Shown here: positions 1 through 64,000 of the stretch, piece by piece
Layout: each line of letters begins with the position of its first letter
Numbering within the stretch: position 1 is the stretch's first letter
From: Frankia alni ACN14a
Lineage (GTDB): Bacteria > Actinomycetota > Actinomycetes > Frankiales > Frankiaceae
Direction of reading: 5' to 3'
DNA: 64,000 nucleotides
Assembly: GCF_000058485.1 (NCBI RefSeq)
Contig: NC_008278.1
Coordinates: 676,962 to 740,961, forward strand
Translations under genes and position numbers: made by a program
Notes under the pieces: generated by a model
Databases searched by the model: none
Seen by the model: the letters and a program-made list of their open reading frames with translations, nothing else
What the model was told of the DNA's origin: nothing

Positions 1-707
1 AGCCCATCGAACAGGCGTTCCACCTCGGCGCGACTGCGGAGCTGGAACGGCACCCCCCGCTGTCGATAGGCGGCCGCGAACTCCTCGGCGCCCGGGTCGA
101 AGTCGGCGGTCCCGTGGGTGAGGACCAGGTAGCTGCCCGAGGGCAGCGCGTCGACGAGGCGGCGCACGATCCCGTAAGGATCATCCTCGTCGGGGAGGAA
201 ATGAAAGATCGCGACAAGTGACAAGGCGAGCGGCCGGGACAGATCCAGGGTCTTCTGCAGTTCGGGCGAGTCCAGGATCGCGGCCGGGTCGCGCAGGTCC
301 GCGTCGACATAGGCGGTCCGGCCCTGCGGGGTGCTGGTCAGCAGTGCCCGGGCGTGGGTGAGCACGATCGGGTCGTTGTCCGCGTAGACGACCCGAGTGT
401 CAGGCGCGACGGCCTGGGCCACTTCATGCAGGTTCGGCGACGTCGGGATTCCCGTCCCGATGTCGAGGAACTGGCGAATCCCGGCGTCGGCGGCCAGATG
501 GCGGGTCGCCCGCGTCATGAAGGCCCGGTTCACCCGGGCGGTCACCCGCGCGTTCGGGAAGGCGGCGATCGCCTGCTCGGCGGCCTCCCGGTCGGCGGGA
601 AAGTTGTCCTTTCCGCCGAGGTAGTAGTCGTACATCCGAGCTGCGTGTGGCCTGTCCGTCCGCAGCGTCGCCCCCACCCGGTCCGTGTCCGCACCTGGGT
701 CTGCCAT
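1..707 (-). CDS. SAM-dependent methyltransferase, DUF574 family (partial, 3' end off window)
   Basis: The protein reads leftwards off the window edge, so its C-terminus is missing (about 235 residues seen). Near the N-terminus it carries MYDYYLGGKDNFPADR, the signature start of the actinobacterial S-adenosylmethionine methyltransferase family PF04672 (DUF574), followed by FLDIGTGIPTSPNLHE, the glycine-rich SAM-binding loop, and VVYADNDPIV, the acidic residue that usually contacts the ribose. Members are abundant in actinomycetes and their substrates are mostly unknown. The ATG at 707 is the first in-frame start before the conserved motif; the upstream GGGGGCAGGGG run can act as a ribosome binding site. 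Family assignment is secure; substrate is not predictable. Confidence 0.88.
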   Translation of the reverse strand, partial: MADPGADTDRVGATLRTDRPHAARMYDYYLGGKDNFPADREAAEQAIAAFPNARVTARVNRAFMTRATRHLAADAGIRQFLDIGTGIPTSPNLHEVAQAVAPDTRVVYADNDPIVLTHARALLTSTPQGRTAYVDADLRDPAAILDSPELQKTLDLSRPLALSLVAIFHFLPDEDDPYGIVRRLVDALPSGSYLVLTHGTADFDPGAEEFAAAYRQRGVPFQLRSRAEVERLFDG

Positions 708-832
708 CGCCCCTGCCCCCTTACACAAATGCCGTCAGGCGATCACCCTAACGACATGGAACGGGACGGGTCGCGCGGATACCCGCGTATCGCCCAGATC
801 CGAGATCATGGTGGGAAGGGCAAGGGTGGCGC

Positions 833-1051
833 ATGAAGAGCGACAACGACCTGATCAGGCCCTTCACCAGTAACTCGCAGATCTGGTGGTCACGAGGCGA
901 GCCGCGCGACGAGGTCGACTATTGGCTGGGTAGCCAGCCGAGTTACTGCCCGCCCTGGGCGCTGATCCCGATGGCGACGGCCCAACAGGTCGTCCGGGCG
1001 AACTTCACGACCGGCGAACGACCCGACACCGTCGAGTGGGCGCAGCCGTAG
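833..1051 (+). CDS. Imm1-like immunity protein fragment
   Basis: A 72-residue ORF whose second half (DEVDYWLG, then VVRANFTTGERPDTVEW) resembles the C-terminal end of Imm1 immunity proteins, which neutralise deaminase-type polymorphic toxins and typically end in a TGERP..V.W motif. Full Imm1 proteins are about 130-150 residues, so this would be a short version or an N-terminally truncated remnant. A purine-rich GGGAAGGG run about 15 nt upstream and the ATG at 833 support translation. No toxin gene is present beside it. The Imm1 call is by pattern memory, hence moderate confidence; the alternative is an unrelated hypothetical protein. Confidence 0.5.
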   Translation: MKSDNDLIRPFTSNSQIWWSRGEPRDEVDYWLGSQPSYCPPWALIPMATAQQVVRANFTTGERPDTVEWAQP

Positions 1052-1724
1052 TTCTCCTGCTACGTGGCCGCTCGCCCCGAGCGGTGCATGCGGATGCCGT
1101 CGATCTTGTTGGTGCTGGTCACCCGCGACATGAAGATCCGCCACCGGTTGGCTGAGAAGCGCCTGTTCCTCGCGCATGCTGTGGAAGGTGTTCTCCTCAT
1201 GAAGGCCGGGAGCATGACCAGGTGGGACATGCTGCGCATGGTTGTCCAGCATTGGGAAGCTCAATCCGCTTACGGAGCTTCCTGGCCCCTGGGTTCGGTC
1301 CCTGACGCGCGCAGGCATCGGCGCTGCCCACGTTGCCCGCCACCGAGGGCTGACAGGTCGGGTTTGGTCGTCGACCTTCGGAGGGTCTCTCCCTGTTCTG
1401 CTTTCCCTGTCGTGGGCTGTCCCTCCGTCCCGGCCCGGAAACACGGCGCAGGACGGCCAGCCTGCGCGCCCCGCCAGACGTCGGGCAGCACCGACCCTCC
1501 GCGGCGCCGCGGAGTCGTCGTGGAGGGAGCCGTGTGCCATTCTGCGTCATCCGGCGGGACGAGTGCAGCCAGTCGCGGAGACTGGACAGGGTACCGTCCA
1601 ACCGTCGGGGGGGGGGTACGTCCTGTTTCGACGGGTCAAGATTGCTACCCGTTTGTTACACGACCTGCTGACGTGGCGGAAGGGCGCACGGCCATCCGTC
1701 TCGTCGTGGTGGGAGTGTTGTCGA
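1052..1724. other. Gene-free stretch
   Basis: About 670 bp with open frames on both strands but no recognisable protein; the frames are arginine/proline-rich antisense-type translations. A run of nine or more G residues lies near 1607-1616. No RNA gene or convincing terminator was recognised. Confidence 0.5.
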
Positions 1725-3266
1725 TCACTCCTCGATTCCCACGGCGGCGAGCTGGGCGGTGTCGACCTTCTCCCCGCGACCTTCGTTACGGAAGAGCGTG
1801 AGGGCGGTGACGGCGGTGGCGACCATCAGTGCGGCGCTGATGAGGAAGCCCAGGCGGTAGCCGTCGCTCAACGCGTGCTCCAGGCGCGGCGGGTCGTGCC
1901 GGGCGAGCAGGCTGGCGGTGTGGCGCGTGGCGAAGGTGGAGATGAACGCCAGCCCGAGGGCGCCGCCCAGCGTGCGGCTGACGTTGAGCATCGCCGCGGC
2001 TATGCCGTTCTGGTGGCCGGGAACGCCCGACACCGCCGCGATCGTCATCGGGATCCACATCAGCGAGAAGCCGAAGCTGACCACCAGGGAGGGAAGGATG
2101 ATGCCGGACACCAGGCCGCGCTCGGGGGTGATGCGGGAGAACAGGGCCAGCCCGACCGCGGACACGGTCGCTCCGGCGACGAGCACCCAGCGCACTCCCA
2201 GTTTTGGGATCAGCGGCGGCACAATGCCGGCGAAGATCACCAGTGTGGCGGTGAGTGGAAGGTAGGCCAGGCCGGTCTTGAGGGACGAGTAGTGCAGCAC
2301 GTTCTGCATGTAGAGCGAGGTGAAGAAGAAGAGCGCGAACATGGCCGCGGAGGTGAGCGCCTGCACCGTGTTCGCGGCCGACAGGGACCGGATTCGGAAA
2401 AGTGAGAACGGAACCAGCGGTTCTTTGCTGATTTTCGTCTCATGCACGATGAAGTAGGCGATGACCACCACCGTGAGCGCGAAGAGCGAGATTGTTCGGG
2501 CCGAGCCCCAGCCATGCGCATCGGTCTGAATGACGGTGTAGGCGAGCAGGCTCGCGCCGATGGTGGAGGCCACCGCACCGACCGCGTCGAACCGCTGGTG
2601 TCGGTGCGTGGGCCGGTCCGGCGGCAGCACGCGCAGGGCGCTGACGAGCAGGACCGCCGCAACGGGCAGGTTGATGAAGAAGATCCAACGCCAGCCGGGC
2701 CCGTCGACGAGGACACCGCCAAGAATCAGGCCGAGCGACGCGCTCAGCGCGCTGGTCGTTCCCCAGACGCCGAGGGCTCGGTTGCGCGGCGGTCCCTGCG
2801 GGAAGATCGACGCGATCATGGCCAGGGTCATCGGGGACACGAAGCCCGCGGCGAGGCCCTGGACGGCGCGGGCGGAGATGAGCGACGTCTCCCCCTGCGA
2901 CAGGCCCGCGCCAAGCGAGGCCACGGTGAAGGCCAGCATTCCGGTGAGGAACACCCGCCGCCGGCCGAGCAGGTCACCGGCCCGGCCGCCGAGCAGGAGG
3001 AAGCCGCCGAACAGCACCGTGTACGCGTTGACCACCCAGGCGAGGTTGCCGGCCGAGAAACCGAGATCATCGCGGACGGCGGGCAGTGCGACGTTCACCA
3101 CGGTCATGTCCAGCGCCTCGAGCAGCTGCGCCAGGCACAGGACGAGCAGGGCGACCGTGTGCCGGTTCGTCCAGACGAAGGCGTCGTCGCGCCCGGCCGT
3201 CTCCTCGGCCCACTCGGCGACGGCTGGTGGAGGCAGGCGAAGAGCTGGCGCCGACTGGCTGTCCAT
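1725..3266 (-). CDS. MFS drug efflux transporter, DHA2 (EmrB/QacA) family
   Basis: A 513-residue inner-membrane proton antiporter with the 14-helix DHA2 layout. The first helix has LEALDMTVVNVALPAV, the hallmark start of the family (motif D1), then WVVNAYTVLFGGFLLLGGRAGDLLGRRRVF, which contains motif A, and GPGWRWIFFINLPV near the fifth helix (motif C region). It should export hydrophobic drugs or antibiotics. The ATG at 3266 is preceded by GGAG at 5 nt spacing. It is divergent from the P450 remnant, and the space between holds iterated repeats and a long inverted repeat also echoed at the nearby tetR promoter, suggesting control by that TetR regulator (inference). Confidence 0.93.
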   Translation of the reverse strand: MDSQSAPALRLPPPAVAEWAEETAGRDDAFVWTNRHTVALLVLCLAQLLEALDMTVVNVALPAVRDDLGFSAGNLAWVVNAYTVLFGGFLLLGGRAGDLLGRRRVFLTGMLAFTVASLGAGLSQGETSLISARAVQGLAAGFVSPMTLAMIASIFPQGPPRNRALGVWGTTSALSASLGLILGGVLVDGPGWRWIFFINLPVAAVLLVSALRVLPPDRPTHRHQRFDAVGAVASTIGASLLAYTVIQTDAHGWGSARTISLFALTVVVIAYFIVHETKISKEPLVPFSLFRIRSLSAANTVQALTSAAMFALFFFTSLYMQNVLHYSSLKTGLAYLPLTATLVIFAGIVPPLIPKLGVRWVLVAGATVSAVGLALFSRITPERGLVSGIILPSLVVSFGFSLMWIPMTIAAVSGVPGHQNGIAAAMLNVSRTLGGALGLAFISTFATRHTASLLARHDPPRLEHALSDGYRLGFLISAALMVATAVTALTLFRNEGRGEKVDTAQLAAVGIEE

Positions 3267-3333
3267 GTCACTCCAAGCAGGTCTACGGAGGTCGAGCAGG
3301 TCTTCGGGCGTCGGGTAGGTCCACGAGCTGGGT

Positions 3334-3401
3334 GGGTCTGCGGGCGGGGCGAGTCTGCGGGCGGGATGGGTCTACGGGCGGGTTGGGTCTACGAGCGTTG
3401 A
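3334..3401. repeat. Four 17-bp iterons upstream of the efflux gene
   Basis: Four tandem units of 17 bp starting at 3334, 3351, 3368 and 3385, each of the form GRGTCTRCGGGCGGG followed by two bases, the last diverging into the inverted repeat at 3389. They lie in the divergent promoter region between the efflux pump and the P450 remnant. Confidence 0.75.
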
Positions 3402-3443
3402 CCGAATCATGGCACGCCAGGACTGATCGGTCAACGCTCGTAG
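3389..3443. promoter_or_regulatory. Perfect 17-bp inverted repeat, candidate operator
   Basis: The arms CTACGAGCGTTGACCGA (3389-3405) and its exact reverse complement (3427-3443) flank a 21-bp spacer. A related half-site, CTACGGGTGTTGACCGG, lies at 5258-5274 upstream of the tetR gene. Shared sequence between the pump promoter and the regulator promoter fits a TetR operator; a cruciform or terminator is the alternative. Confidence 0.6.
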
Positions 3444-3632
3444 GCCGAGATGTGGGTGCGGCGCCGTCGCGTTCCCGAGTAAGCCGGTCGGATTTGTCTG
3501 TCGTGACCGCTGCGCCCGGCGGCCGGGCGGGACCCATCCCGGGTTCAGGGCGGCCACAAGCCGCCGGTCGGAGGATGGCGGCCCGGACGACGGCTGTGGC
3601 CGTGCCATTCATCCGATGTGGAGGCTCCTCTG

Positions 3633-4451
3633 ATGACGCTGAGCGTGGAGTCGCATCTGCCGAGTTGTCCAATGGAACGGAGCTCACCGTTCGAGCCGCC
3701 CCCCGGTTATGCCCGGGCGCGTTCCGAGGCGCCGATCACGAAGGTGCGCCTCGTCGACGGCAGCACTGGTTGGTTTGTCACCGGCCACGCGCTCGTGCGT
3801 CGTCTGTTGAACGACCCGAAGGTCAGCAAGAACGGTCTGCGGCCGGGCTACCCGCCGCTGGTGCCGGACCAGGAGGCCCTGGTGCGCGGGCAGAAGGGCT
3901 TCCTGGTCTGGATGGATCCGCCGGACCACACCATGTACCGGCGCATGCTCGCCGGCGAGTTCTCGGTGAACACGCTGGAGAGACTGCGACCGCACGTGGA
4001 GCACATCGTCAACGAGTGCATCGACCAGTTGCTTGACGCCGGTCCTCCGGCCGACCTCGTGCAGGTGCTGTCGCTGCCGGTCCCGACGATGACGATCTGC
4101 GAACTGCTCGGTGTGCCCTACACCGACCGCCAGCTGTTCCAGGAAAGCACCGCGGCGACGGTGAACCTCCGGACCACCCAGGAGGAGCGCAACCGGACGG
4201 TGGCCGAACTGCGTCAGTGCGCGACTCGAGCTGGGGATCGTCTACCCCACGCTCTTCCGGCGGCTCCCGGGCCTGCGCGCCGCGCTGCCGATGCGCTGGG
4301 CGCCGACCGTCTTCGAGCAGGACGAGGACGGACTGGTGAGGACGGGCTGGTGGTGCTGCTGACGGAGGACCCGCCCGAGGAGCGGCGCCAGGAGGTGATC
4401 GACGCCGCCGGCTCGTGCCCGGCGCAGGCGATCCTCGTCGACGGCGAGTAG
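3633..4451 (+). pseudogene. Cytochrome P450 with internal deletion, joined to a ferredoxin tail
   Basis: The first about 190 residues are a normal bacterial P450 N-terminal half: VSKNGLRPG (B' region), FLVWMDPPDHTMYRRMLAGEFS (the DPPDHTRLR-type C-helix motif) and PTMTICELLGVPY. GGAGG at 3620-3624, 8 nt before the ATG at 3633, fixes the start over the upstream GTG at 3618. After about residue 200 the gene has lost the I-helix, ExxR and heme-cysteine regions. Another frame then resumes with YPTLFRRLPGLRAALP (a P450 C-terminal tail) and TVFEQDEDGLV, the C-terminal half of a small P450-partner ferredoxin, finishing in the original frame as DGLVVLLTEDPPEERR and CPAQAI. The frame change is explained by a 14-nt duplication (4324-4337 and 4338-4351). 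It cannot bind heme. Confidence 0.85.
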
Positions 4452-4508
4452 TGAGGACACGGCGAGTAGTGAGGCCCACGGCGAGTAGTGAGGTCGACGG
4501 CGAGTAGG
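4441..4508. repeat. Tandem 18-19-bp duplication of the ferredoxin stop region
   Basis: The unit ACGGCGAGTAGTGAGG is repeated at 4441, 4459 and 4478, with a partial fourth copy at 4497. Each copy contains the last codons and TAG stop of the ferredoxin remnant, so the end of the gene itself has been multiplied. Confidence 0.85.
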
Positions 4509-4557
4509 AGCCGAACGCGCGGCGAGGCCGGCGGCCGGGTGCTGTCCGGCCGGGGTG

Positions 4558-5187
4558 CTACCCGGTCGGGAGGTCGTTGACCAGGAGCCGGACGCAGGGG
4601 CGCAGCAACTGGCGGATCTGTGCCGGGTCGGCGGCGGTGAGCTCGTCGAGTTCGAGGAGCACCCGGCCGATGACCACGCCCAGCAGGATGGTGCTCACCA
4701 GGCCGCTGCGGACCGCCGCGTCGTCGGCGGAGATGACCTCCTGCACGCCCTTGAGTTGGCCACCCAGCGACGTCCGCACCGCGTCGGCCGCCTCGGGGTG
4801 CGTCAGCATCGATCGCAGCATCGCCAGCGCGGCGGTCGGCTCCTGGGTGAGGCGGTCGGTGAGGGTGTCCAGCAGGTACTCGGTCAGCTCCTCCGGGGAG
4901 TCCGGTGCGGCTGCCTCCTCCTGCAGGCAGGCGGCGTGCGAGAACAGCTCGGCCTTGGAGCCGAAGTAGCGCATGACGAGCCCGGGATCCGTGCTGGCCC
5001 GGGTCGCGACCGCTCGGATGGTGGTGCGGTCGTAGCCGTGCTCGGCGAACAGCTCGCGGGCGGCGTGCAGGATGCGCGACTCGGTCTGACGGCGGCGTTC
5101 GGCGCGGGTGGAGCTGGCTGGCGATGTGGAGCTGGCTGGCGATGTGGAGCTGGCTGGCGGGGTGGAGCTGGCCGGCGGAAGAGCCAT
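4558..5187 (-). CDS. TetR-family transcriptional regulator
   Basis: A 209-residue repressor-type protein. After a repetitive N-terminus it has RILHAARELFAEHGYDRTTIRAVATRA (helix-turn-helix, about residues 38-65) and DPGLVMRYFGSKAELF, the canonical end of the TetR DNA-binding domain; the remaining 130 residues are the ligand/dimer domain. The first 27 residues are four near-copies of the hexapeptide SPASST, encoded by an 18-bp minisatellite (5108-5179), unusual for the family. No other start precedes the HTH, so the ATG at 5187 is used. Its promoter shares a half-site with the efflux pump promoter, so it probably controls that pump and itself. Confidence 0.9.
   Translation of the reverse strand: MALPPASSTPPASSTSPASSTSPASSTRAERRRQTESRILHAARELFAEHGYDRTTIRAVATRASTDPGLVMRYFGSKAELFSHAACLQEEAAAPDSPEELTEYLLDTLTDRLTQEPTAALAMLRSMLTHPEAADAVRTSLGGQLKGVQEVISADDAAVRSGLVSTILLGVVIGRVLLELDELTAADPAQIRQLLRPCVRLLVNDLPTG
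5108..5179. repeat. 18-bp coding minisatellite, four units, in tetR
   Basis: Four units of GTGGAGCTGGCTGGCGAT or close variants begin at 5108, 5126, 5144 and 5162, encoding a Ser/Pro/Ala/Thr hexapeptide repeat at the N-terminus of the TetR protein. Confidence 0.9.
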
Positions 5188-5234
5188 GAACCGAGGTTAC
5201 GTGCTCGCCGTCGGCGGGCCCACCGGTCTCGGGC

Positions 5235-5274
5235 GGGCCTGCGGGTGGTGAGTGGGCCTACGGGTGTTGACCGG
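5235..5274. promoter_or_regulatory. Candidate TetR operator half-site with two 19-bp repeats
   Basis: Two 19-bp units at 5235 and 5254 begin GGGCCTRCGGGTG; the second runs into CTACGGGTGTTGACCGG (5258-5274), closely matching the inverted-repeat arm at 3389-3405. It lies about 50-90 bp upstream of the tetR start. Confidence 0.5.
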
Positions 5275-5705
5275 CTCGTTAAGCTGTGTGATCGTCGGCG
5301 ACCCGGTCTCGATCGTCGTGCTGTCCCGCGTCGACACCTATGAGATCAAGCGGCGGCTCAACGAGAAGATCACCGCCGAGTTCAGGGCCCGCGGGGGGGC
5401 GGGTGTCGAGCGTCGTCGGCGACTACAGCTTCGCCGGCGTCCCGTTGCTCCTGCTCCACCATCGGGGCCGCCGATCGGGAGCGGAGCGGGTCAACCCACT
5501 TCAGTACCGCGTCCGGCGGGACGGTCACATCGTCTTCGCCACCAACGGCGGCTCGCCGACCCACCCGCACTGGTACCTCAACGTGCACGCGCTGCGGCAC
5601 GCGCTCGTGCCGCTGGTCAGCCTGTCGGCGTGGGTCTTCGGTGCGTTGCTCACCGGCGCGGTCGTGGTCGAGACGATGTTCAGCAGACCGGGCCTCGGTC
5701 GGGTG
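5252..5705 (+). pseudogene. Chimeric remnant: F420-dependent nitroreductase (DUF385) start and ABC permease tail
   Basis: One frame carries YEIKRRLNEKITAEFRARGG; after a run of seven G (5393-5399) the match continues one frame over as VPLLLLHHRGRRSGAERVNP and FATNGGSPTHPHWYLN, the typical first 80 residues of a deazaflavin-dependent nitroreductase family protein. It then turns abruptly into LRHALVPLVSLSAWVFG and GAVVVETMFSRPGLGRV (about 5586-5705), the conserved C-terminal part of a DppB/OppB-type peptide ABC permease. So a frameshift and a fusion join pieces of two unrelated genes; neither is functional. The G-run frameshift could be a sequencing error, but the fusion could not. Confidence 0.8.
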
Positions 5706-5844
5706 ATGGCCACCCTTCCGACCTGGCCCCATCCGCCTCGGGTCCTTCTGTCGGACCGCGCTCCTAGCCTGAGCGCTGTCCCAGGGTGCAACGTCGGAGG
5801 GCGCGGAGACCACCGGGGGTTGGGTGTGGTGCGGCGGGCCGGCA

Positions 5845-7026
5845 TCACCGCTGGTCAGGAAGGCGATCAGGCAGGCGGTGAGCCTGGGCGCGCTTGCCTG
5901 GTCGTCCGGCCCTGGGGGTGCGCAGCGTCAGTGTCGTCCGGTGCCGGGAGGTCCGCCGGGCCGGCCGGGCGCGGGCGACCAGCTCGCGGATGCGGGCGCT
6001 GACCTCGTGCGGTCGTTCCAGGATGACCGCGTGCCCCGCGCCCTTCTCGACCGAGAGCTCGGCCCTGGGCAGGGCCTCGGCCAGCGTCCGGCTGTGCTCC
6101 AGCGGGGTCATCACGTCGGCGTCGCCGACGAGCAGCAGGGTGGGGACGTCGCGCAGCACACCGGCGGCCGCCAGCCGATCGTGGTCGAGCAGGGTGGGCA
6201 GGAAGGCGCCGACCACGGGAATCGGGGTGTTCGCGATCATCTCCTCCAGCGAGTCGACGACCGGCTCCGGCACCCGGGTCACGCCGAACCCGAGCCGCCG
6301 GGTCAGCGCCCGCGACGCGCTGCTCCCCCGCCAGCGGAGCCGTTCCAGTAGGGACGGGGCGTGCTGCAACCCGACGGCCACCCCGGGCAGGACCCGCCGC
6401 GCCGCCGCGGTGACGGTCGCCGGCAGCCCGAACGCCAGGCGGGCCAGCTCGCCCGCGCTCGTGGACAGCAGGGCCACCGCGATGATCCGGTCGCCGAACA
6501 GCTCCGGGTGTGTCTCCGCCAGGCCGAGAACGGTCATCCCGCCCATCGAATGTCCGATGAGCACGACCGGGCCGGTCGGCACCCGGTCGTCGAGGACCCG
6601 GTGTAGGTCGTCGGCAAGCTGGGCGATGGTGCAGTGCTCGACGTCGGACGGGCCGGACCGGCCGTGCGCGCGCTGGTCGTAGCAGACCGTGCGGCCCAGG
6701 TCGGCGAGGTCTCGGCGTTGGAAGTGCCAGGCGTCCGCGGTCATGCAGAAGCCGTGGACGAAGACCAGGGTCAGCGCCGCGTCCGGTGGCCCGGCCTCGG
6801 TGACGTGCAGCCGCACCCCGTCGGACGCGGTCACGGTCGTCTCCCGGGTGGCGTGCGCCTCGGCCACCGCGGACTTCGTCGCCCGCCACGCTCGCCTTCG
6901 GCGCCGTTCCTGTTCCGGGCCCTGTTCCTGCTCCGGACGCCGTGCTCGGGGGCGTCGTGGGCGCCGTTTCCCGGGCGGTTCGGCCGCACCTCGCTCACTC
7001 TGAGCCACCAGAACCACCCTCGCCAT
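5845..7026 (-). CDS. Alpha/beta hydrolase
   Basis: A 393-residue protein with a basic, arginine-rich first 50 residues and then an alpha/beta-hydrolase fold. It shows LTLVFVHGFCMTADAWHFQ (oxyanion HG loop), CYDQRAHGRSG, the nucleophile elbow GHSMGGM (Ser), GDADVMTP (Asp) and GAGHAVILERP (His), so the catalytic triad is complete. The family includes epoxide hydrolases, esterases and haloperoxidase-like enzymes; substrate is unknown. The C-terminal about 40 residues are again basic and low-complexity. The ATG at 7026 sits directly after AGGGG; an internal GTG near 7017 is possible. Confidence 0.88.
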   Translation of the reverse strand: MARVVLVAQSERGAAEPPGKRRPRRPRARRPEQEQGPEQERRRRRAWRATKSAVAEAHATRETTVTASDGVRLHVTEAGPPDAALTLVFVHGFCMTADAWHFQRRDLADLGRTVCYDQRAHGRSGPSDVEHCTIAQLADDLHRVLDDRVPTGPVVLIGHSMGGMTVLGLAETHPELFGDRIIAVALLSTSAGELARLAFGLPATVTAAARRVLPGVAVGLQHAPSLLERLRWRGSSASRALTRRLGFGVTRVPEPVVDSLEEMIANTPIPVVGAFLPTLLDHDRLAAAGVLRDVPTLLLVGDADVMTPLEHSRTLAEALPRAELSVEKGAGHAVILERPHEVSARIRELVARARPARRTSRHRTTLTLRTPRAGRPGKRAQAHRLPDRLPDQR

Positions 7027-7182
7027 CCCCTCGCGCCCTGCTCAGGCACGTCATGCCCGGAGAAGCATGGATTAAAAGGTTATCGGCGGTAAGCGAGGAG
7101 GGAGAAAGTGCCGGCAGGGCCGTCGGCCCGGGGTCCGTGCCGACGGGCTACGCCGTTCAACGCCGACCGGCGCTGCCGTGCG

Positions 7183-7614
7183 TCAGCCGATCGGCGCCGC
7201 CGCGCGCCGGCCGGCCGGCAGCGCCGCGGCAGCGCGGTCGAAACGGATGGCGCGGTCGTAGGCCTCGCGGGCGTCGAGGAGCTGCTCCCAGTGTTCCGCC
7301 ACCCAGGCGCAGGCGATCGCCATGGGCTCCAGCATGCTGCGGCCCAGCGCGGTCAGCTCGTATTCGACGCGGACGGTGGTCGTGCCGTTCAGGACGGTTC
7401 GGGTGAGCAGGCCGTCCCGTTCGAGGGAGCGCAGCGAATGGGTGAGCACCTTGGGAGTTATCCGACCCAGCGGTACGCGCAGCTCGGAAAACCGGCGGGG
7501 CCCGTCTTCGAGGCAGCGGATGATGAGTGCCGCCCACTTGTCGCCGAAGCGGACCGGGTTGAGCGCGGACGGGCACAGCTCGTCGAACATGTCGGCGCGC
7601 AGGGGCTCCCTCAT
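7183..7614 (-). CDS. HxlR-family winged-helix transcriptional regulator
   Basis: A 143-residue regulator with the HxlR core: an early cysteine (LCPSALNPVRF), GDKWAALIIRCLEDGPRRFSEL and ITPKVLTHSLRSLERDGLLTR (recognition helix region), then the beta wing VRVEYELTALGRSM. HxlR proteins often sense electrophiles or redox state through that cysteine and control a divergent oxidoreductase, which matches the neighbour at 7721. No ribosome binding site precedes the ATG, and a TATCGT box lies about 12 nt upstream, so the transcript may be leaderless. Confidence 0.9.
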   Translation of the reverse strand: MREPLRADMFDELCPSALNPVRFGDKWAALIIRCLEDGPRRFSELRVPLGRITPKVLTHSLRSLERDGLLTRTVLNGTTTVRVEYELTALGRSMLEPMAIACAWVAEHWEQLLDAREAYDRAIRFDRAAAALPAGRRAAAPIG

Positions 7615-7636
7615 GGCGTCACGATAGCCGGACAGT

Positions 7637-7671
7637 CGGTATCCCCGTGGTAACTTCCGCCCCCGATACCG
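7637..7671. promoter_or_regulatory. Inverted repeat between hxlR-type gene and oxidoreductase
   Basis: CGGTATC (7637-7643) and GATACCG (7665-7671) form an inverted repeat with a 21-bp spacer in the 106-bp divergent promoter. It is the most obvious candidate operator for the HxlR protein; the assignment is inference. Confidence 0.45.
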
Positions 7672-7720
7672 TCCGAACCGGCCGGCGCGAAGGCATCGGA
7701 TCTGGGGAGAGGCGGTTGTC

Positions 7721-8341
7721 GTGAATATTGTGGTGTTCGGCGCGGGCGGGCGGGCGGGGCGACAGGCTCTCGCCGAGGCGCGTCGGCGCGGCCACGGGGT
7801 GACTGCCGTGGTGCGCGCCCCCGCACGTCACGGCGATGTGCTGGCTGGTAGCCGGGTGATGGTGGGTGACGTCACGGATGCGGTAGATGTCCAGCATGCG
7901 GCGGCCGGGCAGGACGCGGCGATCAGCGCCGCGGTGGATCTGGCCGTTCCGGCCCACGACTTCTTCACCTCATCATCTCGGGCCCTGGCCACCGGGCTGG
8001 CGAAGGCAGGTGTGCGCCGTCTGGTGGTCGTCGGCGTCTCCTCGATCCTGCCGGGGGCGTCCGGTGCTCCTTTGATGGATGAGCCCGGCTTTCCGGACGA
8101 GTACCGTTCCTTCTGCCTCGGGCATGCCGCGGGCCTCGACGTGCTTCGGGCCTGCGAGCTCGATTGGGTGTACGTCGCTCCCGCCGGGGATTTCGACCAC
8201 GATGGAGCGCGCACCGGTCGGTACCGGATTGCCGAACACGGCGACTCGGCCAGTCGGATCGGGTACGCGGACTTCGCGATAGCACTGCTCGATGAGATCG
8301 AGGAACCGCGCCGACATCACTGCACCGTCAGTGTCGAGTAG
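7721..8341 (+). CDS. NAD(P)-binding oxidoreductase, atypical SDR (NmrA/SDR_a5-like)
   Basis: A 206-residue Rossmann protein beginning NIVVFGAGGRAGRQALAEA, the GxxGxxG dinucleotide-binding loop, with RRLVVVGVSSIL and an extended substrate half ending in YADFAIALLDEIE. This is the short atypical SDR group that reduces quinones or flavins or acts as a redox sensor. The GTG at 7721 has AGAGGCGG about 6 nt upstream. It is divergent from the HxlR regulator, a frequent pairing. A paralogue of the same fold occurs at 21283-21924. Confidence 0.87.
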   Translation: MNIVVFGAGGRAGRQALAEARRRGHGVTAVVRAPARHGDVLAGSRVMVGDVTDAVDVQHAAAGQDAAISAAVDLAVPAHDFFTSSSRALATGLAKAGVRRLVVVGVSSILPGASGAPLMDEPGFPDEYRSFCLGHAAGLDVLRACELDWVYVAPAGDFDHDGARTGRYRIAEHGDSASRIGYADFAIALLDEIEEPRRHHCTVSVE

Positions 8342-8366
8342 GCAGGTTTTCCCGTCGGGGCCGCGC

Positions 8367-10040
8367 TCAGCTTTCGGTGCGCAGCCAGTGGGCCGCGTAG
8401 GCGTCGACGTCCAGGCGCAGGCTGCCGTCCTCGTCCACGGTTCGGACGGCGCCGGCCTGCTCGCCGAGCAGCTCGACGAACCGGGCGCCCGCGCCGACCT
8501 CCGGGAGCCTGAGCGTGACGCTCGCCGACGCGGCGGCGAAGTTGTGCAGGGTGAGGACGGCACGTCCGTCGTGCTCCGTCCAGTGCGCCAGCACGGACGC
8601 GGTGTCGTGGTCGACGGTCACGCCGGCACCCCAGGCCAGCTCGGGACACTGCCGGTAGCGGCGCACCAGCGCGGCCACCCAGGAGAACAGCGAGGTGGGA
8701 TCGTGGCGCTGGGCCGCCACGTTCACCTTGGCCGGGCCGTACTCGCCCTGGACGACGGGGGCGGGCAGGCGGTCCGCCTCCGCGTCCGGGTCCACGGTCG
8801 AGAAGCCGCCGTTCGGGCCGTCGGACCACTGCATCGGCACCCGGACCGCCTCCCGGCCGGGGATGTCGAGGTTCTCGCCCATCCCGATCTCCTCGCCGTA
8901 GAAGAGCGTCGGCGTGCCGGGCAGGGCGAACAGCAGGCTGTAGACCATGCGGATGCGGGCGGGGTCGCCGTCGAGCATCGGGGGCAGGCGCCGGCGCAGA
9001 CCTCGGCCGTAGAGCTGCATCTCCTCGCGCGGGCCGAAGGCGGCGAACACCTCCTGGCGCTCGCCGTCGTCGAGCTTGTCCAGGGTGAGCTCGTCGTGGT
9101 TGCGGACGAACGTCGCCCAGTGACAGTCCTTCGGCGCGGCCGGCCGGTCGCGCAGCGCCTCGAGCAGCGGTGTCGCGTCGCGGCGGGCCAGCGCCAGGTA
9201 GAGCCGCTGCATGCCGGGGAAGTCGAAGCACATCGTCAGCTCGTCGCCGTCCTCGTCACCGAAGAACCGGCGGGTGTCGTCGTAGGGCAGGTTCACCTCG
9301 CCGAGCAGGACGACCTCCCCGTCGCGGCGGGAGACGAACGCGCGCAGATCGCGCAGGTACTCGTGCGGGTCGGGCAGGTCCGCGGCGTCGGCGGCGCCGT
9401 CGGTCTCCAGCAGGAACGGCACCGCGTCCACCCGGAAACCGGACAGGCCGAGCGCGATCCAGAAGCCCATGATCCGGGCGATCTCGTCGCGCACCGCGGG
9501 GTTCGCCACGTCCAGGTCGGGCTGGTGCTTGTAGAAGCGGTGCAGGTAGTACTGGCCGGCGGCGTCGTCGTACTGCCAGACGCTGTCCTCCTGATCGGGA
9601 AAGACGACGTCGGACGGGCCGTCGGCCGGGGGCTCGTCCCGCCAGACGTAGTAGCCGCGGTACGGGGAGTCCCGGCTGCTGCGGGCGCTGACGAACCACG
9701 GGTGCTGGTCGGAGGTGTGGTTGACGACCAGGTCGGCGATCACCCGGATGCCCCGGTCGCGGGCCACCAGGAGGAACTCCACCAGGTCGCCGTGGGTGCC
9801 CAGCCGGGGGTCGACGCCGTAGAAGTCGGTGATGTCGTAGCCGTCGTCCCGGTCGGGCGTCGGGTAGAAGGGCATCAGCCAGATGCAGGTGACCCCGAGT
9901 TCGTGCAGGTAGTCGACCCGTTGGGTGAGACCGCGGAAGTCGCCGCAGCCGTCACCGTTGCCGTCGGCGAAGGTCTCCACGTCCAGGCAGTAGATGACGG
10001 CGTTCTTCCACCACAGGTCGGCGGTCCGGCTTAGTCGCAT
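8367..10040 (-). CDS. GH13 alpha-amylase-family enzyme, trehalose-synthase-like
   Basis: A 557-residue glycoside hydrolase family 13 protein. It begins WWKNAVIYCLDVETFADGNG, then DYLHELGVTCIWLMPFYPTP, VIADLVVNHTSDQHPWF (region I), GFRVDAVPFLL (region II, nucleophile Asp), VVLLGEVNL (region III, acid Glu) and FVRNHDELTLD (region IV, His-Asp), so all catalytic residues are present. The start and spacing resemble maltose/trehalose-interconverting or oligo-glucosidase members rather than secreted amylases; no signal peptide is seen. The frame stays open far upstream, but the ATG at 10040 is the first start before the conserved domain. It is divergent from the SDR at 10219. Confidence 0.88.
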   Translation of the reverse strand: MRLSRTADLWWKNAVIYCLDVETFADGNGDGCGDFRGLTQRVDYLHELGVTCIWLMPFYPTPDRDDGYDITDFYGVDPRLGTHGDLVEFLLVARDRGIRVIADLVVNHTSDQHPWFVSARSSRDSPYRGYYVWRDEPPADGPSDVVFPDQEDSVWQYDDAAGQYYLHRFYKHQPDLDVANPAVRDEIARIMGFWIALGLSGFRVDAVPFLLETDGAADAADLPDPHEYLRDLRAFVSRRDGEVVLLGEVNLPYDDTRRFFGDEDGDELTMCFDFPGMQRLYLALARRDATPLLEALRDRPAAPKDCHWATFVRNHDELTLDKLDDGERQEVFAAFGPREEMQLYGRGLRRRLPPMLDGDPARIRMVYSLLFALPGTPTLFYGEEIGMGENLDIPGREAVRVPMQWSDGPNGGFSTVDPDAEADRLPAPVVQGEYGPAKVNVAAQRHDPTSLFSWVAALVRRYRQCPELAWGAGVTVDHDTASVLAHWTEHDGRAVLTLHNFAAASASVTLRLPEVGAGARFVELLGEQAGAVRTVDEDGSLRLDVDAYAAHWLRTES

Positions 10041-10218
10041 TTCGCGGTACTGCCCCGCGATCAGCGGTGTATCCCCTTCGAGAGAATCTTGTTTCCGCGC
10101 CGACCGGCGTGCTGGTCTCCCGGTTACTCGTGCCGGGCATACCGTCCCCTCGACGAGGACGCCACGTCTTTCCTGGTGGCGCGGGCAGGCGCTGAGCCGG
10201 TTTCGACCTGGAGGCGGT

Positions 10219-11394
10219 GTGCGAGCAGGCGGTGTGCGAACAAGGCCCTTGCGGGAGCAGGTGGTTGTCGTGGTCGGAGCGTCCAGCGGGATCGGGCGTG
10301 CGACCGCACTCGCCTTCGCGCAACGCGGCGCACGGGTGGTGTGCGCGGCGCGCGGCGAGGAGGCGCTGCACGCCCTGGTCGGCGAGATCAGCGGGGAGGT
10401 CGGGGCGGGCCGGGCCTTCGCCGTGCCCACGGACGTCGCGGACCCGGCCGCGGTTCGGGAGCTCGCTGCGAGCGCCGAGCGGCGCCTCGGCCGCATCGAC
10501 ACCTGGGTGAACGCCGCGGCCGTCAGCGTTCTGGGGCGGGTCGAGGACGTCACCGACGCGGAGTTCGACCGGGTCCTGCGGATCAACCTGCTCGGCCAGG
10601 TGCACGGGGCGAAGGCGGCACTACCGGCCCTGCGGCGGGCCGGTGGCGGCGTGCTCATCGGAGTCTCCTCCGTCGAGGGCATCCGCGCGATGCCCCTGCA
10701 CAGCGCCTACGCGGCGAGCAAGTGGGGGTTGCGGGGCTTCTACGACAGCCTGCGGGTGGAACTCGCCCAGGAGGGTGTCCCGATCGCGGTGACCACCGTG
10801 CTGCCGCCGTCCGTCGACACCCCCTTCTTCGCCCATGCCCGCAGCCGCATCGGCGGGCGTCCCAAGCCCCCGCCGCCGGTCTACGCGGCCGACGTCGTCG
10901 CCGCTGCGATCGTGCGGGCGGCCGTGCGACCCAGCCGGGAGGTGCTCGTCGGCGGCACCGCCGTCGCCGCCGCCATCGCCGCCCGGGTGTCCCCGGCGCT
11001 GGTCGACGCGCTGCTCTCGCTGCGCCGGGCAGGGATCGAGACGCTGCGCGAGGACCGGCCGGGCGAGCCGGGCGACATCGTCGACGCGCCCGAGGCCGGT
11101 CCAGGCCGGGTCGATGGTGACTACCCCGGCCGGGTGCTGCGGCACAGTCCGCTCACCTCACTGCTCGGCGTGGGCCGGCGTCCGGTCGAGCTGCTGACCG
11201 CGGCCGTCGGCCGGCTGCACCGCTCGACGCCGCCCGGCACCGCTCACCTGGCGGCGCGCGGTGCCGCGGGAGGACCGCCGCCGCCGTCGCCGTCGGGGAT
11301 GACCATGCCGGCCGACACACCGCTGCGCAGGTGGCGCGGCACCGGCTCGGTGATGCGCTCACCGGGCAGGACGACCGGGGTAGCGGGCGGGTAG
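10219..11394 (+). CDS. SDR-family oxidoreductase with C-terminal extension
   Basis: A 391-residue classical short-chain dehydrogenase. VVVVGASSGIGRATALAFAQ is the TGxxxGIG cofactor loop, WVNAAAVSVLG is the NNAG equivalent, and SSVEG with SAYAASKWGLRGF gives the Ser-Tyr-Lys triad. It is longer than the usual 250 residues, with about 100 extra residues at the C-terminus ending in a low-complexity tail, like the actinobacterial SDR group that carries a short membrane-associating tail. GGAGG at 10210-10214 precedes the GTG at 10219 by 4 nt; a GTG at 10234 is the alternative. Substrate unknown. Confidence 0.85.
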   Translation: MRAGGVRTRPLREQVVVVVGASSGIGRATALAFAQRGARVVCAARGEEALHALVGEISGEVGAGRAFAVPTDVADPAAVRELAASAERRLGRIDTWVNAAAVSVLGRVEDVTDAEFDRVLRINLLGQVHGAKAALPALRRAGGGVLIGVSSVEGIRAMPLHSAYAASKWGLRGFYDSLRVELAQEGVPIAVTTVLPPSVDTPFFAHARSRIGGRPKPPPPVYAADVVAAAIVRAAVRPSREVLVGGTAVAAAIAARVSPALVDALLSLRRAGIETLREDRPGEPGDIVDAPEAGPGRVDGDYPGRVLRHSPLTSLLGVGRRPVELLTAAVGRLHRSTPPGTAHLAARGAAGGPPPPSPSGMTMPADTPLRRWRGTGSVMRSPGRTTGVAGG

Positions 11395-11422
11395 GGGGTG
11401 AGCTGCTCGGCCGCTCGCGGCG

Positions 11423-11497
11423 TTACCCGAGTACACCGGTCGCGCCGTCGGTCAGTTCCCGGGCGACGTCGGCGTGGCCGGTGTGCCGGGCTGAGCC
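11423..11497 (-). pseudogene. C-terminal relic of a DinB/DUF664-type gene
   Basis: The last about 22 codons before a TAA read ARHTGHADVARELTDGATG, matching the metal-binding C-terminus of DinB/DUF664 (mycothiol-dependent) proteins, compare AHHCGHADILRESLDG in the intact gene at 58680-59291. Upstream of it the frame has no DinB sequence, so this is an isolated end fragment. Confidence 0.6.
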
Positions 11498-11585
11498 CGA
11501 TCGCCGTGCCCTTTTCGCGCCCATCGTCGCCGGCCAGAAGTTGTCGGACCCTCGCCGTAGTCTCGCCGCGAGCGAGGGAGGGCGG

Positions 11586-12761
11586 ATGACACGGAACGAG
11601 GGTGGCGCGGCGGCGGCGACGGCCGCCGGTGCGGGCTTCGAGCGGGTCTGGCGGGTGCCGGAGGGGCAGGTGGCGTCCGGACGGATCCCGGGGTATGTCG
11701 GCGCGCTGCGGATCGGTGGGCGGGTCGAGGTGCGCGCGGGTGGGCGGATGGCGCTCGGGCCGGCGAGCGCGCCGATGACGGCGGACACGCGGTTCCGGCT
11801 CGCCTCGCTCACCAAGCTGACGGCGGGGGTGCTCGTGCTCGGCCTCGAGCACGACGGGCTGCTCGGGCTCGACGATCCGGTGGCCCGCTGGCTGCCGGAG
11901 GCGGCGGCCCCGCGGGTGCTGGTCGCCCCGGACGCGCCGCTCGACCGCACCGTCGAGGCGCGCCGGCCGATCACCGTCCGGCACCTGCTGACCCTGACCT
12001 GCGGCTGGGGCGCGGTGCTGGAGCAGACCCCGCTACAGGCGGAGATGCTGCGGCGCGGGGTCTTCCCCGGCCCGTTGACGCCGCGGATGTCCGCCGACGA
12101 GTTCGTCGCCAGGGTCGCCGGGCTGCCGCTGGCATTCCAGCCGGGCGAGGGCTGGTTGTACGACACCGGCATCGACCTGCTCGGTGTGCTGCTCGCCCGC
12201 TGCGCCGGGCGCCCCCTGTCCGAGCTGGTCGCCGAGCGGATCACCGGCCCGCTCGCCATGGCGTCCACCGGGTTCTGGGAGCCGGATCCGAGCCGGCTCG
12301 CGACGGCCTACCAGCCCGGGCCGGACGGGCTGGCGGTGCTGGACGCGCCCGACGGCGCGTTCGCCCGTCCGCCCGCGTTCGAGGAGCTCAGCTCCGGGCT
12401 GGTGTCCACCGCGCCCGACGTCCTGCGGTTGCTGTGCGCGCTTGCGGACGGTGGCGACCCGGTGCTGCCGGTCGGCGCGGTGGCGCGGATGACCGCCGAC
12501 GCGCTGACCGACGCCCAGCGCGACCAGGCCCGGCCGATCGTCGGCCCCGGCGGGTCGTGGGGCCTGGGCACCGGCGTGGACGTCGAACCCGCCGAGCCGT
12601 GGATGACCCCCGGGCGCTGGGGCTGGGACGGCGGGACGGGAACCACCGGCCACGTCGACCCGACCCGCGGCGCCGTCGGCGTCCTGCTCACCCAGCGGGC
12701 GATGACCGGCCCGCTGGACGGCTTCGGCGAGTTCTGGACGGCGGTCGCCGCCACCCGATGA
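11586..12761 (+). CDS. Serine hydrolase, beta-lactamase class C/DD-peptidase fold
   Basis: A 391-residue protein of the beta-lactamase-related PF00144 family. FRLASLTKLTAGVLVLGL contains the SxxK motif (Ser nucleophile, Lys), followed by HLLTLTCGWG and WLYDTGIDLLGVLLAR (the YxN-type motif is YDT here), and WGWDGGTGTTGHVDP supplies the HTG/KTG equivalent. Members hydrolyse esters or peptidoglycan-like amides; no signal peptide is seen, which favours a cytoplasmic esterase. The GAGGGAGGGCGG run directly upstream of the ATG at 11586 is a strong ribosome binding site. Confidence 0.9.
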   Translation: MTRNEGGAAAATAAGAGFERVWRVPEGQVASGRIPGYVGALRIGGRVEVRAGGRMALGPASAPMTADTRFRLASLTKLTAGVLVLGLEHDGLLGLDDPVARWLPEAAAPRVLVAPDAPLDRTVEARRPITVRHLLTLTCGWGAVLEQTPLQAEMLRRGVFPGPLTPRMSADEFVARVAGLPLAFQPGEGWLYDTGIDLLGVLLARCAGRPLSELVAERITGPLAMASTGFWEPDPSRLATAYQPGPDGLAVLDAPDGAFARPPAFEELSSGLVSTAPDVLRLLCALADGGDPVLPVGAVARMTADALTDAQRDQARPIVGPGGSWGLGTGVDVEPAEPWMTPGRWGWDGGTGTTGHVDPTRGAVGVLLTQRAMTGPLDGFGEFWTAVAATR

Positions 12762-12959
12762 CGCCGCCGGGCGGGCCGCCTCGTGCAGCAGGACGGCGGC
12801 CTCCAACGCGGCCAGAACCAGCCTCACCGAGCCGGGAAGCGGGAGGAACGGCACCAGGAGAGTCAGCATCCGGATGAGGCGATGCACCCGTCCTGCCCGG
12901 GGCGGCCGGCCGCCCGTGTTCCGCATCCGCTCGACTCTTGTGAACGATGGCCTGGTCAT
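12033..12959 (-). CDS. Possible small membrane protein, mostly antisense to the serine hydrolase
   Basis: An ORF with a good start: GGAGG 4 nt upstream of the ATG at 12959. Its first about 65 residues look natural, with a hydrophobic stretch RMLTLLVPFLPLPGSVRLVL. From about 12760 leftwards the frame merely continues on the antisense strand of the serine hydrolase, with a shadow-like Arg/Gly/Pro composition. Either a short membrane gene has lost its stop and runs into its neighbour, or the whole frame is fortuitous. No family recognised. Confidence 0.25.
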   Translation of the reverse strand: MTRPSFTRVERMRNTGGRPPRAGRVHRLIRMLTLLVPFLPLPGSVRLVLAALEAAVLLHEAARPAASSGGGDRRPELAEAVQRAGHRPLGEQDADGAAGRVDVAGGSRPAVPAPAPGGHPRLGGFDVHAGAQAPRPAGADDRPGLVALGVGQRVGGHPRHRADRQHRVATVRKRAQQPQDVGRGGHQPGAELLERGRTGERAVGRVQHRQPVRPGLVGRREPARIRLPEPGGRHGERAGDPLGDQLGQGAPGAAGEQHTEQVDAGVVQPALARLECQRQPGDPGDELVGGHPRRQRAGEDPAPQHLRL

Positions 12960-13079
12960 GGCGCCTCCGGCGGGAATAGACGATTCCTTTGTTGACCCTT
13001 CGATTGGTAGCACCGGGAGAGATCGGCGGAATGCGCGTTGTGCGCCTGTGTGCGCGCAGGACGATGCGCGACCTATTTT

Positions 13080-13098
13080 TTGCGCGAGCGGCGCGCAA
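13080..13098. promoter_or_regulatory. 7-5-7 inverted repeat upstream of XRE regulator
   Basis: TTGCGCG (13080-13086), spacer AGCGG, CGCGCAA (13092-13098) form a perfect palindrome about 105 bp upstream of the regulator start. It is a candidate autoregulatory operator; several related TGCGCG words lie just upstream. Confidence 0.45.
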
Positions 13099-13202
13099 TC
13101 TGCTGGCGGCCTGATTCCGGGCGGCCGCCGGCCGCTCTATGATCTGCCCAGTCCGTGCGCGATGTGAGGCGAGCGCGTCCGGCGGACATGCGGGGGGTGA
13201 CC

Positions 13203-14645
13203 GTGGCCAGACAGCATCCGGCCAGGTGCGGGCGGGACATCCGGTCGCGGCTGGCGAAGGCGGGTATAGGCGTGCCGGAGACGGCGGACGCTGTGCATCG
13301 TCATTGCGGCGTGAGCCGGTTGCGGGCCTACCGGCTGGCATATGGCTGGACGCAGGAGGAACTCGTCCGACGGATCCGCCAGTACGAGACCGAGGCAGGG
13401 CGCGGCGATCCGCCGCTTGGGCATCAACGGATATCGAGGTGGGAACGCGGCGAGCGGCCGTCGCCCCGGTATCTCGACGCGCTCTGCGCCGTGCTGCGCA
13501 CGCGCCCGGACCGGCTCGGATTCGGGCTGGACGGGTCCGCCCAGGACGTCGCCCCCGTCTTGGCCGAGACGGGCTGGACAGACTCGATCGTGCCGGTTCA
13601 GGTCCGATCCGGGCACCCCGCGGGGCCCACCGCGCCGCCACCGGCCGCGGCCGTGCTGGCGCGTGCGGGGGAGCTTCGGGACGTCCTGGATCGGTCGCTG
13701 TGGGTCGAGGTGCCGGCCGAGCAGGTCGACCGTCTCGACGAGGTGGTGCGGGACCAGGGCTTCCGGTACCGCACGCAGCCGGTGATCGGGATGATCGGTG
13801 ACCTGTCCGTCGACCTGGCCGAGGTCGGCCGGCTGCTGGGCCGGCGCCAGCCGCTTTACCAGCAGCGCAGGCTGCGCGGCGTCGCCGCGAAGGTGGCCGG
13901 CATCACCGCCCTGTCGTTCTCCGACCTGGGTCACCGGGTCGAGATGCGCGGCTGGTTCGAGACGGCGTACCGCAACGCGAGCGAGCATGGCGCCGCCGAG
14001 CTGCTCGCCTGGGTGGTGGCGAAACGGGCCAAGGCCGAGCTGGAGAACGGCGCATCCGCCCAGCTCGTGCTCACGATCGCCGCGCGGGCGGAGGCACTGG
14101 CCGGGCGCTCACCGAGCGCCGGAAAGCTGATCGCCGTGACGATGCAGGCCCGGGCTTTGGGCGTGCAGAAGAAGCTGCCCGAGGTGCTGCGGCGAGCCCG
14201 GCAGGCACTGGACCTGTTCGACCGACTCGACCCGGAGTCCACCAGCAGCAGCGTGCTGGCGATGAGCGAGCAGCAGCTCCACCTCTACATAGCCGACGCG
14301 CTGCTCGCCGCCGGCGACTGGCGCCGCAGCCTGCCGCACTTCGACCGCGCGGTGCGCCTGTTCCCCCCGGGTGAGCCACGCGACCCGGTGCTCACCCGGA
14401 TCAACCAGGCCGGAGCGCTGATTCTCGGCCAGCAGGTCGACACCGGCTGCGAGCAGATCATCAGGGAACTGACCGGCATCGCCGAGCACTGGCGCAGCCC
14501 GCTCGTGCTGCGCTGGGCTGCTGACGGGCTACGGCGCGTGCCCGAGCGGCACCGCGGCCAGTCCGCCGTGCGCGAGCTGCGGGACCTGATCGCGACCCTC
14601 ACGTCGATCGGGTCGGCCGGGTCGGTGGCGACGATCGGGTGGTGA
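13203..14645 (+). CDS. XRE-family HTH regulator with TPR-like repeats
   Basis: A roughly 480-residue actinomycete regulator. An N-terminal Cro/C1 helix-turn-helix is visible as RLAYGWTQEELVRRI and QRISRWERGERPSPRYLDAL. The remainder is alpha-helical with repeat-like segments (LLAWVVAKRAKAELENG, LLAAGDWRRSLPHFDRAVRLF) like tetratricopeptide regulators, suggesting a protein- or peptide-sensing function. The GTG at 13203 is chosen because a GGGGGG run ends 5 nt before it; in-frame starts at 13155 and 13188 are weaker. No biosynthetic or mobile partner gene lies next to it. Confidence 0.85.
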   Translation: MARQHPARCGRDIRSRLAKAGIGVPETADAVHRHCGVSRLRAYRLAYGWTQEELVRRIRQYETEAGRGDPPLGHQRISRWERGERPSPRYLDALCAVLRTRPDRLGFGLDGSAQDVAPVLAETGWTDSIVPVQVRSGHPAGPTAPPPAAAVLARAGELRDVLDRSLWVEVPAEQVDRLDEVVRDQGFRYRTQPVIGMIGDLSVDLAEVGRLLGRRQPLYQQRRLRGVAAKVAGITALSFSDLGHRVEMRGWFETAYRNASEHGAAELLAWVVAKRAKAELENGASAQLVLTIAARAEALAGRSPSAGKLIAVTMQARALGVQKKLPEVLRRARQALDLFDRLDPESTSSSVLAMSEQQLHLYIADALLAAGDWRRSLPHFDRAVRLFPPGEPRDPVLTRINQAGALILGQQVDTGCEQIIRELTGIAEHWRSPLVLRWAADGLRRVPERHRGQSAVRELRDLIATLTSIGSAGSVATIGW

Positions 14646-14673
14646 GCTCGGCGTCCCGCTGGAGCTCGCCCGG

Positions 14674-15306
14674 CTAGCCGACCGGCCGGGCGCTGTCCGA
14701 GCTGCGGGCGGCGGGGCTGTCCCGCTCCCTGGGTAAGGCGCGGTCGGCGGTCGCGGTCCGGGCGTACCACTGCTGGCGGCTCATCACGTAGACGTTGCTG
14801 GCCAGCCACGGGCCGACGTCGGCGATCCCGCGGAAGGTCATGCCGAGCCGGTGGGCGATCGCGTTCATGCCGGCGTTGTCCCGATGCGTCGAAGTGATCA
14901 GCTCGTCCACTGTGAGCCGTTCGAAGCCGAATTCCAGTGAGGCCCGGACCGCCTCCGTGCCGAGCCCCTGACCCCAGTGGTCCCGCCGGATGGACACGGC
15001 GACCTCGATCCCCGGCCAACCGTCCGCGAAATACACCCCGGCTCGGCCGAGGAACTCCCCGCTGCCCCGTTCCTCAACCGCCCACATGCCGTGACCGTGG
15101 ATCATCCACATGCCGAGGAGATGAGTGACGAGACGTTCCGTGCCGGCCAACCCGAACGGGCCGTCGAGATAACGCATCGTCTCCGGGTCGGCGTTCATCG
15201 CGGCGTACGGGTGCAGATCCTCGGGACGCCAGCCGCGCAGGATCAACCGGGAGGTGATGACGGTCGGGATCTCGATTCGGGTGGGCAGGCCGTAAGTCAA
15301 CGTCAT
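14674..15306 (-). CDS. GNAT N-acetyltransferase, RimJ/RimL type
   Basis: A 210-residue acetyltransferase: TSRLILRGWRPEDLHPYAAM is the classic RimJ/RimL beginning, VAVSIRRDHWGQGLGTEAV is the acetyl-CoA pyrophosphate-binding loop, and HRDNAGMNAIAHRLGMTFRG is the conserved C-terminal Asn-containing segment. It should acetylate an amine on a small molecule or protein N-terminus; substrate unknown. It is convergent with the XRE gene and downstream of no obvious operon partner. Confidence 0.9.
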   Translation of the reverse strand: MTLTYGLPTRIEIPTVITSRLILRGWRPEDLHPYAAMNADPETMRYLDGPFGLAGTERLVTHLLGMWMIHGHGMWAVEERGSGEFLGRAGVYFADGWPGIEVAVSIRRDHWGQGLGTEAVRASLEFGFERLTVDELITSTHRDNAGMNAIAHRLGMTFRGIADVGPWLASNVYVMSRQQWYARTATADRALPRERDSPAARSSDSARPVG

Positions 15307-15490
15307 GGAAATGATGGTCCGCTGACGGGCACCGGTCGGGAAGCACCCGGAGCGACCGATTCAGCGCGGCCTGTCGCTGATTTTGTCCGGTATGGGCTGG
15401 CTTGGTAGCGACGGGCGGTGGAAACGGGGAGGTCCCGGCCCCGAGGCCGATCGGGTTCGGCGCCGGCGCGCCGGACCGCGCATCGTCGGG

Positions 15491-18400
15491 TCATCGCTCG
15501 CAGGTGGGGCGGTAGGGGACGCCGGGCAGGTAGAACTGCCACGACGAGGCGTCCAGCCCGCCCCCGGCCTCGGCGCAGGCGGCGGCGACCACCTGCCGCC
15601 GGGACGCGTTCACGGTGGACACCCGCCACAGCCGGAGCATGCCGTCGTTGCCCCCCGAGGCCAGCACGCTGCCGTCCTGGGAGAAGGCGAGCGAGAACAC
15701 CGCATGGGTGTGGCCCGTCAGCGGCTGCCCGATGGGGCGCAGGCTGGGCGCCGGCGGGTCGAGGCTGTCCCGGGCGTTGCGGCTGTCCTGGGCGTCGCGG
15801 GCGTCGCGGGCGTCGCGGGCGGAGGTGTCCGCACCGTCGCCGGCTGGTCCGCTCCGACCCTCTCGACTCTCCCGTCCTTCCCGGTCCCGGCGGACCTCGT
15901 CCTTCTCCGTCTCGCTCGCGCAGGCGTCGAGGGCCGGGCGACCGATGAGGTCCGCGGCGTCCGCGGTGGCGGGGGGAAGCCGGGCGGCGGTGCGGGCGTC
16001 CCACAGGCGTACCCCGCGCCCAGAGCCGACGGCGAGAATGCTGCCGTCGGGGGAGAACCTGACTGCCCGCGCCTCCCCGGGGCCGGCGGGCAGCCAGCCC
16101 AGGAGGCGGCGGTTGCCGGCCCCGCCGCCGGCGGACCACAGGCTGACCCCGCCGAGCTCCTCGCCGACCGCCTCGACGGGGGCGGCGGGGGATCGGTCGA
16201 CGCAGGTGTCGACCGGTCCGAGGGCGGGGGCTACCGGGTCGACCGGCCGTGGCCGCGCCGAGTCGCCGATGTCCCAGGCCATCCGGGTGCGGTCGAAGCC
16301 GGTCGCGACCAGCTGCCGCCCGTCCGCCGAGAACGTCACCGCGGTCACCTGACTGCGCAGGCCCGTCAGCGGCAGCCCGACGCGCCGCGGCTGGTCCGGG
16401 CCGGCCGCGACCGACCACAGCAGCACTGATGCGTCTGCACCGCCGGTGGCCAGCAGCTTTCCGTCGCGGGAGAACGCCACGGCGGTGACGGGGCTGCCGT
16501 TGGCCAGCGCCGTCCGGCTGCTGGCGAGGGTCTGGAGGCGCTCCTGGCTGGCGGCGTCCGGATGCACCGCCCAGGCGGCGAGTGACAGCCGCAGCGCGCG
16601 GATCCGGTCCGTCGCGCTCACGTCATCCGCCCTGGTCAGCAGGGCCTGGGCGATCACCGCCCGCTGGGCACGCTCGGCGGAGTGTTGTGCCTGCCGGGCG
16701 GAGACGCCCTGCCAGCCGGCGGTCGCGGCGCCGGCGAGCGTCACCGCGAGCAGGGCGGCCAGCACCGCGATCGTCCGGCGCCGGCGCCGGCGCTCCCGGT
16801 GACGCGCCGCCTCGACGCGGCAGTGGCACTCGGCGAGGAACCGCTGCCCGGCGTTGTTGAGGTTCACGACCGCCCGCCCGCCCGCGCGGAAACGGTCGTA
16901 GGACCCCCACAGGATGGTCGTGGCGGCGGTGAGCCGGTCGACGTCCCACAGCGGGCCGCCGTGTGCCCAGGCCGCGGCGGCCCGCTCGACCTGCCCCTCG
17001 CTGAGCAGCGCGGCCTCCCGCTCGCGGATCGCGGCGTCCAGCGGCGGCCAGACGGACAGCAGCGCCTCGTGGACGACGCCGACCCCGGCACCGCCGAGGC
17101 TGTCGCTGGCCGTCGACAGCAGCCGCTGTTCCACGAAGACGCCGAACGCGGTGCGCATGGCCTCCGACGGCAGTTCCGCCACCTCGATGCGGCGCCGGGT
17201 ACGCCGGCCCCCCTCGTCCAGGGTGGCAAGCTCCGCCATACCGGCGAGGATCTCCGCTCGGGGCAGGCGGGCGGCGGCCACCGCCTCGTCGAGCACGGCG
17301 TCCGCCCGGCGCGCCAGCGCGCCGCGCACCCCGCCGAGCTCCTCGTAGCGCTGTGCGGACAGCCGCCCGCCGCGGGTCTGGTTGCGGGCCAGCTCGTGCA
17401 GGGTGAAGGCCAGCAACGGCAGCGCCTCGCCGCCGTCGGTGTCGGCGACCATCTGGCTGACCAGCTCCGGCTCCACCGACAGCCCGGCGACCCGGGCCGG
17501 CTCGGTGATCACGACGCTGAGCATGTCGCGCGCCAGCGGCCGCAGCGGAAAGGTGTGCAGGTGGGCGCCGTGCAGCTCGGGCAGGGCGAACAACTGGTCC
17601 TGGAACTCCGACCGGACCGCGATGACGACGCGGATGGGGCCGTCGAGCCCGCGGGAGAGAACTCCGGCGAACCGGGCCCGCTCGGCGGCGTCGGCGCGGG
17701 TGAACAGCTCCTCGCCCTGGTCGACGACGAGCAGCAGCCGGTCCCGGGGCTGGCCGTAGCCCGCGCTCAGCAGTTCCTCGGCGAGCCCGACGAGGGCGCG
17801 GTCGTCGGCGACCAGCCGCTGGTGGATCTCGCCCGGCTCCCAGCGCAGCCCGACGCGGATCGCCGTCTGCGCCAACGCCAGCGCCAGCTTGCGGGTCGGG
17901 TCGCGGCCCGGCAGGAACGGATCGGCGATCTCCCAGCCGGGCTCGGCCCCCAGCCGCGCCGTCAACCCCGCCGTGACCAGCGACGACTTGCCGCACCCGG
18001 ACCCGCCGACGACGAGCAGCAGCCGCCGGTCGCTCAGCGCGCGCAGCCGGTGGGCGAGCCGACGCAGCTCGTCGGCACGCCCGTAGAAGACGCGGGCCAT
18101 GTCCCGGGTGAACGGCCGCAGCCCCGGGAACGGCGAGCGATCCCACGCCCAGCCCAGGCCGCCGGCGGCGTCCACCCGCCGCAGCGGGCCGTCCAGATCG
18201 CCGATCCAGCCGCCGTTGTCGACGACGGCGACGTGCTGGCGGTCGTCGAGCAGCGGCGAGGCCACCCCCGCCTGCGCCCGCAGCGGCAGCAGCAGGCTCC
18301 CGACCTCGTGGGCGATGCCGATTTCGTAGGCGCACCAGGGGGAGGTGTTGTAGGCCTCGGTCACGACACAGATGACGGCGTCCGCGGCCCGCAGCTCCTG

Positions 18401-18559
18401 GTGCAGGCGCTCCTTCCAGACCTCACCCGGCCGGATTCCCGTCCGGATGTCGCGGGCCAGGAATGCCCGATGGCCGAGATCGGCCAGCGTGCGGTAGATC
18501 CGGTCGGCCAACTCCACGTCCGAGCTGGCGTGGCTGACGAAGACGCGTGCCACTGTCAT
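15491..18559 (-). CDS. TIR - nSTAND ATPase - WD40 protein
   Basis: A 1022-residue signalling protein. Residues 1-135 are a TIR domain (VFVSHASSDVELADRIYRTL; SPWCAYEIGIAHEVG, with Glu79 of the WCxxE motif at the NADase position). FPGLRPFTRDMARVFYGR at about 144-161 starts a novel-STAND NTPase; Walker A is GGSGCGKSS (185-193) and Walker B LLLVVDQGEEL (275-285). A hydrophobic helix AVLAALLAVTLAGA lies near 594-615. Four WD40-type repeats follow (FSRDGKLLATGGADASVLLW, FSADGRQLVATG, FSPDGSILAVGSG, FSQDGSVLASGGNDGMLRLW), fewer than a full propeller and split by a low-complexity RDA repeat. By analogy with TIR-STAND defence proteins it may sense a ligand, oligomerise and consume NAD+; a defence role is inference. 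Confidence 0.9.
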   Translation of the reverse strand: MTVARVFVSHASSDVELADRIYRTLADLGHRAFLARDIRTGIRPGEVWKERLHQELRAADAVICVVTEAYNTSPWCAYEIGIAHEVGSLLLPLRAQAGVASPLLDDRQHVAVVDNGGWIGDLDGPLRRVDAAGGLGWAWDRSPFPGLRPFTRDMARVFYGRADELRRLAHRLRALSDRRLLLVVGGSGCGKSSLVTAGLTARLGAEPGWEIADPFLPGRDPTRKLALALAQTAIRVGLRWEPGEIHQRLVADDRALVGLAEELLSAGYGQPRDRLLLVVDQGEELFTRADAAERARFAGVLSRGLDGPIRVVIAVRSEFQDQLFALPELHGAHLHTFPLRPLARDMLSVVITEPARVAGLSVEPELVSQMVADTDGGEALPLLAFTLHELARNQTRGGRLSAQRYEELGGVRGALARRADAVLDEAVAAARLPRAEILAGMAELATLDEGGRRTRRRIEVAELPSEAMRTAFGVFVEQRLLSTASDSLGGAGVGVVHEALLSVWPPLDAAIREREAALLSEGQVERAAAAWAHGGPLWDVDRLTAATTILWGSYDRFRAGGRAVVNLNNAGQRFLAECHCRVEAARHRERRRRRRTIAVLAALLAVTLAGAATAGWQGVSARQAQHSAERAQRAVIAQALLTRADDVSATDRIRALRLSLAAWAVHPDAASQERLQTLASSRTALANGSPVTAVAFSRDGKLLATGGADASVLLWSVAAGPDQPRRVGLPLTGLRSQVTAVTFSADGRQLVATGFDRTRMAWDIGDSARPRPVDPVAPALGPVDTCVDRSPAAPVEAVGEELGGVSLWSAGGGAGNRRLLGWLPAGPGEARAVRFSPDGSILAVGSGRGVRLWDARTAARLPPATADAADLIGRPALDACASETEKDEVRRDREGRESREGRSGPAGDGADTSARDARDARDAQDSRNARDSLDPPAPSLRPIGQPLTGHTHAVFSLAFSQDGSVLASGGNDGMLRLWRVSTVNASRRQVVAAACAEAGGGLDASSWQFYLPGVPYRPTCER

Positions 18560-19345
18560 CCCCAGTAATCGCCGCGCACATTGCCGTGCAGACGCGGTAG
18601 GTCGTCGATACTACCGCCCCGGAGTACCGCGTCGCCGGTACAAATACGGGATTGCCGCGGCCGGCCCCTGGACCGGTCGCGCCGGGGAAATCCCGCAATC
18701 GATCGGCCGCCGTCGGGGTATCCGCTTAAGCGCGGATGAACAGATGGTGGAGCGCGGGGAAATAAAGTGAACCAGGCGATCCGGTCGCCGCCCGGCGCCG
18801 TCGGAGACGCCCTGCTCGTCCTGCTCGATCTCGCCGAACCGCGCGAACGCGACGCCGGCCGCGGCCAGCCGGGACACGGTCGCGGCGGGTCACCCCGCTG
18901 CGCCGCTCCACGCGCCGCGCGCGCCACCGGATGCGGCGTGTGGTGCGCCTGCGGATGCGGCGTGTGGTGCGCCGGCGGCCGCGTGGCGGTGGCCGTCACC
19001 TGATCTCACGACGCCGCCGCACCCGGGCATGGCTCGGGCCACCTGACACCCACCCCCGTCCGCGGTCGCCGTGAAATCGCCGTCGCGGCGGCGCTTCGTA
19101 CGAAGATTGCCCCGCCATACGGCACCTGTCCCTGCCCCGCACGGGGGACGCGGCCGATATTCCGGCGGTCCGGCTGCACACTCGGGCGCCGTTCATGGCA
19201 TGCTCGGTTTCCGACGGTAGGAGCATGCGTCGGCCGGCTCGGTCAGGGTCGATCGGCCAGGCTTCTCACCGGCGACGGTCCGCCGTCGTGGATGTTGCCG
19301 GTTTTGTCGTCGTGTTGACGTGAGTCCTCATCGTGGAGGTTTGTT
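18560..19345. other. Gene-free stretch with short repeats
   Basis: About 785 bp upstream of the TIR-STAND gene. No convincing protein; frames are Arg/Pro-rich. A 21-bp sequence beginning GGATGCGGCGTG is exactly repeated at 18929-18949 and 18953-18973. GCATGCTC (19198-19205) and GAGCATGC (19221-19228) form an inverted repeat about 120 bp before the small membrane gene. Confidence 0.5.
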
Positions 19346-19435
19346 GTGAAGCGTGTCGGAGCAATTGTTCTGCTGGTTGCGCTCGTGGGTGGCGGCTTCC
19401 TGTTCCGCCGGCAGCGTGGCAAGCAGGACGCATAG
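19346..19435 (+). CDS. Small single-pass membrane peptide (29 aa)
   Basis: The reading frame VKRVGAIVLLVALVGGGFLF continues RRQRGKQDA and stops: one transmembrane helix followed by a positively charged tail. GGAGG at 19335-19339 lies 6 nt before the GTG, the best ribosome binding site in the region, so translation is likely despite its size. No family is recognised; the charge pattern predicts the C-terminus in the cytoplasm. It sits 123 bp upstream of the PLP decarboxylase gene, with which it may be co-transcribed. Confidence 0.6.
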   Translation: MKRVGAIVLLVALVGGGFLFRRQRGKQDA

Positions 19436-19558
19436 GTCCGCGCCGCGTCGGCGCTGATCGGCGGGAATCCACCGCGCCCCTCGAGGAGGCTCGGCAATCG
19501 GTCCCGCCGGGTTCGGCTGTGATCGGATCGCCGTTTCGGCGGTCGTCTGTCGAGCAAC

Positions 19559-21019
19559 GTGGCGTGGGACGGTCCGTACGTGCATCAGTTTGACGCCGAG
19601 ACGGCCGATCTCCTGCGGGCGATCTTCGACTTCACCGGGGTCCGCCTTGGATTCGATCCGGTTCCCCTGGACGGTCCGGCGACGCCGGCGGAGCTGTCCG
19701 CCAGGGCCGGCCGGACGATCACGGAGGACGGGATCGGCGGTCTCCGAGCCCTGGCGACGTTCGACGAGGTGCTCTCGCGCGCCTGCATCTCGGCGGACCA
19801 TCCGCGCAACCTCGCCTTCATCCCCGCCGCCCCGACCCGGCTGTCGGTGCTGTTCGACGTGGTGGTCGGCGCGTCGTCCATCTATGCCGGAAGCTGGATG
19901 GAGGGTGCGGGCGCGGTCCACGCCGAGAACGAGACGCTGCGTTGGCTGGCCGACCTCGCCGGCCTGCCCGCCACGGCTGGGGGCGTGTTCGTGCCCGGTG
20001 GCACGGTCGGCAACCTGTCCGCGCTCGTCGCCGCCCGCCAGGCCGCCCGGGCGAGGCTGGCCGCCGAGGGCCGGCCGATGCCGGCGCGCTGGCGGTTCGT
20101 CTGCGGGGCGGAGGCCCACTCGTCGCTCTACCAGGCGGCGATGGTGCTCGACGCGGACATCGTGGCCGTGCCGACGGGGGAGGAGGGCCGGCTCACCGGT
20201 CCGCTGCTCGCCGCCGCGCTCGACGACCTCGCCGGCCGTAGCGACCTCGCCGGCCGAGGCGACCTCGTCGGACACCGCGACTCGGCCACGCCGAGCGACG
20301 GGCCCGTGCACGACGGGGTCTTCGCCGTCGTGGCGACCGCGGGGACGACCCAGTTCGGCATCGTCGACGACCTGCGGGGCGTGGTCGACGTCTGCCGTGA
20401 CCGCGGCCTGTGGGTGCACGCCGACGGCGCCTACGGCCTGGCGGCGCTCGCCGCGCCCTCGGCCCGGCCCCTGTTCGACGGGATCGCCGACGTCGACTCG
20501 TTCATCGTCGACCCGCACAAGTGGCTGTTCGCCCCGTTCGACGCCTGCGCGCTGATCTATCGCGATCCCGCGCTGGCCCGGGCGGCACACGGTCCGCAGC
20601 GGGCCGGCTATCTCGACGTGCTCGACTCGGCCGTCAACTGGAATCCGTCCGACTACGCCATCGGGCTGTCCCGGCGGGCCCGCGGCCTGCCGTTGTGGTT
20701 CTCCCTGGCGGCGCACGGCACCCGGGCCTACGCCGAGGCGATCGAGACCACGCTGGCGACGACGCGGGCGGCGGCGGCGCAGATCGCGGCGCGGCCCGAG
20801 CTGGAACTCGTCCGCCCGGCAGAGCTTTCCGTGGTCGTGTTCCGCCGGCTCGGCTGGCAGGACGCCGACTATCACCGGTGGAGCGAGAACCTGCTTCGCG
20901 AGGGATTCGCCTTCGTGCCACCCACCCGGCATGACGGGGAGACCGTCGCCCGTTTCGCCGTCGTCAACCCGCGCACCACCCCGGCCGACATCGAAGCCAT
21001 TCTCAACACGATGGTCTGA
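19559..21019 (+). CDS. PLP-dependent group II decarboxylase
   Basis: A 486-residue fold-type I pyridoxal-phosphate enzyme. FVPGGTVGNLSALVAARQAA is the PLP phosphate-binding stretch, VVATAGTTQFGIVDDL and WVHADGAYG hold the cofactor-contacting Asp/Ala, and VDPHKWLFAPFDAC contains the Schiff-base lysine in the HKW motif of glutamate/DOPA/tyrosine-type decarboxylases. The amino acid substrate cannot be told from motifs. A small repeat insertion (DLAGRSDLAGRGDLVG) lies before the catalytic core and is unusual. The GTG at 19559 has no clear ribosome binding site; it follows a small membrane gene. Confidence 0.9.
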   Translation: MAWDGPYVHQFDAETADLLRAIFDFTGVRLGFDPVPLDGPATPAELSARAGRTITEDGIGGLRALATFDEVLSRACISADHPRNLAFIPAAPTRLSVLFDVVVGASSIYAGSWMEGAGAVHAENETLRWLADLAGLPATAGGVFVPGGTVGNLSALVAARQAARARLAAEGRPMPARWRFVCGAEAHSSLYQAAMVLDADIVAVPTGEEGRLTGPLLAAALDDLAGRSDLAGRGDLVGHRDSATPSDGPVHDGVFAVVATAGTTQFGIVDDLRGVVDVCRDRGLWVHADGAYGLAALAAPSARPLFDGIADVDSFIVDPHKWLFAPFDACALIYRDPALARAAHGPQRAGYLDVLDSAVNWNPSDYAIGLSRRARGLPLWFSLAAHGTRAYAEAIETTLATTRAAAAQIAARPELELVRPAELSVVVFRRLGWQDADYHRWSENLLREGFAFVPPTRHDGETVARFAVVNPRTTPADIEAILNTMV

Positions 21020-21243
21020 TCTCGTGCTCGCGGTGTTCGGCGCCGTAAACCGCGGCCCGTGCCCCGTGCCCCGTGCTCTCCAGATCCCCTGGTGCCCGCG
21101 CTTCTTCGAGAAAGTCGGGCGGCGCGAGTCCTTTCGACCCGCGCCGCCCCGGCGCGGCGACCGGCGGGCGGCCGTCGCCTTCACCGCCCGGCATCGTCGG
21201 CGGTCCGGCGTCGGCGGCGGTAAGCCCGCCGATGCCACGCCCT

Positions 21244-21264
21244 AACCCTGGCTTCGCCCGGGTT
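21244..21264. terminator. Hairpin terminator between convergent genes
   Basis: AACCCTGG (21244-21251), loop CTTCG, CCCGGGTT (21257-21264) form an 8-bp stem with one mismatch between the decarboxylase and the convergent oxidoreductase; suitable as a bidirectional terminator. Confidence 0.6.
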
Positions 21265-21282
21265 ATCGTTCAGGTGGCAACG

Positions 21283-21924
21283 TCAGTTGCCCACCGTGAA
21301 ACGACGGTTGCGGTTACGCGGCTTCTCGACCTCGTCGACGACGGCGATCGCGAAGTCCTCGTGGGAGATGCCGATCTCGCCCTGGGCGTCCACCACGGGC
21401 CGGTCGTTGCCGGTGCGGTAGGCGCCCCGACGCTGTCCCTGGCCCATGTTGCGCGGCGGCGGGGCGATGGCCGCCCAGCGCACGTTGCGCGCACCCCGGT
21501 ACACGTCGAGCGCGTCGACCTGGTCGAGCGCGTCCTTGCGCTCCGCGGCGGGGAAGTCCGGGCTGTCCACGAGCCGCTGGCCGTTGTCGTCCTCCAGGGT
21601 CCCGCCGCTGGAGACGTGCAGGACGGCCGGGGCCTGGTCGCCGATGCGGGGCAGGACGTCGACGAGGGTACGCGCGGCGTTCGCGTGCACCGGACGGTCG
21701 ACACCACCCACCGCCACGACGACGGCGTCCGCCTCCTGCGCCAGGCGCTGCACGGAGTCGCGCGACGTGACGTCGCCCTCCACCGCGTTGGCCTTGCGCG
21801 GAAGCTTCTTCACGCGGGCCGCGTCAACCTCGACCGCGGTGACCTCGTGTCCCCGTCGAATTGCTTCGTCGGTGATGCGGCGCCCGATCTGACCACCGGC
21901 ACCAAAAATGACGATCCTCGCCAT
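21283..21924 (-). CDS. NAD(P)-binding oxidoreductase, atypical SDR
   Basis: A 213-residue Rossmann protein starting ARIVIFGAGGQIGRRITDEA, with ADAVVVAVGGVD, VLHVSSGGTLEDDNG and GISHEDFAIAVVDEVE. It is similar in length and order to the gene at 7721, so the two are probably paralogues of the NmrA/SDR_a5-like group. The last half is basic (RNRNRRFTVGN). The ATG at 21924 is the first start before the cofactor loop. A 6-5-6 inverted repeat about 100 bp upstream (22021-22037) may be its operator. Confidence 0.85.
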   Translation of the reverse strand: MARIVIFGAGGQIGRRITDEAIRRGHEVTAVEVDAARVKKLPRKANAVEGDVTSRDSVQRLAQEADAVVVAVGGVDRPVHANAARTLVDVLPRIGDQAPAVLHVSSGGTLEDDNGQRLVDSPDFPAAERKDALDQVDALDVYRGARNVRWAAIAPPPRNMGQGQRRGAYRTGNDRPVVDAQGEIGISHEDFAIAVVDEVEKPRNRNRRFTVGN

Positions 21925-22020
21925 GCCATTGCCTCCGACTCACCGGTCGTGCAACTGATGGATAGATAGTCGTGCGTGTAATCGATGACGTCCGTCGCCC
22001 CATTGCGCCGGCGTCATGGT

Positions 22021-22037
22021 CAGTAAGTGAATTACTG
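22021..22037. promoter_or_regulatory. CAGTAA-N5-TTACTG inverted repeat
   Basis: CAGTAA (22021-22026) and TTACTG (22032-22037) surround GTGAA, about 97 bp upstream of the oxidoreductase start, in an AT-richer pocket of the intergenic region. The spacing and size fit an operator for a dimeric winged-helix repressor (inference). Confidence 0.5.
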
Positions 22038-22317
22038 TCCGCGCTGACTATTTCACGCTGCGCAGCGGCTGCAAGTTGACGTCGCCCGCTGCGGTCCGGG
22101 TCGCCCGAGTCGGGTGGGCGAAAAGGGAACGGGCCGCGCGCCGCGCGTTCAGGGCGCCGCGAGGGAGCGGGACGACACCTCCGGGACATGGCCCGCATTC
22201 CACTCGGGGCGTCGCACCGGTTTCGAGGGCATTGGGTGTGGCCGGTCGGGTGCGGTCGGTAAGATCCGCGGTGTCGGCCGGTAGGGGTCGATGTCGTGCC
22301 GGAGGACGGGGGCGTTG

Positions 22318-22701
22318 ATGGCGCGGGTGTTGCTGGTGGTGGATCCGAACGTCGGCGCGAGCCCGGCCGATCTGGTGAGGGTGTGGACGTCGGCTCCTCC
22401 GGCCGCGGACGGTGCGGCGCTCGGAGACGGTGCGGGGCTCCCGGACGGGGCGGCGCTCGGGGACGGTGCGGTGGCCGTGGAGGCCGTCCGGGGGCGGGTC
22501 ATGCTGCCGGGCGTGCTGGAGGTCCTGGTGCTACCGGTCGCGGTGAACCTCGCCAGCAGCGCGCTGTTCGAGCTGGTCCGCTCGTGGGTGGCCCAGGCCC
22601 GCGGGCCGGCGGCGCAGGATGCGGAGTTCGAGGTGGTGGAGACGACCGACGACCAGGGCAACCGGGTCGTGGTCGTCCGTCCGCGTCGCACCGTCCGATA
22701 G
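22318..22701 (+). CDS. Small protein resembling effector-associated constant component (EACC1)
   Basis: A 127-residue protein. It begins with a beta strand VLLVVDP, has an Ala/Gly/Asp repeat (DGAALGDGAGLPDGAALGDG), then a hydrophobic helix LEVLVLPVAVNLASSALFEL and a C-terminal beta pair FEVVETTDDQGNRVVVVRP. This order, strand-helix-polar strand ending in a GNRVVV hairpin, resembles the EACC1 family found beside effector modules of actinobacterial conflict systems. No effector gene is adjacent; the TIR-STAND gene lies 3.8 kb away. GGGGG 5 nt before the ATG at 22318 favours that start over 22291. The family call is tentative. Confidence 0.4.
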   Translation: MARVLLVVDPNVGASPADLVRVWTSAPPAADGAALGDGAGLPDGAALGDGAVAVEAVRGRVMLPGVLEVLVLPVAVNLASSALFELVRSWVAQARGPAAQDAEFEVVETTDDQGNRVVVVRPRRTVR

Positions 22702-22811
22702 GCGGAGTCCGGCCGAGATCGGGCGGCACCACGCTTCTGCTGGAGCTTGCCGAGGAACTCGTCGGGCCGACGTGGTGAGCGTCGGGCCCGGCGTGCGGCC
22801 TGGTGCAGGGG

Positions 22812-22898
22812 CGGTGGAGGTGGGATTTGAACCCACGGAGGGGTTGCCCCCTCACACGCTTTCGAGGCGTGCGCCCTCGGCCACTAGGCGACTCCACC
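22812..22898 (-). tRNA. tRNA-Ser (anticodon CGA)
   Basis: The reverse strand folds as a class II tRNA: acceptor stem GGTGGAG/CTCCACC, D-arm CCTAGTGGCCGAGG, anticodon stem-loop CACGCCTCGAAAGCGTG with loop CTCGAAA (anticodon CGA, reads UCG), a long variable arm (GAGGGGGCAACCCCTC) typical of serine, T-arm GTGGGTTCAAATCCCAC and discriminator G. CCA is not encoded. Confidence 0.95.
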
Positions 22899-22991
22899 GT
22901 AGGCGAGCTTACCGGACGTCTCGACGGTCCGGTTCGCGGGGGTCGTCAGGCCGGTCCCAGGAGCTCGTCGCCGCCGGCCGGGCGTCGGCGT

Positions 22992-23009
22992 GCGGTTCCG
23001 CGGAACCGC
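22992..23009. repeat. 18-bp perfect palindrome, copy 1
   Basis: GCGGTTCCGCGGAACCGC is a perfect palindrome between tRNA-Ser and tadA. The identical sequence, with one further identical base on the right and two on the left, occurs at 59388-59405. It could be an intergenic repeat family or a protein site. Confidence 0.75.
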
Positions 23010-23038
23010 GCCACGGCGATCATGGTCGCCCCGCCCCG

Positions 23039-23081
23039 CTTATCCAGAGGGATTTTTCGGGCACGGAGGCCTCTGGACAAG
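23039..23081. terminator. 12-bp inverted repeat 3' of tadA
   Basis: CTTATCCAGAGG (23039-23050) and CCTCTGGACAAG (23070-23081) pair at 11 of 12 positions around a 19-nt loop, about 45 bp beyond the tadA stop on the minus strand. Probably the tadA terminator. Confidence 0.5.
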
Positions 23082-23126
23082 CAGGGGAGGGGCCAGATCG
23101 CGTGGAAGATCGGTGCTGGCGGGGAG

Positions 23127-23714
23127 TCAGCCGGTGGGTGGGCGGCGGCGGGCGGTGAAGAAGTCGGCGAGCAGGGTGGCGCACTCGGCGGCGCGGACGC
23201 CGGAGATGACCTCGGGGCGGTGGTTGAGGCGGCGGTCGCGCACGACGTCCCACAGCGAACCGACCGCGCCGGCCTTGTCGTCGACGGCGCCGTAGACGAG
23301 TCGGTCCACCCGCGCGAGCACCAACGCGCCCGCGCACATCGTGCACGGCTCCAGGGTGACCACGAGGGTGGCGCCGGACAGCCGCCAGGAGCCGACCCGG
23401 GCCGCCGCCGCCCGCAGCGCGAGCACCTCGGCGTGGGCGGTCGGGTCGCCGTCGCGCTCGCGGGTGTTGCGGCCCGCCCCGAGCACCGTGCCCTCCGGGC
23501 CCACCACGACCGCGCCGACCGGGACGTCGCCGTGCTCCGGCGCCAGCCGCGCCTGGGCCAGCGCGAGGCCCATCGCCGCCTCGTGATCGGACCCGCCGGC
23601 CGGGCCGCGCCCGCTCACCAAGCCGTGGGCGCCCGCTGTGCCGTAGGACTTTGCTGCGCCGCGTCCGGTGGTTGTGCTGTGGTCGGACCCGCCCGGTGGG
23701 GCGGGGTCAGCCAC
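23127..23714 (-). CDS. tadA: tRNA adenosine deaminase TadA
   Basis: A 195-residue enzyme converting the wobble adenosine of tRNA-Arg(ACG) to inosine. The zinc-dependent deaminase motifs are HAEVLAL (His ligand and catalytic Glu) and LEPCTMCAGAL (PCxxC ligands), with GDVPVGAVVV before them. The N-terminal about 40 residues are an extension beyond the usual start. The GTG at 23714 overlaps the stop of the upstream gene by 8 nt, so translation of the two is probably coupled; a shorter start near the conserved domain is possible. The upstream partner is the TadA-associated protein. Confidence 0.95.
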   Translation of the reverse strand: MADPAPPGGSDHSTTTGRGAAKSYGTAGAHGLVSGRGPAGGSDHEAAMGLALAQARLAPEHGDVPVGAVVVGPEGTVLGAGRNTRERDGDPTAHAEVLALRAAAARVGSWRLSGATLVVTLEPCTMCAGALVLARVDRLVYGAVDDKAGAVGSLWDVVRDRRLNHRPEVISGVRAAECATLLADFFTARRRPPTG

Positions 23715-24201
23715 GGACGTCGTCGAGGATCTCGCCGGCGCCGGCGCGCTCGCTCAGGGCGCTGATCAGGTCTGCGGGCAGCATGCCCTCCTCGCCGATC
23801 AGCTCCAGCAGCGCCTCCTCGGAGGTGCCGAGGTCGACGAGCAGGTCGAGGTCGCCGACCGGGGACGCCTGGGTCAGCACGGAGGTGTCGTCGTCCTCGT
23901 CGTCCTCCGTGGCCAGGCCCGCCATCGACGGCAGGGCGTCGGCGAACAGGCGCTCGGCGAGCTCGGAGGTGATCAGGACCCGGCGGTCGGAGAGGAAGAC
24001 CTTGGGGTCCGGTTCGTCGGCGCCGACCCGGACGATCGCCAGGTACTCGTCGTCCTCCTCCAGGAAGGCCACGATGGTGTCGTCACCGAAGTCGCGCATC
24101 GTGTCGGTGAGGGCGTCGAGGTCCTCGGCGCCCACCGGGTCGAGTTCGTGCACCGACCAGCGGCCGTGGTCCCGCGCGATCGCGATTGCCTTCGTCGTCA
24201 C
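23707..24201 (-). CDS. tRNA adenosine deaminase-associated protein
   Basis: A 164-residue acidic protein (TIGR03941-type) found beside tadA throughout actinobacteria. Visible features are ARDHGRWSVHELDP, DDEYLAIVRVG, VFLSDRRVLITSELAERLF and a run of acidic residues EDDEDDD in the middle. Its role is unknown, but conserved coupling with tadA suggests a part in tRNA modification or a paralogous folding partner. Gene order and overlap (8 nt) match the usual operon. Confidence 0.9.
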   Translation of the reverse strand: MTTKAIAIARDHGRWSVHELDPVGAEDLDALTDTMRDFGDDTIVAFLEEDDEYLAIVRVGADEPDPKVFLSDRRVLITSELAERLFADALPSMAGLATEDDEDDDTSVLTQASPVGDLDLLVDLGTSEEALLELIGEEGMLPADLISALSERAGAGEILDDVRG

Positions 24202-24640
24202 TGTGCGCCCTCACGTCCCTTCTGCAACCGCGTGGTGCCTGGCGGCCAGCCGCTACCCGGCCGGGGTCCCGGGCCCCGCGCGGCCTCGGCCGGATCCGTG
24301 GCCGGCCGTGCTCCGCCTGTGATTCTCGTCCTGAGGGCCGGTCTTGGGTATTCCGGTTCACCCCGTCGGGTGAGTTCTACCGCGACGCCGGGTTGATTCC
24401 CCCATGGTGGTCCGGTTGGCACCCGTTCGCACACCGGGAGGTAACACCAAAGTTCCGTCCGTGCCGGCCGGTCGGGCGGGCCGTTTGACCTGCGGCAATG
24501 GCACCCAGCCGGCAGACACGGCCACGAGGGGGGCGACGGGGGCCCGCCGCCGGCGGCATCGGCGCCGATCGGGACGTAACCGAACGGAAGCGGGGGTGGT
24601 CTTCGTCTCCCGGCACCCTCGTGGCACTGTAGAAAGCGCG
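24202..24640. other. Divergent promoter region
   Basis: About 440 bp between the divergent tadA operon and murT. A GGGAGGTAACACC sequence near 24438 looks like a ribosome binding site without a matching conserved frame. No RNA gene or operator recognised. Confidence 0.4.
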
Positions 24641-25891
24641 ATGACGACATCATTCCCGCGCAGGTTCACCGCCCGGACCCAGGCCGCGCTCGCCGTCGAA
24701 CGCCTGGCGGCCGAGGCGTCGCGCCGGCTTGGCCGCGGGTCGGGCGAGATGATCGGCGGCAAGCTGGCCCTGCGGGTCTCCCCGGGGGCGCTGGCCGAGG
24801 TCGGCTCCCACCGCCGCACCGCGTGCGTGTCGGGCACCAACGGCAAGACGACCACCACCCGGCTGCTCGCCCGCGCGCTGGGCACCGGCGGGCCGGTGAA
24901 GTCGAACAGCGGCGGGGCGAACATGGCGCCCGGCGTCCTCGCCGCGCTCTCGCGTCCCCCGTTCGACGCCGCCGCCGCCCTGGAGGTCGACGAGATCTGG
25001 CTGCCGAAGGTGGCCAGGGAGATCCTGCCGCGGGTCGTGCTGCTGCTCAACATCAGCCGCGACCAGCTCGACCGGTCCAACGAGACCCGGCGCATCGCGT
25101 CGATGTGGCGGGAGCTCGGCGCCGAGCTGCCGGACGCCACGGTGGTCGCGAACGTCGACGACCCGCTGGTCGCCTGGGCGGCGGCCGGCTGGCGGCGGCA
25201 GGTGTGGGTGTCGGCCGGGCAGAACTGGACCGCCGACGCGATGGTCTGCCCCCAGTGCGCCCGGCTGCTGCACCGCAACGAGGCCGGCTGGTGGTCCGAG
25301 TGCGGGCTGGCCCGGCCCGAACCGATCGTCGCGGTCACCGGGCCCCGGGAGCTGCTCTGGTACGGCCGCACCATCTCGGCTCACCTCGACCTGCCCGGCC
25401 GGGTCAACCTCGGCAACGCGGCGATGGCCGCCGCCGCGGCCCGTGAGCTCGGCGTCGAGGTCGAGGCGGCGCTGGGCGCCATGGCCGGCCTCGGCGACGT
25501 GCAGGGCCGCTACCAGGAGGTCGTCCTCGGCGAGCAGGGCCGCCGCGGCCGGCTGCTGCTGGCGAAGAACCCCGCCGGCTGGGTGGAGATGATGGAGCTG
25601 CTCGCCGACGCGCCGCCCCGGCCCGTCGTCATCGACTTCAACTCGCAGACCGCCGACGGGCGGGATCCGTCCTGGATCTGGGACGTCCCCTTCGAGCGCC
25701 TCGCCGGCCGGCAGGTGCTCGTCACCGGCGGGCGCAAGGAGGACATGAGCGTGCGGCTGGCCTACGCGGAGGTGCCGCACAGCGTGCACGCCAGCGCCGA
25801 GGACGCGGCGCTGGCGGCCAACGAGAAGGTGGTCGACGTGGTCGCCAACTACACGGCGTTCCGGGACCTGCTGGTCCGGAGTTCCCGATGA
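24641..25891 (+). CDS. murT: Lipid II isoglutaminyl synthase, subunit MurT
   Basis: A 416-residue Mur-ligase-fold protein that, with GatD, amidates the alpha-carboxyl of D-glutamate in lipid II. ACVSGTNGKTTTTRLLARAL is the ATP P-loop, VKSNSGGANMAPGV and LEVDEIWLPKV follow, and the C-terminal DUF1727 domain is seen in PVVIDFNSQTADGRDPSWIWDVPFE. The zinc-ribbon insert has CPQC but only one cysteine in the second half (WWSECG), whereas four are typical. The ATG at 24641 opens the conserved domain; upstream frame is not conserved. It overlaps gatD (ATGA). Confidence 0.93.
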   Translation: MTTSFPRRFTARTQAALAVERLAAEASRRLGRGSGEMIGGKLALRVSPGALAEVGSHRRTACVSGTNGKTTTTRLLARALGTGGPVKSNSGGANMAPGVLAALSRPPFDAAAALEVDEIWLPKVAREILPRVVLLLNISRDQLDRSNETRRIASMWRELGAELPDATVVANVDDPLVAWAAAGWRRQVWVSAGQNWTADAMVCPQCARLLHRNEAGWWSECGLARPEPIVAVTGPRELLWYGRTISAHLDLPGRVNLGNAAMAAAAARELGVEVEAALGAMAGLGDVQGRYQEVVLGEQGRRGRLLLAKNPAGWVEMMELLADAPPRPVVIDFNSQTADGRDPSWIWDVPFERLAGRQVLVTGGRKEDMSVRLAYAEVPHSVHASAEDAALAANEKVVDVVANYTAFRDLLVRSSR

Positions 25892-26691
25892 GGCGCACGT
25901 CCGCGACCCGGATCGCGCTGATCTACCCCGAGCTGCTCGGCACCTACGGGGACGGCGGCAACGCGATCGTCCTCGAGCAGCGGCTGCGCTGGCGGGGCCT
26001 GCCGGTCGAGGTGGTCAACGTCCCCGCCGGCTCGCCGGTGCCGGACAGCTGCGACATCTACCTGCTCGGTGGGGGCGAGGACGCGCCGCAGGTCCTCGCC
26101 GCCGACGGCATCCGGCAGAACCGGGCGATCGTGCGCGCGGTGGGATCGGGGGCGGCCGTGCTCGCGGTCTGCGCCGGCTACCAGGTGATCGGCGCGACGT
26201 TCCCGTCGGGCGGGGAGATCCACGAGGGGCTCAACCTCGTCGACATCGAGACCCGCCGTTCGTTCGCGCCCCCCGGGACGCCGCCGCCCGGACGGGCCGT
26301 CGGGGACATCGTCGTCGAGCCGGATCCGCGTCTCGGCCTGCCCACCCTGTACGGGTACGAGAACCACGCCGGGCGTACCCGGCGGCTGCCGGGGGCCGGC
26401 GGCTTCCCGCTCGGCGTGGTGCGCCGCGGAATCGGCGACGGCGACGGCGGCACCGACGGTGGTGGCGGCACGGGTGGTGGCGGTGGCACGAGTGGCGACG
26501 GCGGAGGCACCGACGGCATCGTCGACGGGCGGGTCGTCGGCACCTACCTGCATGGGCCGGTCCTGGCGCAGAACCCGGCGCTCGCCGACCTCCTGCTGAC
26601 CTGGATCCACGGCGAGCTCCCGCCGCTGGACGCCCCTCGGGAGGCACAGGTGTTGCGCGAGGCCCGCCGCCGCGCGCTCGCCACCTCCTGA
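25888..26691 (+). CDS. gatD: Lipid II isoglutaminyl synthase, glutamine amidotransferase subunit GatD
   Basis: A 267-residue class I glutamine amidotransferase that supplies ammonia to MurT. It has LIYPELLGTYGDGGNAIVLE, DIYLLGGGEDAPQVLA, the nucleophile in AVCAGYQVIG (Cys) and VVGTYLHGPVLAQNP (His). Overlap ATGA with murT implies translational coupling. A glycine-rich insertion of about 25 residues (GGGGTGGGGGTSGDGGG core) lies between the two conserved halves just before the catalytic His segment; this is not part of the family fold and is likely a disordered loop produced by repeat expansion. Confidence 0.93.
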   Translation: MRRTSATRIALIYPELLGTYGDGGNAIVLEQRLRWRGLPVEVVNVPAGSPVPDSCDIYLLGGGEDAPQVLAADGIRQNRAIVRAVGSGAAVLAVCAGYQVIGATFPSGGEIHEGLNLVDIETRRSFAPPGTPPPGRAVGDIVVEPDPRLGLPTLYGYENHAGRTRRLPGAGGFPLGVVRRGIGDGDGGTDGGGGTGGGGGTSGDGGGTDGIVDGRVVGTYLHGPVLAQNPALADLLLTWIHGELPPLDAPREAQVLREARRRALATS

Positions 26692-26796
26692 CCCCGGCGG
26701 CGGCCCCACGACCCGCTCGGTCCCGCGGCCGCCTCGGACGAAGGAGTAGGTCCGAGCGTCATCTGGTCGCCCGTTTCCGGCGTTTCCCGGCTACCG

Positions 26797-27465
26797 GTGT
26801 GGTTCGGTTGGATCGTGGCGTCGAATCCCCTTGCCGGCTGGTGGGGCAAGAACAAGCGAACCGTACTCATCGTCGGGGCCGTCATCGTCGTGCTGTGGGT
26901 CTTCATCGAGCGCGGCAACGGCCCGAAGACCAAGCGCGTCAGCATGCCCAAGGACTACGGCTCGGCCGACCGGGAACTGCTCGTGCACGCCCCGTCGGAC
27001 CCGAAGGATCCGATCCCGCTGGTGCTGATCCTGCACGACGACAACGTCGACGCCAAGACCCTCGACCATGACAGCGCCGCCGGCTCGGTGGCGAACGCCC
27101 GCAACTTCGCGGTCGCCTATCCCGAGGCGGTCGGCGGCACCTGGCGGATCGACTCCCCGGACGGCGCCGACGCGAAGTACCTGCGCGACGTGGTCAGCTA
27201 CGTCTCCGCGAAGAAGACCAAGGTCGACCCGAACCGGATCTACGTGTGGGGCGTCGGCGAGGGCGCTCGGCTCGCGCTGACCGTCGTCTGCGGCGGCGCC
27301 AAACCGATCTTTGCGGCCGTCGGTGTGGTGGGGCAGTTCACGCAGGAGCCGCAGTCCGCCTGCCCGGGTCGGGCACCGGAGGCGAGGGTTGCCGAGACCA
27401 AGTGGAACAAGAAGGTCAGCGAGACGCTGTGGACGGCCTCCGCCAAGCACCACCTGGGAGCCTGA
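26797..27465 (+). CDS. Membrane-anchored esterase-like protein lacking the catalytic serine
   Basis: A 222-residue protein with one N-terminal transmembrane helix (TVLIVGAVIVVLWVFI) and then the alpha/beta hydrolase core of the LpqC/polyhydroxybutyrate-depolymerase esterase type: PLVLILHDDN, FAVAYPEAVGGTW, YLRDVVSYVS, VDPNRIYVWGVGEGARLAL. In active members the elbow is GxSxG; here it is GVGEG, so the serine position is Gly, and the LHG oxyanion motif is LHD. No matching C-terminal histidine is obvious. The fold is retained but it is probably not a hydrolase; a binding or structural role is inference. GTG 26815 is an alternative start. Confidence 0.75.
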   Translation: MWFGWIVASNPLAGWWGKNKRTVLIVGAVIVVLWVFIERGNGPKTKRVSMPKDYGSADRELLVHAPSDPKDPIPLVLILHDDNVDAKTLDHDSAAGSVANARNFAVAYPEAVGGTWRIDSPDGADAKYLRDVVSYVSAKKTKVDPNRIYVWGVGEGARLALTVVCGGAKPIFAAVGVVGQFTQEPQSACPGRAPEARVAETKWNKKVSETLWTASAKHHLGA

Positions 27466-27500
27466 GCCCCGAGCCTCAGTCCGAGTCCGAGAACCTGATA

Positions 27501-27517
27501 CCGGGCCCTGGGCCCGG
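27501..27517. terminator. Palindrome 3' of the esterase-like gene
   Basis: CCGGGCCC T GGGCCCGG (27501-27517), about 35 bp beyond the stop, is a self-complementary stem and likely a transcription terminator. Confidence 0.4.
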
Positions 27518-27645
27518 GGCCGCTGACCGTCTGCCGGCCGAGGCCGGCCCGTCTGAGCGAGAGGCCGTCCGCAGAGGCGCCCGATGGCGGCCCTCCACGG
27601 CCTCCAGGTGCCGCGTACGCGCCCGCGACGGCTGGGTGGAAGCGA

Positions 27646-27692
27646 AGGTCCGCCGATGCCGCCGGGAGGGGGGTAGCGGCATCGGCGGACCT
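27646..27692. repeat. Hairpin 1: perfect 17-bp stem with G-run loop
   Basis: AGGTCCGCCGATGCCGC (27646-27662) pairs perfectly with 27676-27692; the 13-nt loop 27663-27675 carries GGGAGGGGGG. It lies in the gene-free convergent interval. Confidence 0.9.
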
Positions 27693-27716
27693 CAGTGGCC
27701 GGATGGAACCCGAGGG

Positions 27717-27769
27717 CCCGCCGGCCTCCCGCTGCGGATGGGGGGGGAATCCGAGGGAAGGCCGGCGGG
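27717..27769. repeat. Hairpin 2: 11-bp stem, nested CGGAT/ATCCG stem, G8 loop
   Basis: CCCGCCGGCCT (27717-27727) pairs perfectly with 27759-27769. Inside, CGGAT (27735-27739) pairs with ATCCG (27749-27753) around a run of eight G (27740-27747). Confidence 0.8.
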
Positions 27770-27777
27770 GTCGGGGG

Positions 27778-27836
27778 CCTTCCGGCCGGACGGACGTCAG
27801 ATGGGGGGGAGATCTGACGTCCGTCCGGCCGGAAGG
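27778..27836. repeat. Hairpin 3: perfect 25-bp stem with GGGGGGGAG loop
   Basis: Positions 27778-27802 are exactly complementary to 27812-27836; the 9-nt loop is GGGGGGGAG. It is the strongest inverted repeat in the window and is followed by a gene-free stretch to 28328. Confidence 0.95.
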
Positions 27837-27986
27837 AGGCGTTGCCCGGCTGGCACGGAAGCGAGGTCGGGTCGTGGTGCCGCGGGCGATGGCAGGGCCC
27901 GCGTACTGGAGCTGGTCCCGGCTCGGCCAGGACTACGACGCCGCCCGGCTTCGGCGGGCGCGCGGACCGGGTGCAGGTGGTCCGGC

Positions 27987-28034
27987 GGTGTCTCGGCGTC
28001 GGTGGTGTCTCGGCGTCAACGGAGTCTCGGCGTC
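27987..28034. repeat. 17-bp tandem repeat, three units
   Basis: GGTGTCTCGGCGTC occurs at 27987 and 28004 and as GGAGTCTCGGCGTC at 28021, a 17-bp period, within the 863-bp gene-free interval 27466-28328. Apart from the three hairpins and this array nothing was recognised there. Confidence 0.8.
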
Positions 28035-28328
28035 GGCCGCGTCGTGGAACAGCGTCCGGGGCAGCCGCGATGATGACCCGGACGGTTCGGCGATGCGCAC
28101 CTTCCGCCTGCCGGGGGGAGCAGGCCCGGCGGGGCGGGCACGACGGTGTACGGACGCGCGGTGAACCGAGGCCTGACCGGCGATCTGACCGCACGCGCGA
28201 CCGGAGGGGGAGGCCGCGTCGCGATCGGCTCGGGGCTGGACGGGCTTCGTCGCACTTCCAGCCGGACGAGGTGACCACCGCAGGGCCGGCGCCGCACCGC
28301 AGGGCACCGTGCGCTGGCGTGAACGCTC

Positions 28329-29438
28329 TTAGACGCGTCCGACGTAGTAGGAGGTGGTGTAGATCGACTGGAGCTTCACGACGCTGCCCGTGTGCGGGGC
28401 GACCCACATCTTGCCGTCGCCGGCGTAGATGCCGACGTGGTAGATGTCTCCGGGCGAGCCGAGGAAGATCAGGTCGCCGGGCTGCTTGTTGTACTGCGAC
28501 ACCCGGGTGGTGGCGGCAAACTGGGCGTCCGTGGTCCGCGGCAGGCTCTTGCCGAGCTGCTTGAAGACGTACTGGACGAGCCCGGAGCAGTCGAACGAGC
28601 TCGGGCCGTCGGCGCCGTAGACGTACGGCTTGCCCGCCTGCAGGGAGGCCAGGTAGACGGCCTTCGCGCCGATCGAGCTGGACGGCACCGGCACGGACAC
28701 CTGGGGGGAACCGACGGAGACGCCGCCGGAGAGGCTGCCCAGGCGGGCCGAGACACCGGCGAGCGGGGCCCGCTGCGGGCGCACGTTCAGGGTCGCGTCG
28801 TTGACCGAGTGGGCGGACTGCAGGGCGTCGGTGCCATCGAAGATCGCCGTGACGTTCGTCGTGGTGAGCACCCGCGCCGTGTAGGACGCGTAGCCCTGCG
28901 CGTTCGTCTGGAGGTGCTTGAAGGTGGCCCACCCGGTGGGGAGCTTCACCTGCACCTTGACGAGCTGGTTCGCCAGCGGCTCGTGGGTGGCCTCGTTGTA
29001 CAGCGAGAAGCCGATGTCGACCGGCTCGTCCGCGTTCACGGTCACGTCGGGGTTCGTCACCCGCAGGCCGACCTGGACCTTGCCGGCCAGGGGCGGGGCG
29101 TCGAGCCCGTTCGCCGCACCGAGAGTGAGTCCCGAGGAGCTGTGCTCGCTGACCGCCGCCGCGGCGATGCTGCCACCCAGGGCGGCACGCGAGCCGATCT
29201 GCGCGGCGAGGGTGATCGGGGCGGTGTTCGGCGACTCTTCCAACGCCGTGTCGGCGTGGACGTCGGTGGCGCAGCCGGCCAGGGCCACTCCGGAGACAGC
29301 GACAGTCCCGGTGGTCATCGCGGCGAAGGCACGAGCACGGGCCCGGCTACGGGCGACCGGCGGCACGGTCTGGGCGCGGTGACGGCCGCGACCGGCGACG
29401 CGCGAATCTTCGTCGAGCTGCACGCTTTGCGCGGACAA
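28329..29438 (-). CDS. NlpC/P60 peptidoglycan hydrolase, probable lipoprotein
   Basis: A 369-residue exported protein. The N-terminus is basic (RSRARARAFAAMTTG) then hydrophobic and ends in VALAGC, a plausible lipobox. The middle (about 120-220) is an all-beta Ig-like region with ITLAAQIG, LRVTNPDVTVNADEPV and YASYTARVLTTTNVT. The C-terminus is an NlpC/P60 endopeptidase: GKPYVYGADGPSSFDCSGLV (Cys), PGDLIFLGSPGDIYHVGIYA (His) and APHTGSVVKL (third residue). GGAAGGA sits 8 nt before a TTG at 29438, which fixes that start; the frame stays open farther upstream through the riboswitch. It should cut peptide cross-links in the cell wall, controlled by c-di-AMP. Confidence 0.9.
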   Translation of the reverse strand: MSAQSVQLDEDSRVAGRGRHRAQTVPPVARSRARARAFAAMTTGTVAVSGVALAGCATDVHADTALEESPNTAPITLAAQIGSRAALGGSIAAAAVSEHSSSGLTLGAANGLDAPPLAGKVQVGLRVTNPDVTVNADEPVDIGFSLYNEATHEPLANQLVKVQVKLPTGWATFKHLQTNAQGYASYTARVLTTTNVTAIFDGTDALQSAHSVNDATLNVRPQRAPLAGVSARLGSLSGGVSVGSPQVSVPVPSSSIGAKAVYLASLQAGKPYVYGADGPSSFDCSGLVQYVFKQLGKSLPRTTDAQFAATTRVSQYNKQPGDLIFLGSPGDIYHVGIYAGDGKMWVAPHTGSVVKLQSIYTTSYYVGRV

Positions 29439-29454
29439 CGGTGTATTCCTTCCC

Positions 29455-29645
29455 GTACGCCTGCGAAGTGAGCTGTCGGGTTCGGGCTGGGCTGCCCGGT
29501 CCGAGGCGTGGCCTTCACGCACATCGGACTTGACCCCGAGACCAGCACCGCGGGTCGGTGCCGGCCGATGGAGGTGGGTCCCCCGCTCCTGCCCCAGATG
29601 ACGACTCGGAGGGGACACCGTGGCCGGGGGCAGGATTCGGCGTTC
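29455..29645 (-). promoter_or_regulatory. c-di-AMP (ydaO/yuaA-type) riboswitch
   Basis: The leader of the NlpC/P60 gene, read on the minus strand, contains the conserved blocks of the actinobacterial ydaO motif in order: GCCGAATCCTGCCCC, GGCCACGGTGTCC, GGGGCAGGAGCGGGGGACCC, GTGAAGGCCACGCC, CCCGAACCCGACAGCTCAC and TCGCAGGCGTACGG, ending a few bases before the ribosome binding site. In actinomycetes this riboswitch turns off wall hydrolases (Rpf, NlpC/P60) when c-di-AMP binds. Boundaries are approximate. Confidence 0.88.
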
Positions 29646-29675
29646 GGCCCGGTGTTGTCGTGACGTCGGCGTGAG

Positions 29676-29712
29676 ACTAGTCCACTTTGACGGGGTGGGT
29701 AAACACTAGTCC
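29676..29712. promoter_or_regulatory. Direct repeats ACTAGTCC upstream of the riboswitch
   Basis: ACTAGTCC occurs at 29676-29683 and 29705-29712, 29 bp apart, just upstream of the riboswitch 5' end, where the promoter should lie. They may be activator or repressor half-sites. Confidence 0.4.
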
Positions 29713-29977
29713 TTCCCAACTACAGCGAGTGTGCACCGAAGTGCCCCTGGACGGGACGCTCGGTCCGGCCCGTGCCGGCGGCCGCCACGGCCGCCCGATC
29801 GGCCAGGGAAACCGGGTATGGCCTGGGGTTCCGCCCTCGTCGAGAGGGTCGGTACGGACGGCTCGTGCGACGCCGACAAAGGCCCGGGCCCACCCCGGTC
29901 ACTTCGGTCGAGCACCACGTACTCACGTCAGGTAGTCGAGCGGGCGGGGGTACCGGTATCCCCGGTCGGCCGCGGGC

Positions 29978-30361
29978 TCATCGGGCCCGGCCGCGCCGGG
30001 TCAGGAATCCGGCCGCGTCGAGCACCTGGAGTTCGACGGCGAGCTCGTGCACCTCGCGGGGCAGGGAACGGTGGTGGGCCAGGGCGGCCACGGCGGCGCG
30101 GGCATGGTCGGCGAGCTCGTCCAGGGCGTGCTGGCGCTGGCGCATGCGGGCCCGCTCCTCCTGGATCGTGCGAACGGTGTCCTCCTGCCAGCGCCGGGTC
30201 CGGATGAGGTGCTCGCTGGCGTCGGCGGCCTGGCGCTCGGCGTCCTCGAGCCGGTTCAGCAGCGCGTCGAGGGCTTCGAGTCGCCCGGCGAGCTCGGCGA
30301 TCAGGTCGCCCCGCTCGGGCAGGATGGCGGTCTCTCGCCGCTGGGGGTCAGACGAGGGCAT
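29978..30361 (-). CDS. Coiled-coil protein of unknown function
   Basis: A 127-residue hypothetical protein, largely alpha-helical with heptad character: LIAELAGRLEALDALLNRLE, ASEHLIRTRRWQEDTVRTIQ and ARMRQRQHALDELADHARAA. It ends in a basic tail TRRGRAR. No enzyme motif is visible. GGGGAG a few bases before the ATG at 30361 favours that start over the GTG at 30433, which has no ribosome binding site. It lies between the riboswitch-controlled hydrolase and corA, all on the minus strand. A cytosolic coiled-coil role, such as a cell-division or chaperone-like helper, cannot be inferred. Confidence 0.65.
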   Translation of the reverse strand: MPSSDPQRRETAILPERGDLIAELAGRLEALDALLNRLEDAERQAADASEHLIRTRRWQEDTVRTIQEERARMRQRQHALDELADHARAAVAALAHHRSLPREVHELAVELQVLDAAGFLTRRGRAR

Positions 30362-30777
30362 GTACTCCCCTGACGGGTGGGGGATCGGGGAACCGCTCCG
30401 AGCGGTGGGCACGAGACCCGGTTGCTCCGACACGGTTGGTAACGGTAACCGACGGGGAGGGCCGGGTGTAACCCATCGTACGGATACGTCACGGCAGTCA
30501 ACTGATAGCGAAAATGAGCTATGGACCGGCTACCCTTGCCAGGTTTTCGAGTGCATAGCACGCCCTGTGTTGTTTGTGGACTCTTTCGCCCGATTCGGGG
30601 CCCCCTGTCGCCCAACGGATCGGCGTCGTCGGGGTAGGAGTGGCCGGCCGCCCCGTTCGGGTCGTCCTGACGGCCAGGGCGCGACGGCCGGCCGGGCGCC
30701 GGCCGACCCCGCAACTTCTGTGACGTTGAGTAGCGGCAGGGCTGGTGGCGGGGGAAACGCGGCGGCCGTCGGCGGCG
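30362..30777. other. Gene-free stretch between corA and the coiled-coil gene
   Basis: About 415 bp. It holds a tandem GGTAACGGTAACC near 30436-30448, an AT-richer segment around 30490-30590 likely to contain the promoter of the coiled-coil gene, and the corA terminator hairpin at 30685-30705. Confidence 0.45.
30685..30705 (-). terminator. corA terminator hairpin
   Basis: CGGCCGGC (30685-30692), loop CGGGC, GCCGGCCG (30698-30705): a perfect 8-bp GC stem about 75 bp beyond the corA stop. Confidence 0.55.
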
Positions 30778-32148
30778 TCAGAGCCAGCCGTTGCGTTTGA
30801 ACGCCCGGTACAGAAACAGGCAGGCCGTCGCCATCACGGCGAGAACCGTTGGGTAACCCCAGGTCTGGCGCAGTTCGGGCATGTGCTCGAAGTTCATTCC
30901 GTAGATTCCGGCCAGTGCCGTGGGAACGGCGGCGATCGCGACCCAGGCGCTGATCCGCCGCATGTCCTCGTTCTGGGCGATCGTCACCTGGGTCAGGGTG
31001 GCCTGCAGCACCGACGACAGCAGCTCGTCGAAGTGTTCGATGCGCTCGCTGACCTGCTCGAGATGGTCGGCGACGTCCCGGAAGTACCGCCGCATCGCCG
31101 CGTCGACCAGCCGCGGGCCCTCCGCCGTGAGCGTGCGCAGCGGGCCGGCCAGCGGCTGGACGGCGTGCTTGAGCTCCAGCAGCTCGCGCTTCATCTGGTA
31201 GGCGCTTTCCGTGGACGGGGTCTGGTCGCGCCGGAACACGCCGGCCTCGATCTGGTCGACGTCGACCTGGATCTTCTCCACGGTGTCGACGTAGTTGTCG
31301 ACGACGCTGTCGCAGATGGCGTGCAGCACCGAGGTCGGCCCGTGCCGGAGCATCTCCGGCGTGGCCTCGAGCCGGCGCCGCAGCCGGGTCATCTCCCCGT
31401 GCTGGCCGTGCCGCACCGTCACCACGAAGTCCTCGCCGAGGAAAATCATGATCTCGCCGGTGGTGACCACCTCGGAGGTACCCGTCACCTCGGTGTGTGC
31501 CACGTAGCTGGCGGTCTTGAGGACCACGAACAGGTGGTTCTCGTACTGCTCGAGCTTGGGCCGCTGGCCGCCGGTGACCGCGTCCTCAACAGCAAGCTTG
31601 TCCAGGCCGTACTCCTGCGCCACGGCGGCGAGCTGGTCGTAGCTGGGCTCGAACAGGCCCAGCCAGGCGAAACCGTCGCGTTCCGTCCGCGCCACCCGCA
31701 GCGCGTCGGAGTGATCGACCTCCATCGTCACGCACCGCCCATGGCTGTAGACCCCGCACGCCATCACCCGGCCGTCGGGCGTCGCCGGCAGCTCGACCCG
31801 CCGCGCCCGGCGGCGCTTGCGGCCAACCCGGACCAGCGACACCGGCCGGCTCAGCGCGCCGGCGAGCCGGTGCGCGTTCGCCGAGGCCTGCCCCAGGGCG
31901 TCCTCCAGGGCGTCGAGCACCGGATGCTCGCCGCCCGCCTGGCCGGGCACGCCCGAGCGACCGTCCGGTTCCGTGTGCCCCGGTTCCGTGTGCCCCGGTT
32001 CCGCGCGCCCCGGTTCCGCGCGCCCCGGTTCCGCGCGCCCCGGTTCCGCGCGCCCCGGTTCCGCGCGCCCCGGTTCCGCGCGCCCCGGTTCCGCGCGCCC
32101 CGGCCCCGTGTGCCCCGGCTCCGCGCCTGCCGCGTCGTCTCGCACCAT
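30778..32148 (-). CDS. corA: CorA-family magnesium/cobalt transporter with repeat-expanded N-terminus
   Basis: A 456-residue divalent cation channel. The C-terminus has two membrane helices with the selectivity motif IYGMNFEHMPE (GMN) between helices and WGYPTVLAVMATACLFLYRAF, preceded by the long helix DEDMRR-like QNEDMRRISAWVAIAAVPTALAG. The cytosolic domain contains WLGLFEPSYDQL and MIFLGEDFVVTVRHG. The N-terminal about 50 residues consist of pentapeptide repeats (RAEPG seven times, flanked by HTEPG variants) encoded by a 15-bp minisatellite. AGAGG precedes the ATG at 32148; the frame is open farther upstream through another repetitive leader. Confidence 0.9.
   Translation of the reverse strand: MVRDDAAGAEPGHTGPGRAEPGRAEPGRAEPGRAEPGRAEPGRAEPGRAEPGHTEPGHTEPDGRSGVPGQAGGEHPVLDALEDALGQASANAHRLAGALSRPVSLVRVGRKRRRARRVELPATPDGRVMACGVYSHGRCVTMEVDHSDALRVARTERDGFAWLGLFEPSYDQLAAVAQEYGLDKLAVEDAVTGGQRPKLEQYENHLFVVLKTASYVAHTEVTGTSEVVTTGEIMIFLGEDFVVTVRHGQHGEMTRLRRRLEATPEMLRHGPTSVLHAICDSVVDNYVDTVEKIQVDVDQIEAGVFRRDQTPSTESAYQMKRELLELKHAVQPLAGPLRTLTAEGPRLVDAAMRRYFRDVADHLEQVSERIEHFDELLSSVLQATLTQVTIAQNEDMRRISAWVAIAAVPTALAGIYGMNFEHMPELRQTWGYPTVLAVMATACLFLYRAFKRNGWL
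31969..32123. repeat. 15-bp coding minisatellite in corA
   Basis: About ten to eleven copies of CCCCGGTTCCGCGCG or close variants; seven central copies are identical. On the minus strand each encodes five residues (RAEPG). Confidence 0.92.
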
Positions 32149-32531
32149 CGCCTCTTTCCCGTCGCCCACGTTGCCCGCCGCCCACGTTGCCAGTCGCCCA
32201 GGTTCCCGAGTTGCCGAGGTGCCCAGCTTCCCAAGCGGCCAAGCTTCCCAAGTGGCACAGCTTCCGCGGAACGCCCTCGCTTCCGCGTGCCCTCGTTCGC
32301 CGCGGGGTCCCCTCCATGGTGACAAGTCGGGCCCGGCCGCCACGACGTGATCCGCGGCTCGCCCCGGACGCGGCTCGATCGCCCCGGACGCGGGTCGGCA
32401 TCGCTGGCAGGGGGATGGTTCGTGTGTGGTCCGAGGTTCGAGCGAGGGTCGGGAGGCAGGACCGTCGCTACTCGGAGATGCACACATGTGGCCTCGAGTA
32501 GTGATGACCTACTCGTTTAGGCTGATCGGCC
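32149..32531. other. Divergent region between corA and the DUF4139 gene
   Basis: About 380 bp. 32160-32290 is a degenerate array of short words such as GCTTCCCAAG and GTTGCCAGTCGCCC in the corA leader. CTACTCG (32468-32474) and CGAGTAG (32495-32501) form an inverted repeat, with another CTACTCG at 32509-32515 immediately before the DUF4139 gene. Confidence 0.5.
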
Positions 32532-34379
32532 ATGGTGACCGAGGATCTGCCGCAGCTCGTGCGACTCGACGCGCCGATCGCCGCCGTGGTCATCCATCCC
32601 CGGGGCGCCCGGATCACCCGGCGGGGCCGGGTTCGGCTGCCCGTTTCCGCGGGCTACGGGTCCGTGGGGACGGGTCTCCGGGTCGAGCTGGACGGCCTGC
32701 CCTGGGAGCTCGCGCCCGACTCGGTCCGCGTCGGTGGCCGGGGCCCGGGCCGGGTGCTCGGGGTGGACGTGGTCGCCCGGACGCACCCGGAGCCCGCCGA
32801 CACCGCCGGCGCGGATCTCGCCGCGCGCCGGCTCGCGCTGGCCGCGGAGCTGACCGCCATCGCCGACGAGGACGACGCCGAGCAGGCGCGGCGGGGCTTC
32901 CTCGACGTCGCCGCGCGCACCGGAGCCGCCGCCCTGGCGCGGTCCTGGGCGTCGACCCCCGGCGCCGCCGAGGGGTTGGCCGCCGCCGAGGATCTGCTCG
33001 CCACCCGGATCGGCGAGGTCCACGCCCGCCGCCGCGCCCTCGCCGGGCGCCGCGACGACCTCGAACGGCGGATCGCGGCGCTCGACCGGACGATCGAGGC
33101 CCGCCACGCCCCCCGCGTCCCGGACACCCGCACCGTCGTCGTCGACCTCGACCTCGACGCGCCTGCCGACCTCGACGCGCCTGCCGACCTCGACGCGCCT
33201 GCCGACGCCGACGCCCCTGCCGACCTCGACGCGCCTGCCGACCGCGACGCCCCTGCCGACGCCGACGCCCCTGCCGACCTCGACGCCCGTGCCGACGCCG
33301 ACGCGATCACCGACGCGGATGTGGGTGCGGACGTCGAGCCCGACGCTGGCGTGGAAGCCGGCCGGCAGTCCGCCGAGGAGGGGGCCGAGGTCGAGCTGGA
33401 GGTGTCCTACCTGGTCTCGACCGCGGGCTGGCGGGCCGGCTATGACGCTCGCCTGGACGGGGAGCGGGTCACACTGACCTGGTTCGCGCTGATCGCCCAG
33501 CGCAGCGGCGAGGACTGGCCGGCCACGGCCGATCTCGTGCTCTCCACGGCCCGCCCGGCCGCGCACGCGGACCTGCCCGAGCTCACGCCCCAGTTCGTGG
33601 ACCTGAGCCAACCGTCCCCACTCCCGCCGCCGGCCGTGGCTCGGACGGCCGCGGTGCCTGCCGCCGGCGGGACGCCCCCGGGCCAGTCCCGAGGCCGGTC
33701 GAAGGCGAAGCAGACGAAGGTCCTGAGGCCGGCGGTGGCCGACGAGCCGGAGATCGACTTCGCCGGGTCGGCGACCTACCGGCCGCCCCGGCGGGTCGCG
33801 ATCCCGGCCGACGGCGGCCGGCACCGCCTCACCGTCGCGGTGATCGAGTTCGGCGCCTCCCTCGATCATCTGACCGTCCCGAGGATCTCGCCCGACGCCT
33901 ACCTGCGGGCCACCATCACCAACACCTCGCCGCACACCCTGCTGCCCGGCAAGGTCTCGATCTTCCACGGCACGGACTTCGCCGGCAGCGGCACCATCGG
34001 CACGGTGCCATCGGGGGCCGAGGTCGAGCTGCATCTCGGCGTCGACGACCGGGTGCGGGTCGAGCGTGAGCTGGTCCACCGGGCCACGGGACGCCGCGTG
34101 GTCGGTGGCAACCGGCGGATCGAGGCCGGCTACCGCATCGAGGTGACCAACCACACCCCCCGGCCGGTCCGGGCGGTGGTGCGCGACCAGATCCCGGTCT
34201 CCCGGCACGAGAGTGTCGCCGTCCGGGACTTCCAGGCACGGCCCGAACCGGACGAACGGACCGACGTCGGCCTGCTGTCCTGGACGCTTGCCCTCGGTCC
34301 GGGTGCCACCGGGCGGGTGGAGTTCTCGTTCCGGCTGGAGCATCCCCGCGGGATGGAGCTGACCGGCTGGCGCGACTGA
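32532..34379 (+). CDS. DUF4139 domain protein (mucoidy inhibitor MuiA-like)
   Basis: A 615-residue protein of the DUF4140/DUF4139 family, found in many bacteria and of unknown biochemical role. The N-terminus has AVVIHPRGARITRRGRV (DUF4140 start) and a coiled stretch RRRALAGRRDDLERRIAALD; the DUF4139 half has LEVSYLVSTAGWRAGYDARL, WPATADLVLSTARP and VEFSFRLEHPRGMELTGW. No signal peptide is visible. Between the halves an 18-bp minisatellite (33150-33293) encodes DLDAPA-type repeats followed by further Asp/Ala-rich sequence. The ATG at 32532 is the first start of the conserved frame. Confidence 0.85.
   Translation: MVTEDLPQLVRLDAPIAAVVIHPRGARITRRGRVRLPVSAGYGSVGTGLRVELDGLPWELAPDSVRVGGRGPGRVLGVDVVARTHPEPADTAGADLAARRLALAAELTAIADEDDAEQARRGFLDVAARTGAAALARSWASTPGAAEGLAAAEDLLATRIGEVHARRRALAGRRDDLERRIAALDRTIEARHAPRVPDTRTVVVDLDLDAPADLDAPADLDAPADADAPADLDAPADRDAPADADAPADLDARADADAITDADVGADVEPDAGVEAGRQSAEEGAEVELEVSYLVSTAGWRAGYDARLDGERVTLTWFALIAQRSGEDWPATADLVLSTARPAAHADLPELTPQFVDLSQPSPLPPPAVARTAAVPAAGGTPPGQSRGRSKAKQTKVLRPAVADEPEIDFAGSATYRPPRRVAIPADGGRHRLTVAVIEFGASLDHLTVPRISPDAYLRATITNTSPHTLLPGKVSIFHGTDFAGSGTIGTVPSGAEVELHLGVDDRVRVERELVHRATGRRVVGGNRRIEAGYRIEVTNHTPRPVRAVVRDQIPVSRHESVAVRDFQARPEPDERTDVGLLSWTLALGPGATGRVEFSFRLEHPRGMELTGWRD
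33150..33293. repeat. 18-bp coding minisatellite in the DUF4139 gene
   Basis: Eight consecutive units of GACCTCGACGCGCCTGCC or variants, starting at 33150 and repeating every 18 bp, encoding Asp-Leu/Ala/Arg-Asp-Ala-Pro/Arg-Ala repeats. Confidence 0.95.
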
Positions 34380-34390
34380 GCCGACGCCGC

Positions 34391-34768
34391 TCAGGCGGTC
34401 GTGTCCGCCGGGGCGCGCAGCCGGCGGGTCCACGCGCCCTCGACGATCTCGCCGCGGGCGTCGATGATCGCCCAGTCGACGACGTCGGCGCTGCGGATGC
34501 GCAGGGGCCGGCCCATCCGGATGTGCGCGACCGACGGGTGCGCGCCGTCGTTCAGGCTGCGCCCGCCCAGCAGGGTCGCATGCTGCCAGCTTGACACCAG
34601 GGCCCAGGGCCATTCGGCCCCGTCCGGGACCGCCACCTGGTGGCGCACGATCAGGGTCCCCAGGGGCGGAAGGTCCCGGCCGAGGAACCGGCGCCGAACG
34701 TCGACGAGGCGTGAGCGAGCGGCGAAGACCGCCTGGTCCCGGGCCATGGGGACATTACTGCCAACCAT
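34391..34768 (-). CDS. DUF2314-like small protein
   Basis: A 125-residue protein with the pattern EWPWALVSSWQHATLLGGRSLNDG and MGRPLRIRSADVVDWAIID, close to the DUF2314-type layout (a W.xV.SW strand, a LxND loop, then GDxVxVxxxDVVDW). Function unknown. The ATG at 34768 begins MVGSNVPMARDQAVF; an inner ATG at 34747 also fits, and neither has a strong ribosome binding site. It is convergent with the DUF4139 gene. Confidence 0.6.
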   Translation of the reverse strand: MVGSNVPMARDQAVFAARSRLVDVRRRFLGRDLPPLGTLIVRHQVAVPDGAEWPWALVSSWQHATLLGGRSLNDGAHPSVAHIRMGRPLRIRSADVVDWAIIDARGEIVEGAWTRRLRAPADTTA

Positions 34769-34950
34769 GCCCACAATAGTAGTGGAATCCTTCCTTACGG
34801 TAGGCATCGGTGTGGGCGACCGGCACCTTTTGTGATGCTCTCGGTACCGTTGCGTGAGGACCATCGGGATGCGGCCCCGGTCGCGAAGGCGTAGCTTCAC
34901 AGTGCTGATAACTCTCCGCTACGTATCAACCCATCACGGGTGAGGTGATC

Positions 34951-35751
34951 ATGGCTGAGACGTTGACGACCCTGGTGGACGCGGCGCACGAGGATGCCGT
35001 CCATCTCCTGGAGCTGTCCCGCGACGGCCGCGACGCGACCGGCGCCCCGGACGCGACGCCCACCGATCCGCGCCAGGCGCTGCATGCCAGCGACGCGGCG
35101 GTGGCGGCCGTCTCGGCCCACCTCAGTGCGATGGAGGCGGTCGTCTACCCGGAGATGGCCCGCCGGGTTCCGGGTGGCCGCGCGCGGGTCGCCGAGCTGG
35201 GCCGGTTGGCTCGCCGGTGCTCGTCGGTGATGCGCGGGATCGAGCAGTACGTGCAGGGCGACCTCAACCGCCCGGCGGGCAGCGTCGCCAGCCTGCGCCG
35301 AGACCTCGCGGCACTGCTCGCCGAGCATGCCAGGGCGGAGGACGGGTTGCTGCGTGAGCTCACCGAACGGCTCTCCGACGCGGACCGCCAGCACCTGGTC
35401 GACCGCTTCGCCGACGCCATGCGCCACGCCCCGACCCGGCCCCACCCGCATCTCGGCCACGGCGGGATCTTCGGTGGCAGCCTGGCGATCCGGCTGCTCG
35501 GCAGCTTCGATCACCTGCTCGACGTGATGGATTCGCGCGAGGTGGCCGGCGCCCCGGTGCGGGCCCCCGCGCCTGCCGGGCTGTGGGGCTGGTACCTGCT
35601 CGGGCGGCCCACCTCGCCCGCCCCGGAGTGGCCGGCGGCGGATCAGCCCGCCCCACCGGCCGACCGGGCCCAGCCGGAGGCCGAGATCGCCTCCGGGCCC
35701 GAGATCGGGTCAGGGCGCTCTGCCGCCCGTGGGACCGGCCCGCGCCGCTGA
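34951..35751 (+). CDS. Hemerythrin-like (HHE) domain protein
   Basis: A 266-residue protein with an N-terminal four-helix bundle. His-rich helices are seen in LVDAAHEDAVHLLELS, SAHLSAMEAVVYPEM (HxxxE) and LLAEHARAEDGLLREL (HxxxE), the spacing of di-iron hemerythrin-like proteins that bind oxygen or sense redox/iron. After about residue 200 the protein becomes a Pro/Ala-rich tail. GAGGTGATC precedes the ATG at 34951. Hemerythrin-like proteins of this kind are stress-related in actinobacteria. Confidence 0.75.
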   Translation: MAETLTTLVDAAHEDAVHLLELSRDGRDATGAPDATPTDPRQALHASDAAVAAVSAHLSAMEAVVYPEMARRVPGGRARVAELGRLARRCSSVMRGIEQYVQGDLNRPAGSVASLRRDLAALLAEHARAEDGLLRELTERLSDADRQHLVDRFADAMRHAPTRPHPHLGHGGIFGGSLAIRLLGSFDHLLDVMDSREVAGAPVRAPAPAGLWGWYLLGRPTSPAPEWPAADQPAPPADRAQPEAEIASGPEIGSGRSAARGTGPRR

Positions 35752-35982
35752 GTCCTCGACGCTCACCCCTCGCGGGGCCCGGTGTGGTCGCCCCCGGATC
35801 CCCGGCCGATCCGGCGCGCCACGGCCTGACCCGATGGTGAAATGTCCCTAACCTCGGTCAGGTGGCGGCCGTGGCGTACAGCGCGATCGGCGTTCCGCTG
35901 CGCGCGATTGCCCGTGGGCATGCCATGCTTCGGGTCCAGGATGGGCCTAAATGGCCCGCGTGTCGTGCACTGCCGAGGAGAT

Positions 35983-37179
35983 GTGTCAGGAACCGAGAGC
36001 ACCGCGGTCCGGGTGCCAGGAACGGAACCGGCGGATGTGGTCTGGCCGATACTCCTCGTCGAGGACGATGACGCGGACGCCTATCTGGTGTCCGAGCTGC
36101 TCGACGAGGTTGCGGCGCCGGTCGAGCTGACCCGGGTGCGCACCGTGGCCGAGGCGGTCCGCCGTAGCAAGCAGGTCTCCTGCGTGCTGTTGGACCTCGG
36201 GTTGCCCGACAGTGAGGGCCTCTCGGCGCTGCGCCGGCTGCTGGCGGTGGAGGCGGGCGCGCCGGTCGTCGTGCTCACCGGCCTGGTCGACGAGTACCGG
36301 GGCGCCCAGGCGGTCGCCGCCGGCGCCCAGGACTACCTCGTCAAGGGCCAGGTCGACGGGCGGGACCTGGTGCGCGCCGTGCGCTACGCGATCGAACGCA
36401 AGCGGGCCGACACGGCGGCGCAGGCGCTGCGCGAGTCGGAGCTGCGTGCCGACGAGCGGGCCCGGCTCGAACGCGGCCTGTTGCCCCGTCCGCTCTACGA
36501 CGACCGCCAGCTGCTCCACGCCGCCCGCTACCGGCCCGGTCGGCAGCAGTCGCTGCTCGGCGGAGACTTCTACGACATGGTGTCCACCCCCGACGGGACG
36601 ATCCACGTGCTGCTCGGCGACGTCTGCGGGCACGGCCCCGACGAGGCCGCCCTCGGGGTCAGCCTGCGTATCGCCTGGCGAACCCTCGTGCTGGCCGGGG
36701 TGGCGGAGGCCGACCGGCTCGGGTATCTCCAACGGGTGCTGGTCAGCGAACGTGAACGCGACGAGATCTTCGCCACCGTCTGTGCCCTCTCGATCGCGCC
36801 CGACCGGGCCTCGCTGCGGATGCGCCTGGCCGGCCATCCGCCACCCGCGCTGCTGCACCCCCGGCTCGCCGCGTTGCCCGGTGACGTCGTCGGGCCGGCA
36901 CTGGGCATCCTCGACGAGGACCTCACCGAGGAGGTGCTGGTCGAGCTCGGCCCGCGGTGGGTGCTGCTACTGGCGACCGACGGCCTGCTCGAGGGCCGGG
37001 AGGGCCCGGGCGGGGAGCCACTCGGCTGGGAGGGTGTGCTGCCCGAGATCGCCCAGCTCTGGCCCCCGGACGGGCCGGACGGCCTGCTCGACAGCCTCAT
37101 CGACCGGGTCGAGGCCCGCAACGGCGGCCCACTCACCGACGACGTCGCCCTGCTGCTGCTGATGTGGGGGGCCGACTGA
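35983..37179 (+). CDS. Response regulator with PP2C-type (SpoIIE) phosphatase domain
   Basis: A 398-residue protein. A receiver domain comes first: ILLVEDDDADAYLVSELL (acidic pocket), SCVLLDLGLPDSEGLSAL (phospho-Asp) and DYLVKGQVDGRDL (Lys). A linker helix leads to a SpoIIE/PP2C serine phosphatase: QQSLLGGDFYDMV, IHVLLGDVCGHGPDEAAL and VLLLATDGLLEGREG, with GGPLTDDVALLLL at the end. It should relay a histidine-kinase signal to a partner-switching (anti-sigma-antagonist) pathway. Its stop overlaps the start of the kinase gene by 1 nt, and the third gene is a second receiver, forming an operon. Confidence 0.9.
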   Translation: MSGTESTAVRVPGTEPADVVWPILLVEDDDADAYLVSELLDEVAAPVELTRVRTVAEAVRRSKQVSCVLLDLGLPDSEGLSALRRLLAVEAGAPVVVLTGLVDEYRGAQAVAAGAQDYLVKGQVDGRDLVRAVRYAIERKRADTAAQALRESELRADERARLERGLLPRPLYDDRQLLHAARYRPGRQQSLLGGDFYDMVSTPDGTIHVLLGDVCGHGPDEAALGVSLRIAWRTLVLAGVAEADRLGYLQRVLVSERERDEIFATVCALSIAPDRASLRMRLAGHPPPALLHPRLAALPGDVVGPALGILDEDLTEEVLVELGPRWVLLLATDGLLEGREGPGGEPLGWEGVLPEIAQLWPPDGPDGLLDSLIDRVEARNGGPLTDDVALLLLMWGAD

Positions 37180-38999
37180 TGGCGGTGCCCAGTGGGCCTT
37201 CCGGCACTCTCGACCCGGAGGGCACCCCCGGCTCACCCGGCTCACCCGCCACCCCCGAGTCGATCAGGTCCAGGTCCAGGTCCGGGTTCGGGTTCGGGTT
37301 CGGTCGGAGCTGGCCGTTGCGGCGCCGGCTCGGGGTGACCTACGCGGTCGCGGCGGTGGCCCTGCTCATCATCGTCGGGCTGGTGGTGTCGTCGCTGGTG
37401 CGGCTGGACAACGCCATCCACACCCGCAGCGACATCATGGCCCCGGCCCTGCTGGGTTCCGCGCAGCTCGTCAGCAGCCTGGTCGACCAGGAGACCGGGA
37501 TGCGCGGCTACCTGCTCCAGGGGCACGAGGAGTTCCTCGAGCCCTACAACTCCGGCCGCCGCGATGAGAGCGCCCAGCTCGCCGACCTGCAACGCCGGCT
37601 TGCCGAGCGGCCGGACCTGCTCGGCAAGCTCCGCACCCTCCGGGAGCGGATCCTGGCCTGGCACCGCGACTACGCCGACCCGTCCATCACCGCCGTGCGC
37701 GACCGGGGACCGAAGGCGGCGACCGCGCTGTCGCCGGAGGTCGGCAAGCGGCGCTTCGACGCGGTCCGCGCCGCGTCCGACGACCTGGAGTCGGCGCTGC
37801 GGACGAAGGCGATCAAGGCCCGGAACAACGTCGGCGCCGCGCTGCACTTCCTCGTCCTCGCCCTGGCGATCGGCGCGCTGGTTCTGATCGTCCTGCTGGC
37901 GGCGATCGCGCGGGCGTTGCGGGTCTGGGTCACCCGGCCGATCGAGCAGGTGGCCGCCGATGCGCGGACCGTGGCCTCCGGCCGGCTTGATCACGTGGTC
38001 GAACCTGCGGGGCCGCCCGACATGATCGCGCTGGCCGGCGACGTGGAGTCGATGCGCCAGCAGCTCCTGAGCGAGCTCGGGGTCGCGCGGGCGGCGCGGA
38101 TCGCCGTGGAGACGCAGGCCGAGGTGCTGCAGCGGTCCAACCGTGACCTGGAGCAGTTCGCCTACGTCGCCTCGCACGACCTGCAGGAGCCGCTGCGGAA
38201 GGTGGCCAGCTTCTGCCAGCTGCTGGAGCGGCGCTACGGCGACAAGCTCGACGAGCGGGGGACGCAGTACATCGCCTTCGCCGTCGACGGCGCCAAGCGG
38301 ATGCAGCAGCTCATCAACGACCTGCTCGCCTTCTCCCGGGTCGGGCGGAGCACCGACGGCTTCGTCGAGATCGCGCTCGGCGACGTCCTCGGCCGGGCCA
38401 CGACCACCCTGTCCCTGTCGATCGAGAGTCTGCAGGCCGAGGTCACCGCGGACGAGCTGCCCGTCGTGCGGGGTGATCCGGTGCTGCTCACCCAGCTGCT
38501 GACGAACCTGATCGGCAACGCCTTGAAGTTCCGCGGTGACGAGATCCCCCGCGTGCATGTCAGCGCCGTCGAGCGGGCAGAGGACTGGGAGTTCGCCTGC
38601 GCGGACAACGGCATCGGCATCGACCCGGAGTATGCCGAGAAGATCTTTGTGATCTTCCAGCGTCTGCACGGTCGGGACGTGTACGAGGGCACGGGGATCG
38701 GGTTGGCCCTGTGCCGCAAGATCGTCGAGTTCCACGGTGGCAGGATCTGGCTGGACGCGACCGTGGAGCACGGCACGACCTTCCGCTTCACCCTGCCCAA
38801 ACAGGCTCTGCTGGCTCCGATGTCCGAGCCGGCCGCCCTGGTCGGCGCCGTCGAGGCCGCGGGCCTGCCATCGGTGTCCGCCCCGGCGTCGGCGGCGTCG
38901 TCGGCGGCGGCGCCGTCCACGGCCGAACCGCCAGCACCCGTACCGTCCAACCCTGCCCCCGCCCCCAACAGCGCAAGGTCATCCGGAGGATCATCGTGA
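37179..38999 (+). CDS. CHASE3-HAMP sensor histidine kinase
   Basis: A 606-residue membrane kinase. Two transmembrane helices ([19 protein letters not shown] and [20 protein letters not shown]) flank a CHASE3-type extracellular domain ([20 protein letters not shown]). A HAMP segment ([21 protein letters not shown]) is followed by [20 protein letters not shown], the phosphoacceptor His box of the bacteriophytochrome-like kinase group, and ATPase boxes [24 protein letters not shown] and [18 protein letters not shown]. The C-terminus is a Ser/Ala/Pro tail. Coupled to the upstream RR-phosphatase and, by GTGA overlap, to the downstream response regulator. Confidence 0.93.
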
Positions 39000-39436
39000 G
39001 CGAACCGCTCGTCCCGGTCGAGGTGCTTCTCGTCGAGGATGATCCCGGCGACGTGCTGATGACCCGGGAGGCGTTCGAGGACCACAAGCTGCGCAACCAC
39101 CTCAACGTGGTCAGTGACGGCGTCGAGGCGCTGGCCTACCTGCGCGGCGAGGGGGAGTACGCGGGCTCACCCCGCCCCGACCTCATCCTGCTCGACCTGA
39201 ACCTGCCGCGCCGCGACGGGCGGGAGGTGCTGCGCGAGGTCAAGGCCGACGAGCGGCTACGGCGGATCCCGGTGGTGGTGCTCACCACCTCCGAGGCCGA
39301 GGAGGACGTGCTGCGTAGCTACGACCTGCACGCCAACGCCTACATCACCAAGCCCGTCGACTTCGAACGGTTCGTGGCGGTGGTGCGTCACATCGACGAC
39401 TTCTTCGTCACCGTCGCCCGCCTGCCCGGCCAGTAG
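38996..39436 (+). CDS. Rcp1-like single-domain response regulator
   Basis: A 146-residue receiver without an output domain: [38 protein letters not shown] (phospho-Asp) and [32 protein letters not shown] (Thr/Lys switch). This is the Rcp1 family that pairs with kinases of the type encoded just upstream, possibly acting as a phosphate sink or shuttle. GGAGG 7 nt before the GTG at 38996, which overlaps the kinase stop (GTGA), supports coupled translation. It completes the three-gene signalling operon. Confidence 0.93.
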
Positions 39437-39669
39437 GTCCGCCCGGCCGCCCCGCGGTCGCACCGCCGGGCGGCACGGCGCTGGTGGGACATCTCACCGG
39501 GGACGATGGTGGCATCGGTGTGGTGCCCGGTCGCGGGGTGGATGACCTGCCGGGCGACGCTTCGCCCGCCGCTTCCGGGTGGTGCGGGCGGGGCAGAGAT
39601 CGGGGAATCGGTGCGCGGCACCTGTCGCGGTGCGCCCCGCCACGGCCGGCGTCGCCTAGAGTGCGGCTC

Positions 39670-40329
39670 ATGGCGACCGGACCGGAACCCGCCCAGCGCC
39701 GCGCCCGCGCGCAGCGGCAGGCGCTCGCGGATCTGCTCACCGACCTCGGCCCGGGTCATCCCACCCTCTGCACCGGGTGGACCAACCACGACCTGGCCGC
39801 GCACCTCGTCACCCGCGAGCGGGTGCCCTGGGCCGCGCCCGGCCTGGTGATCAGCAGCCTGCACGGCATCACCGAGCGGGCCGAGCGGGCCACCATGCGG
39901 GCCCACCCCTATCCCGAGCTGGTGGAGACCTTCCGGGCCGGACCACCATGGTGGCAGCCGACCCGGCTCGGGCTGATCGACGACGCCGCGAACTTCGTCG
40001 AGTTCTTCGTCCACGCCGAGGACGTTCGCCGCGCGGACGCCGGCTGGGAGCCTCGCACGCTGGACGACACGAGCCGCGACGCGATGTGGGCGGCCCTCCG
40101 GCTGATCGGATTCGCCGGGTTCCGCCGGGCCGGTGTCGGCGTCGTCGCCGAGCGCACCGACCGGCCAGGCCGGCGCATCCTGCACGCCGGCGAGCCGACT
40201 GTGGAGATCATGGGGCCGCCGGAGGAGCTCGTCCTCTACGCGTTCGGGCGGATCGAGGCCGCCCGGGTCGAGCTGCGCGGCGCCGACGACGACGTCGAGC
40301 TCCTGCGCGCGACCCCCGTCGGCCTCTAG
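39670..40329 (+). CDS. TIGR03085 family metal-binding protein (maleylpyruvate isomerase-like)
   Basis: A 219-residue actinobacterial protein of the DinB/MDMPI superfamily: RQALADLLTDLGPGHPTLCTGWTNHDLAAHLVTRER (WxxxDLAAHLV helix), ANFVEFFVHAEDVRRA (the second HxxD metal site) and a C-terminal beta region ending GPPEELVLYAFGRIEAARVEL. It probably binds a divalent metal and a thiol such as mycothiol. The ATG at 39670 begins the conserved frame. Function not known in detail. Confidence 0.85.
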   Translation: MATGPEPAQRRARAQRQALADLLTDLGPGHPTLCTGWTNHDLAAHLVTRERVPWAAPGLVISSLHGITERAERATMRAHPYPELVETFRAGPPWWQPTRLGLIDDAANFVEFFVHAEDVRRADAGWEPRTLDDTSRDAMWAALRLIGFAGFRRAGVGVVAERTDRPGRRILHAGEPTVEIMGPPEELVLYAFGRIEAARVELRGADDDVELLRATPVGL

Positions 40330-40455
40330 CGCGCCCCAGCCCGATCCCAGCCCCAGCTCCAGCCCCAGCCCCAGCCCCGGTCCCGGTCCCAGTCCCGATC
40401 CCGGCCCTGGCTCCAGCCGCGATCTCTGCTTATCCGGAGCCCTTCCGCGTCCGAT

Positions 40456-40473
40456 TTATCCCTCTGGATAAAC
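40456..40473. terminator. TTTATCC/GGATAAA hairpin
   Basis: TTTATCC (40456-40462), CTCT, GGATAAA (40467-40473) form a perfect 7-bp stem with a 4-nt loop in the interval between the TIGR03085 and Nudix genes. The 13-mer TCCCTCTGGATAA inside it is the reverse complement of 23040-23052 near tadA. The preceding 40330-40430 is a CCCAGCC-rich low-complexity run. Confidence 0.5.
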
Positions 40474-40568
40474 ATGGTGGCCGGTGGCGGGCGGCGATTC
40501 GCGCCACATCGGAGGGTCGGGGCGTTGGTAGGGGCTCGTGCGGGGGTTCGGGGTGCCAGGCTGGCAGG

Positions 40569-41048
40569 ATGGCCCCGCAAACTCGCCTGGCCGCGCGGGT
40601 CGTGCTCGTCGACCCCGCCGACGCGGTGCTCCTGCTCCGGTCGCACGATCCGACCCTCGACGACGCGCCGCAGTGGTGGCACGTGCCCGGCGGCGGCCTC
40701 GACGCGGGGGAGAGCGCCGAGCAGGCCGCGGTCCGGGAGGTGTTCGAGGAGGTCGGTTACCGCCTCCTCGACCCGGGTCCGGCGGTCGCCACCCGCCGTG
40801 CGTCGTTCACCTATCTGGGCCGCGAGTACGCGCAGTTCGACACGTTCTTCGTCGCCCGGGTCCCGCACCGCCTCGAACTCGACTCGTCGTCCTGGACGGA
40901 GACCGAACGCGGGTCGATCCTCGGCTGGGCCTGGTGGACCGTGCCCCAGCTGCGGGCGACGAAGCAGACGGTGTATCCAACGCGCCTGGTCGGCCTCGTC
41001 GAGGGCTGGCTGCGTTCGGGACCGCCGGCGGCGCCGATCCGGCTGTGA
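40569..41048 (+). CDS. NUDIX hydrolase
   Basis: A 159-residue pyrophosphohydrolase. The Nudix box is GGGLDAGESAEQAAVREVFEEVG (Gx5Ex7REVxEExG), with WWHVPGGGL before it and SSWTETERGSILGWAWWT after, which holds a Trp-rich substrate pocket. It hydrolyses nucleoside diphosphate-linked compounds; substrate not predictable. The ATG at 40569 begins the conserved domain. It is convergent with the GH26-like gene. Confidence 0.92.
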   Translation: MAPQTRLAARVVLVDPADAVLLLRSHDPTLDDAPQWWHVPGGGLDAGESAEQAAVREVFEEVGYRLLDPGPAVATRRASFTYLGREYAQFDTFFVARVPHRLELDSSSWTETERGSILGWAWWTVPQLRATKQTVYPTRLVGLVEGWLRSGPPAAPIRL

Positions 41049-41065
41049 CGGCGCCGCCGGCCGGT

Positions 41066-42409
41066 TCACCAGAGCGAGGCGTAGGTGGCGGCGGCGGTCG
41101 GGTTCTCGTTCGGGCCGACCAGGGACGAGTGCACGTTGCCGGCCTCGGAGTTGTTGAAGTACGTCTCGTAGGCGAGCACGTCCCGGTTCGCGGCGAACGT
41201 CTGGTACATGTTGCGGACGTAGACGGGGTTGTCCCCGCCGGCCTGCCCCGCCCGGCCCGCCCCCGTGTCGGACTTGCTGACCAGGCCCCATTCGGGGACC
41301 GAGAACTGCTTGCCGTGCGTCCGCGCAAACGCGATCACCGAGCACAGGCCGGTCGGGTCGGCGCACTGCTTCGCGAAGGCCGCGTCGGTGGTGCTCGCCG
41401 GCCACTGGTCGTAGCTGTCGATCCCGATGATGTCGACGTACTGGTCGCCCGGATACACCGACCAGGCTCCGCCGCTGTGGGCGTTGAGCGCCCAGTCGAT
41501 GCGGGCCTGGGGGTCCGTCGAGCGGATCGCGCCGACGACCTGCCGGAAGCAGTTCACCCAGGTGGTGGCGTTCGTCTTGGAGACCGACCAGGGGAACCAG
41601 TTGCCGTTGAACTCCCAGGCGAGCCGGATGATGCTCGCCGGGCGCCCCTTGCTGACCAGCCAGCGGCCGAAGTCGGCCCAGTGGCCGGAGTAGGCGCCGC
41701 TCGCGCAGGAGTTCATGTCGCCGCCACCGGTCGGGAAGAAGGGCTGCGAGATGATCCACGTGCCGTTGAACGTCGAGAACTTCTCCGGTCCGCTGCCGAG
41801 CCAGGGGTTGGTGATGGTCTGCCAGCTCGACCGGTCGGCGAAGGTGAGCACGGCGTTGACGGGCGAGCCGCGGAAGCTCTCCCACGCCCGCACCTGGGTC
41901 ATCGAGCCGGCGGAGACGCCGCTCATGCCACCCGGCACAGAGCCGCCCCCGCCACCGGCGGGCACGATCGGTACCGGGGCGGCCGGTGGCTTCGCCGTCG
42001 GCCTGATGGTCGGGACCGCCGGCTTGGTGAGGGCCGGTACCACCGGCTTCGCGGTGGTCGCGGTGGTCGTGGCGGCCGGCGCGCCCGCGCCCGCTCGGCT
42101 GGGAGACGGCGAGGCGGCCGGGACGTGACCGCGGCCCGTGCCGCTCGGTCGCGCCGAGGCGCTGGGCGTCGCCTTCGGGTCGCCGCCGTGATGGCGCGCG
42201 TTCACGTGGACGGCGGCGGCCTCGACGGTGGAGCCGTCATCGCCGGCCGAGTCGTGTGCGGGGGCGATGCTCCACCCGATGGCGGCCGCGAGCAGGGCCA
42301 GGACGCCGAGCGAGGCGATCCAGGCGGGATGGTGCGGACGGCGGCGCCGACGGCGGGAGCCGGCTCGGGCTCGGGGCGGGCTGGGGTTGCCCTCCGATCG
42401 GTGTTTCAC
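41066..42409 (-). CDS. GH26-like secreted glycosyl hydrolase (mannanase-type)
   Basis: A 447-residue exported protein. The N-terminus is basic (SRRRRRRPHHPAW) with a hydrophobic anchor IASLGVLALLAAAIGWSIA, then a long Pro/Ala/Thr linker to about residue 165. The catalytic domain shows the GH26 pattern: FRGSPVNAVLTFADR, PASIIRLAWEFNGNWFPW (acid/base Glu), DIIGIDSYDQW and HGKQFSVPEWGLVSKS (nucleophile Glu). GH26 enzymes cleave beta-mannan or related cell-wall glycans. The ATG at 42409 is used. Confidence 0.85.
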   Translation of the reverse strand: MKHRSEGNPSPPRARAGSRRRRRRPHHPAWIASLGVLALLAAAIGWSIAPAHDSAGDDGSTVEAAAVHVNARHHGGDPKATPSASARPSGTGRGHVPAASPSPSRAGAGAPAATTTATTAKPVVPALTKPAVPTIRPTAKPPAAPVPIVPAGGGGGSVPGGMSGVSAGSMTQVRAWESFRGSPVNAVLTFADRSSWQTITNPWLGSGPEKFSTFNGTWIISQPFFPTGGGDMNSCASGAYSGHWADFGRWLVSKGRPASIIRLAWEFNGNWFPWSVSKTNATTWVNCFRQVVGAIRSTDPQARIDWALNAHSGGAWSVYPGDQYVDIIGIDSYDQWPASTTDAAFAKQCADPTGLCSVIAFARTHGKQFSVPEWGLVSKSDTGAGRAGQAGGDNPVYVRNMYQTFAANRDVLAYETYFNNSEAGNVHSSLVGPNENPTAAATYASLW

Positions 42410-42999
42410 CGCAGGTATCCCTCCGTGCGTGGCGGTGGCGTCGTCAGAACCCCCCCGGGTCCCTGCTTCGGCGTCGAAGCTGATGACCTCCGTGTCGCGC
42501 AGCGGCCTGAGATGTATGGAGTGGCCGCCGGGTTACCCCCTCGGTGCCCCGGACGGCTGCCTAGTTAGATATGACGAGACCCTACACGGAGGGAATCTGG
42601 CGCGTTGTCCCAGCTCGGACGCTATGCACGATTCGTCCGTACTGGTGGGTCTCGAACCATGTGTGCGCCTTGTGGGAGCCGTGGGTTTGATGGGTCCGGC
42701 GGCCGTTCGGGGACCCCTGGTAACTCGGTGCTCCGGCGGCCCGCTGGGCGGGTCGCTCCGACCGCGTCGCGTGGTGTGGAACGTATGGCAGGCAGAGGTT
42801 CCGGTTGTGTCACAATGTGCGCGCGGACCGGGGCGCCGCGGTGGTTCACAGCGGTGACCCATGGATCGTGCGGGGATCGGGAGTCATGGCCGGCGCGTGC
42901 CGGCGGCTGCTGGTCCGGTGCCCCGGTGGTCATGGCAGCCAGGCGCGGCGGCGGCCGGGTTTCGGCCTGGACGCCCCGCCGACATCAGGAGCGCACCGT
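42410..42999. other. Intergenic region between GH26-like gene and dispanin gene
   Basis: About 590 bp without a gene. It contains the promoters of the divergent genes; the palindrome TTGTG-T-CACAA at 42805-42815 lies about 190 bp before the dispanin start. AGGAG at 42987-42991 is the dispanin ribosome binding site, 8 nt from the ATG at 43000. No riboswitch recognised. Confidence 0.45.
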
Positions 43000-43767
43000 A
43001 TGTCCCAGCCACCCGAGTACCCGCCGGGCGGGTACCCGCAGGGCGGTCACGACCAGGGTGGCCAGGGCCAGGGCGGCTACGGCCCAGGTCAGGACCAGGG
43101 TCAGGGCGGCTACGGCCAGGGTCAGGGTGGCTACGAGCAGGGCCAGGGTGGCTACGGCCAGGGCCAGGGCGGCTATGAGCAGGGCCAGGGCGGCTACGGC
43201 CCAGGCCCAGGCCAGAGTCAGGGCGGCTACGGTCAGGGCGGCTACGGCCCAGGTCAGGACCAGGGTCAGGGCGGCTACGGTCAGGGCGGCTACGGCCAGG
43301 GTCAGGGTGGCTACGAGCAGGGCGGCTACGGAGCTCCGGTGCCCGGCTACGGACCGCCGCCGGGCGGGTACGGGGCGCCGCAGGGCTTCGGCAGCCCGGA
43401 AGGCTACGGAGCGCCGCCCGGCTACGGGGCTCCCGGGGGCTACGGTGCCCCCGGCGGGTTCGGCCCGCCGCCGCCGTATGGCCGGCCGATCTCGAACTAC
43501 CTGTGGCAGTCGATCGTCGTGACCGTCCTGTGCTGCCTGCCTGCCGGGGTCGTGGCGATCGTCTATGCGACCAAGGTCGACGGTCGCCGGCAGATGGGCG
43601 ACCTCAACGGGGCGCTCGACGCCTCGAAGAAGGCGCGGATGTGGTGCATCATCTCGGCGATCGCCGGTGTCGCGTCGTTCGTGATCTTTCTCGTGGTGGC
43701 CCTGGTCGGCGGCTTCGACAGCAGCTCGAGCACGTCGTACTCGACGCTCGGGCCGGCTGCGGTCTGA
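43000..43767 (+). CDS. CD225/dispanin membrane protein with prion-like GYGQ domain
   Basis: A 255-residue protein. Residues 1-about 165 are almost pure Gly, Tyr, Gln, Pro with [14 protein letters not shown] and [13 protein letters not shown] repeats, a composition like phase-separating proteins. The C-terminal part is a CD225/dispanin domain: [20 protein letters not shown] (first helix with the conserved CxxP region), [20 protein letters not shown] (the GDxxGA motif) and a second helix [20 protein letters not shown]. Dispanins (IFITM-like) insert in and stiffen membranes. AGGAG 8 nt before the ATG fixes the start. Followed 12 bp later by a second dispanin gene. Confidence 0.9.
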
Positions 43768-43779
43768 CGGCGCCCCGCG

Positions 43780-44214
43780 GTGTCCAGTCCGCCCGGTGGT
43801 GAACGTCCGGACCCCGCCGGCCAGCTCGGCGGGTTCGATCAGTCCGGCGGGTTTGATCAGTCCGGCGGGTTCGGTCAGCCGGGTGGTTGGCCGCAGGGGG
43901 AACCGGGTGGCTGGCCGCCGCCGGAGGCGGGCGGCGCGGTCGCGACGCCCGCCGAGGACCGGCCCATCCGGACCTACCTCTGGCAGTCGCTCGTCGCGAC
44001 GCTGCTGTGCTGCCTGCCCACGGGGATCGTGGCGATCGTCTACGCGACGCAGACCCAGACGCGGCTGCAGGCCGGCAATCTCGCGGGTGCCCGGGAGGCG
44101 TCGGGCCGGGCCAGGCGCTGGTGCGTCATCTCGCTCATCGCCTTCGTGGTGGTCCTGCTGGTCTACGTCGTCGCCATTGTGATCACTGTGGCGATCGTGT
44201 CGCGCAACGACTGA
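43780..44214 (+). CDS. CD225/dispanin membrane protein
   Basis: A 144-residue paralogue of the preceding gene, starting at GTG 43780. A shorter low-complexity head (GGFDQSGGFDQSGGFGQPGG) leads to TYLWQSLVATLLCCLPTGIV, AIVYATQTQTRLQAGNLAGA and a second helix CVISLIAFVVVLLVYVVAIVI. The CD225 core is clear. The last 32 nt overlap the convergent cytochrome b gene. Probably co-transcribed with the upstream dispanin. Confidence 0.9.
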   Translation: MSSPPGGERPDPAGQLGGFDQSGGFDQSGGFGQPGGWPQGEPGGWPPPEAGGAVATPAEDRPIRTYLWQSLVATLLCCLPTGIVAIVYATQTQTRLQAGNLAGAREASGRARRWCVISLIAFVVVLLVYVVAIVITVAIVSRND

Positions 44215-44977
44215 TCCCGCCGCTGTCGCCGTCCCGACCCACGGTCTCGCCTGGCGCGGGGCGGGACGGGACGGCCGGCGCCGGCGCCCAGGCGGGATGC
44301 TCCCGGGCGGCCCACCAGACCGGCACCGTGCCGGTGCGAATTCCGACCCGTGCGACCGGGTCGTGGGCCGCCATCCACAGGTGCCCGACGACCCCGAAGA
44401 ACAGACCGTAGGCAAGCAGGTCGTGCACGAACGTGGCGCCGGTGCGGTAGCCGATCGGGATCGGGCCCAGCGGCCCGGCTCCCCACTGCATGATCATGCC
44501 GGTACCGAGCATCACGAGGGCGCCCCCCGCGACGAAGGCGGCGAACAGCTTCTGCCCGGCGTTGAACTTCCCGACGCCGGCCACGATCCGGGCCCGGGCG
44601 GCGGCCCGCCGCCAGGAACCGAACCGCAGGCTGGCGCGCAGCCAGGCGCGGTCGGCCGCGGTGAACCGGTTGAGCGCCCGCAGGTCGCGGCGGTAGCCGG
44701 CCGAGACGGCGGCGACGAGCATCGGCACCGGCAGGGCGAGCCCGGCATAGAGATGAACGGTCTCGACGAGCTGGCGGCGACCGACCAACCGGGCCAGCGG
44801 CGGCAGGTAGAGCGTGGCGCCCGTGAGCAGGCAGCAGCCCATCAGGGCCGCGGTCAGCCAGTGCACCCACCGGGGCACCCGGCCGAACCGGCGGACCAGG
44901 CCCGACGGGGTCGCGATCCGCCCCGAACCGGGCGCGGGTAGGTCGGCGGGCGACGGCGGCGGATCAGACGGCTTCAT
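44183..44977 (-). CDS. Cytochrome b, b561/formate-dehydrogenase-gamma type
   Basis: A 264-residue membrane protein with four helices and heme ligands: RWVHWLTAALMGCCLL (His), LVETVHLYAGLALPVPMLV (His), ATFVHDLLAYGLFFGVVGHLWMAAH (two His). It resembles the YedZ-like or formate-dehydrogenase gamma cytochrome b that feeds electrons to a molybdoenzyme. It overlaps the oxidoreductase gene upstream by 14 nt, so the two form a pair. The C-terminal 50 residues are a soluble Pro/Arg-rich tail. Confidence 0.88.
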   Translation of the reverse strand: MKPSDPPPSPADLPAPGSGRIATPSGLVRRFGRVPRWVHWLTAALMGCCLLTGATLYLPPLARLVGRRQLVETVHLYAGLALPVPMLVAAVSAGYRRDLRALNRFTAADRAWLRASLRFGSWRRAAARARIVAGVGKFNAGQKLFAAFVAGGALVMLGTGMIMQWGAGPLGPIPIGYRTGATFVHDLLAYGLFFGVVGHLWMAAHDPVARVGIRTGTVPVWWAAREHPAWAPAPAVPSRPAPGETVGRDGDSGGISRCATRSPQ

Positions 44978-45668
44978 CGGCCCGGCCGTTCGACCGGCCG
45001 ACCCAGCCGTCGACGTCGTACCCCTGGCGTTCCCAGTAGCCCGGGGTGACCGTGTCGACCACCTCGATCTCGCCCAGCCATTTGATCGACTTGTAGCCGT
45101 ACATCGGCGCCACGTACAGGCGGACGGGCCCGCCGTGGTCGTGCGTCACCGGCGCGCCGAGCATGGTCAGGGCTACCAGGACGTCCGGCCGGGTGGCCTG
45201 GGCGAGGGTGAGGCTTTCGGTGTAGACGCCGTCGAAGGAACGGAAGGTCAGCGCGGTGGCGGCGGGCTGGACGCCGGCCGCCGCGAGCAGGTCGCGCAGC
45301 AGCACGCCCGACCAGTGCACCGCCCCGACCCGCCAGCCCGTCACGCACTGGAAATCGCGCACGAGGGTCGTCTGCCGCATCCGGGCGAGATCGGCCAGCG
45401 TCAGCGTCATCGGCCGGTCGACCAGGCCGTGCACGCGCAGCCGGTAGTCGTCCGGGCCGAGCCTGGGGACGCTGGAGGTCACCGTGTAGTAGCGGAAACC
45501 CCCGACGGGCACGAGATCGGACAGCCCCGTCGGGTCCTTCTCGCGGATCGGGGTGACCACCCGCTCGACGGCTCGCTCCACCGGCGCCCCGAACGCGACC
45601 CCCGCGGCACCGAGGGCGACCATGCCGAGGACGACCCGTCGTCCCACCGGCGAACCCTCGGATGCCAC
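44964..45668 (-). CDS. Molybdopterin oxidoreductase, sulfite oxidase family (YedY-like)
   Basis: A 234-residue enzyme with an N-terminal hydrophobic, twin-Arg-like start (PVGRRVVLGMVALGAAGVAF), indicating export. The sulfite-oxidase-fold motifs are FQCVTGWRVGAVHWSGVLLRDLL (Cys molybdenum ligand), FRSFDGVYTESLTL, and GAPVTHDHGGPVRLYVAPMYGYKSIKWL. Such enzymes (MsrP/YedY) reduce methionine sulfoxide or oxidise small molecules using a membrane cytochrome b, here the next gene. GTG 45668 is the first start before the signal sequence; the open frame extends far upstream but is not conserved. Confidence 0.9.
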   Translation of the reverse strand: MASEGSPVGRRVVLGMVALGAAGVAFGAPVERAVERVVTPIREKDPTGLSDLVPVGGFRYYTVTSSVPRLGPDDYRLRVHGLVDRPMTLTLADLARMRQTTLVRDFQCVTGWRVGAVHWSGVLLRDLLAAAGVQPAATALTFRSFDGVYTESLTLAQATRPDVLVALTMLGAPVTHDHGGPVRLYVAPMYGYKSIKWLGEIEVVDTVTPGYWERQGYDVDGWVGRSNGRADEAV

Positions 45669-45734
45669 ACCGTCCAGTGAACACCGCCGCCGGCGCGGCC
45701 GGCCGCGGCCCTGGCGATTGACAGCGTTCCCCAA

Positions 45735-45813
45735 GGTTCGGGCCGCCGTCAGCCCGGGCGGGCCTGAGGTTCGGGCCGCCGTCAGCCCGGGCGGGCCGCC
45801 GTCAGCCCGGGCC
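45735..45813. repeat. 33-bp tandem duplication at the dnaJ-dispanin stop
   Basis: A 30-bp sequence beginning GGTTCGGGCCGCCGTCAG is exactly repeated at 45735-45764 and 45768-45797, with a partial third copy reaching into the stop codon of the J-domain gene. The end of the gene has been duplicated, as at 4441-4508. Confidence 0.85.
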
Positions 45814-46950
45814 GTTGCGGCCCCCGACGGCGGCCAGGACGCCCAGCAGGACGACGCCGGCGGCGGTGGCGGCCAGACACCAGGCACGGCAGCGCCGGGA
45901 GGCCAGCCGCGCGCCGGCCACGTCCCCCCGGGCGAGCCGCTCGCTGGTCCGCATCGAGTACACCAGCCCGAACGCCCCGACCGGCGCGCACAGGATGGTC
46001 GCCACGATGGACAGACCAAGGTGGCTGCGAACCCGCACGGCCCGGTGGCTGGGCGCTCGCCGCTGCGGCAGTCGATCCTCGCCGTCCGCCCGCGTACGGA
46101 TCGGCAGCCAGGCCCGTGGATCATGCGGATCGAGCCGCGGATCCGGCACGCTCCAGGGCTCGCCCGCGGCCTGGACGCCGTTCTCGCCTCGGGAACTGCT
46201 CCCGGTGCGGATGCCGAAGCCGGTGCGGATGTCGAAGCCCGCCTGAACTTCGAAGCCCGCCTGAACGTCGGAGCCCGCGCGGATGTCGGGGTCGGTGCGG
46301 AGGTCGGGGTCGGTCCGGGTGGTGGAGTCGGTGCGGGTGGCGGAGCCCGCGGCGCGGGCGGTGGCGGCTGCGCCGGCCGGCCGCATCGGCGGGTACGCCG
46401 GCCAGGCCGCCCGGCGATGGGGGTGGGTGCCCGGCCCCTGGGACCGGCTCGTCGGGTAGCCGGTCGAGTAGTGGTGACCGCTGGAGAAAAAATGGTGGCC
46501 GGTGGTCTCCCCGGCGCCCGCGGCCCGGTGGGCGGAGCGCCGGGCTCGGACGTCCGCGGCTGGTGAGGCCGGTGCGGTTGGCGAAGTCGATGCGGTTGGC
46601 GAAGTCGGTGCGGCGGGTGAGGTCGGTGCGGCCGGTGCGGTTGGTGTCGCCGGCGGGGTGGACGCGGCTGGCGGGGTGGCGCGTGTGTCCCGGTGCGGGC
46701 GGCTGAGGCGGCCGGTGCGGGCGTCGTAGTCGTCGCGCCACTTCTCCAGCAGCTCGTGCGAGGCGACGATGAGCTGCATCGCGCGGACCGAACCGGGATG
46801 CCGGCTGGCCGGGTTGTCCGGGTGGTGGACGCGGACCCGGGCCCGGTAGGCGCGGCGGATCTCGGCGCGGTCGGCGGACCGGCTCACGCCGAGGACGGCG
46901 TAGGCGTCGGTCCCGTCGAGTTCGCGGACGAGCCGGTCGAACGGGCTCAC
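45802..46950 (-). CDS. DnaJ J-domain fused to a CD225/dispanin membrane domain
   Basis: A 382-residue fusion. Residues 1-70 are a J-domain: GTDAYAVLGVSRSADRAEIR, RVRVHHPDNPASRH (the HPD motif that stimulates Hsp70) and a helix 4 LIVASHELLEKWRDDYDART. Residues 80-about 290 are a disordered Pro/Ala/Thr/Gly linker with PTSPAAPTSPTASTSPTAP repeats. The C-terminus is a dispanin-type pair of helices: HLGLSIVATILCAPVGAFGLVY, SMRTSERLARGDVAGARLAS (GDxxGA motif) and CLAATAAGVVLLGVLAAVGG. This membrane-tethered J-protein is unusual. GTG 46950 is the start before the J-domain. Confidence 0.88.
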   Translation of the reverse strand: MSPFDRLVRELDGTDAYAVLGVSRSADRAEIRRAYRARVRVHHPDNPASRHPGSVRAMQLIVASHELLEKWRDDYDARTGRLSRPHRDTRATPPAASTPPATPTAPAAPTSPAAPTSPTASTSPTAPASPAADVRARRSAHRAAGAGETTGHHFFSSGHHYSTGYPTSRSQGPGTHPHRRAAWPAYPPMRPAGAAATARAAGSATRTDSTTRTDPDLRTDPDIRAGSDVQAGFEVQAGFDIRTGFGIRTGSSSRGENGVQAAGEPWSVPDPRLDPHDPRAWLPIRTRADGEDRLPQRRAPSHRAVRVRSHLGLSIVATILCAPVGAFGLVYSMRTSERLARGDVAGARLASRRCRAWCLAATAAGVVLLGVLAAVGGRNGPG

Positions 46951-47093
46951 CGGGCAGGGCGATCGCAGCCGGCGGAGCGCCGCTGCCGTGTCGGAGGCGC
47001 CATCCGATCCCCTGTCGTCGTCAGCCGGGCACGTTAGGTGGTAATCATAGGCTTTTGTCTGGCCGGGCGTCTGCCCTCATGACATAAGAGTGA

Positions 47094-47915
47094 TCAGGCG
47101 GTGACATCGCGGCGCGCCAGAGTGATCGCGCCCAGCAGGGCGGCGCCCATCGCGTAGGCCGTACCGACGAGCAGCGCCGTCCCGTAGCCGGCGTCGCTGA
47201 CGCCGCCCTGGCCGATCGCGTCGAACACGAGGCCGGGCAACACCCGGTTCGACGCGCCCCACGACTCCTGGATGATGTGCTCGATCGGGAACGTCCAGGC
47301 GACCCCGACCGCCAGGGTGAGCGCGGTCGAACGCAGCACGAGCCCGAGCACCGTGCCGGCCACCCCGAAGAAGGCGGCGGCGACCAGCGCGTTGAGGTAA
47401 CCCGAGGCGAGATGCCGCACACCGTCGCCGCTCCACCAGGCGGACGTGTCGATCCCGCGCAGCGTCGCGGTGACGTACCCGACGCCCACGCTCAGGACGA
47501 CCGCGCCGATCAACGCCGCGGCGGTCAGGGCGAGCATCACCGACATCCGACCGGCCAGCCAGCCCAGCCGGCGGGGTTCGCGCAGGAACAGTGTTCGCAG
47601 CGTCCCCTGGCTGTACTCGAGGGTGATGGTGATCGCGAAGACGAGGAAGATCAGCAGCCCGGTGAAGGTGCTGCCGCTGATGAAGCCGAGGGCCATCCCG
47701 TCCGCCGCCGACACCTGGCCGGTGGTGACGCCGAAGCCGCCCGACCCGCCGGCGCCGGCCGCGCCGGGTCCGCCGGCATCGGCCAGACCGAAGAGCAGAG
47801 CGGTGGACAGCACGCTGAGGACGGCGAGAATCGCCATCGCGACGGCGGTGCTCGGCCGCCACAGCTTGATCAGCTCGGCGCGCAGGGATCGCCGGGCCGC
47901 CAGGACGAGGTTCAT
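47094..47915 (-). CDS. ABC-2 type transporter permease
   Basis: A 273-residue integral membrane protein with six predicted helices: LWRPSTAVAMAILAVLSVLS, GSTFTGLLIFLVFAITITLE, the coupling segment YSQGTLRTLFLREPRRLGW, ALTAAALIGAVVLSVGVGYV, and ALLVGTAYAMGAALLGAITL at the end. It has the YSQGTLR pattern of antibiotic-export ABC permeases. Its start overlaps the ATPase gene by 4 nt (ATGA/GTGA), and the operon is preceded by a two-component system, a common arrangement for regulated exporters. Confidence 0.88.
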   Translation of the reverse strand: MNLVLAARRSLRAELIKLWRPSTAVAMAILAVLSVLSTALLFGLADAGGPGAAGAGGSGGFGVTTGQVSAADGMALGFISGSTFTGLLIFLVFAITITLEYSQGTLRTLFLREPRRLGWLAGRMSVMLALTAAALIGAVVLSVGVGYVTATLRGIDTSAWWSGDGVRHLASGYLNALVAAAFFGVAGTVLGLVLRSTALTLAVGVAWTFPIEHIIQESWGASNRVLPGLVFDAIGQGGVSDAGYGTALLVGTAYAMGAALLGAITLARRDVTA

Positions 47916-49063
47916 CGGGCCGTCTCCACGTTGGTCGTGACGTGCGGGGGAGGCGTGACGTGCGGGGGAGGCGGGACGGCGGCGTCGGCGCGGGACTGCG
48001 CGACCAGGCTCTGGTAGCGGTCCTCCAGGCTGGGCCGGCGCGGCGAGATCTCGATGAGGGTGATGCCGTGGGCCGCGGCGGCCCGGTTGATGCCGGCGAG
48101 CAGGCGAACGTGCTCCCGGGAGTCCGACGGCCCCGCGCTCAGGCTGGCGACGACCTCGTGGGCCCCGCGGACCGCCGGCACGGACAGGCCGGCGAGCAGG
48201 TCCGCGACCAGCGCGAGGTCCTCGTCGTGTTCGGGGCGCAGCACGACGTCGTGAGTGCGGGTGGCCATCAGGTTCTCGGTCGGGCCCTGGTAGGCCAGCC
48301 GGCCGCCCTCGACGACGATCAGCCAGTCGCAGATCTGCTCCACCTCGGCGAGCAGGTGCGACGAGATCAGCACCGTGCGGGTGCGGCTCGGGCCGCCGGA
48401 CGGGGCGGGCGCGCCGGACGGGGCATCCGCCAGCGTGCGGATGAGCTCGCGCATCTGGCGGATGCCGGTGGGGTCCAGACCGTTCGTCGGCTCGTCGAGG
48501 ATCAGCAGGTCCGGGTCGGCGAGCAGGGCGGCGGCGATGGCGAGTCGCTGCTTCATGCCCAGCGAGTAGGACCGCACCCGGTCGCCGCCGCGGCCGGTCA
48601 GGCCCACCTCGTCGAGGATGCCCTCCACCCGGGCGGGATCCTGGCCGCCGAGCGCGGCGAGCGCGGTGAGGTTGCGAGCCCCGGACAGCGCCGGGTACAG
48701 CGCCGGACTCTCGATCAGCGCGCCGACCCGCGGCAGGTAGGCGGCGGGCGCGTGCAGCGGCCGGCCGAGCACGGTGCCGCGCCCGCCACTGGGGCGGACC
48801 AGACCGAGCAGCATCCGCAGCGTCGTGGTCTTGCCGGCGCCGTTGGGCCCGACGAAGCCGGCGACGACACCTTCGGGAACGGCGACGTCCAGCCCGTTGA
48901 CCACGGTGCGCCGGCCGTACCGTTTCGTCAGGCCGCGGACGTCGATGGCGAGACGGCGAGCCGGGTCCGCCTCGTCCAGGGCTCCGTCGGGCCGGGGGAC
49001 GGGAACCTCGCTCCGACCGTGAGGGTGGGCCGCCGCGGTGCGCCGGCCTGTGGTTGTCGTCAT
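47912..49063 (-). CDS. ABC transporter ATP-binding protein
   Basis: A 383-residue ATPase with Walker A GFVGPNGAGKTTTL, signature YSLGMKQRLAIAAALLADP, Walker B LLILDEPTNGLDPTGI and the H-loop VLISSHLLAEVEQICDW. It pairs with the downstream ABC-2 permease for export of a drug, peptide or lipid. The C-terminal about 80 residues carry an extension ending in HVTPPPHVTTNVETAR. ATG 49063 is used; GGTG-rich upstream sequence gives no clear ribosome binding site. Confidence 0.93.
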   Translation of the reverse strand: MTTTTGRRTAAAHPHGRSEVPVPRPDGALDEADPARRLAIDVRGLTKRYGRRTVVNGLDVAVPEGVVAGFVGPNGAGKTTTLRMLLGLVRPSGGRGTVLGRPLHAPAAYLPRVGALIESPALYPALSGARNLTALAALGGQDPARVEGILDEVGLTGRGGDRVRSYSLGMKQRLAIAAALLADPDLLILDEPTNGLDPTGIRQMRELIRTLADAPSGAPAPSGGPSRTRTVLISSHLLAEVEQICDWLIVVEGGRLAYQGPTENLMATRTHDVVLRPEHDEDLALVADLLAGLSVPAVRGAHEVVASLSAGPSDSREHVRLLAGINRAAAAHGITLIEISPRRPSLEDRYQSLVAQSRADAAVPPPPHVTPPPHVTTNVETAR

Positions 49064-49173
49064 GCCGATCAGCGTGCCGGCGCGAACGGGGGACGTCGTC
49101 CGTCAGCGGACGACACCGGTGTACGCAAGCGAGCGTGTCCCGGCCGCGTTCCCGGTACGCGCCAGGTGCCGGC

Positions 49174-49815
49174 TCAGACCAGGCCGGCCTGGTTGGCCAG
49201 GACGGCGAGCTGGGCCCGGTCGCGGGCGGCCAGCTTCACCATCACCCGGCTGACGTGGGTGCGGGCCGTCGCCGGGCTGATCACCAGGCGGGCGGCGATC
49301 TCGTCGTTGGACATCCCACGGCCGACGAGGCTCATCACCTCACGTTCACGTACGGTGAGCCCGCTCAGATCCGGGGCCGTCACCGCCGGTCGGCGGGCGA
49401 ACGTGTCGATGACGAGCCTTGTCACCGTGGGCGACAGCAGCGATTCGCCCGCCGCCACCACCCGGATCGCCCGCAGCAGGTCCGCGGGCTCGGTGTCCTT
49501 GAGGACGAAGCCCGAGGCGCCGGCGCGCAGGGCCTCGAAGACGTACTCGTCGACCTCGAAGGTGGTGACGATGACGATCCTGGTCGCGGCCAGCCGTGGG
49601 TCCGCCACGATCGTCCGCAGCGCCGCCAGGCCGTCGACCACCGGCATGCGGATGTCGAGCAGCACCACGTCCGGCCGGGTGGCTCGAACGATGTCGACGG
49701 CAGCCCGACCGTCCTCGGCCTCGCCGACGAGGTCGAGATCGTCCTCGGTCTCGATGAGGACCCGCAGCCCGAGCCGGACCAGCGGCTGGTCGTCGGCGAT
49801 CACGACGCGAATCAC
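49174..49815 (-). CDS. NarL/LuxR-family response regulator
   Basis: A 213-residue regulator. Receiver domain: VIADDQPLVRLGLRVLIE (acidic pair), DVVLLDIRMPVVDGLAAL (phospho-Asp) and GFVLKDTEPADLLRAI (Lys). C-terminal LuxR helix-turn-helix: LTVREREVMSLVGRGMSNDE and ARLVISPATARTHVSRVMVKL. It overlaps the histidine kinase gene by 4 nt and probably controls the ABC exporter downstream. Confidence 0.95.
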   Translation of the reverse strand: MIRVVIADDQPLVRLGLRVLIETEDDLDLVGEAEDGRAAVDIVRATRPDVVLLDIRMPVVDGLAALRTIVADPRLAATRIVIVTTFEVDEYVFEALRAGASGFVLKDTEPADLLRAIRVVAAGESLLSPTVTRLVIDTFARRPAVTAPDLSGLTVREREVMSLVGRGMSNDEIAARLVISPATARTHVSRVMVKLAARDRAQLAVLANQAGLV

Positions 49816-51416
49816 GCGCGCACCTGCGCCCGCTCGCGGCGCGGCAGCGGCAGTTCGGCGCGGACCTGCCAGCCGCCGCCGGGCCCCGGGCCGGCGAACA
49901 GGACCCCGTCCAGTTCCGCCGCGCGTTCACGCAACCCCGTCAGTCCCTGGCCGCCCGGCCTCTGCCCGCCGGGGAGCGCGTCGTGCGCCCGCTCGGACGC
50001 CTGCGCCCGCTCGGACGCCTGTGCCGGCCCGGACGCCTGTGCCGGCCCGGACGCCTGTGCCGGCCCGGACGCCTGTGCCGGCTGTGGCGACTGTGCCGGC
50101 TGCGACGGCTCGGGTGGCTCGGGCCGGTCGGTGACGTCGAGGGCGAGCCGGCCTCCCGCCGTGGCCAGGGTCACCCGGACCCGGGTTCGGCCCGGCGGTG
50201 CGTGGCGCAGGACGTTCGTCAGCGACTCCTGGATGATCCGGTAGGCGGCCAGGTCGAGGTCGGCGGGTAGCCCGGTCAGCAGGTCGCCGTCGTCCTCGGT
50301 GACGAGCTCGATCGGGACGCCACACAGGCGCACCTCGTGCAGCAGGGTCGGCAGTCGGCCCAACCCGGTCAGCGGCGGCTCGGGCCGCGGGCTCGCACCG
50401 GCCGTGACCCGGGGATCGCCCGATCCTGCCCGCTCGCCCACGGGCGAGCGGTCGTCGACCGCGACGGCCCCGCCTGCGCGGGGCCCGCCTGCGCGGGGCC
50501 CGCTGACGAGAGTGATGCTGGTGTCGGTGCCACCGCCCTCGTGCTGGCCGTCGCCGGCGCCGGTGCCGCCGCCCTCGTGCTGGCCGGTTCCGCCGCTCTG
50601 CTGGCCGGCGCGGGTGAGGGCGAGGGTGGAGCGCAGCTCGTCGAGCGCGTCGACGCTCGTGCGGCGGATCGCCTCCAGGGCCACCTGGGCCTGCTCGGGC
50701 CGCCGGTCCAGCACGTGCAGGGCCACCGCGGCCTGCAAGGAGATGACCGACAGGCTGTGCCCGACCACGTCGTGCACCTCGCGCGCCATCCGCAGTCGTT
50801 CCTGCTCGATCCGGCGTCCGGTCGCCTCCTGGGCGGCCTGGGCCGCGGCGACGCGGTTGAGCCGGATCAGTGCGCCGACCAGCGCCGGCACGCTGCACAG
50901 CGCGATCCCGCCGACCGTCTCGAACACCAGCCCCCAGCCGCCGGTGGCGTAGCCGCGGGCATCGCCCACGGCCGACCCGACCAGCAGGGCGACGTTCGCG
51001 ACCAGCACCGCCCGCCGGGACGCACGCCGATCGTGGTGCAGGCCGACGGACAGCGCCGCCACGACCAGGGGAGTGACCGCCGGGCCGTGCGGGTAGCCGG
51101 CGGCGAAGTACAGACCGAGCAGCAGGCTCGTCGAGAGCAGCATCACCAGCGGCACGCGGCGGCGCAGCAGGACGGTCCCGGTGAGCAGGGTGAGCAGCAC
51201 GAAGGCCGGCGCGTCGAGGGCCCGGGCGGGTGGGACCTGGTCCTGGGCGGCACCGTTCGACCCGCCGATGACCACGGCGGCGGTGGCGACCAGCGCCATG
51301 ACATCGCACACGGTCCGCAGGGGGCCCCGGCGTCGCACCCGGGCGCGGCCGGGCGGCGGCGACGGGCGCGCGAGTGCCAGCGCCCGCGCGGCCGCCGATC
51401 TGTCCGTGCTCGTCAT
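49812..51416 (-). CDS. NarL-system sensor histidine kinase (HisKA_3)
   Basis: A 534-residue kinase with several membrane helices (PLRTVCDVMALVATAAVVIG, APAFVLLTLLTGTVLLRRRV, PLVMLLSTSLLLGLYFAAGY, VFETVGGIALCSVPALVGAL) and the HisKA_3 box REVHDVVGHSLSVISLQAAV (His). The ATP-binding domain has RIIQESLTNVLRHAPPG and LALDVTD, is interrupted by an 18-bp minisatellite (AQASGPAQASGPAQASG, 49988-50095), then resumes with GQGLTGLRERAAELDG. The frame stays open far upstream, but ATG 51416 is the first start before the membrane domain. It overlaps its response regulator by 4 nt. Confidence 0.93.
   Translation of the reverse strand: MTSTDRSAAARALALARPSPPPGRARVRRRGPLRTVCDVMALVATAAVVIGGSNGAAQDQVPPARALDAPAFVLLTLLTGTVLLRRRVPLVMLLSTSLLLGLYFAAGYPHGPAVTPLVVAALSVGLHHDRRASRRAVLVANVALLVGSAVGDARGYATGGWGLVFETVGGIALCSVPALVGALIRLNRVAAAQAAQEATGRRIEQERLRMAREVHDVVGHSLSVISLQAAVALHVLDRRPEQAQVALEAIRRTSVDALDELRSTLALTRAGQQSGGTGQHEGGGTGAGDGQHEGGGTDTSITLVSGPRAGGPRAGGAVAVDDRSPVGERAGSGDPRVTAGASPRPEPPLTGLGRLPTLLHEVRLCGVPIELVTEDDGDLLTGLPADLDLAAYRIIQESLTNVLRHAPPGRTRVRVTLATAGGRLALDVTDRPEPPEPSQPAQSPQPAQASGPAQASGPAQASGPAQASERAQASERAHDALPGGQRPGGQGLTGLRERAAELDGVLFAGPGPGGGWQVRAELPLPRRERAQVRA
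49988..50095. repeat. 18-bp coding minisatellite in the histidine kinase
   Basis: Repeats of GCCGGCCCGGACGCCTGT and variants encode Ala-Gln-Ala-Ser-Gly/Glu-Pro/Arg units inside the ATP-binding domain, between LALDVTD and the GxGLxGxxxR box. The catalytic boxes themselves are intact. Confidence 0.9.
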
Positions 51417-51473
51417 CACCGTCGACGGTAGCGAGCCGGTGGCGTCGGGACATCCGTCCCTGGACGTACTCGA

Positions 51474-51540
51474 CGTACCTGCCCCGACGTACCTGCCCCG
51501 ACCTGCCTGCCCCGACCTGCCTGCCTGCCCCGACCCTGCC
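51474..51540. repeat. 14-bp tandem repeat between divergent genes
   Basis: CGTACCTGCCCCGA and related CCTGCCTGCCCCGA units repeat in the 245-bp space between the histidine kinase and the gene at 51661. Overlapping both promoters, they could be operator sites or an expanding repeat. Confidence 0.7.
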
Positions 51541-51660
51541 GTGACGTGCCTGCCGTGACCTGGCCACCCCGACGTACCTGCCGCGGCCTGCCGACCGGGA
51601 GGCGCCCGGCTTGTTACGCTCCCGACCGGATCCGGTGGATGCCGTCGGCGGGGAGGCCGC

Positions 51661-52104
51661 ATGCTCGTGTCGGGAACGCCGCCGACGTTGCTGTCACTGT
51701 GGTATCTGGCGGCCTGCCTGGCCGATCGGGGCGACCGGTTGGAGTACCGGCACCCCCTGGTCGCGGTCCGCAACGCGAACAATGTGGTCGTCGGCGGGCT
51801 GGACGTGGTGCGGGGCGAGCCGGCGGCCTCGGCGGTCATCCGCGGGGACGGCTGGTGGTCGCGCGCGGTGCTCGGCACCGCCGCCGCGGCCCTGCCGCCG
51901 ATCGACGGCAGGGCGCTCACCGGGCTGTGGGCGACCTTCCAGGGCAAGGCGGGCGCGGTGGCGCTGCTGCCGGCCGAGCTGCGCCACGCCCGGATCGAGG
52001 CGGCGGCGGCCCGGGCGGGCGTCCCCGCCGCCCTCGCCGGCCGGCTGTTGAGCTGGTCCGACGCGGTCGTGGAACACTTCCGCCAGCAGCCGGTGATCGG
52101 ATGA
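51661..52104 (+). CDS. Conserved-looking protein of unknown function
   Basis: A 147-residue protein, mixed alpha/beta: GTPPTLLSLWYLAACLADRG, AVRNANNVVVGGLDVVRGEP, GDGWWSRAVLGTAAAALPPI and a helical end LLSWSDAVVEHFRQQPVIG. No family recognised. GGGGAGG lies just before the ATG at 51661. It overlaps the dTMP kinase gene by 4 nt (ATGATC), so the two are probably coupled; a role tied to nucleotide metabolism is only a guess. Confidence 0.6.
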   Translation: MLVSGTPPTLLSLWYLAACLADRGDRLEYRHPLVAVRNANNVVVGGLDVVRGEPAASAVIRGDGWWSRAVLGTAAAALPPIDGRALTGLWATFQGKAGAVALLPAELRHARIEAAAARAGVPAALAGRLLSWSDAVVEHFRQQPVIG

Positions 52105-52745
52105 TCATCGCCATCGAAGGTGTCGACGGGGCGGGCAAGAACACGCTGACCGGCCGGCTCGTCGCCCGGCTCACCGACGCCGGGCGCAGCGTGGCGACCC
52201 TCGCCTACCCGCGCTACGACGCCGAGCCCCTCGGACCGGCCATGCGCGGGCTGCTCGGGGGCGATGCGCGGCTCGCCCCGCTGGCCGCCGCCCCCCGCGC
52301 CACGGCGATGATGTTCGCGCTCGACCGGGCGGCGTCGCGGCCCGCGCTCGACGCCCTGACCGACGCCAACGACGTGGTCATCCTCGACCGGTACATCGCG
52401 TCGAACGCCGCCTACGGCGCGGCGCGGCTGCCGGCGGCCGAGCGGGCGGGCTTCCCCGCCTGGGTCGCCGATCTCGAACTCGGCTCGCTGGCCCTGCCAG
52501 CCCCGGACCTGCAGGTGCTGCTGCGGGTGCCGGTCGCCAAGGCGCGGGCGGGCGCGGCGGCGCGGGCGGGCGACGACCCGGACCGGCCGCTGGACGCTTT
52601 CGAGAGCGACGGCGGGCTGCAGGAGCGGTGTGCGCGGATGTACGAGGATCTGGCGGCCCGAAACTGGATTTCGCCCTGGTTGATCGTCGACCGGGACAGC
52701 GCTGTCGGCCTCATCGAGGGGTGGCTCGGCGCCCTGCTGCGCTGA
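52101..52745 (+). CDS. tmk: Thymidylate (dTMP) kinase
   Basis: A 214-residue P-loop kinase: IAIEGVDGAGKNTLTGRLVA (P-loop), TLAYPRYD (dTMP-binding DR segment) and VVILDRYIASNAAYGAARL, the DRY motif typical of the actinobacterial TMPK type, with the LID segment further along. The P-loop has Asn where Ser or Thr is most common (GAGKNT), but this occurs in the mycobacterial-type group. It converts dTMP to dTDP. Confidence 0.93.
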   Translation: MIIAIEGVDGAGKNTLTGRLVARLTDAGRSVATLAYPRYDAEPLGPAMRGLLGGDARLAPLAAAPRATAMMFALDRAASRPALDALTDANDVVILDRYIASNAAYGAARLPAAERAGFPAWVADLELGSLALPAPDLQVLLRVPVAKARAGAAARAGDDPDRPLDAFESDGGLQERCARMYEDLAARNWISPWLIVDRDSAVGLIEGWLGALLR

Positions 52746-52805
52746 TCGCGTCGCGTCGCGGCTCCCCGGACCCTGACACTCACAGATCACCGAGGGGCAT
52801 GCGGG

Positions 52806-53321
52806 CTAGCAGCCGACGAGGCAGCTCGGCAGGACGATCGGCGGCATGCGCACGACGACGCCGGGATCGGCGCGCGAGCGGTGGTCGTGCGGCGCGGGCG
52901 CCGGGGTGTGGTGCGACGTGGACGGTGCCGCCGCGGTCATGGCCGGCTGGCCGGCGCCCGCGGTGCTGACGGCACTCGGGCCGACCGAGGCCGGGGCCGT
53001 CGCCGGCGAGTGCCGGATGGTGGCGGGCCGAGGCGGGGACACCGGGTCCTTGCGCCCGAGCGACGGCAAGGTGGTGCCTCCGCCGGCCACGACCGAAGCG
53101 GCGGAGGAGGGATGGCCCGCAGGAGGCCGGCCGGGCACGGGCGCGGCGGTGGTGCCGCCGGTGGCGGAGGGGGTCGGCTCCCCGGCACCGACCGCGTCGT
53201 CCGGCGCGGCGGCGCCGCGCTGCCCGATCAGCACCGCGACGGCCACGGCGGCGATGGCCACGATCCCCAGGCCAAGCTGCGGGAAGGTGATCCGGTGGAT
53301 GCTCCCTCGGTGCACGCTCAC
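52806..53321 (-). CDS. Single-pass membrane protein with Pro/Ala-rich extracytoplasmic tail
   Basis: A 171-residue protein with one N-terminal helix (LGLGIVAIAAVAVAVLIG) and a long Ala/Pro/Ser/Thr-rich segment, ending RMPPIVLPSCLVGC with two cysteines. No family is recognised; composition suggests an extended wall-spanning or anchored protein. GTG 53321 begins the frame. Convergent with the dTMP kinase. Confidence 0.6.
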   Translation of the reverse strand: MSVHRGSIHRITFPQLGLGIVAIAAVAVAVLIGQRGAAAPDDAVGAGEPTPSATGGTTAAPVPGRPPAGHPSSAASVVAGGGTTLPSLGRKDPVSPPRPATIRHSPATAPASVGPSAVSTAGAGQPAMTAAAPSTSHHTPAPAPHDHRSRADPGVVVRMPPIVLPSCLVGC

Positions 53322-53443
53322 GCGGGCTCCATCCGTCGACGGCGACGACGGCCGGACCGTAGCACGTGTACCTCAGATCGGGACACTACCGCCTGATCCG
53401 TGCACTACGGACACTCGGCAGAGCCCGCCCGGAACCGCACCGG

Positions 53444-54382
53444 TCAGACGGAGGTCAACGCCTGCGCGCGCCGTGCCAGTCGGGCCTGGGTGTGTTCGAA
53501 CTTCTCCTGCTGCTGCGCGGCGGCCGCGTCGAGGCCGGCGAGGAAGGTGGCGACCTCCTCGCGGGCTTGTTCGCCCGCGGCGTCCAGCCCCGTCAGGTCG
53601 AAGAAACGCCACTGGCGCAGGATCGGCGCCACCACGTCGTCATGGTGGACACGCAGGTTGTAGATGCCGGCCCGGGCGATCTGGATGGCCTTGCGGCCGA
53701 AGTCGCGGATGCCGACGCCGGGCATCACGAAATTGAGGATCTCGTCCCGGATGGCCTCCACCGTCCGGGACGGGGCGATCTCCAGCGCGGCGGCCACGAG
53801 ATTCCGGTAGAAGATCATGTGCAGGTTCTCGTCGGCGGCCACGCGGGCCAGCAGCTTCTCGGCGACAGGCTCCCCGCAGAAACGCCCCGTGTTGCGGTGG
53901 CTGACCCGGGTCGCCAGCTCCTGGAAGGACACGTACGCCATCGACTGCAGCGGCGTGATGCCGGGCCGATCGAAGCCCCGGCTCATCTGGTACATGCGGT
54001 CACGTTCGAGGGCGACCGGGTCGACCCCCCGGGTGACCATCAGGTAGTCGCGCATCGCGATCGCGTGGCGGCCCTCCTCGGCCGTCCACCGGTGCACCCA
54101 GGTGCCCCAGGCGCCATCCTGGCTGAAACCGTCCGCGATGACCCGGTGATAGCTCGGGAGATTGTCCTCCGTGAGCAGATTGACCTCGAAGGCGATCTGC
54201 GCCGCCTTCGACAGGGACGACTGGCCGGGCTCCCAGGGAACGGTGTCGAAATCCCGGCCCAGGCTCCAGGGGACGTAGTCGTGCGGCATCCACTCGGTGG
54301 CGATGCCGAGATGCCGGTTCACGTTCGCCTCGGCGACGGGCTCCAGCTCGCGAATCAGCTCGGTGTCCGTGAGTGATCTCAT
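53444..54382 (-). CDS. Acyl-ACP desaturase (DesA family, ferritin-like)
   Basis: A 312-residue soluble di-iron enzyme that inserts a double bond into acyl-ACP chains. The iron ligands are in the two ferritin-like pairs: WTAEEGRHAIAMRDYL (ExxH) and ARVAADENLHMIFYRNLV (ExxH), with LLTEDNLPSYHRVI earlier. It starts MRSLTDTELIRELEPVAE at ATG 54382. Such enzymes are common in actinomycetes, supplying unsaturated fatty acids. It is divergent from the OmpR-type two-component genes. Confidence 0.9.
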   Translation of the reverse strand: MRSLTDTELIRELEPVAEANVNRHLGIATEWMPHDYVPWSLGRDFDTVPWEPGQSSLSKAAQIAFEVNLLTEDNLPSYHRVIADGFSQDGAWGTWVHRWTAEEGRHAIAMRDYLMVTRGVDPVALERDRMYQMSRGFDRPGITPLQSMAYVSFQELATRVSHRNTGRFCGEPVAEKLLARVAADENLHMIFYRNLVAAALEIAPSRTVEAIRDEILNFVMPGVGIRDFGRKAIQIARAGIYNLRVHHDDVVAPILRQWRFFDLTGLDAAGEQAREEVATFLAGLDAAAAQQQEKFEHTQARLARRAQALTSV

Positions 54383-54611
54383 TGGGAGACTGTTCCAGAC
54401 TGGACGCCCGCCAACCATGTCCCACGGGTGTGGATTCCCGCTCGCGGGACTGTTCCGCCCGGCCAGTTCGCCTGCGCGACCAGGGCTTTCCCACCGGGCC
54501 GAGGGGGCCCCGCCGACCTGCGATACCAGCCCCTTCACACGGAACTCTCACGATGCTCCGATGAACTCGGCATCCGGGCCGCCCAGCCACGAGACAACGA
54601 GGGAGCCGGAC

Positions 54612-55334
54612 ATGGTCGCAGCCCCACGGGTGCTCGTCGTCGACGACGAACCCAACATCGTCGACCTGCTCCGGATGGCCCTGCGCTTCCACGGCTTCGA
54701 CGTCCTGACCGCGGCGACCGGGCGGTCGGCGCTGCAGCTCGCGGTCCAGGCCCGTCCGGACCTGATGATCCTCGACGTGATGCTGCCCGACGTCGACGGC
54801 TTCGAGGTCTGCCGGACCCTGCGGGCCGGCGGCCAGAGCGTGCCCGTCGTCTACCTCACCGCCCGCGACGCCCACCGCGACAAGATCGCCGGGCTGACCT
54901 ACGGCGGGGACGACTACGTCACCAAGCCGTTCGCGGTGGACGAGCTGGTAGCCCGCGTACGGGCCGTGCTGCGCCGGACGTCGCCGCCGCGGCCCGAGCC
55001 CGCACCCGATCCGCCGGCCACCACCCTTCGCTTCGCCGACGTCGAACTCGACCCGGACACCCATGTCGTCCGCCGGGCCGGCGAGCCGATCGAGCTGTCG
55101 CCGACCGAGTTCACCCTGCTGCGGTACTTCCTGACCAACCCCAACCGGGTGCTGTCCCGGGTGCAGATCCTCGACGCGGTGTGGAGCTACGACTTCGCGG
55201 GCGAGCCGACGGTGGTCGACCAGTACGTCAGCTACCTGCGACGCAAGCTGGGTCGGCACGGGCCGTCGCTCATCCACACGCAGCGCGGCTTCGGTTACGC
55301 GCTGCGTCTGCCTGCGGCGGGGACCGGCCGGTGA
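54612..55334 (+). CDS. OmpR/PhoB-family response regulator
   Basis: A 240-residue regulator. Receiver: VLVVDDEPNIVDLLRMALRF, DLMILDVMLPDVDGFEVCRT (phospho-Asp) and DDYVTKPFAVDELVARVRAV (Lys). C-terminal winged helix: VELDPDTHVVRRAGEPIELS, SPTEFTLLRYFLTNPNRVLS and DQYVSYLRRKLG. GGGAG 7 nt before the ATG at 54612 supports the start. Its stop overlaps the kinase start (GTGA). Confidence 0.95.
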   Translation: MVAAPRVLVVDDEPNIVDLLRMALRFHGFDVLTAATGRSALQLAVQARPDLMILDVMLPDVDGFEVCRTLRAGGQSVPVVYLTARDAHRDKIAGLTYGGDDYVTKPFAVDELVARVRAVLRRTSPPRPEPAPDPPATTLRFADVELDPDTHVVRRAGEPIELSPTEFTLLRYFLTNPNRVLSRVQILDAVWSYDFAGEPTVVDQYVSYLRRKLGRHGPSLIHTQRGFGYALRLPAAGTGR

Positions 55335-56863
55335 CCCTGCGGCTGAAGCTGATGGCCGGGCTGGTGGCGCTGTGCGCCCTCGGCCTGACCATCGCCGGCA
55401 CGGCGAGCGCGTTCGCCCTGCGCTCCTATCTCTACGACCGCGTCGACCAGCAGCTCGGCCGCGCCGAGGTGCTCGGTCGGCTGCCGGTCGCAACCCTGCT
55501 GACCCGCCCGTCGAGGCTGGACCGAGCCGGGATGGAGCGGGCCGTGGGCCCCACCGACTACCTGGTGGAGATCCGCCGCGCCAACGGCACGGTGCTGCGG
55601 GTGGCCGGATCCGCGAGCCCCCCGCCGCCGGCCACCCCGCTGTTGGACGTCGCCGGGCGCGCCGGCATCGGCGGTGCGAGCGGCGGGGCGGGCGGCGGCG
55701 GCGCCGGTACTGGCACGGGCTCGCCGCGGAGCCCGGCTCCCTTCACCGTCGTCGCCGATCGCGAGCGTTACCGGGCGGTCCAGCGCGCCTTTCCGGGCGG
55801 CACCCGGGTGCTCGTCGCGCTGCCGCTGCGGCCGGTCGCGGACACGGTGCGCCGGCTGGTGCGCATCGAGCTGGCGGTCGGGGCGGCCGTGCTCGCCGCG
55901 GTGGCCGCCCTGGCCTGGCTGTGGCTCACCCGCGGCCTGCGCCCGTTGCGCCAGATGGTCGGCACCGCGGCGGCGATCGCCGGCGGCGACCTCGACCGGC
56001 GGGTGCCGGCGGGGCCGCCCCGCTCCGAGACCGGGCAGCTCGCGATGGCGCTCAACGCGATGCTCGGCCAGATCCAGACCGCGTTCGACGCGCGGGTGGC
56101 CTCCCAGGAGCAGGTGCGTCGGTTCGCCGCGGAGGCGTCGCACGAGCTGCGGACGCCGCTGACGTCCATCCGCGGATATGCCGACCTGCTGCGCGCCGGG
56201 ATGGTGCCGGCGGACGAGGCCGACCAGGCGCTGCGCCGCATCCAGCAGGAGGCGGCGCGGATGGGTGACCTCGTCGACGACCTGCTCTACCTCGCCCATC
56301 TCGACGAGCAGCGGCCGATGCGGCGGGTCGAGCTCGACCTCGCCGACCTCGTCCGCGACGCCGTCGCCGACCTGCGCGCCGCCGCCCCGCAGCGTGCGGT
56401 GCACGCCGAGCTCCCGCCGAGCTGCCCCGTGCTCGGCGACCCGGACGCGCTGCGCCAGCTCGTCGGCAACCTGCTCGCCAACGCCCGCGTCCACACTCCG
56501 CCCGACGCGGCCGTCGAGGTGCGCCTGCGTGCTGGAGGGCCCGGGCACAGGCTCGGGCCCGCGCCGGGCGGCGCCGTGCTGGACGTGATCGACCACGGGC
56601 CGGGCATGCCGCCCGAGGTCGCCGACCACGTCTTCGACCGCTTCTACCGGGCCGCGGACAGCCGGGCCCAGGGCCGCGGCGGCAGCGGGCTGGGCCTGTC
56701 GATCGTCGCGGCGACGGCGCAGGCCCACGGCGGCCGGGTCGAGGTCATCAGCGCCGTCGGCACCGGCAGCACCTTCCGCCTCCTGCTGCCACCGGATCAT
56801 CAGCTACCGGGTGACGCCGTCGGCCTGACCGCGCCGGGTGGCGTCGGGGCCGCGGTGCTGTAG
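55331..56863 (+). CDS. Sensor histidine kinase of the OmpR type
   Basis: A 510-residue kinase with two membrane helices (LMAGLVALCALGLTIAGTAS and ELAVGAAVLAAVAALAWLWL) around an extracytoplasmic domain that has a glycine-rich stretch (GGASGGAGGGGAGTGTG). HAMP, then EASHELRTPLTSIRGYADLL (His box), NLLANARVHTPPDAAVEV (N box), IDHGPGMPPEVADHVFDRF and GGSGLGLSIVAATAQAHGG (G boxes). GTG 55331 overlaps the regulator stop. The last 64 nt overlap the convergent WYL gene. Confidence 0.94.
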   Translation: MTLRLKLMAGLVALCALGLTIAGTASAFALRSYLYDRVDQQLGRAEVLGRLPVATLLTRPSRLDRAGMERAVGPTDYLVEIRRANGTVLRVAGSASPPPPATPLLDVAGRAGIGGASGGAGGGGAGTGTGSPRSPAPFTVVADRERYRAVQRAFPGGTRVLVALPLRPVADTVRRLVRIELAVGAAVLAAVAALAWLWLTRGLRPLRQMVGTAAAIAGGDLDRRVPAGPPRSETGQLAMALNAMLGQIQTAFDARVASQEQVRRFAAEASHELRTPLTSIRGYADLLRAGMVPADEADQALRRIQQEAARMGDLVDDLLYLAHLDEQRPMRRVELDLADLVRDAVADLRAAAPQRAVHAELPPSCPVLGDPDALRQLVGNLLANARVHTPPDAAVEVRLRAGGPGHRLGPAPGGAVLDVIDHGPGMPPEVADHVFDRFYRAADSRAQGRGGSGLGLSIVAATAQAHGGRVEVISAVGTGSTFRLLLPPDHQLPGDAVGLTAPGGVGAAVL

Positions 56864-57975
56864 AGGCGGGCGAGGGCGGCGGCGGCGCGGGCCAGAGCGG
56901 CGCGCAGCTCCGGAGGATCGACCACCTCCAGCTCGGGGCCGAGCGCCAGCAGCTCGCCCTGCGCGTGCCGGACCGACTCGATCGGCAGCCGCGCGCGGAC
57001 CCACCCGTCCCCGTCCGGCGGCTCCGCGCTGTCCCGGATGCTCCGGCTGACGGCCGGTGGCAGCCGGTACGGCGCCAGCGCGAGCCCGGCCGGGGACAGG
57101 CGCACGGTCGCCGTCGCACGATAGACCGCGGCCTCGTAGCGGGCCGTCCAGGCGGCCCAGTAGGCGGCGAGGTCGAAGTCGGGCGACCGCTCGAACCCCT
57201 CCCCGGTCGGCGCCAACGACAGGATCCTCCCGATCCGGTACACCCGCGTCCCCGCGGGCGCACCCGCCTGCTCGGTCCCCCCGCCGTCGCCGGTCCCCCC
57301 GCCGTCGCCGGTCTCCTCGCCGTCGCCGGTCTCTCCGCCGTCGCCGGTCTCTCCGCGGTCGCCGGTCTCCTTGGCGTCGCCGGTCTTCTTGGCGTCGCCG
57401 GCCGTTTCTGCGGCGGCGACCAGGTACCAGGTGCCGCCCTTGAGGACGAGGCCGAGCGGGTCGAGGACGCGGTCGACCTCGCGGGGGGCCCGCCAGCGCC
57501 GGTAGGTGACCCGGAGGCGGCGCTGCGCCCAGACCGCGTCGGCGACCTCGGCGAGCAGCGGCGTGTCCTCGGTCGCCCGGAACCAGCCGGGCGCGTCGAG
57601 GTGGAAGCGTTCGCGCACCCGGCCGGCCCGCTCGCGCAGCGGCTCCGGCAGCGCCGCCAGCAGTTTCAGTTCGGCCGCCGCGAGCATGGCGCCGAGGCCC
57701 AGCTCGGCGGCGGCCCCCGGCATCCCGGCGAGGAACAACGAGTCGGCCTCGTCCGCGGTCAGGCCCGTCAGTCGAGTGCGGTAGCCGGCAAGCAGCCGGT
57801 AGCCGCCGGTGACGCCGCGGTCGGCCAGAACCGGGACGCCGGCCTGCGCGAGGGAGTCCAGGTCCCGGTGGACGGTCCGGACGGACACCTCCAGCTCGTC
57901 GGCGAGCTGGCGCGCCGTCAGCTTGCCGCGCGTCTGCAGCAGCATCAGGACGGACAGCAGCCGGCTGGCACGCAC
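56800..57975 (-). CDS. WYL-domain transcriptional regulator
   Basis: A 391-residue regulator of the YafY/PafC type. N-terminal HTH: RLLSVLMLLQTRGKLTARQL and ELEVSVRTVHRDLDSLAQAG, then GVTGGYRLLAGYRTRLTGLT. The WYL half has LRVTYRRW, VDRVLDPLGLVLKGGTWYLV (WYL motif) and RVYRIGRILSLAPTGEGFER, with a C-terminal WCX region. An 18-bp minisatellite inside the WYL domain encodes GDGGET repeats between WYLVAA and RVYRI. GTG 57975 starts the frame. Divergent from the glyoxalase-fold gene, with a palindrome between. Confidence 0.9.
   Translation of the reverse strand: MRASRLLSVLMLLQTRGKLTARQLADELEVSVRTVHRDLDSLAQAGVPVLADRGVTGGYRLLAGYRTRLTGLTADEADSLFLAGMPGAAAELGLGAMLAAAELKLLAALPEPLRERAGRVRERFHLDAPGWFRATEDTPLLAEVADAVWAQRRLRVTYRRWRAPREVDRVLDPLGLVLKGGTWYLVAAAETAGDAKKTGDAKETGDRGETGDGGETGDGEETGDGGGTGDGGGTEQAGAPAGTRVYRIGRILSLAPTGEGFERSPDFDLAAYWAAWTARYEAAVYRATATVRLSPAGLALAPYRLPPAVSRSIRDSAEPPDGDGWVRARLPIESVRHAQGELLALGPELEVVDPPELRAALARAAAALARLYSTAAPTPPGAVRPTASPGS
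57277..57400. repeat. 18-bp coding minisatellite in the WYL regulator
   Basis: Repeats of GCCGTCGCCGGTCTCCTC and variants, with an 18-bp period, encode Gly-Asp-Gly-Gly-Glu-Thr units in the WYL domain. Confidence 0.88.
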
Positions 57976-57997
57976 GCCCGCATTGTCGCCCGCAAAT

Positions 57998-58016
57998 CCT
58001 GACAGAGGAAGTCAGG
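57998..58016. promoter_or_regulatory. CCTGAC-N7-GTCAGG inverted repeat
   Basis: CCTGAC (57998-58003) and GTCAGG (58011-58016) sit 23 bp from the WYL start and about 58 bp from the divergent VOC gene start. It is a good candidate operator for the WYL regulator on both genes. Confidence 0.6.
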
Positions 58017-58073
58017 TATCCCGCCCAGGATGGGTGGCACAGGCAACACCACCAGGTCCGATGGGAGATCATC

Positions 58074-58550
58074 ATGGCGGGAACGGGAACGGAAGCGAGA
58101 ACGGAGACGCCCGGCGGCACCGTGGCCGAGGGCGTGACGCCTGCGGCGGGCGTCGCGACGGCGGCGTGGGCAGGGTTGATGCTCGACTGTCCGGACGCCA
58201 AGGAGCTCGCGACCTTCTACGGTGAACTGACCGGCTGGGGCGTCGGCGGCGCGGACGACGCGGGCGCCTGGGCCTACCTGAGCCCGCCGGGAACCGAGAT
58301 CATGATCGGGTTCCAGCAGGTGGCGGACTACCACCCGCCGCGTTGGCCGGATCAGGAGGCGCCGCAGCAGTTCCATCTCGACTTCCGGGTCGCGGACCTG
58401 CCCGCCGCCGTCGGCCGCGCCGAGGAACTCGGCGCCACCCAGGCGGAGTTTCAGCCCGGCGGCGAGCGCTGGCGGGTGCTGCTCGACCCCGCCGGGCACC
58501 CCTTCTGCCTGTGCCCGCCGCCCCCCGCCGCCCCCGCCGACGCGGGCTGA
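58074..58550 (+). CDS. VOC-family (glyoxalase/bleomycin-resistance fold) protein
   Basis: A 158-residue metal-binding fold protein: WAGLMLDCPDAKELATFYGE (first strand and helix), YLSPPGTEIMIGFQQV, QFHLDFRVADLPAAV (His) and VLLDPAGHPFCLCPPPP (GHPFCL end). Typical of actinobacterial VOC proteins near WYL regulators. The N-terminal 25 residues are low-complexity. Function could be isomerase, dioxygenase or resistance; not assignable. Confidence 0.9.
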   Translation: MAGTGTEARTETPGGTVAEGVTPAAGVATAAWAGLMLDCPDAKELATFYGELTGWGVGGADDAGAWAYLSPPGTEIMIGFQQVADYHPPRWPDQEAPQQFHLDFRVADLPAAVGRAEELGATQAEFQPGGERWRVLLDPAGHPFCLCPPPPAAPADAG

Positions 58551-58679
58551 CGCCGAGCCCGGCGTGACCCCGTCGCCGCAAACGTCGCGACGCCCGCCGC
58601 CGCGACCGGCTGACGGCGGCCCGGCCGCACGGCGGGGGACGTGGGGCCGGGGGCGTGGGGCGTGAAGAAGGTGAAGTAG

Positions 58680-59291
58680 TCAGCCCATGGTGCGGGCGCC
58701 GTCGAGGGACTCGCGCAGGATGTCGGCGTGCCCGCAGTGGTGGGCGGTCTCGGCGATGAGGTGCAGCAGGACCTGCCGCACCGACCAGCTTGCGCCGGGC
58801 TCGAACCAGGGCGCCGCGGGCAGCGGACGGGCGTCGTCGAGGTCCGCGACCTCGGCGACGATCCGCTCGGTGCGGCGGGCGACCTCGTCGAAGCGGTCGA
58901 GCACGCCGGCCAGCGTCTCGCCGGGCGACAGCTGGAAGTCCTCGCGGAACTTCTGCTCGCGAGCTGTCATGTCGCCGTCGAACGCCGCGGCGCCGACGAG
59001 GACGAAGTCCAGCCACTGGTACTCCATGACGGCGACATGCTTGACCAGGCCGGCGAGGGTCAGCTCGCTGACCGTGGTGCGCCGCGAGGCCTGCTCGTCG
59101 TCGAGGTTCTGCACGGTGAACCGGAGGAAGGCACGGCGCCGCGCCAGGTTCGCCAGCAGATCGGCGCGCTCGCCGGTGAGCGGGGGCCGGGCCGTGGCGA
59201 CCCCCTGCCCCCCGTCCGGGGCGGCCGTGGTCGCGTCGGTGGCCGTGGTCGGGCCGGTGGCGGTGGTCGGGTCGGTGCTCATGGTGGTCAT
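58680..59291 (-). CDS. DinB family protein
   Basis: A 203-residue four-helix metal-binding protein: LANLARRRAFLRFTVQNLDD, ELTLAGLVKHVAVMEYQWLD (His), WSVRQVLLHLIAETAHHCGH (two His) and ADILRESLDGARTMG at the end. DinB/DUF664 proteins are thiol (mycothiol/bacillithiol)-dependent transferases or hydrolases. The N-terminal about 35 residues are an Thr/Ala repeat (TTATGPTTATDATTA). AGAGG precedes the ATG at 59291 by 8 nt. A C-terminal relic of the same family lies at 11423-11497. Confidence 0.88.
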   Translation of the reverse strand: MTTMSTDPTTATGPTTATDATTAAPDGGQGVATARPPLTGERADLLANLARRRAFLRFTVQNLDDEQASRRTTVSELTLAGLVKHVAVMEYQWLDFVLVGAAAFDGDMTAREQKFREDFQLSPGETLAGVLDRFDEVARRTERIVAEVADLDDARPLPAAPWFEPGASWSVRQVLLHLIAETAHHCGHADILRESLDGARTMG

Positions 59292-59387
59292 CGTCTGTCG
59301 CCTCTCGTCGTCGGTCCGCTGACGTCGACGTTAGGGGCGATTGCGGTCAAGTCCTGGCCTCAATCATGAGAGGCGTGCAGGCACGGT

Positions 59388-59405
59388 GCGGTTCCGCGGA
59401 ACCGC
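59388..59405. repeat. 18-bp perfect palindrome, copy 2
   Basis: GCGGTTCCGCGGAACCGC, identical to 22992-23009, located between the DinB gene and the 3' end of the amidohydrolase gene. Confidence 0.75.
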
Positions 59406-59525
59406 GATCGGCGCGACCGCGACCGCACGGTTGCCTGCGGTGCGATGCGATGCGCACGGTTCGCCGGTGCCAGACCGCGCAGGACGCACCGCGACCGGTC
59501 CCTGCCGTGGTTCGTACTCGCTCGT

Positions 59526-60722
59526 CTACCGCAGGTCGTAGACGCGGCGGGCGTTGTCGGCGCAGACGAGTCGGGCGATCCGGGCGGCGTCGGCGGCGGT
59601 CCAGGCGTCGTCGTCGATGCCGTCGGCGAGGAAGGCGGCCAGGCCGCGGCGGAACAGCGTCGCGCCGAGCAGGAACAGCTCGCCCAGCGCGTAAGCGTCG
59701 GTGGAGAACAGGAACTTGCCGAACGGGGCGAGTTCGAGGGCCTGCGCGATCAGGCCGATGGAGCCGCGACCCGTGTTGTTGATCGCGAGCCCCAGGTCGA
59801 GGTGGACGTTGGCGAACACCTGGGCGAGGTAGGCGGCCTCGCGGTGGAACGGATAGCAGTGCAGGAGCAGGACGGCGACCTCGGTCGGCGCGATCGCCCG
59901 CAGCAGGCCGGTGAGCAGCAGCGGGTTGCCGCGGGCGAGATCCAGATCGGCGTCGCCGTAGCCGACGTGGATCTGCACCGGCAGCCGCGCCTCGACCCCA
60001 CACCAGATCAGGAACGAATGCAGTACGGGGTCGTGCAGCCGGATCGCGGCGCCACCCCGGATCTCGTTGATCCAGGTGCGGGTGGCGGCGGCGACCTCCC
60101 GATCGGTGGGCCGCCGCGCCGGCAGGGCCAGCCCGGCACGGTAGGCCGCGACCGACTTCACCGCGACCGTCGACGGGGTGCGCTCCGCCAGCCGGGCGCG
60201 CACCGTGTCGGCGAGGTGGGCGACTCCGATCTGCCCGGTGAGCACGTCCACGGCTGCCCGTTCCGCGATCCGTTCGAGACGTACGACGTCGAGCCCCCGT
60301 CCGCCGGCGAACGCGGCGAGGTCCTCGGCGCAGGTCAGCGGCTCGGGCTGGAAGCCGGTGTCGACGCAGAAGGTGCTGATTCCGGACGCACCGAGCAGCC
60401 GCCGGTGCACCTCGGCGTGGCCGAGTTCGGCCCGCCGCTCCAGGTAGGTCTCGGGATCGGAGTGCGGTGGCAGGTCGAGCGCCGGGGCGCACCAACGCCG
60501 CAGGGCGAGGCCGATCTGGCTGTCGAACAGCGTCGTTCCGGGTGGACCGGGCCGATCGGCCTCGGTGAGCATGCTCTCGAACTCCGGGCGGGTGAGGTCA
60601 CGCCGGACGAGGCCGTGGCAGTGATGGTCGACGAGCTCAAGCTCAAGGTTGACGAGGTCGGGTCGGCCGACGCCTGCGGAGCGCCCCATCCCTGACCGAT
60701 CCCCGCCGGGCGGCGTGGTCAT
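59526..60722 (-). CDS. Amidohydrolase, FluG N-terminal-domain type
   Basis: A 398-residue TIM-barrel metal hydrolase: VDHHCHGLVRRDL (HxH), VEARLPVQIHVGYGDADLD (His), AVLLLHCYPFHREAAYL (His) and GKFLFSTDAYALGELF (Asp). It resembles the N-terminal amidohydrolase_2 half of fungal FluG, whose C-terminal half is glutamine-synthetase-like; here that partner is encoded by the divergent gene. The ATG at 60722 starts the frame. Substrate unknown. Confidence 0.88.
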   Translation of the reverse strand: MTTPPGGDRSGMGRSAGVGRPDLVNLELELVDHHCHGLVRRDLTRPEFESMLTEADRPGPPGTTLFDSQIGLALRRWCAPALDLPPHSDPETYLERRAELGHAEVHRRLLGASGISTFCVDTGFQPEPLTCAEDLAAFAGGRGLDVVRLERIAERAAVDVLTGQIGVAHLADTVRARLAERTPSTVAVKSVAAYRAGLALPARRPTDREVAAATRTWINEIRGGAAIRLHDPVLHSFLIWCGVEARLPVQIHVGYGDADLDLARGNPLLLTGLLRAIAPTEVAVLLLHCYPFHREAAYLAQVFANVHLDLGLAINNTGRGSIGLIAQALELAPFGKFLFSTDAYALGELFLLGATLFRRGLAAFLADGIDDDAWTAADAARIARLVCADNARRVYDLR

Positions 60723-60771
60723 GCCTGGCCGAAGCCGTCACCTTGTGTAATCGAACTCTGTGTGCAGGGCC

Positions 60772-60891
60772 TGTGGATAACTTGTGGATTACTTTGGCCT
60801 GCCTGGGGACAGTCGACCCGAACATCGGTGATGTTGGCGTGTTTTCAGATCTTCTTGCCGAGGCGAAAGCTGTGGACAACTCCGTGGACGG
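60772..60891. promoter_or_regulatory. Cluster of DnaA-box-like sequences
   Basis: TGTGGATAA (60772-60780, the complement of the TTATCCACA consensus), TGTGGATTA (60783-60791), TGTGGACAA (60871-60879, complement of the actinobacterial TTGTCCACA form) and CGTGGACGG (60883-60891) lie in one orientation within 120 bp of the divergent intergenic region 60723-61121. Such clusters bind DnaA; here no replication genes are near. No other element recognised in this 400-bp interval except the promoters. Confidence 0.65.
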
Positions 60892-61121
60892 CCGCCGGAT
60901 GCACGGTGGGCATCCCGGCTGGAGCGCGACTCAAGCTTACTTTCCGTAATGGTTGGGCCGGTGTGGGCGGGGTCTCGTCCGGTGTCTCACCCGACATCGG
61001 GCCCGCGGGCGCGCGAGCATGGTGCCAGGCGAGACCCACCCGGGGCGGGATCCGTGGGGAAGGCGACATCCGTGGGACAGCGATATCCGTGCCGCAGGCG
61101 GCATCCGCGGGAAGGCCGATC

Positions 61122-62747
61122 GTGAGCGACCCTGCGTGGGACCGGGCCGCGCTGCGGATCAGCGCCAACGGCGGCCGCGAGCGCGACCGACTCGCCGCCG
61201 CGGCCAGGCATGCGGCGACGAACCTGGAGGTCCGCGGCGTCGTCTGCGTCGCCTGCACCTTCGTCGACAACAGCGGCATCACCCGGATGAAGGGCGTGCC
61301 GGTCGGTCGGCTGGACAGGGCGGTGGTGTGGGGCGTCGGCGCGTCCCCGGTGTTCGACGCGTTCGGCGCCGACGACGGGATCACCACCGGCCGCGTCGCC
61401 GGCGGCGCCCTCGGCGGCCCGGTCGGCGACCTGCGGCTGCATCCGGACCTGGACCGGCTGACCGCGCTCGCCGCCCAACCCGGGTGGGCGTGGGCGCCGG
61501 CGGACCGCCGTGATCAGAGCGGCGCGCCCCATCCCCAGGACACCCGGCAGCTCGTTCGGGTCGAGGCGGCGCGCCTGGCCGCACGCGGGCTACGGGTCGC
61601 GATGGCCTTCGAGATCGAGTGGGCCGTCGCGCCGGCCGGTGCCGACGGGTTCACTCCCGCCGCCGGTGGCCCCGCCTACGGGATGACCCGCGTCGCCGAG
61701 CTCGGTGACTACCTTCGCGACGTGGTCGCGGCGCTGACCGAGGAGGGGCTCGTCGTCGAGCAGATCCATCCCGAGTACGCGGCCGGCCAGTTCGAGGTCT
61801 CCGTCGCCGCCCAGGACCCGCTCGCCGCCGCGGACACCTGCGTGCTGGTGAAGGAGACCGTGCGCGCGGTCAGCGGGCGCCACGGCCTGCGCGCCTCGTT
61901 CGCGCCGAAGGTCCTCGCCGACGGCGTCGGCAACGGTGGGCACGTCCATCTGAGCCTGTGGGGCGATGGCGATGGCGATGACGGCAGTGGCGTGGGTGGC
62001 AGTGGCGTGGGTGGCAGTGGTGATGATGGTGGTGCTGGTGGCGACAGTGCGGCCCGGCCCGGCGGGTACCTCGGTGGATACGGGGCGGGGCCGGGCACTG
62101 CGGCGGGCGGCGTGGTGGTGGGGGGCTCGTCGGCGGGCGGCGGGTGGCACGGCGGTGGTCGGGTCAACCTGATGGGGGGCGGGAACGGCCCGGGTGGCCT
62201 GACCGCGACCGGCGAGGCGTTCGCCGCCGGGATTCTCGCCCGGCTGCCCGCGCTGATGGCGCTCGGCGCGCCGAGCGTGGCCTCCTATCTGCGGCTGGTG
62301 CCGTCCCAGTGGGCGAGCGCCTACGCCTGCTGGGGACTGGAGAACCGGGAGGCCGCGCTGCGGATGATCCCCGGCCCGCCGGCGGCCGGGGGCCGGGCGG
62401 CGAACCTGGAGATCAAATGCTTCGATCTCGCCGCCAACCCCTACCTCGTGGCGGCCGGTCTGCTCGCCGCCGGCCACGCCGGCCTGGACGGCGCGGCGAG
62501 GCTTCCCCCGCCCGTCGACGTCGACCCGGCCTCGCTCGACCCCGCCGAGCGGGCCCGGCGGGGCATCGCCCGGCTGCCGACCGACCTCGGCGTGGCCGTC
62601 GCCGCCTTCGCGGCAGACGACGTCCTGCGCCGCGCCTGCGGTCCGGCGTTGCACGACACCGTCGCCACGGTCCGGCGCGCGGAGATCGACCGGTTCGCCG
62701 ACGCCGACGCGGCCACCGTCGTGGCCGCCACCCGCTGGCGCTACTGA
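61122..62747 (+). CDS. Glutamine-synthetase-family ligase (FluG C-terminal type)
   Basis: A 541-residue protein with the GS fold: GVVCVACTFVDNSGITRMKG (N-terminal domain), MAFEIEWAV and VEQIHPEYAAGQFEVSVAAQ (metal-binding Glu), LADGVGNGGHVHLSLW (ATP/metal), SYLRLVPSQWASAYACWG and NLEIKCFDLAANPYLVAAGL. The spacing fits gamma-glutamyl-type GS-like ligases. A glycine-rich insertion of about 70 residues splits the segment after HVHLSLW, including GSGVGGSGVGGSG repeats. GGAAGG 6 nt before the GTG at 61122 fixes the start. Divergent from the FluG-like amidohydrolase. Confidence 0.88.
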   Translation: MSDPAWDRAALRISANGGRERDRLAAAARHAATNLEVRGVVCVACTFVDNSGITRMKGVPVGRLDRAVVWGVGASPVFDAFGADDGITTGRVAGGALGGPVGDLRLHPDLDRLTALAAQPGWAWAPADRRDQSGAPHPQDTRQLVRVEAARLAARGLRVAMAFEIEWAVAPAGADGFTPAAGGPAYGMTRVAELGDYLRDVVAALTEEGLVVEQIHPEYAAGQFEVSVAAQDPLAAADTCVLVKETVRAVSGRHGLRASFAPKVLADGVGNGGHVHLSLWGDGDGDDGSGVGGSGVGGSGDDGGAGGDSAARPGGYLGGYGAGPGTAAGGVVVGGSSAGGGWHGGGRVNLMGGGNGPGGLTATGEAFAAGILARLPALMALGAPSVASYLRLVPSQWASAYACWGLENREAALRMIPGPPAAGGRAANLEIKCFDLAANPYLVAAGLLAAGHAGLDGAARLPPPVDVDPASLDPAERARRGIARLPTDLGVAVAAFAADDVLRRACGPALHDTVATVRRAEIDRFADADAATVVAATRWRY

Positions 62748-62768
62748 CCCGGCAGCGCCGCCCCGCGC

Positions 62769-64000
62769 TCAGACGACGCGGTGCAGCCCGGCTGCCTGGA
62801 CGGCCCGCTCCAGGTCGGCCAGGCCGAACGCCTCGACCGGGCCGAGCGCGCCGACGCGGCGGACCGTGCCCGCGGCAAGGTGCCCCGCCATCCAGGCCAT
62901 GATCCGCCCAGTGAACGTGTACGGGTCGTGGCCGGCCAGCGCGGCGGTGGCGAGCTCCCGGCCGGCGCCGTCACGGGCGCAGGCGATCACCCGAACCCCG
63001 GCGCGCGCCCGGTTCGGCGCGTCCGGGCCCCGCCCGCTGGTCGACCGGGCGGCGCGGGCCAGCGCGTCGAGCGCCGCCCGCGTCGGTGGCAGGCGCCGCA
63101 GCCCGGCCAGCGGGAACGACAGCGCCTGCGCCGCCCGGGCACCGCCATCACCGCCGCCGCCGAAGTAGGTGGAGACGTCGGTCAGCGCCGGCGCCAGGCG
63201 GGGCAGCGTGATCGCCTCCCCGCCGGACCACAGCGCGCCGCGCCGGGCTCCCCGCACCGCCTGATCGGCAGGCCGCGCCCGGCCGGCAGTCCCGGCCTGG
63301 TCGACGGGCGTGGCCCGGGCGGCGGGGGCGGAGAACGCGCGCACCTCCCGGGCGAGCGGGCGCTGCACGAGTCGGCCGCCGCGCAGGACGAGGACGCCGT
63401 CGCCGAGGGCGGCCAGCAGCGTCGCCCGTGTTCCGCAGCTCATCCCCGTGGGCCCGCTGACGAGGTAGCCGACGTCGAGCCGGCGGGCCGCGTCGCCGGC
63501 CGCGTGCAGGGCCAGCGCGCCGGCGAGGTTGCCCGGTACGAACTCGAAGCCGGCGCCGGGGAGCAGCACGCAGCCGGCCGCCGCCGCCCGCGGCCCGACG
63601 TCGGCGAAGACGTGGCGCAGGAACGCCCCCTCGCCGGAGCAGTCGACGTAGTGCGCCCCCGCCGCCGCGGCCGCCGCCACCGCCGGGCGGCCGAGCTGGT
63701 CGAACGGGCCGACCGTGGAGACGAGCACGTCGCCCGCGCGCAGCAGCCGGCGCAGCGCTGCGGCGTCGGCGGCGTCGGCCACGGCGGTCGCCAGCCCGCC
63801 GTGGGCGGCGGCGAGGGCGGCGACCCGCGGGCCGGCGCGCCCGGCCAGCACCGGCCGGTGCCCGGCCGCGACGAGCTCGGCGGTGACCAGCCGGCCCGTG
63901 TAGCCGGTCGCCCCGAACACCACGATGGTCCCCGTGGTCTCGGCGCCCGTCGTCTCGGCGCCCGTCGTCTCGGCGCCCGTGGTCGCGGCGACCGTCGGCG
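62769..64000 (-). CDS. Saccharopine dehydrogenase/trans-acting enoyl reductase-like protein (partial)
   Basis: The frame enters from the right edge, so its start is missing. It reads TIVVFGATGYTGRLVTAELVA (Rossmann loop), GDVLVSTVGPFDQLGRPAVA, AAGAHYVDCSGEGAFLRHVF and VLLPGAGFEFVPGNLAGALA, the pattern of the saccharopine-dehydrogenase-like group that includes mycobacterial trans-acting enoyl reductases. The stop TCA is at 62769-62771, 21 bp from the convergent GS gene stop. At the edge, 15-bp repeats encode TTGAE before the Rossmann loop. Confidence 0.88.
   Translation of the reverse strand, partial: PTVAATTGAETTGAETTGAETTGTIVVFGATGYTGRLVTAELVAAGHRPVLAGRAGPRVAALAAAHGGLATAVADAADAAALRRLLRAGDVLVSTVGPFDQLGRPAVAAAAAAGAHYVDCSGEGAFLRHVFADVGPRAAAAGCVLLPGAGFEFVPGNLAGALALHAAGDAARRLDVGYLVSGPTGMSCGTRATLLAALGDGVLVLRGGRLVQRPLAREVRAFSAPAARATPVDQAGTAGRARPADQAVRGARRGALWSGGEAITLPRLAPALTDVSTYFGGGGDGGARAAQALSFPLAGLRRLPPTRAALDALARAARSTSGRGPDAPNRARAGVRVIACARDGAGRELATAALAGHDPYTFTGRIMAWMAGHLAAGTVRRVGALGPVEAFGLADLERAVQAAGLHRVV
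63935..63985. repeat. 15-bp tandem repeat at the start of the reductase gene
   Basis: TCTCGGCGCCCGTCG repeats about three to four times near the window edge; on the minus strand it encodes a TTGAE-type pentapeptide before the cofactor loop. Confidence 0.85.

Follow-up and report, generated by a model that had tools for sequence, protein, structure and literature searches.

What is the block of strong hairpins that lies between two convergent genes of Frankia alni ACN14a, and which of its strands is maintained by selection? The window, the whole 64,000-nucleotide stretch that was analysed, sits in the single 7,497,934-base chromosome of this organism. A sequence-only reading had drawn attention to three inverted repeats within 190 bp of a gene-free convergent interval, each with a G-rich loop, and had proposed either a structured RNA or an element whose G runs pair with one another or form a quadruplex.

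The gap between nlpC and the esterase-like gene

The gap (27466-28328) is bordered on one side by nlpC, which encodes an NlpC/P60 peptidoglycan hydrolase, and on the opposite side by murT, gatD and an esterase-like gene. The gene content of the two convergent units suggests that the cell wall is involved, at least in part. A c-di-AMP riboswitch lies ahead of nlpC, as in all eight of the related loci tested, and its core carries a G tract, GGAGCGGGGGACC, to which the C-loops described below are complementary. The start of nlpC is probably the TTG at 29438, behind GGAAGGA; we placed it there because the longer open reading frame called from 29618 overlaps the riboswitch throughout. The features of the locus are:

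26797-27465, plus strand: esterase-like gene with an Esterase_PHB domain, in the convergent unit on the murT-gatD side
27646-27692, minus strand: hairpin 1, a 17-bp stem plus a loop-closing G-U pair, minus-strand loop UACCCCCCUCCCGG
27717-27769, minus strand: hairpin 2, composite stem, minus-strand loop AUUCCCCCCCCAU
27778-27836, minus strand: hairpin 3, which leads the block in the minus-strand RNA, with a perfect 25-bp stem and the loop CUCCCCCCC
27986-28043: three tandem copies of a 17-bp repeat (GTCTCGGCGTC...), separating hairpin 3 from the hairpins on the nlpC side
about 28104-28132, minus strand: weaker C-loop hairpin CCUGC-UCCCCCCG-GCAGG, found in most genomes of the genus Frankia only
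28179-28234, minus strand: hairpin A, stem CGCGGCC/GGUCGCG, anti-Shine-Dalgarno-like loop UCCCCCUCC (28203-28211), 60.9 bits
28329-29438, minus strand: nlpC (Pfam PF00877, 8.7e-24)
29444-29621, minus strand: c-di-AMP riboswitch (ydaO/yuaA, RF00379) in the nlpC leader, 49.7 bits against a gathering cut-off of 38

The three inverted repeats at 27646-27836 were recovered by repeat search, and their folding goes far beyond that of dinucleotide-preserving shuffles (z -8.7 on the plus strand and -11.8 on the minus strand, none of 200 shuffles folding as well). The outer stems, described as perfect over 17 and 25 bp, are so. The second had been given as a perfect stem with a nested one; the nested stem is present, but the 14-nt arms are only 93% complementary in the repeat search. 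On the plus strand, hairpin 1 has a 13-nt loop (CGGGAGGGGGGTA), the loop of hairpin 2 holds 8 G and that of hairpin 3 reads GGGGGGGAG. The count of 7-9 G claimed for each loop does not hold for the first loop, which contains GGGAGGGGGG, a run of 6. The minimum-energy fold leaves 5-8 C unpaired per loop; these C runs are near-invariant, and the C-loops are conserved across genera.

The gap contains two more hairpins built alike, one at 28179-28234 and one at about 28104-28132, which were absent from the sequence-only reading. The 17-bp tandem repeat that it did report exists at 27986-28043 and showed no conservation alongside the hairpins in relatives. Elsewhere in the window, at about 31900-32250 on the minus strand, a gene for a CorA-like transporter encodes a long series of almost identical AEPGR repeats at its N-terminal end.

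The genome background comprised 60 sampled 20-kb stretches together with the window, amounting to 1.264 Mb or 17% of the chromosome. The 25-bp hairpin 3 is the longest perfect hairpin in this sample, and among all hairpins whose loop contains at least 5 consecutive G or C, hairpins 3 and 1 rank highest; many other strong hairpins occur there without loop runs. Several draft contigs of relatives break, end or are misjoined inside the block (G002:C77, G004:C42/C224, G009:C290, G012:C457), while the Candidatus Frankia meridionalis assembly (G020) shows a stretch of N at this place. The hairpin block seems hard to sequence and easily missed in drafts.

Conservation and compensatory pairing in Frankiaceae

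When the whole gap (27466-28328) was searched against 58 relatives, the distant ones matched only 27646-27837, the match ending sharply at the outer arm of hairpin 1 on one side and of hairpin 3 on the other. The block is the best-conserved portion of the intergenic region and often the sole match within the gap. It is found at the same convergent site in each of the 12 other Frankia and 6 Parafrankia genomes, whole or partial at a contig end (e.g. G002, G004), with an identity of 77-98%, where the neighbouring proteins are 56-98% identical. In two genomes (G007 and G008), the block is 91-93% identical, as compared to 77-83% for the neighbouring proteins. The hairpins were to be left as ordinary terminators if no conserved copies existed; copies are conserved in every Frankia and Parafrankia genome searched. 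The distance between nlpC and the block varies, from about 190 to 530 nt by the match coordinates in relatives.

Model R1, built from Frankia and Parafrankia with Protofrankia excluded, recovered the orthologous Protofrankia gap at 26.8-35.2 bits in this blind test. The first-look filter of the family-wide model search missed Protofrankia, which was recovered by direct search of the loci. In Protofrankia CIT1, hairpin A is followed by three C7-C8 hairpins spaced 57-60 nt, and Pseudofrankia carries, in the same gap, related run-loop hairpins with unrelated stems and a loop such as GAUCUCCCCCCCAUC. The conservation spans four named genera (Frankia, Parafrankia, Protofrankia and Pseudofrankia), single-copy and syntenic, and hairpin A occurs in 24 genomes from five genera of the family, the uncultured lineage G016 (= L231) included.

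Both blastn and R1 returned a single locus per genome, aside from weak partial matches. A dispersed, REP-like repeat was thereby ruled out. Outside the family, R1 found no match in 137 genomes of the class, and R2 gave weak matches only (best E 0.0077), the two inspected sitting within coding sequence; the plasmid collection held no match to the element.

After hairpin A and before the block, Protofrankia (CIT1, L270), Parafrankia and G016 (L268) have a strong hairpin with a loop of the UUGUCGGGAUCAAC type, which looks like the nlpC terminator. Such a hairpin in this position points to a block that is produced separately or reached by conditional read-through. No clear counterpart of it was seen in F. 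alni.

In alignment A1 (16 genomes), 60 pairs were supported, 97.9% of the cells were paired and 15 of the 60 pairs changed on both sides. None of 500 shuffles was as good in pairing or in covariation score, and sliding the structures dropped the paired fraction to 23-46%. This is the covariance with relatives by which a structured RNA had been expected to reveal itself. It comes mostly from hairpins 1 and 2, with both-side changes in 6 of 17 counted pairs and in 7 of 19 pairs, respectively. Few pairs of hairpin 3 vary because this hairpin is so conserved; its loop-proximal 10-bp stem fits a strict pattern in 16 of 16 Frankia and Parafrankia genomes. The 7-bp stem of hairpin A also covaries (98.1% paired, both-side changes in 5 of 7 pairs), and its loop is nearly invariant around CCCCC-U-C-C.

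The selected strand and rival explanations

The G-rich loops had been taken as the functional feature, which now appears to be a reading of the wrong strand. Among 58 run-loop hairpins from 29 genomes, with identical contexts within a genus removed and related genomes otherwise treated as independent, 35 distinct imperfect pairs were G-U when read on the minus strand (and A-C on the plus) versus 5 of the reverse (binomial p 1.4e-6). The lean toward the minus strand is seen in every genus, and strand-biased mutation pressure may be an alternative source of it. The main hairpin of Protofrankia scarcely folds on the plus strand (z -0.3 to -2.1) as compared to the minus strand (z -5.5 to -6.8), and the minus-strand z-score was the better one in nine of nine full elements. 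Taken together, the G-U bias and the minus-strand folding in Protofrankia indicate that the selected feature is a minus-strand RNA whose loops are C runs rather than G runs, since a DNA element or a plus-strand RNA would predict no minus-strand wobble bias. Judging from these sequence patterns, selection very probably maintains RNA structure on the minus strand, which is that of nlpC. Of the two proposals in the sequence-only reading, the structured RNA is borne out by synteny in four genera and by compensatory changes, whereas G-run pairing or a quadruplex is not, the C strand being the one selected.

The C-loop array lies downstream of nlpC. By one hairpin score, the regions downstream of nlpC in 31 genomes hold 83 C-loop and 0 G-loop hairpins; at the run-loop background of 0.04 per 900 bp per strand, about one of each type is expected over the 31 regions. 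The downstream regions tested of other NlpC/P60 genes of the family contained no C-run loop hairpin by the same score and no R2 match. The L231 region does show C-run loops but is the G016 ortholog.

An unlikely account, though the one that best survives among the rivals, is that the hairpins form a bidirectional terminator and 3'-end stabiliser between the convergent genes, with the loop run incidental or an aid to stacking. The convergent gap and the perfect GC-rich stems fit this account, as does the frequent position of the block just behind the esterase-like gene, 30-70 nt past its stop; high-GC actinobacteria, moreover, use hairpins without U tails. However, it does not explain why there are three to five hairpins whose loop runs, read on the nlpC strand, are always of C (83 to 0), why run-loop hairpins this strong are found nowhere else in the 1.26 Mb sampled, why the sequence is conserved beyond the needs of a terminator, or why the minus-strand wobble bias is so strong. 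Plain terminators as the sole reading were rejected by the background hairpins, the G-U bias and the loop count. The arrangement of an intrinsic terminator, a GC-rich hairpin followed by a T run on the transcribed strand, was not found either: the minus strand has no T run after hairpin 1, the plus strand none after hairpin 3, and no U-rich tail is conserved beside the block.

It is quite improbable that the C-rich loops serve as a Rho loading site in the 3' untranslated region of nlpC, stopping the transcript before it runs antisense into the esterase-like gene. The sequence is C-rich, on the correct strand and downstream of nlpC in a convergent pair; Rho sites, however, are usually unstructured over about 80 nt, and here the Cs are held in short loops on very stable stems with a high G content. 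A cis element, in which the G tract in the message's own riboswitch would pair with the 3' C-loops and so link the two ends of the message, is very unlikely. The riboswitch is present in every locus tested, and the predicted duplexes between loops and riboswitch reach -16 to -22 kcal/mol, but this complementarity is unspecific because the G tract belongs to what we take to be the conserved core of the c-di-AMP riboswitch aptamer. Least credible is a DNA or plus-strand element, a cruciform or a G-quadruplex formed from the G-run loops, for which the long perfect palindromic arms, the plus-strand G runs and the draft contigs that end inside the block could speak, but which gives no reason to favour the wobble pairs of one strand (35 to 5) or for Protofrankia hairpins to fold so poorly on the plus strand, and which, as a quadruplex, lacks four G tracts on the selected strand, one loop having too few separate tracts for an intramolecular form.

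Known C-loop RNAs and a candidate mode of action

The reading that we prefer, a conserved minus-strand RNA, was compared with known C-loop RNAs. In mycobacteria, the C-loops of 6C/B11 repress by pairing with G tracts of 5' leaders; one loop or the other is sufficient, and repression is restored by compensatory mutations (PMC10470900). Like 6C/B11 (RF01066, Actinobacteria), the Frankia element presents loops with runs of about 6 or more C. Unlike 6C, it has three to five hairpins rather than two, stems of up to 25 bp and a different locus, and its scores of 20.9 and 23.9 bits fall short of the gathering cut-off at 47 bits; the canonical 6C of this genome lies at 7144301-7144387 (48.5 bits). NfeR1 of Sinorhizobium has three hairpins with redundant, near-identical anti-Shine-Dalgarno loops on dissimilar stems (PMC10746234). 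The architecture of alpha-r14/NfeR1 (RF02344, rhizobia), with three hairpins, C-rich loops and dissimilar stems, is shared by the Frankia element, but that family is alphaproteobacterial, its motif is CCUCCUCCC rather than C runs, and the scores were 17.6 and 13.3 bits against 58.8.

The C-rich anti-Shine-Dalgarno loop is also a feature of CcsR1 and the CCUCCUCCC-motif RNAs (RF02791), though CcsR1 is proteobacterial and the Frankia element scored 15.4 bits against 65.3. The best bacterial Rfam match on the minus strand was F6 of Mycobacterium tuberculosis (RF01791), with the loop ACCCCC at hairpin 1; at 32.0 bits it is below the cut-off of 46, and F6 is a single short model as opposed to a multi-loop array. 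With all covariance-model scores under their cut-offs, membership in 6C, alpha-r14, CcsR1 and F6 was rejected, and the element is, as judged from its sequence, a C-run-loop RNA by design that lies outside these four families.

Matches to eukaryotic microRNAs were set aside as chance products of the long perfect stem, and Ms1 RNA is reported to be undetected in Frankiales (PMC9130861). A separate Rfam match in the window, to the M. tuberculosis antisense RNA ASdes at 54009-54076 on the plus strand (79.4 bits, far over the cut-off), is probably conserved desaturase coding sequence and not an RNA gene.

Since B11/6C and NfeR1 have the same anatomy, we infer the same action for the Frankia element. 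The stable stems would act as scaffolds that keep runs of 5-10 C, or a CCUCCCCCUCC-like sequence, unpaired in the loops. The RNA would most likely act in trans, its loops pairing either with ribosome-binding sites rich in G or with G tracts of 5' leaders, which would lower the translation of target mRNAs, with several loops being redundant as in 6C/B11 and alpha-r14/NfeR1. By our analysis, a conserved minus-strand RNA core acting in trans on G-rich ribosome-binding sites is the best overall reading and stands at about an even chance; the anti-Shine-Dalgarno step, taken by itself, falls slightly short of that. The RNA is presumably transcribed, either as the 3' part of the nlpC mRNA, made by read-through or cut from it, which would then be switched by the nlpC c-di-AMP riboswitch, or as a separate small RNA with a promoter of its own. 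A flank search in relatives found no conserved promoter on either side of the block, and with no U-rich tail either, an autonomous small RNA is not evident. The variable distance from nlpC, the terminator-type hairpin ahead of the block in some genera and the frequent closeness of the block to the esterase stop also weigh against the preferred reading.

We found no report of the element in the literature searched; the main text of the CcI3 transcriptome paper contains no analysis of intergenic small RNAs. The regulatory RNAs of Frankia, a nodule-forming bacterium, are very poorly known, and the element would be a candidate regulator for the whole family, with a pairing chemistry that is clear and can be tested. 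If the proposed action is true, C-run-loop RNAs would have more than one origin within Actinobacteria and, to judge from the similar design, a further one in unrelated nodule symbionts. An improbable extension of this reading is a Frankiaceae RNA family in which the 3' region of the riboswitch-controlled nlpC mRNA gives a multivalent anti-Shine-Dalgarno regulator, so that c-di-AMP would set the level of a global translational repressor; such a family would be convergent with the anti-Shine-Dalgarno RNA found in rhizobia, which form the other large group of nitrogen fixers in root nodules. Because the element sits behind the riboswitch-controlled nlpC, a connection of c-di-AMP with wall remodelling and translation can be tested directly.
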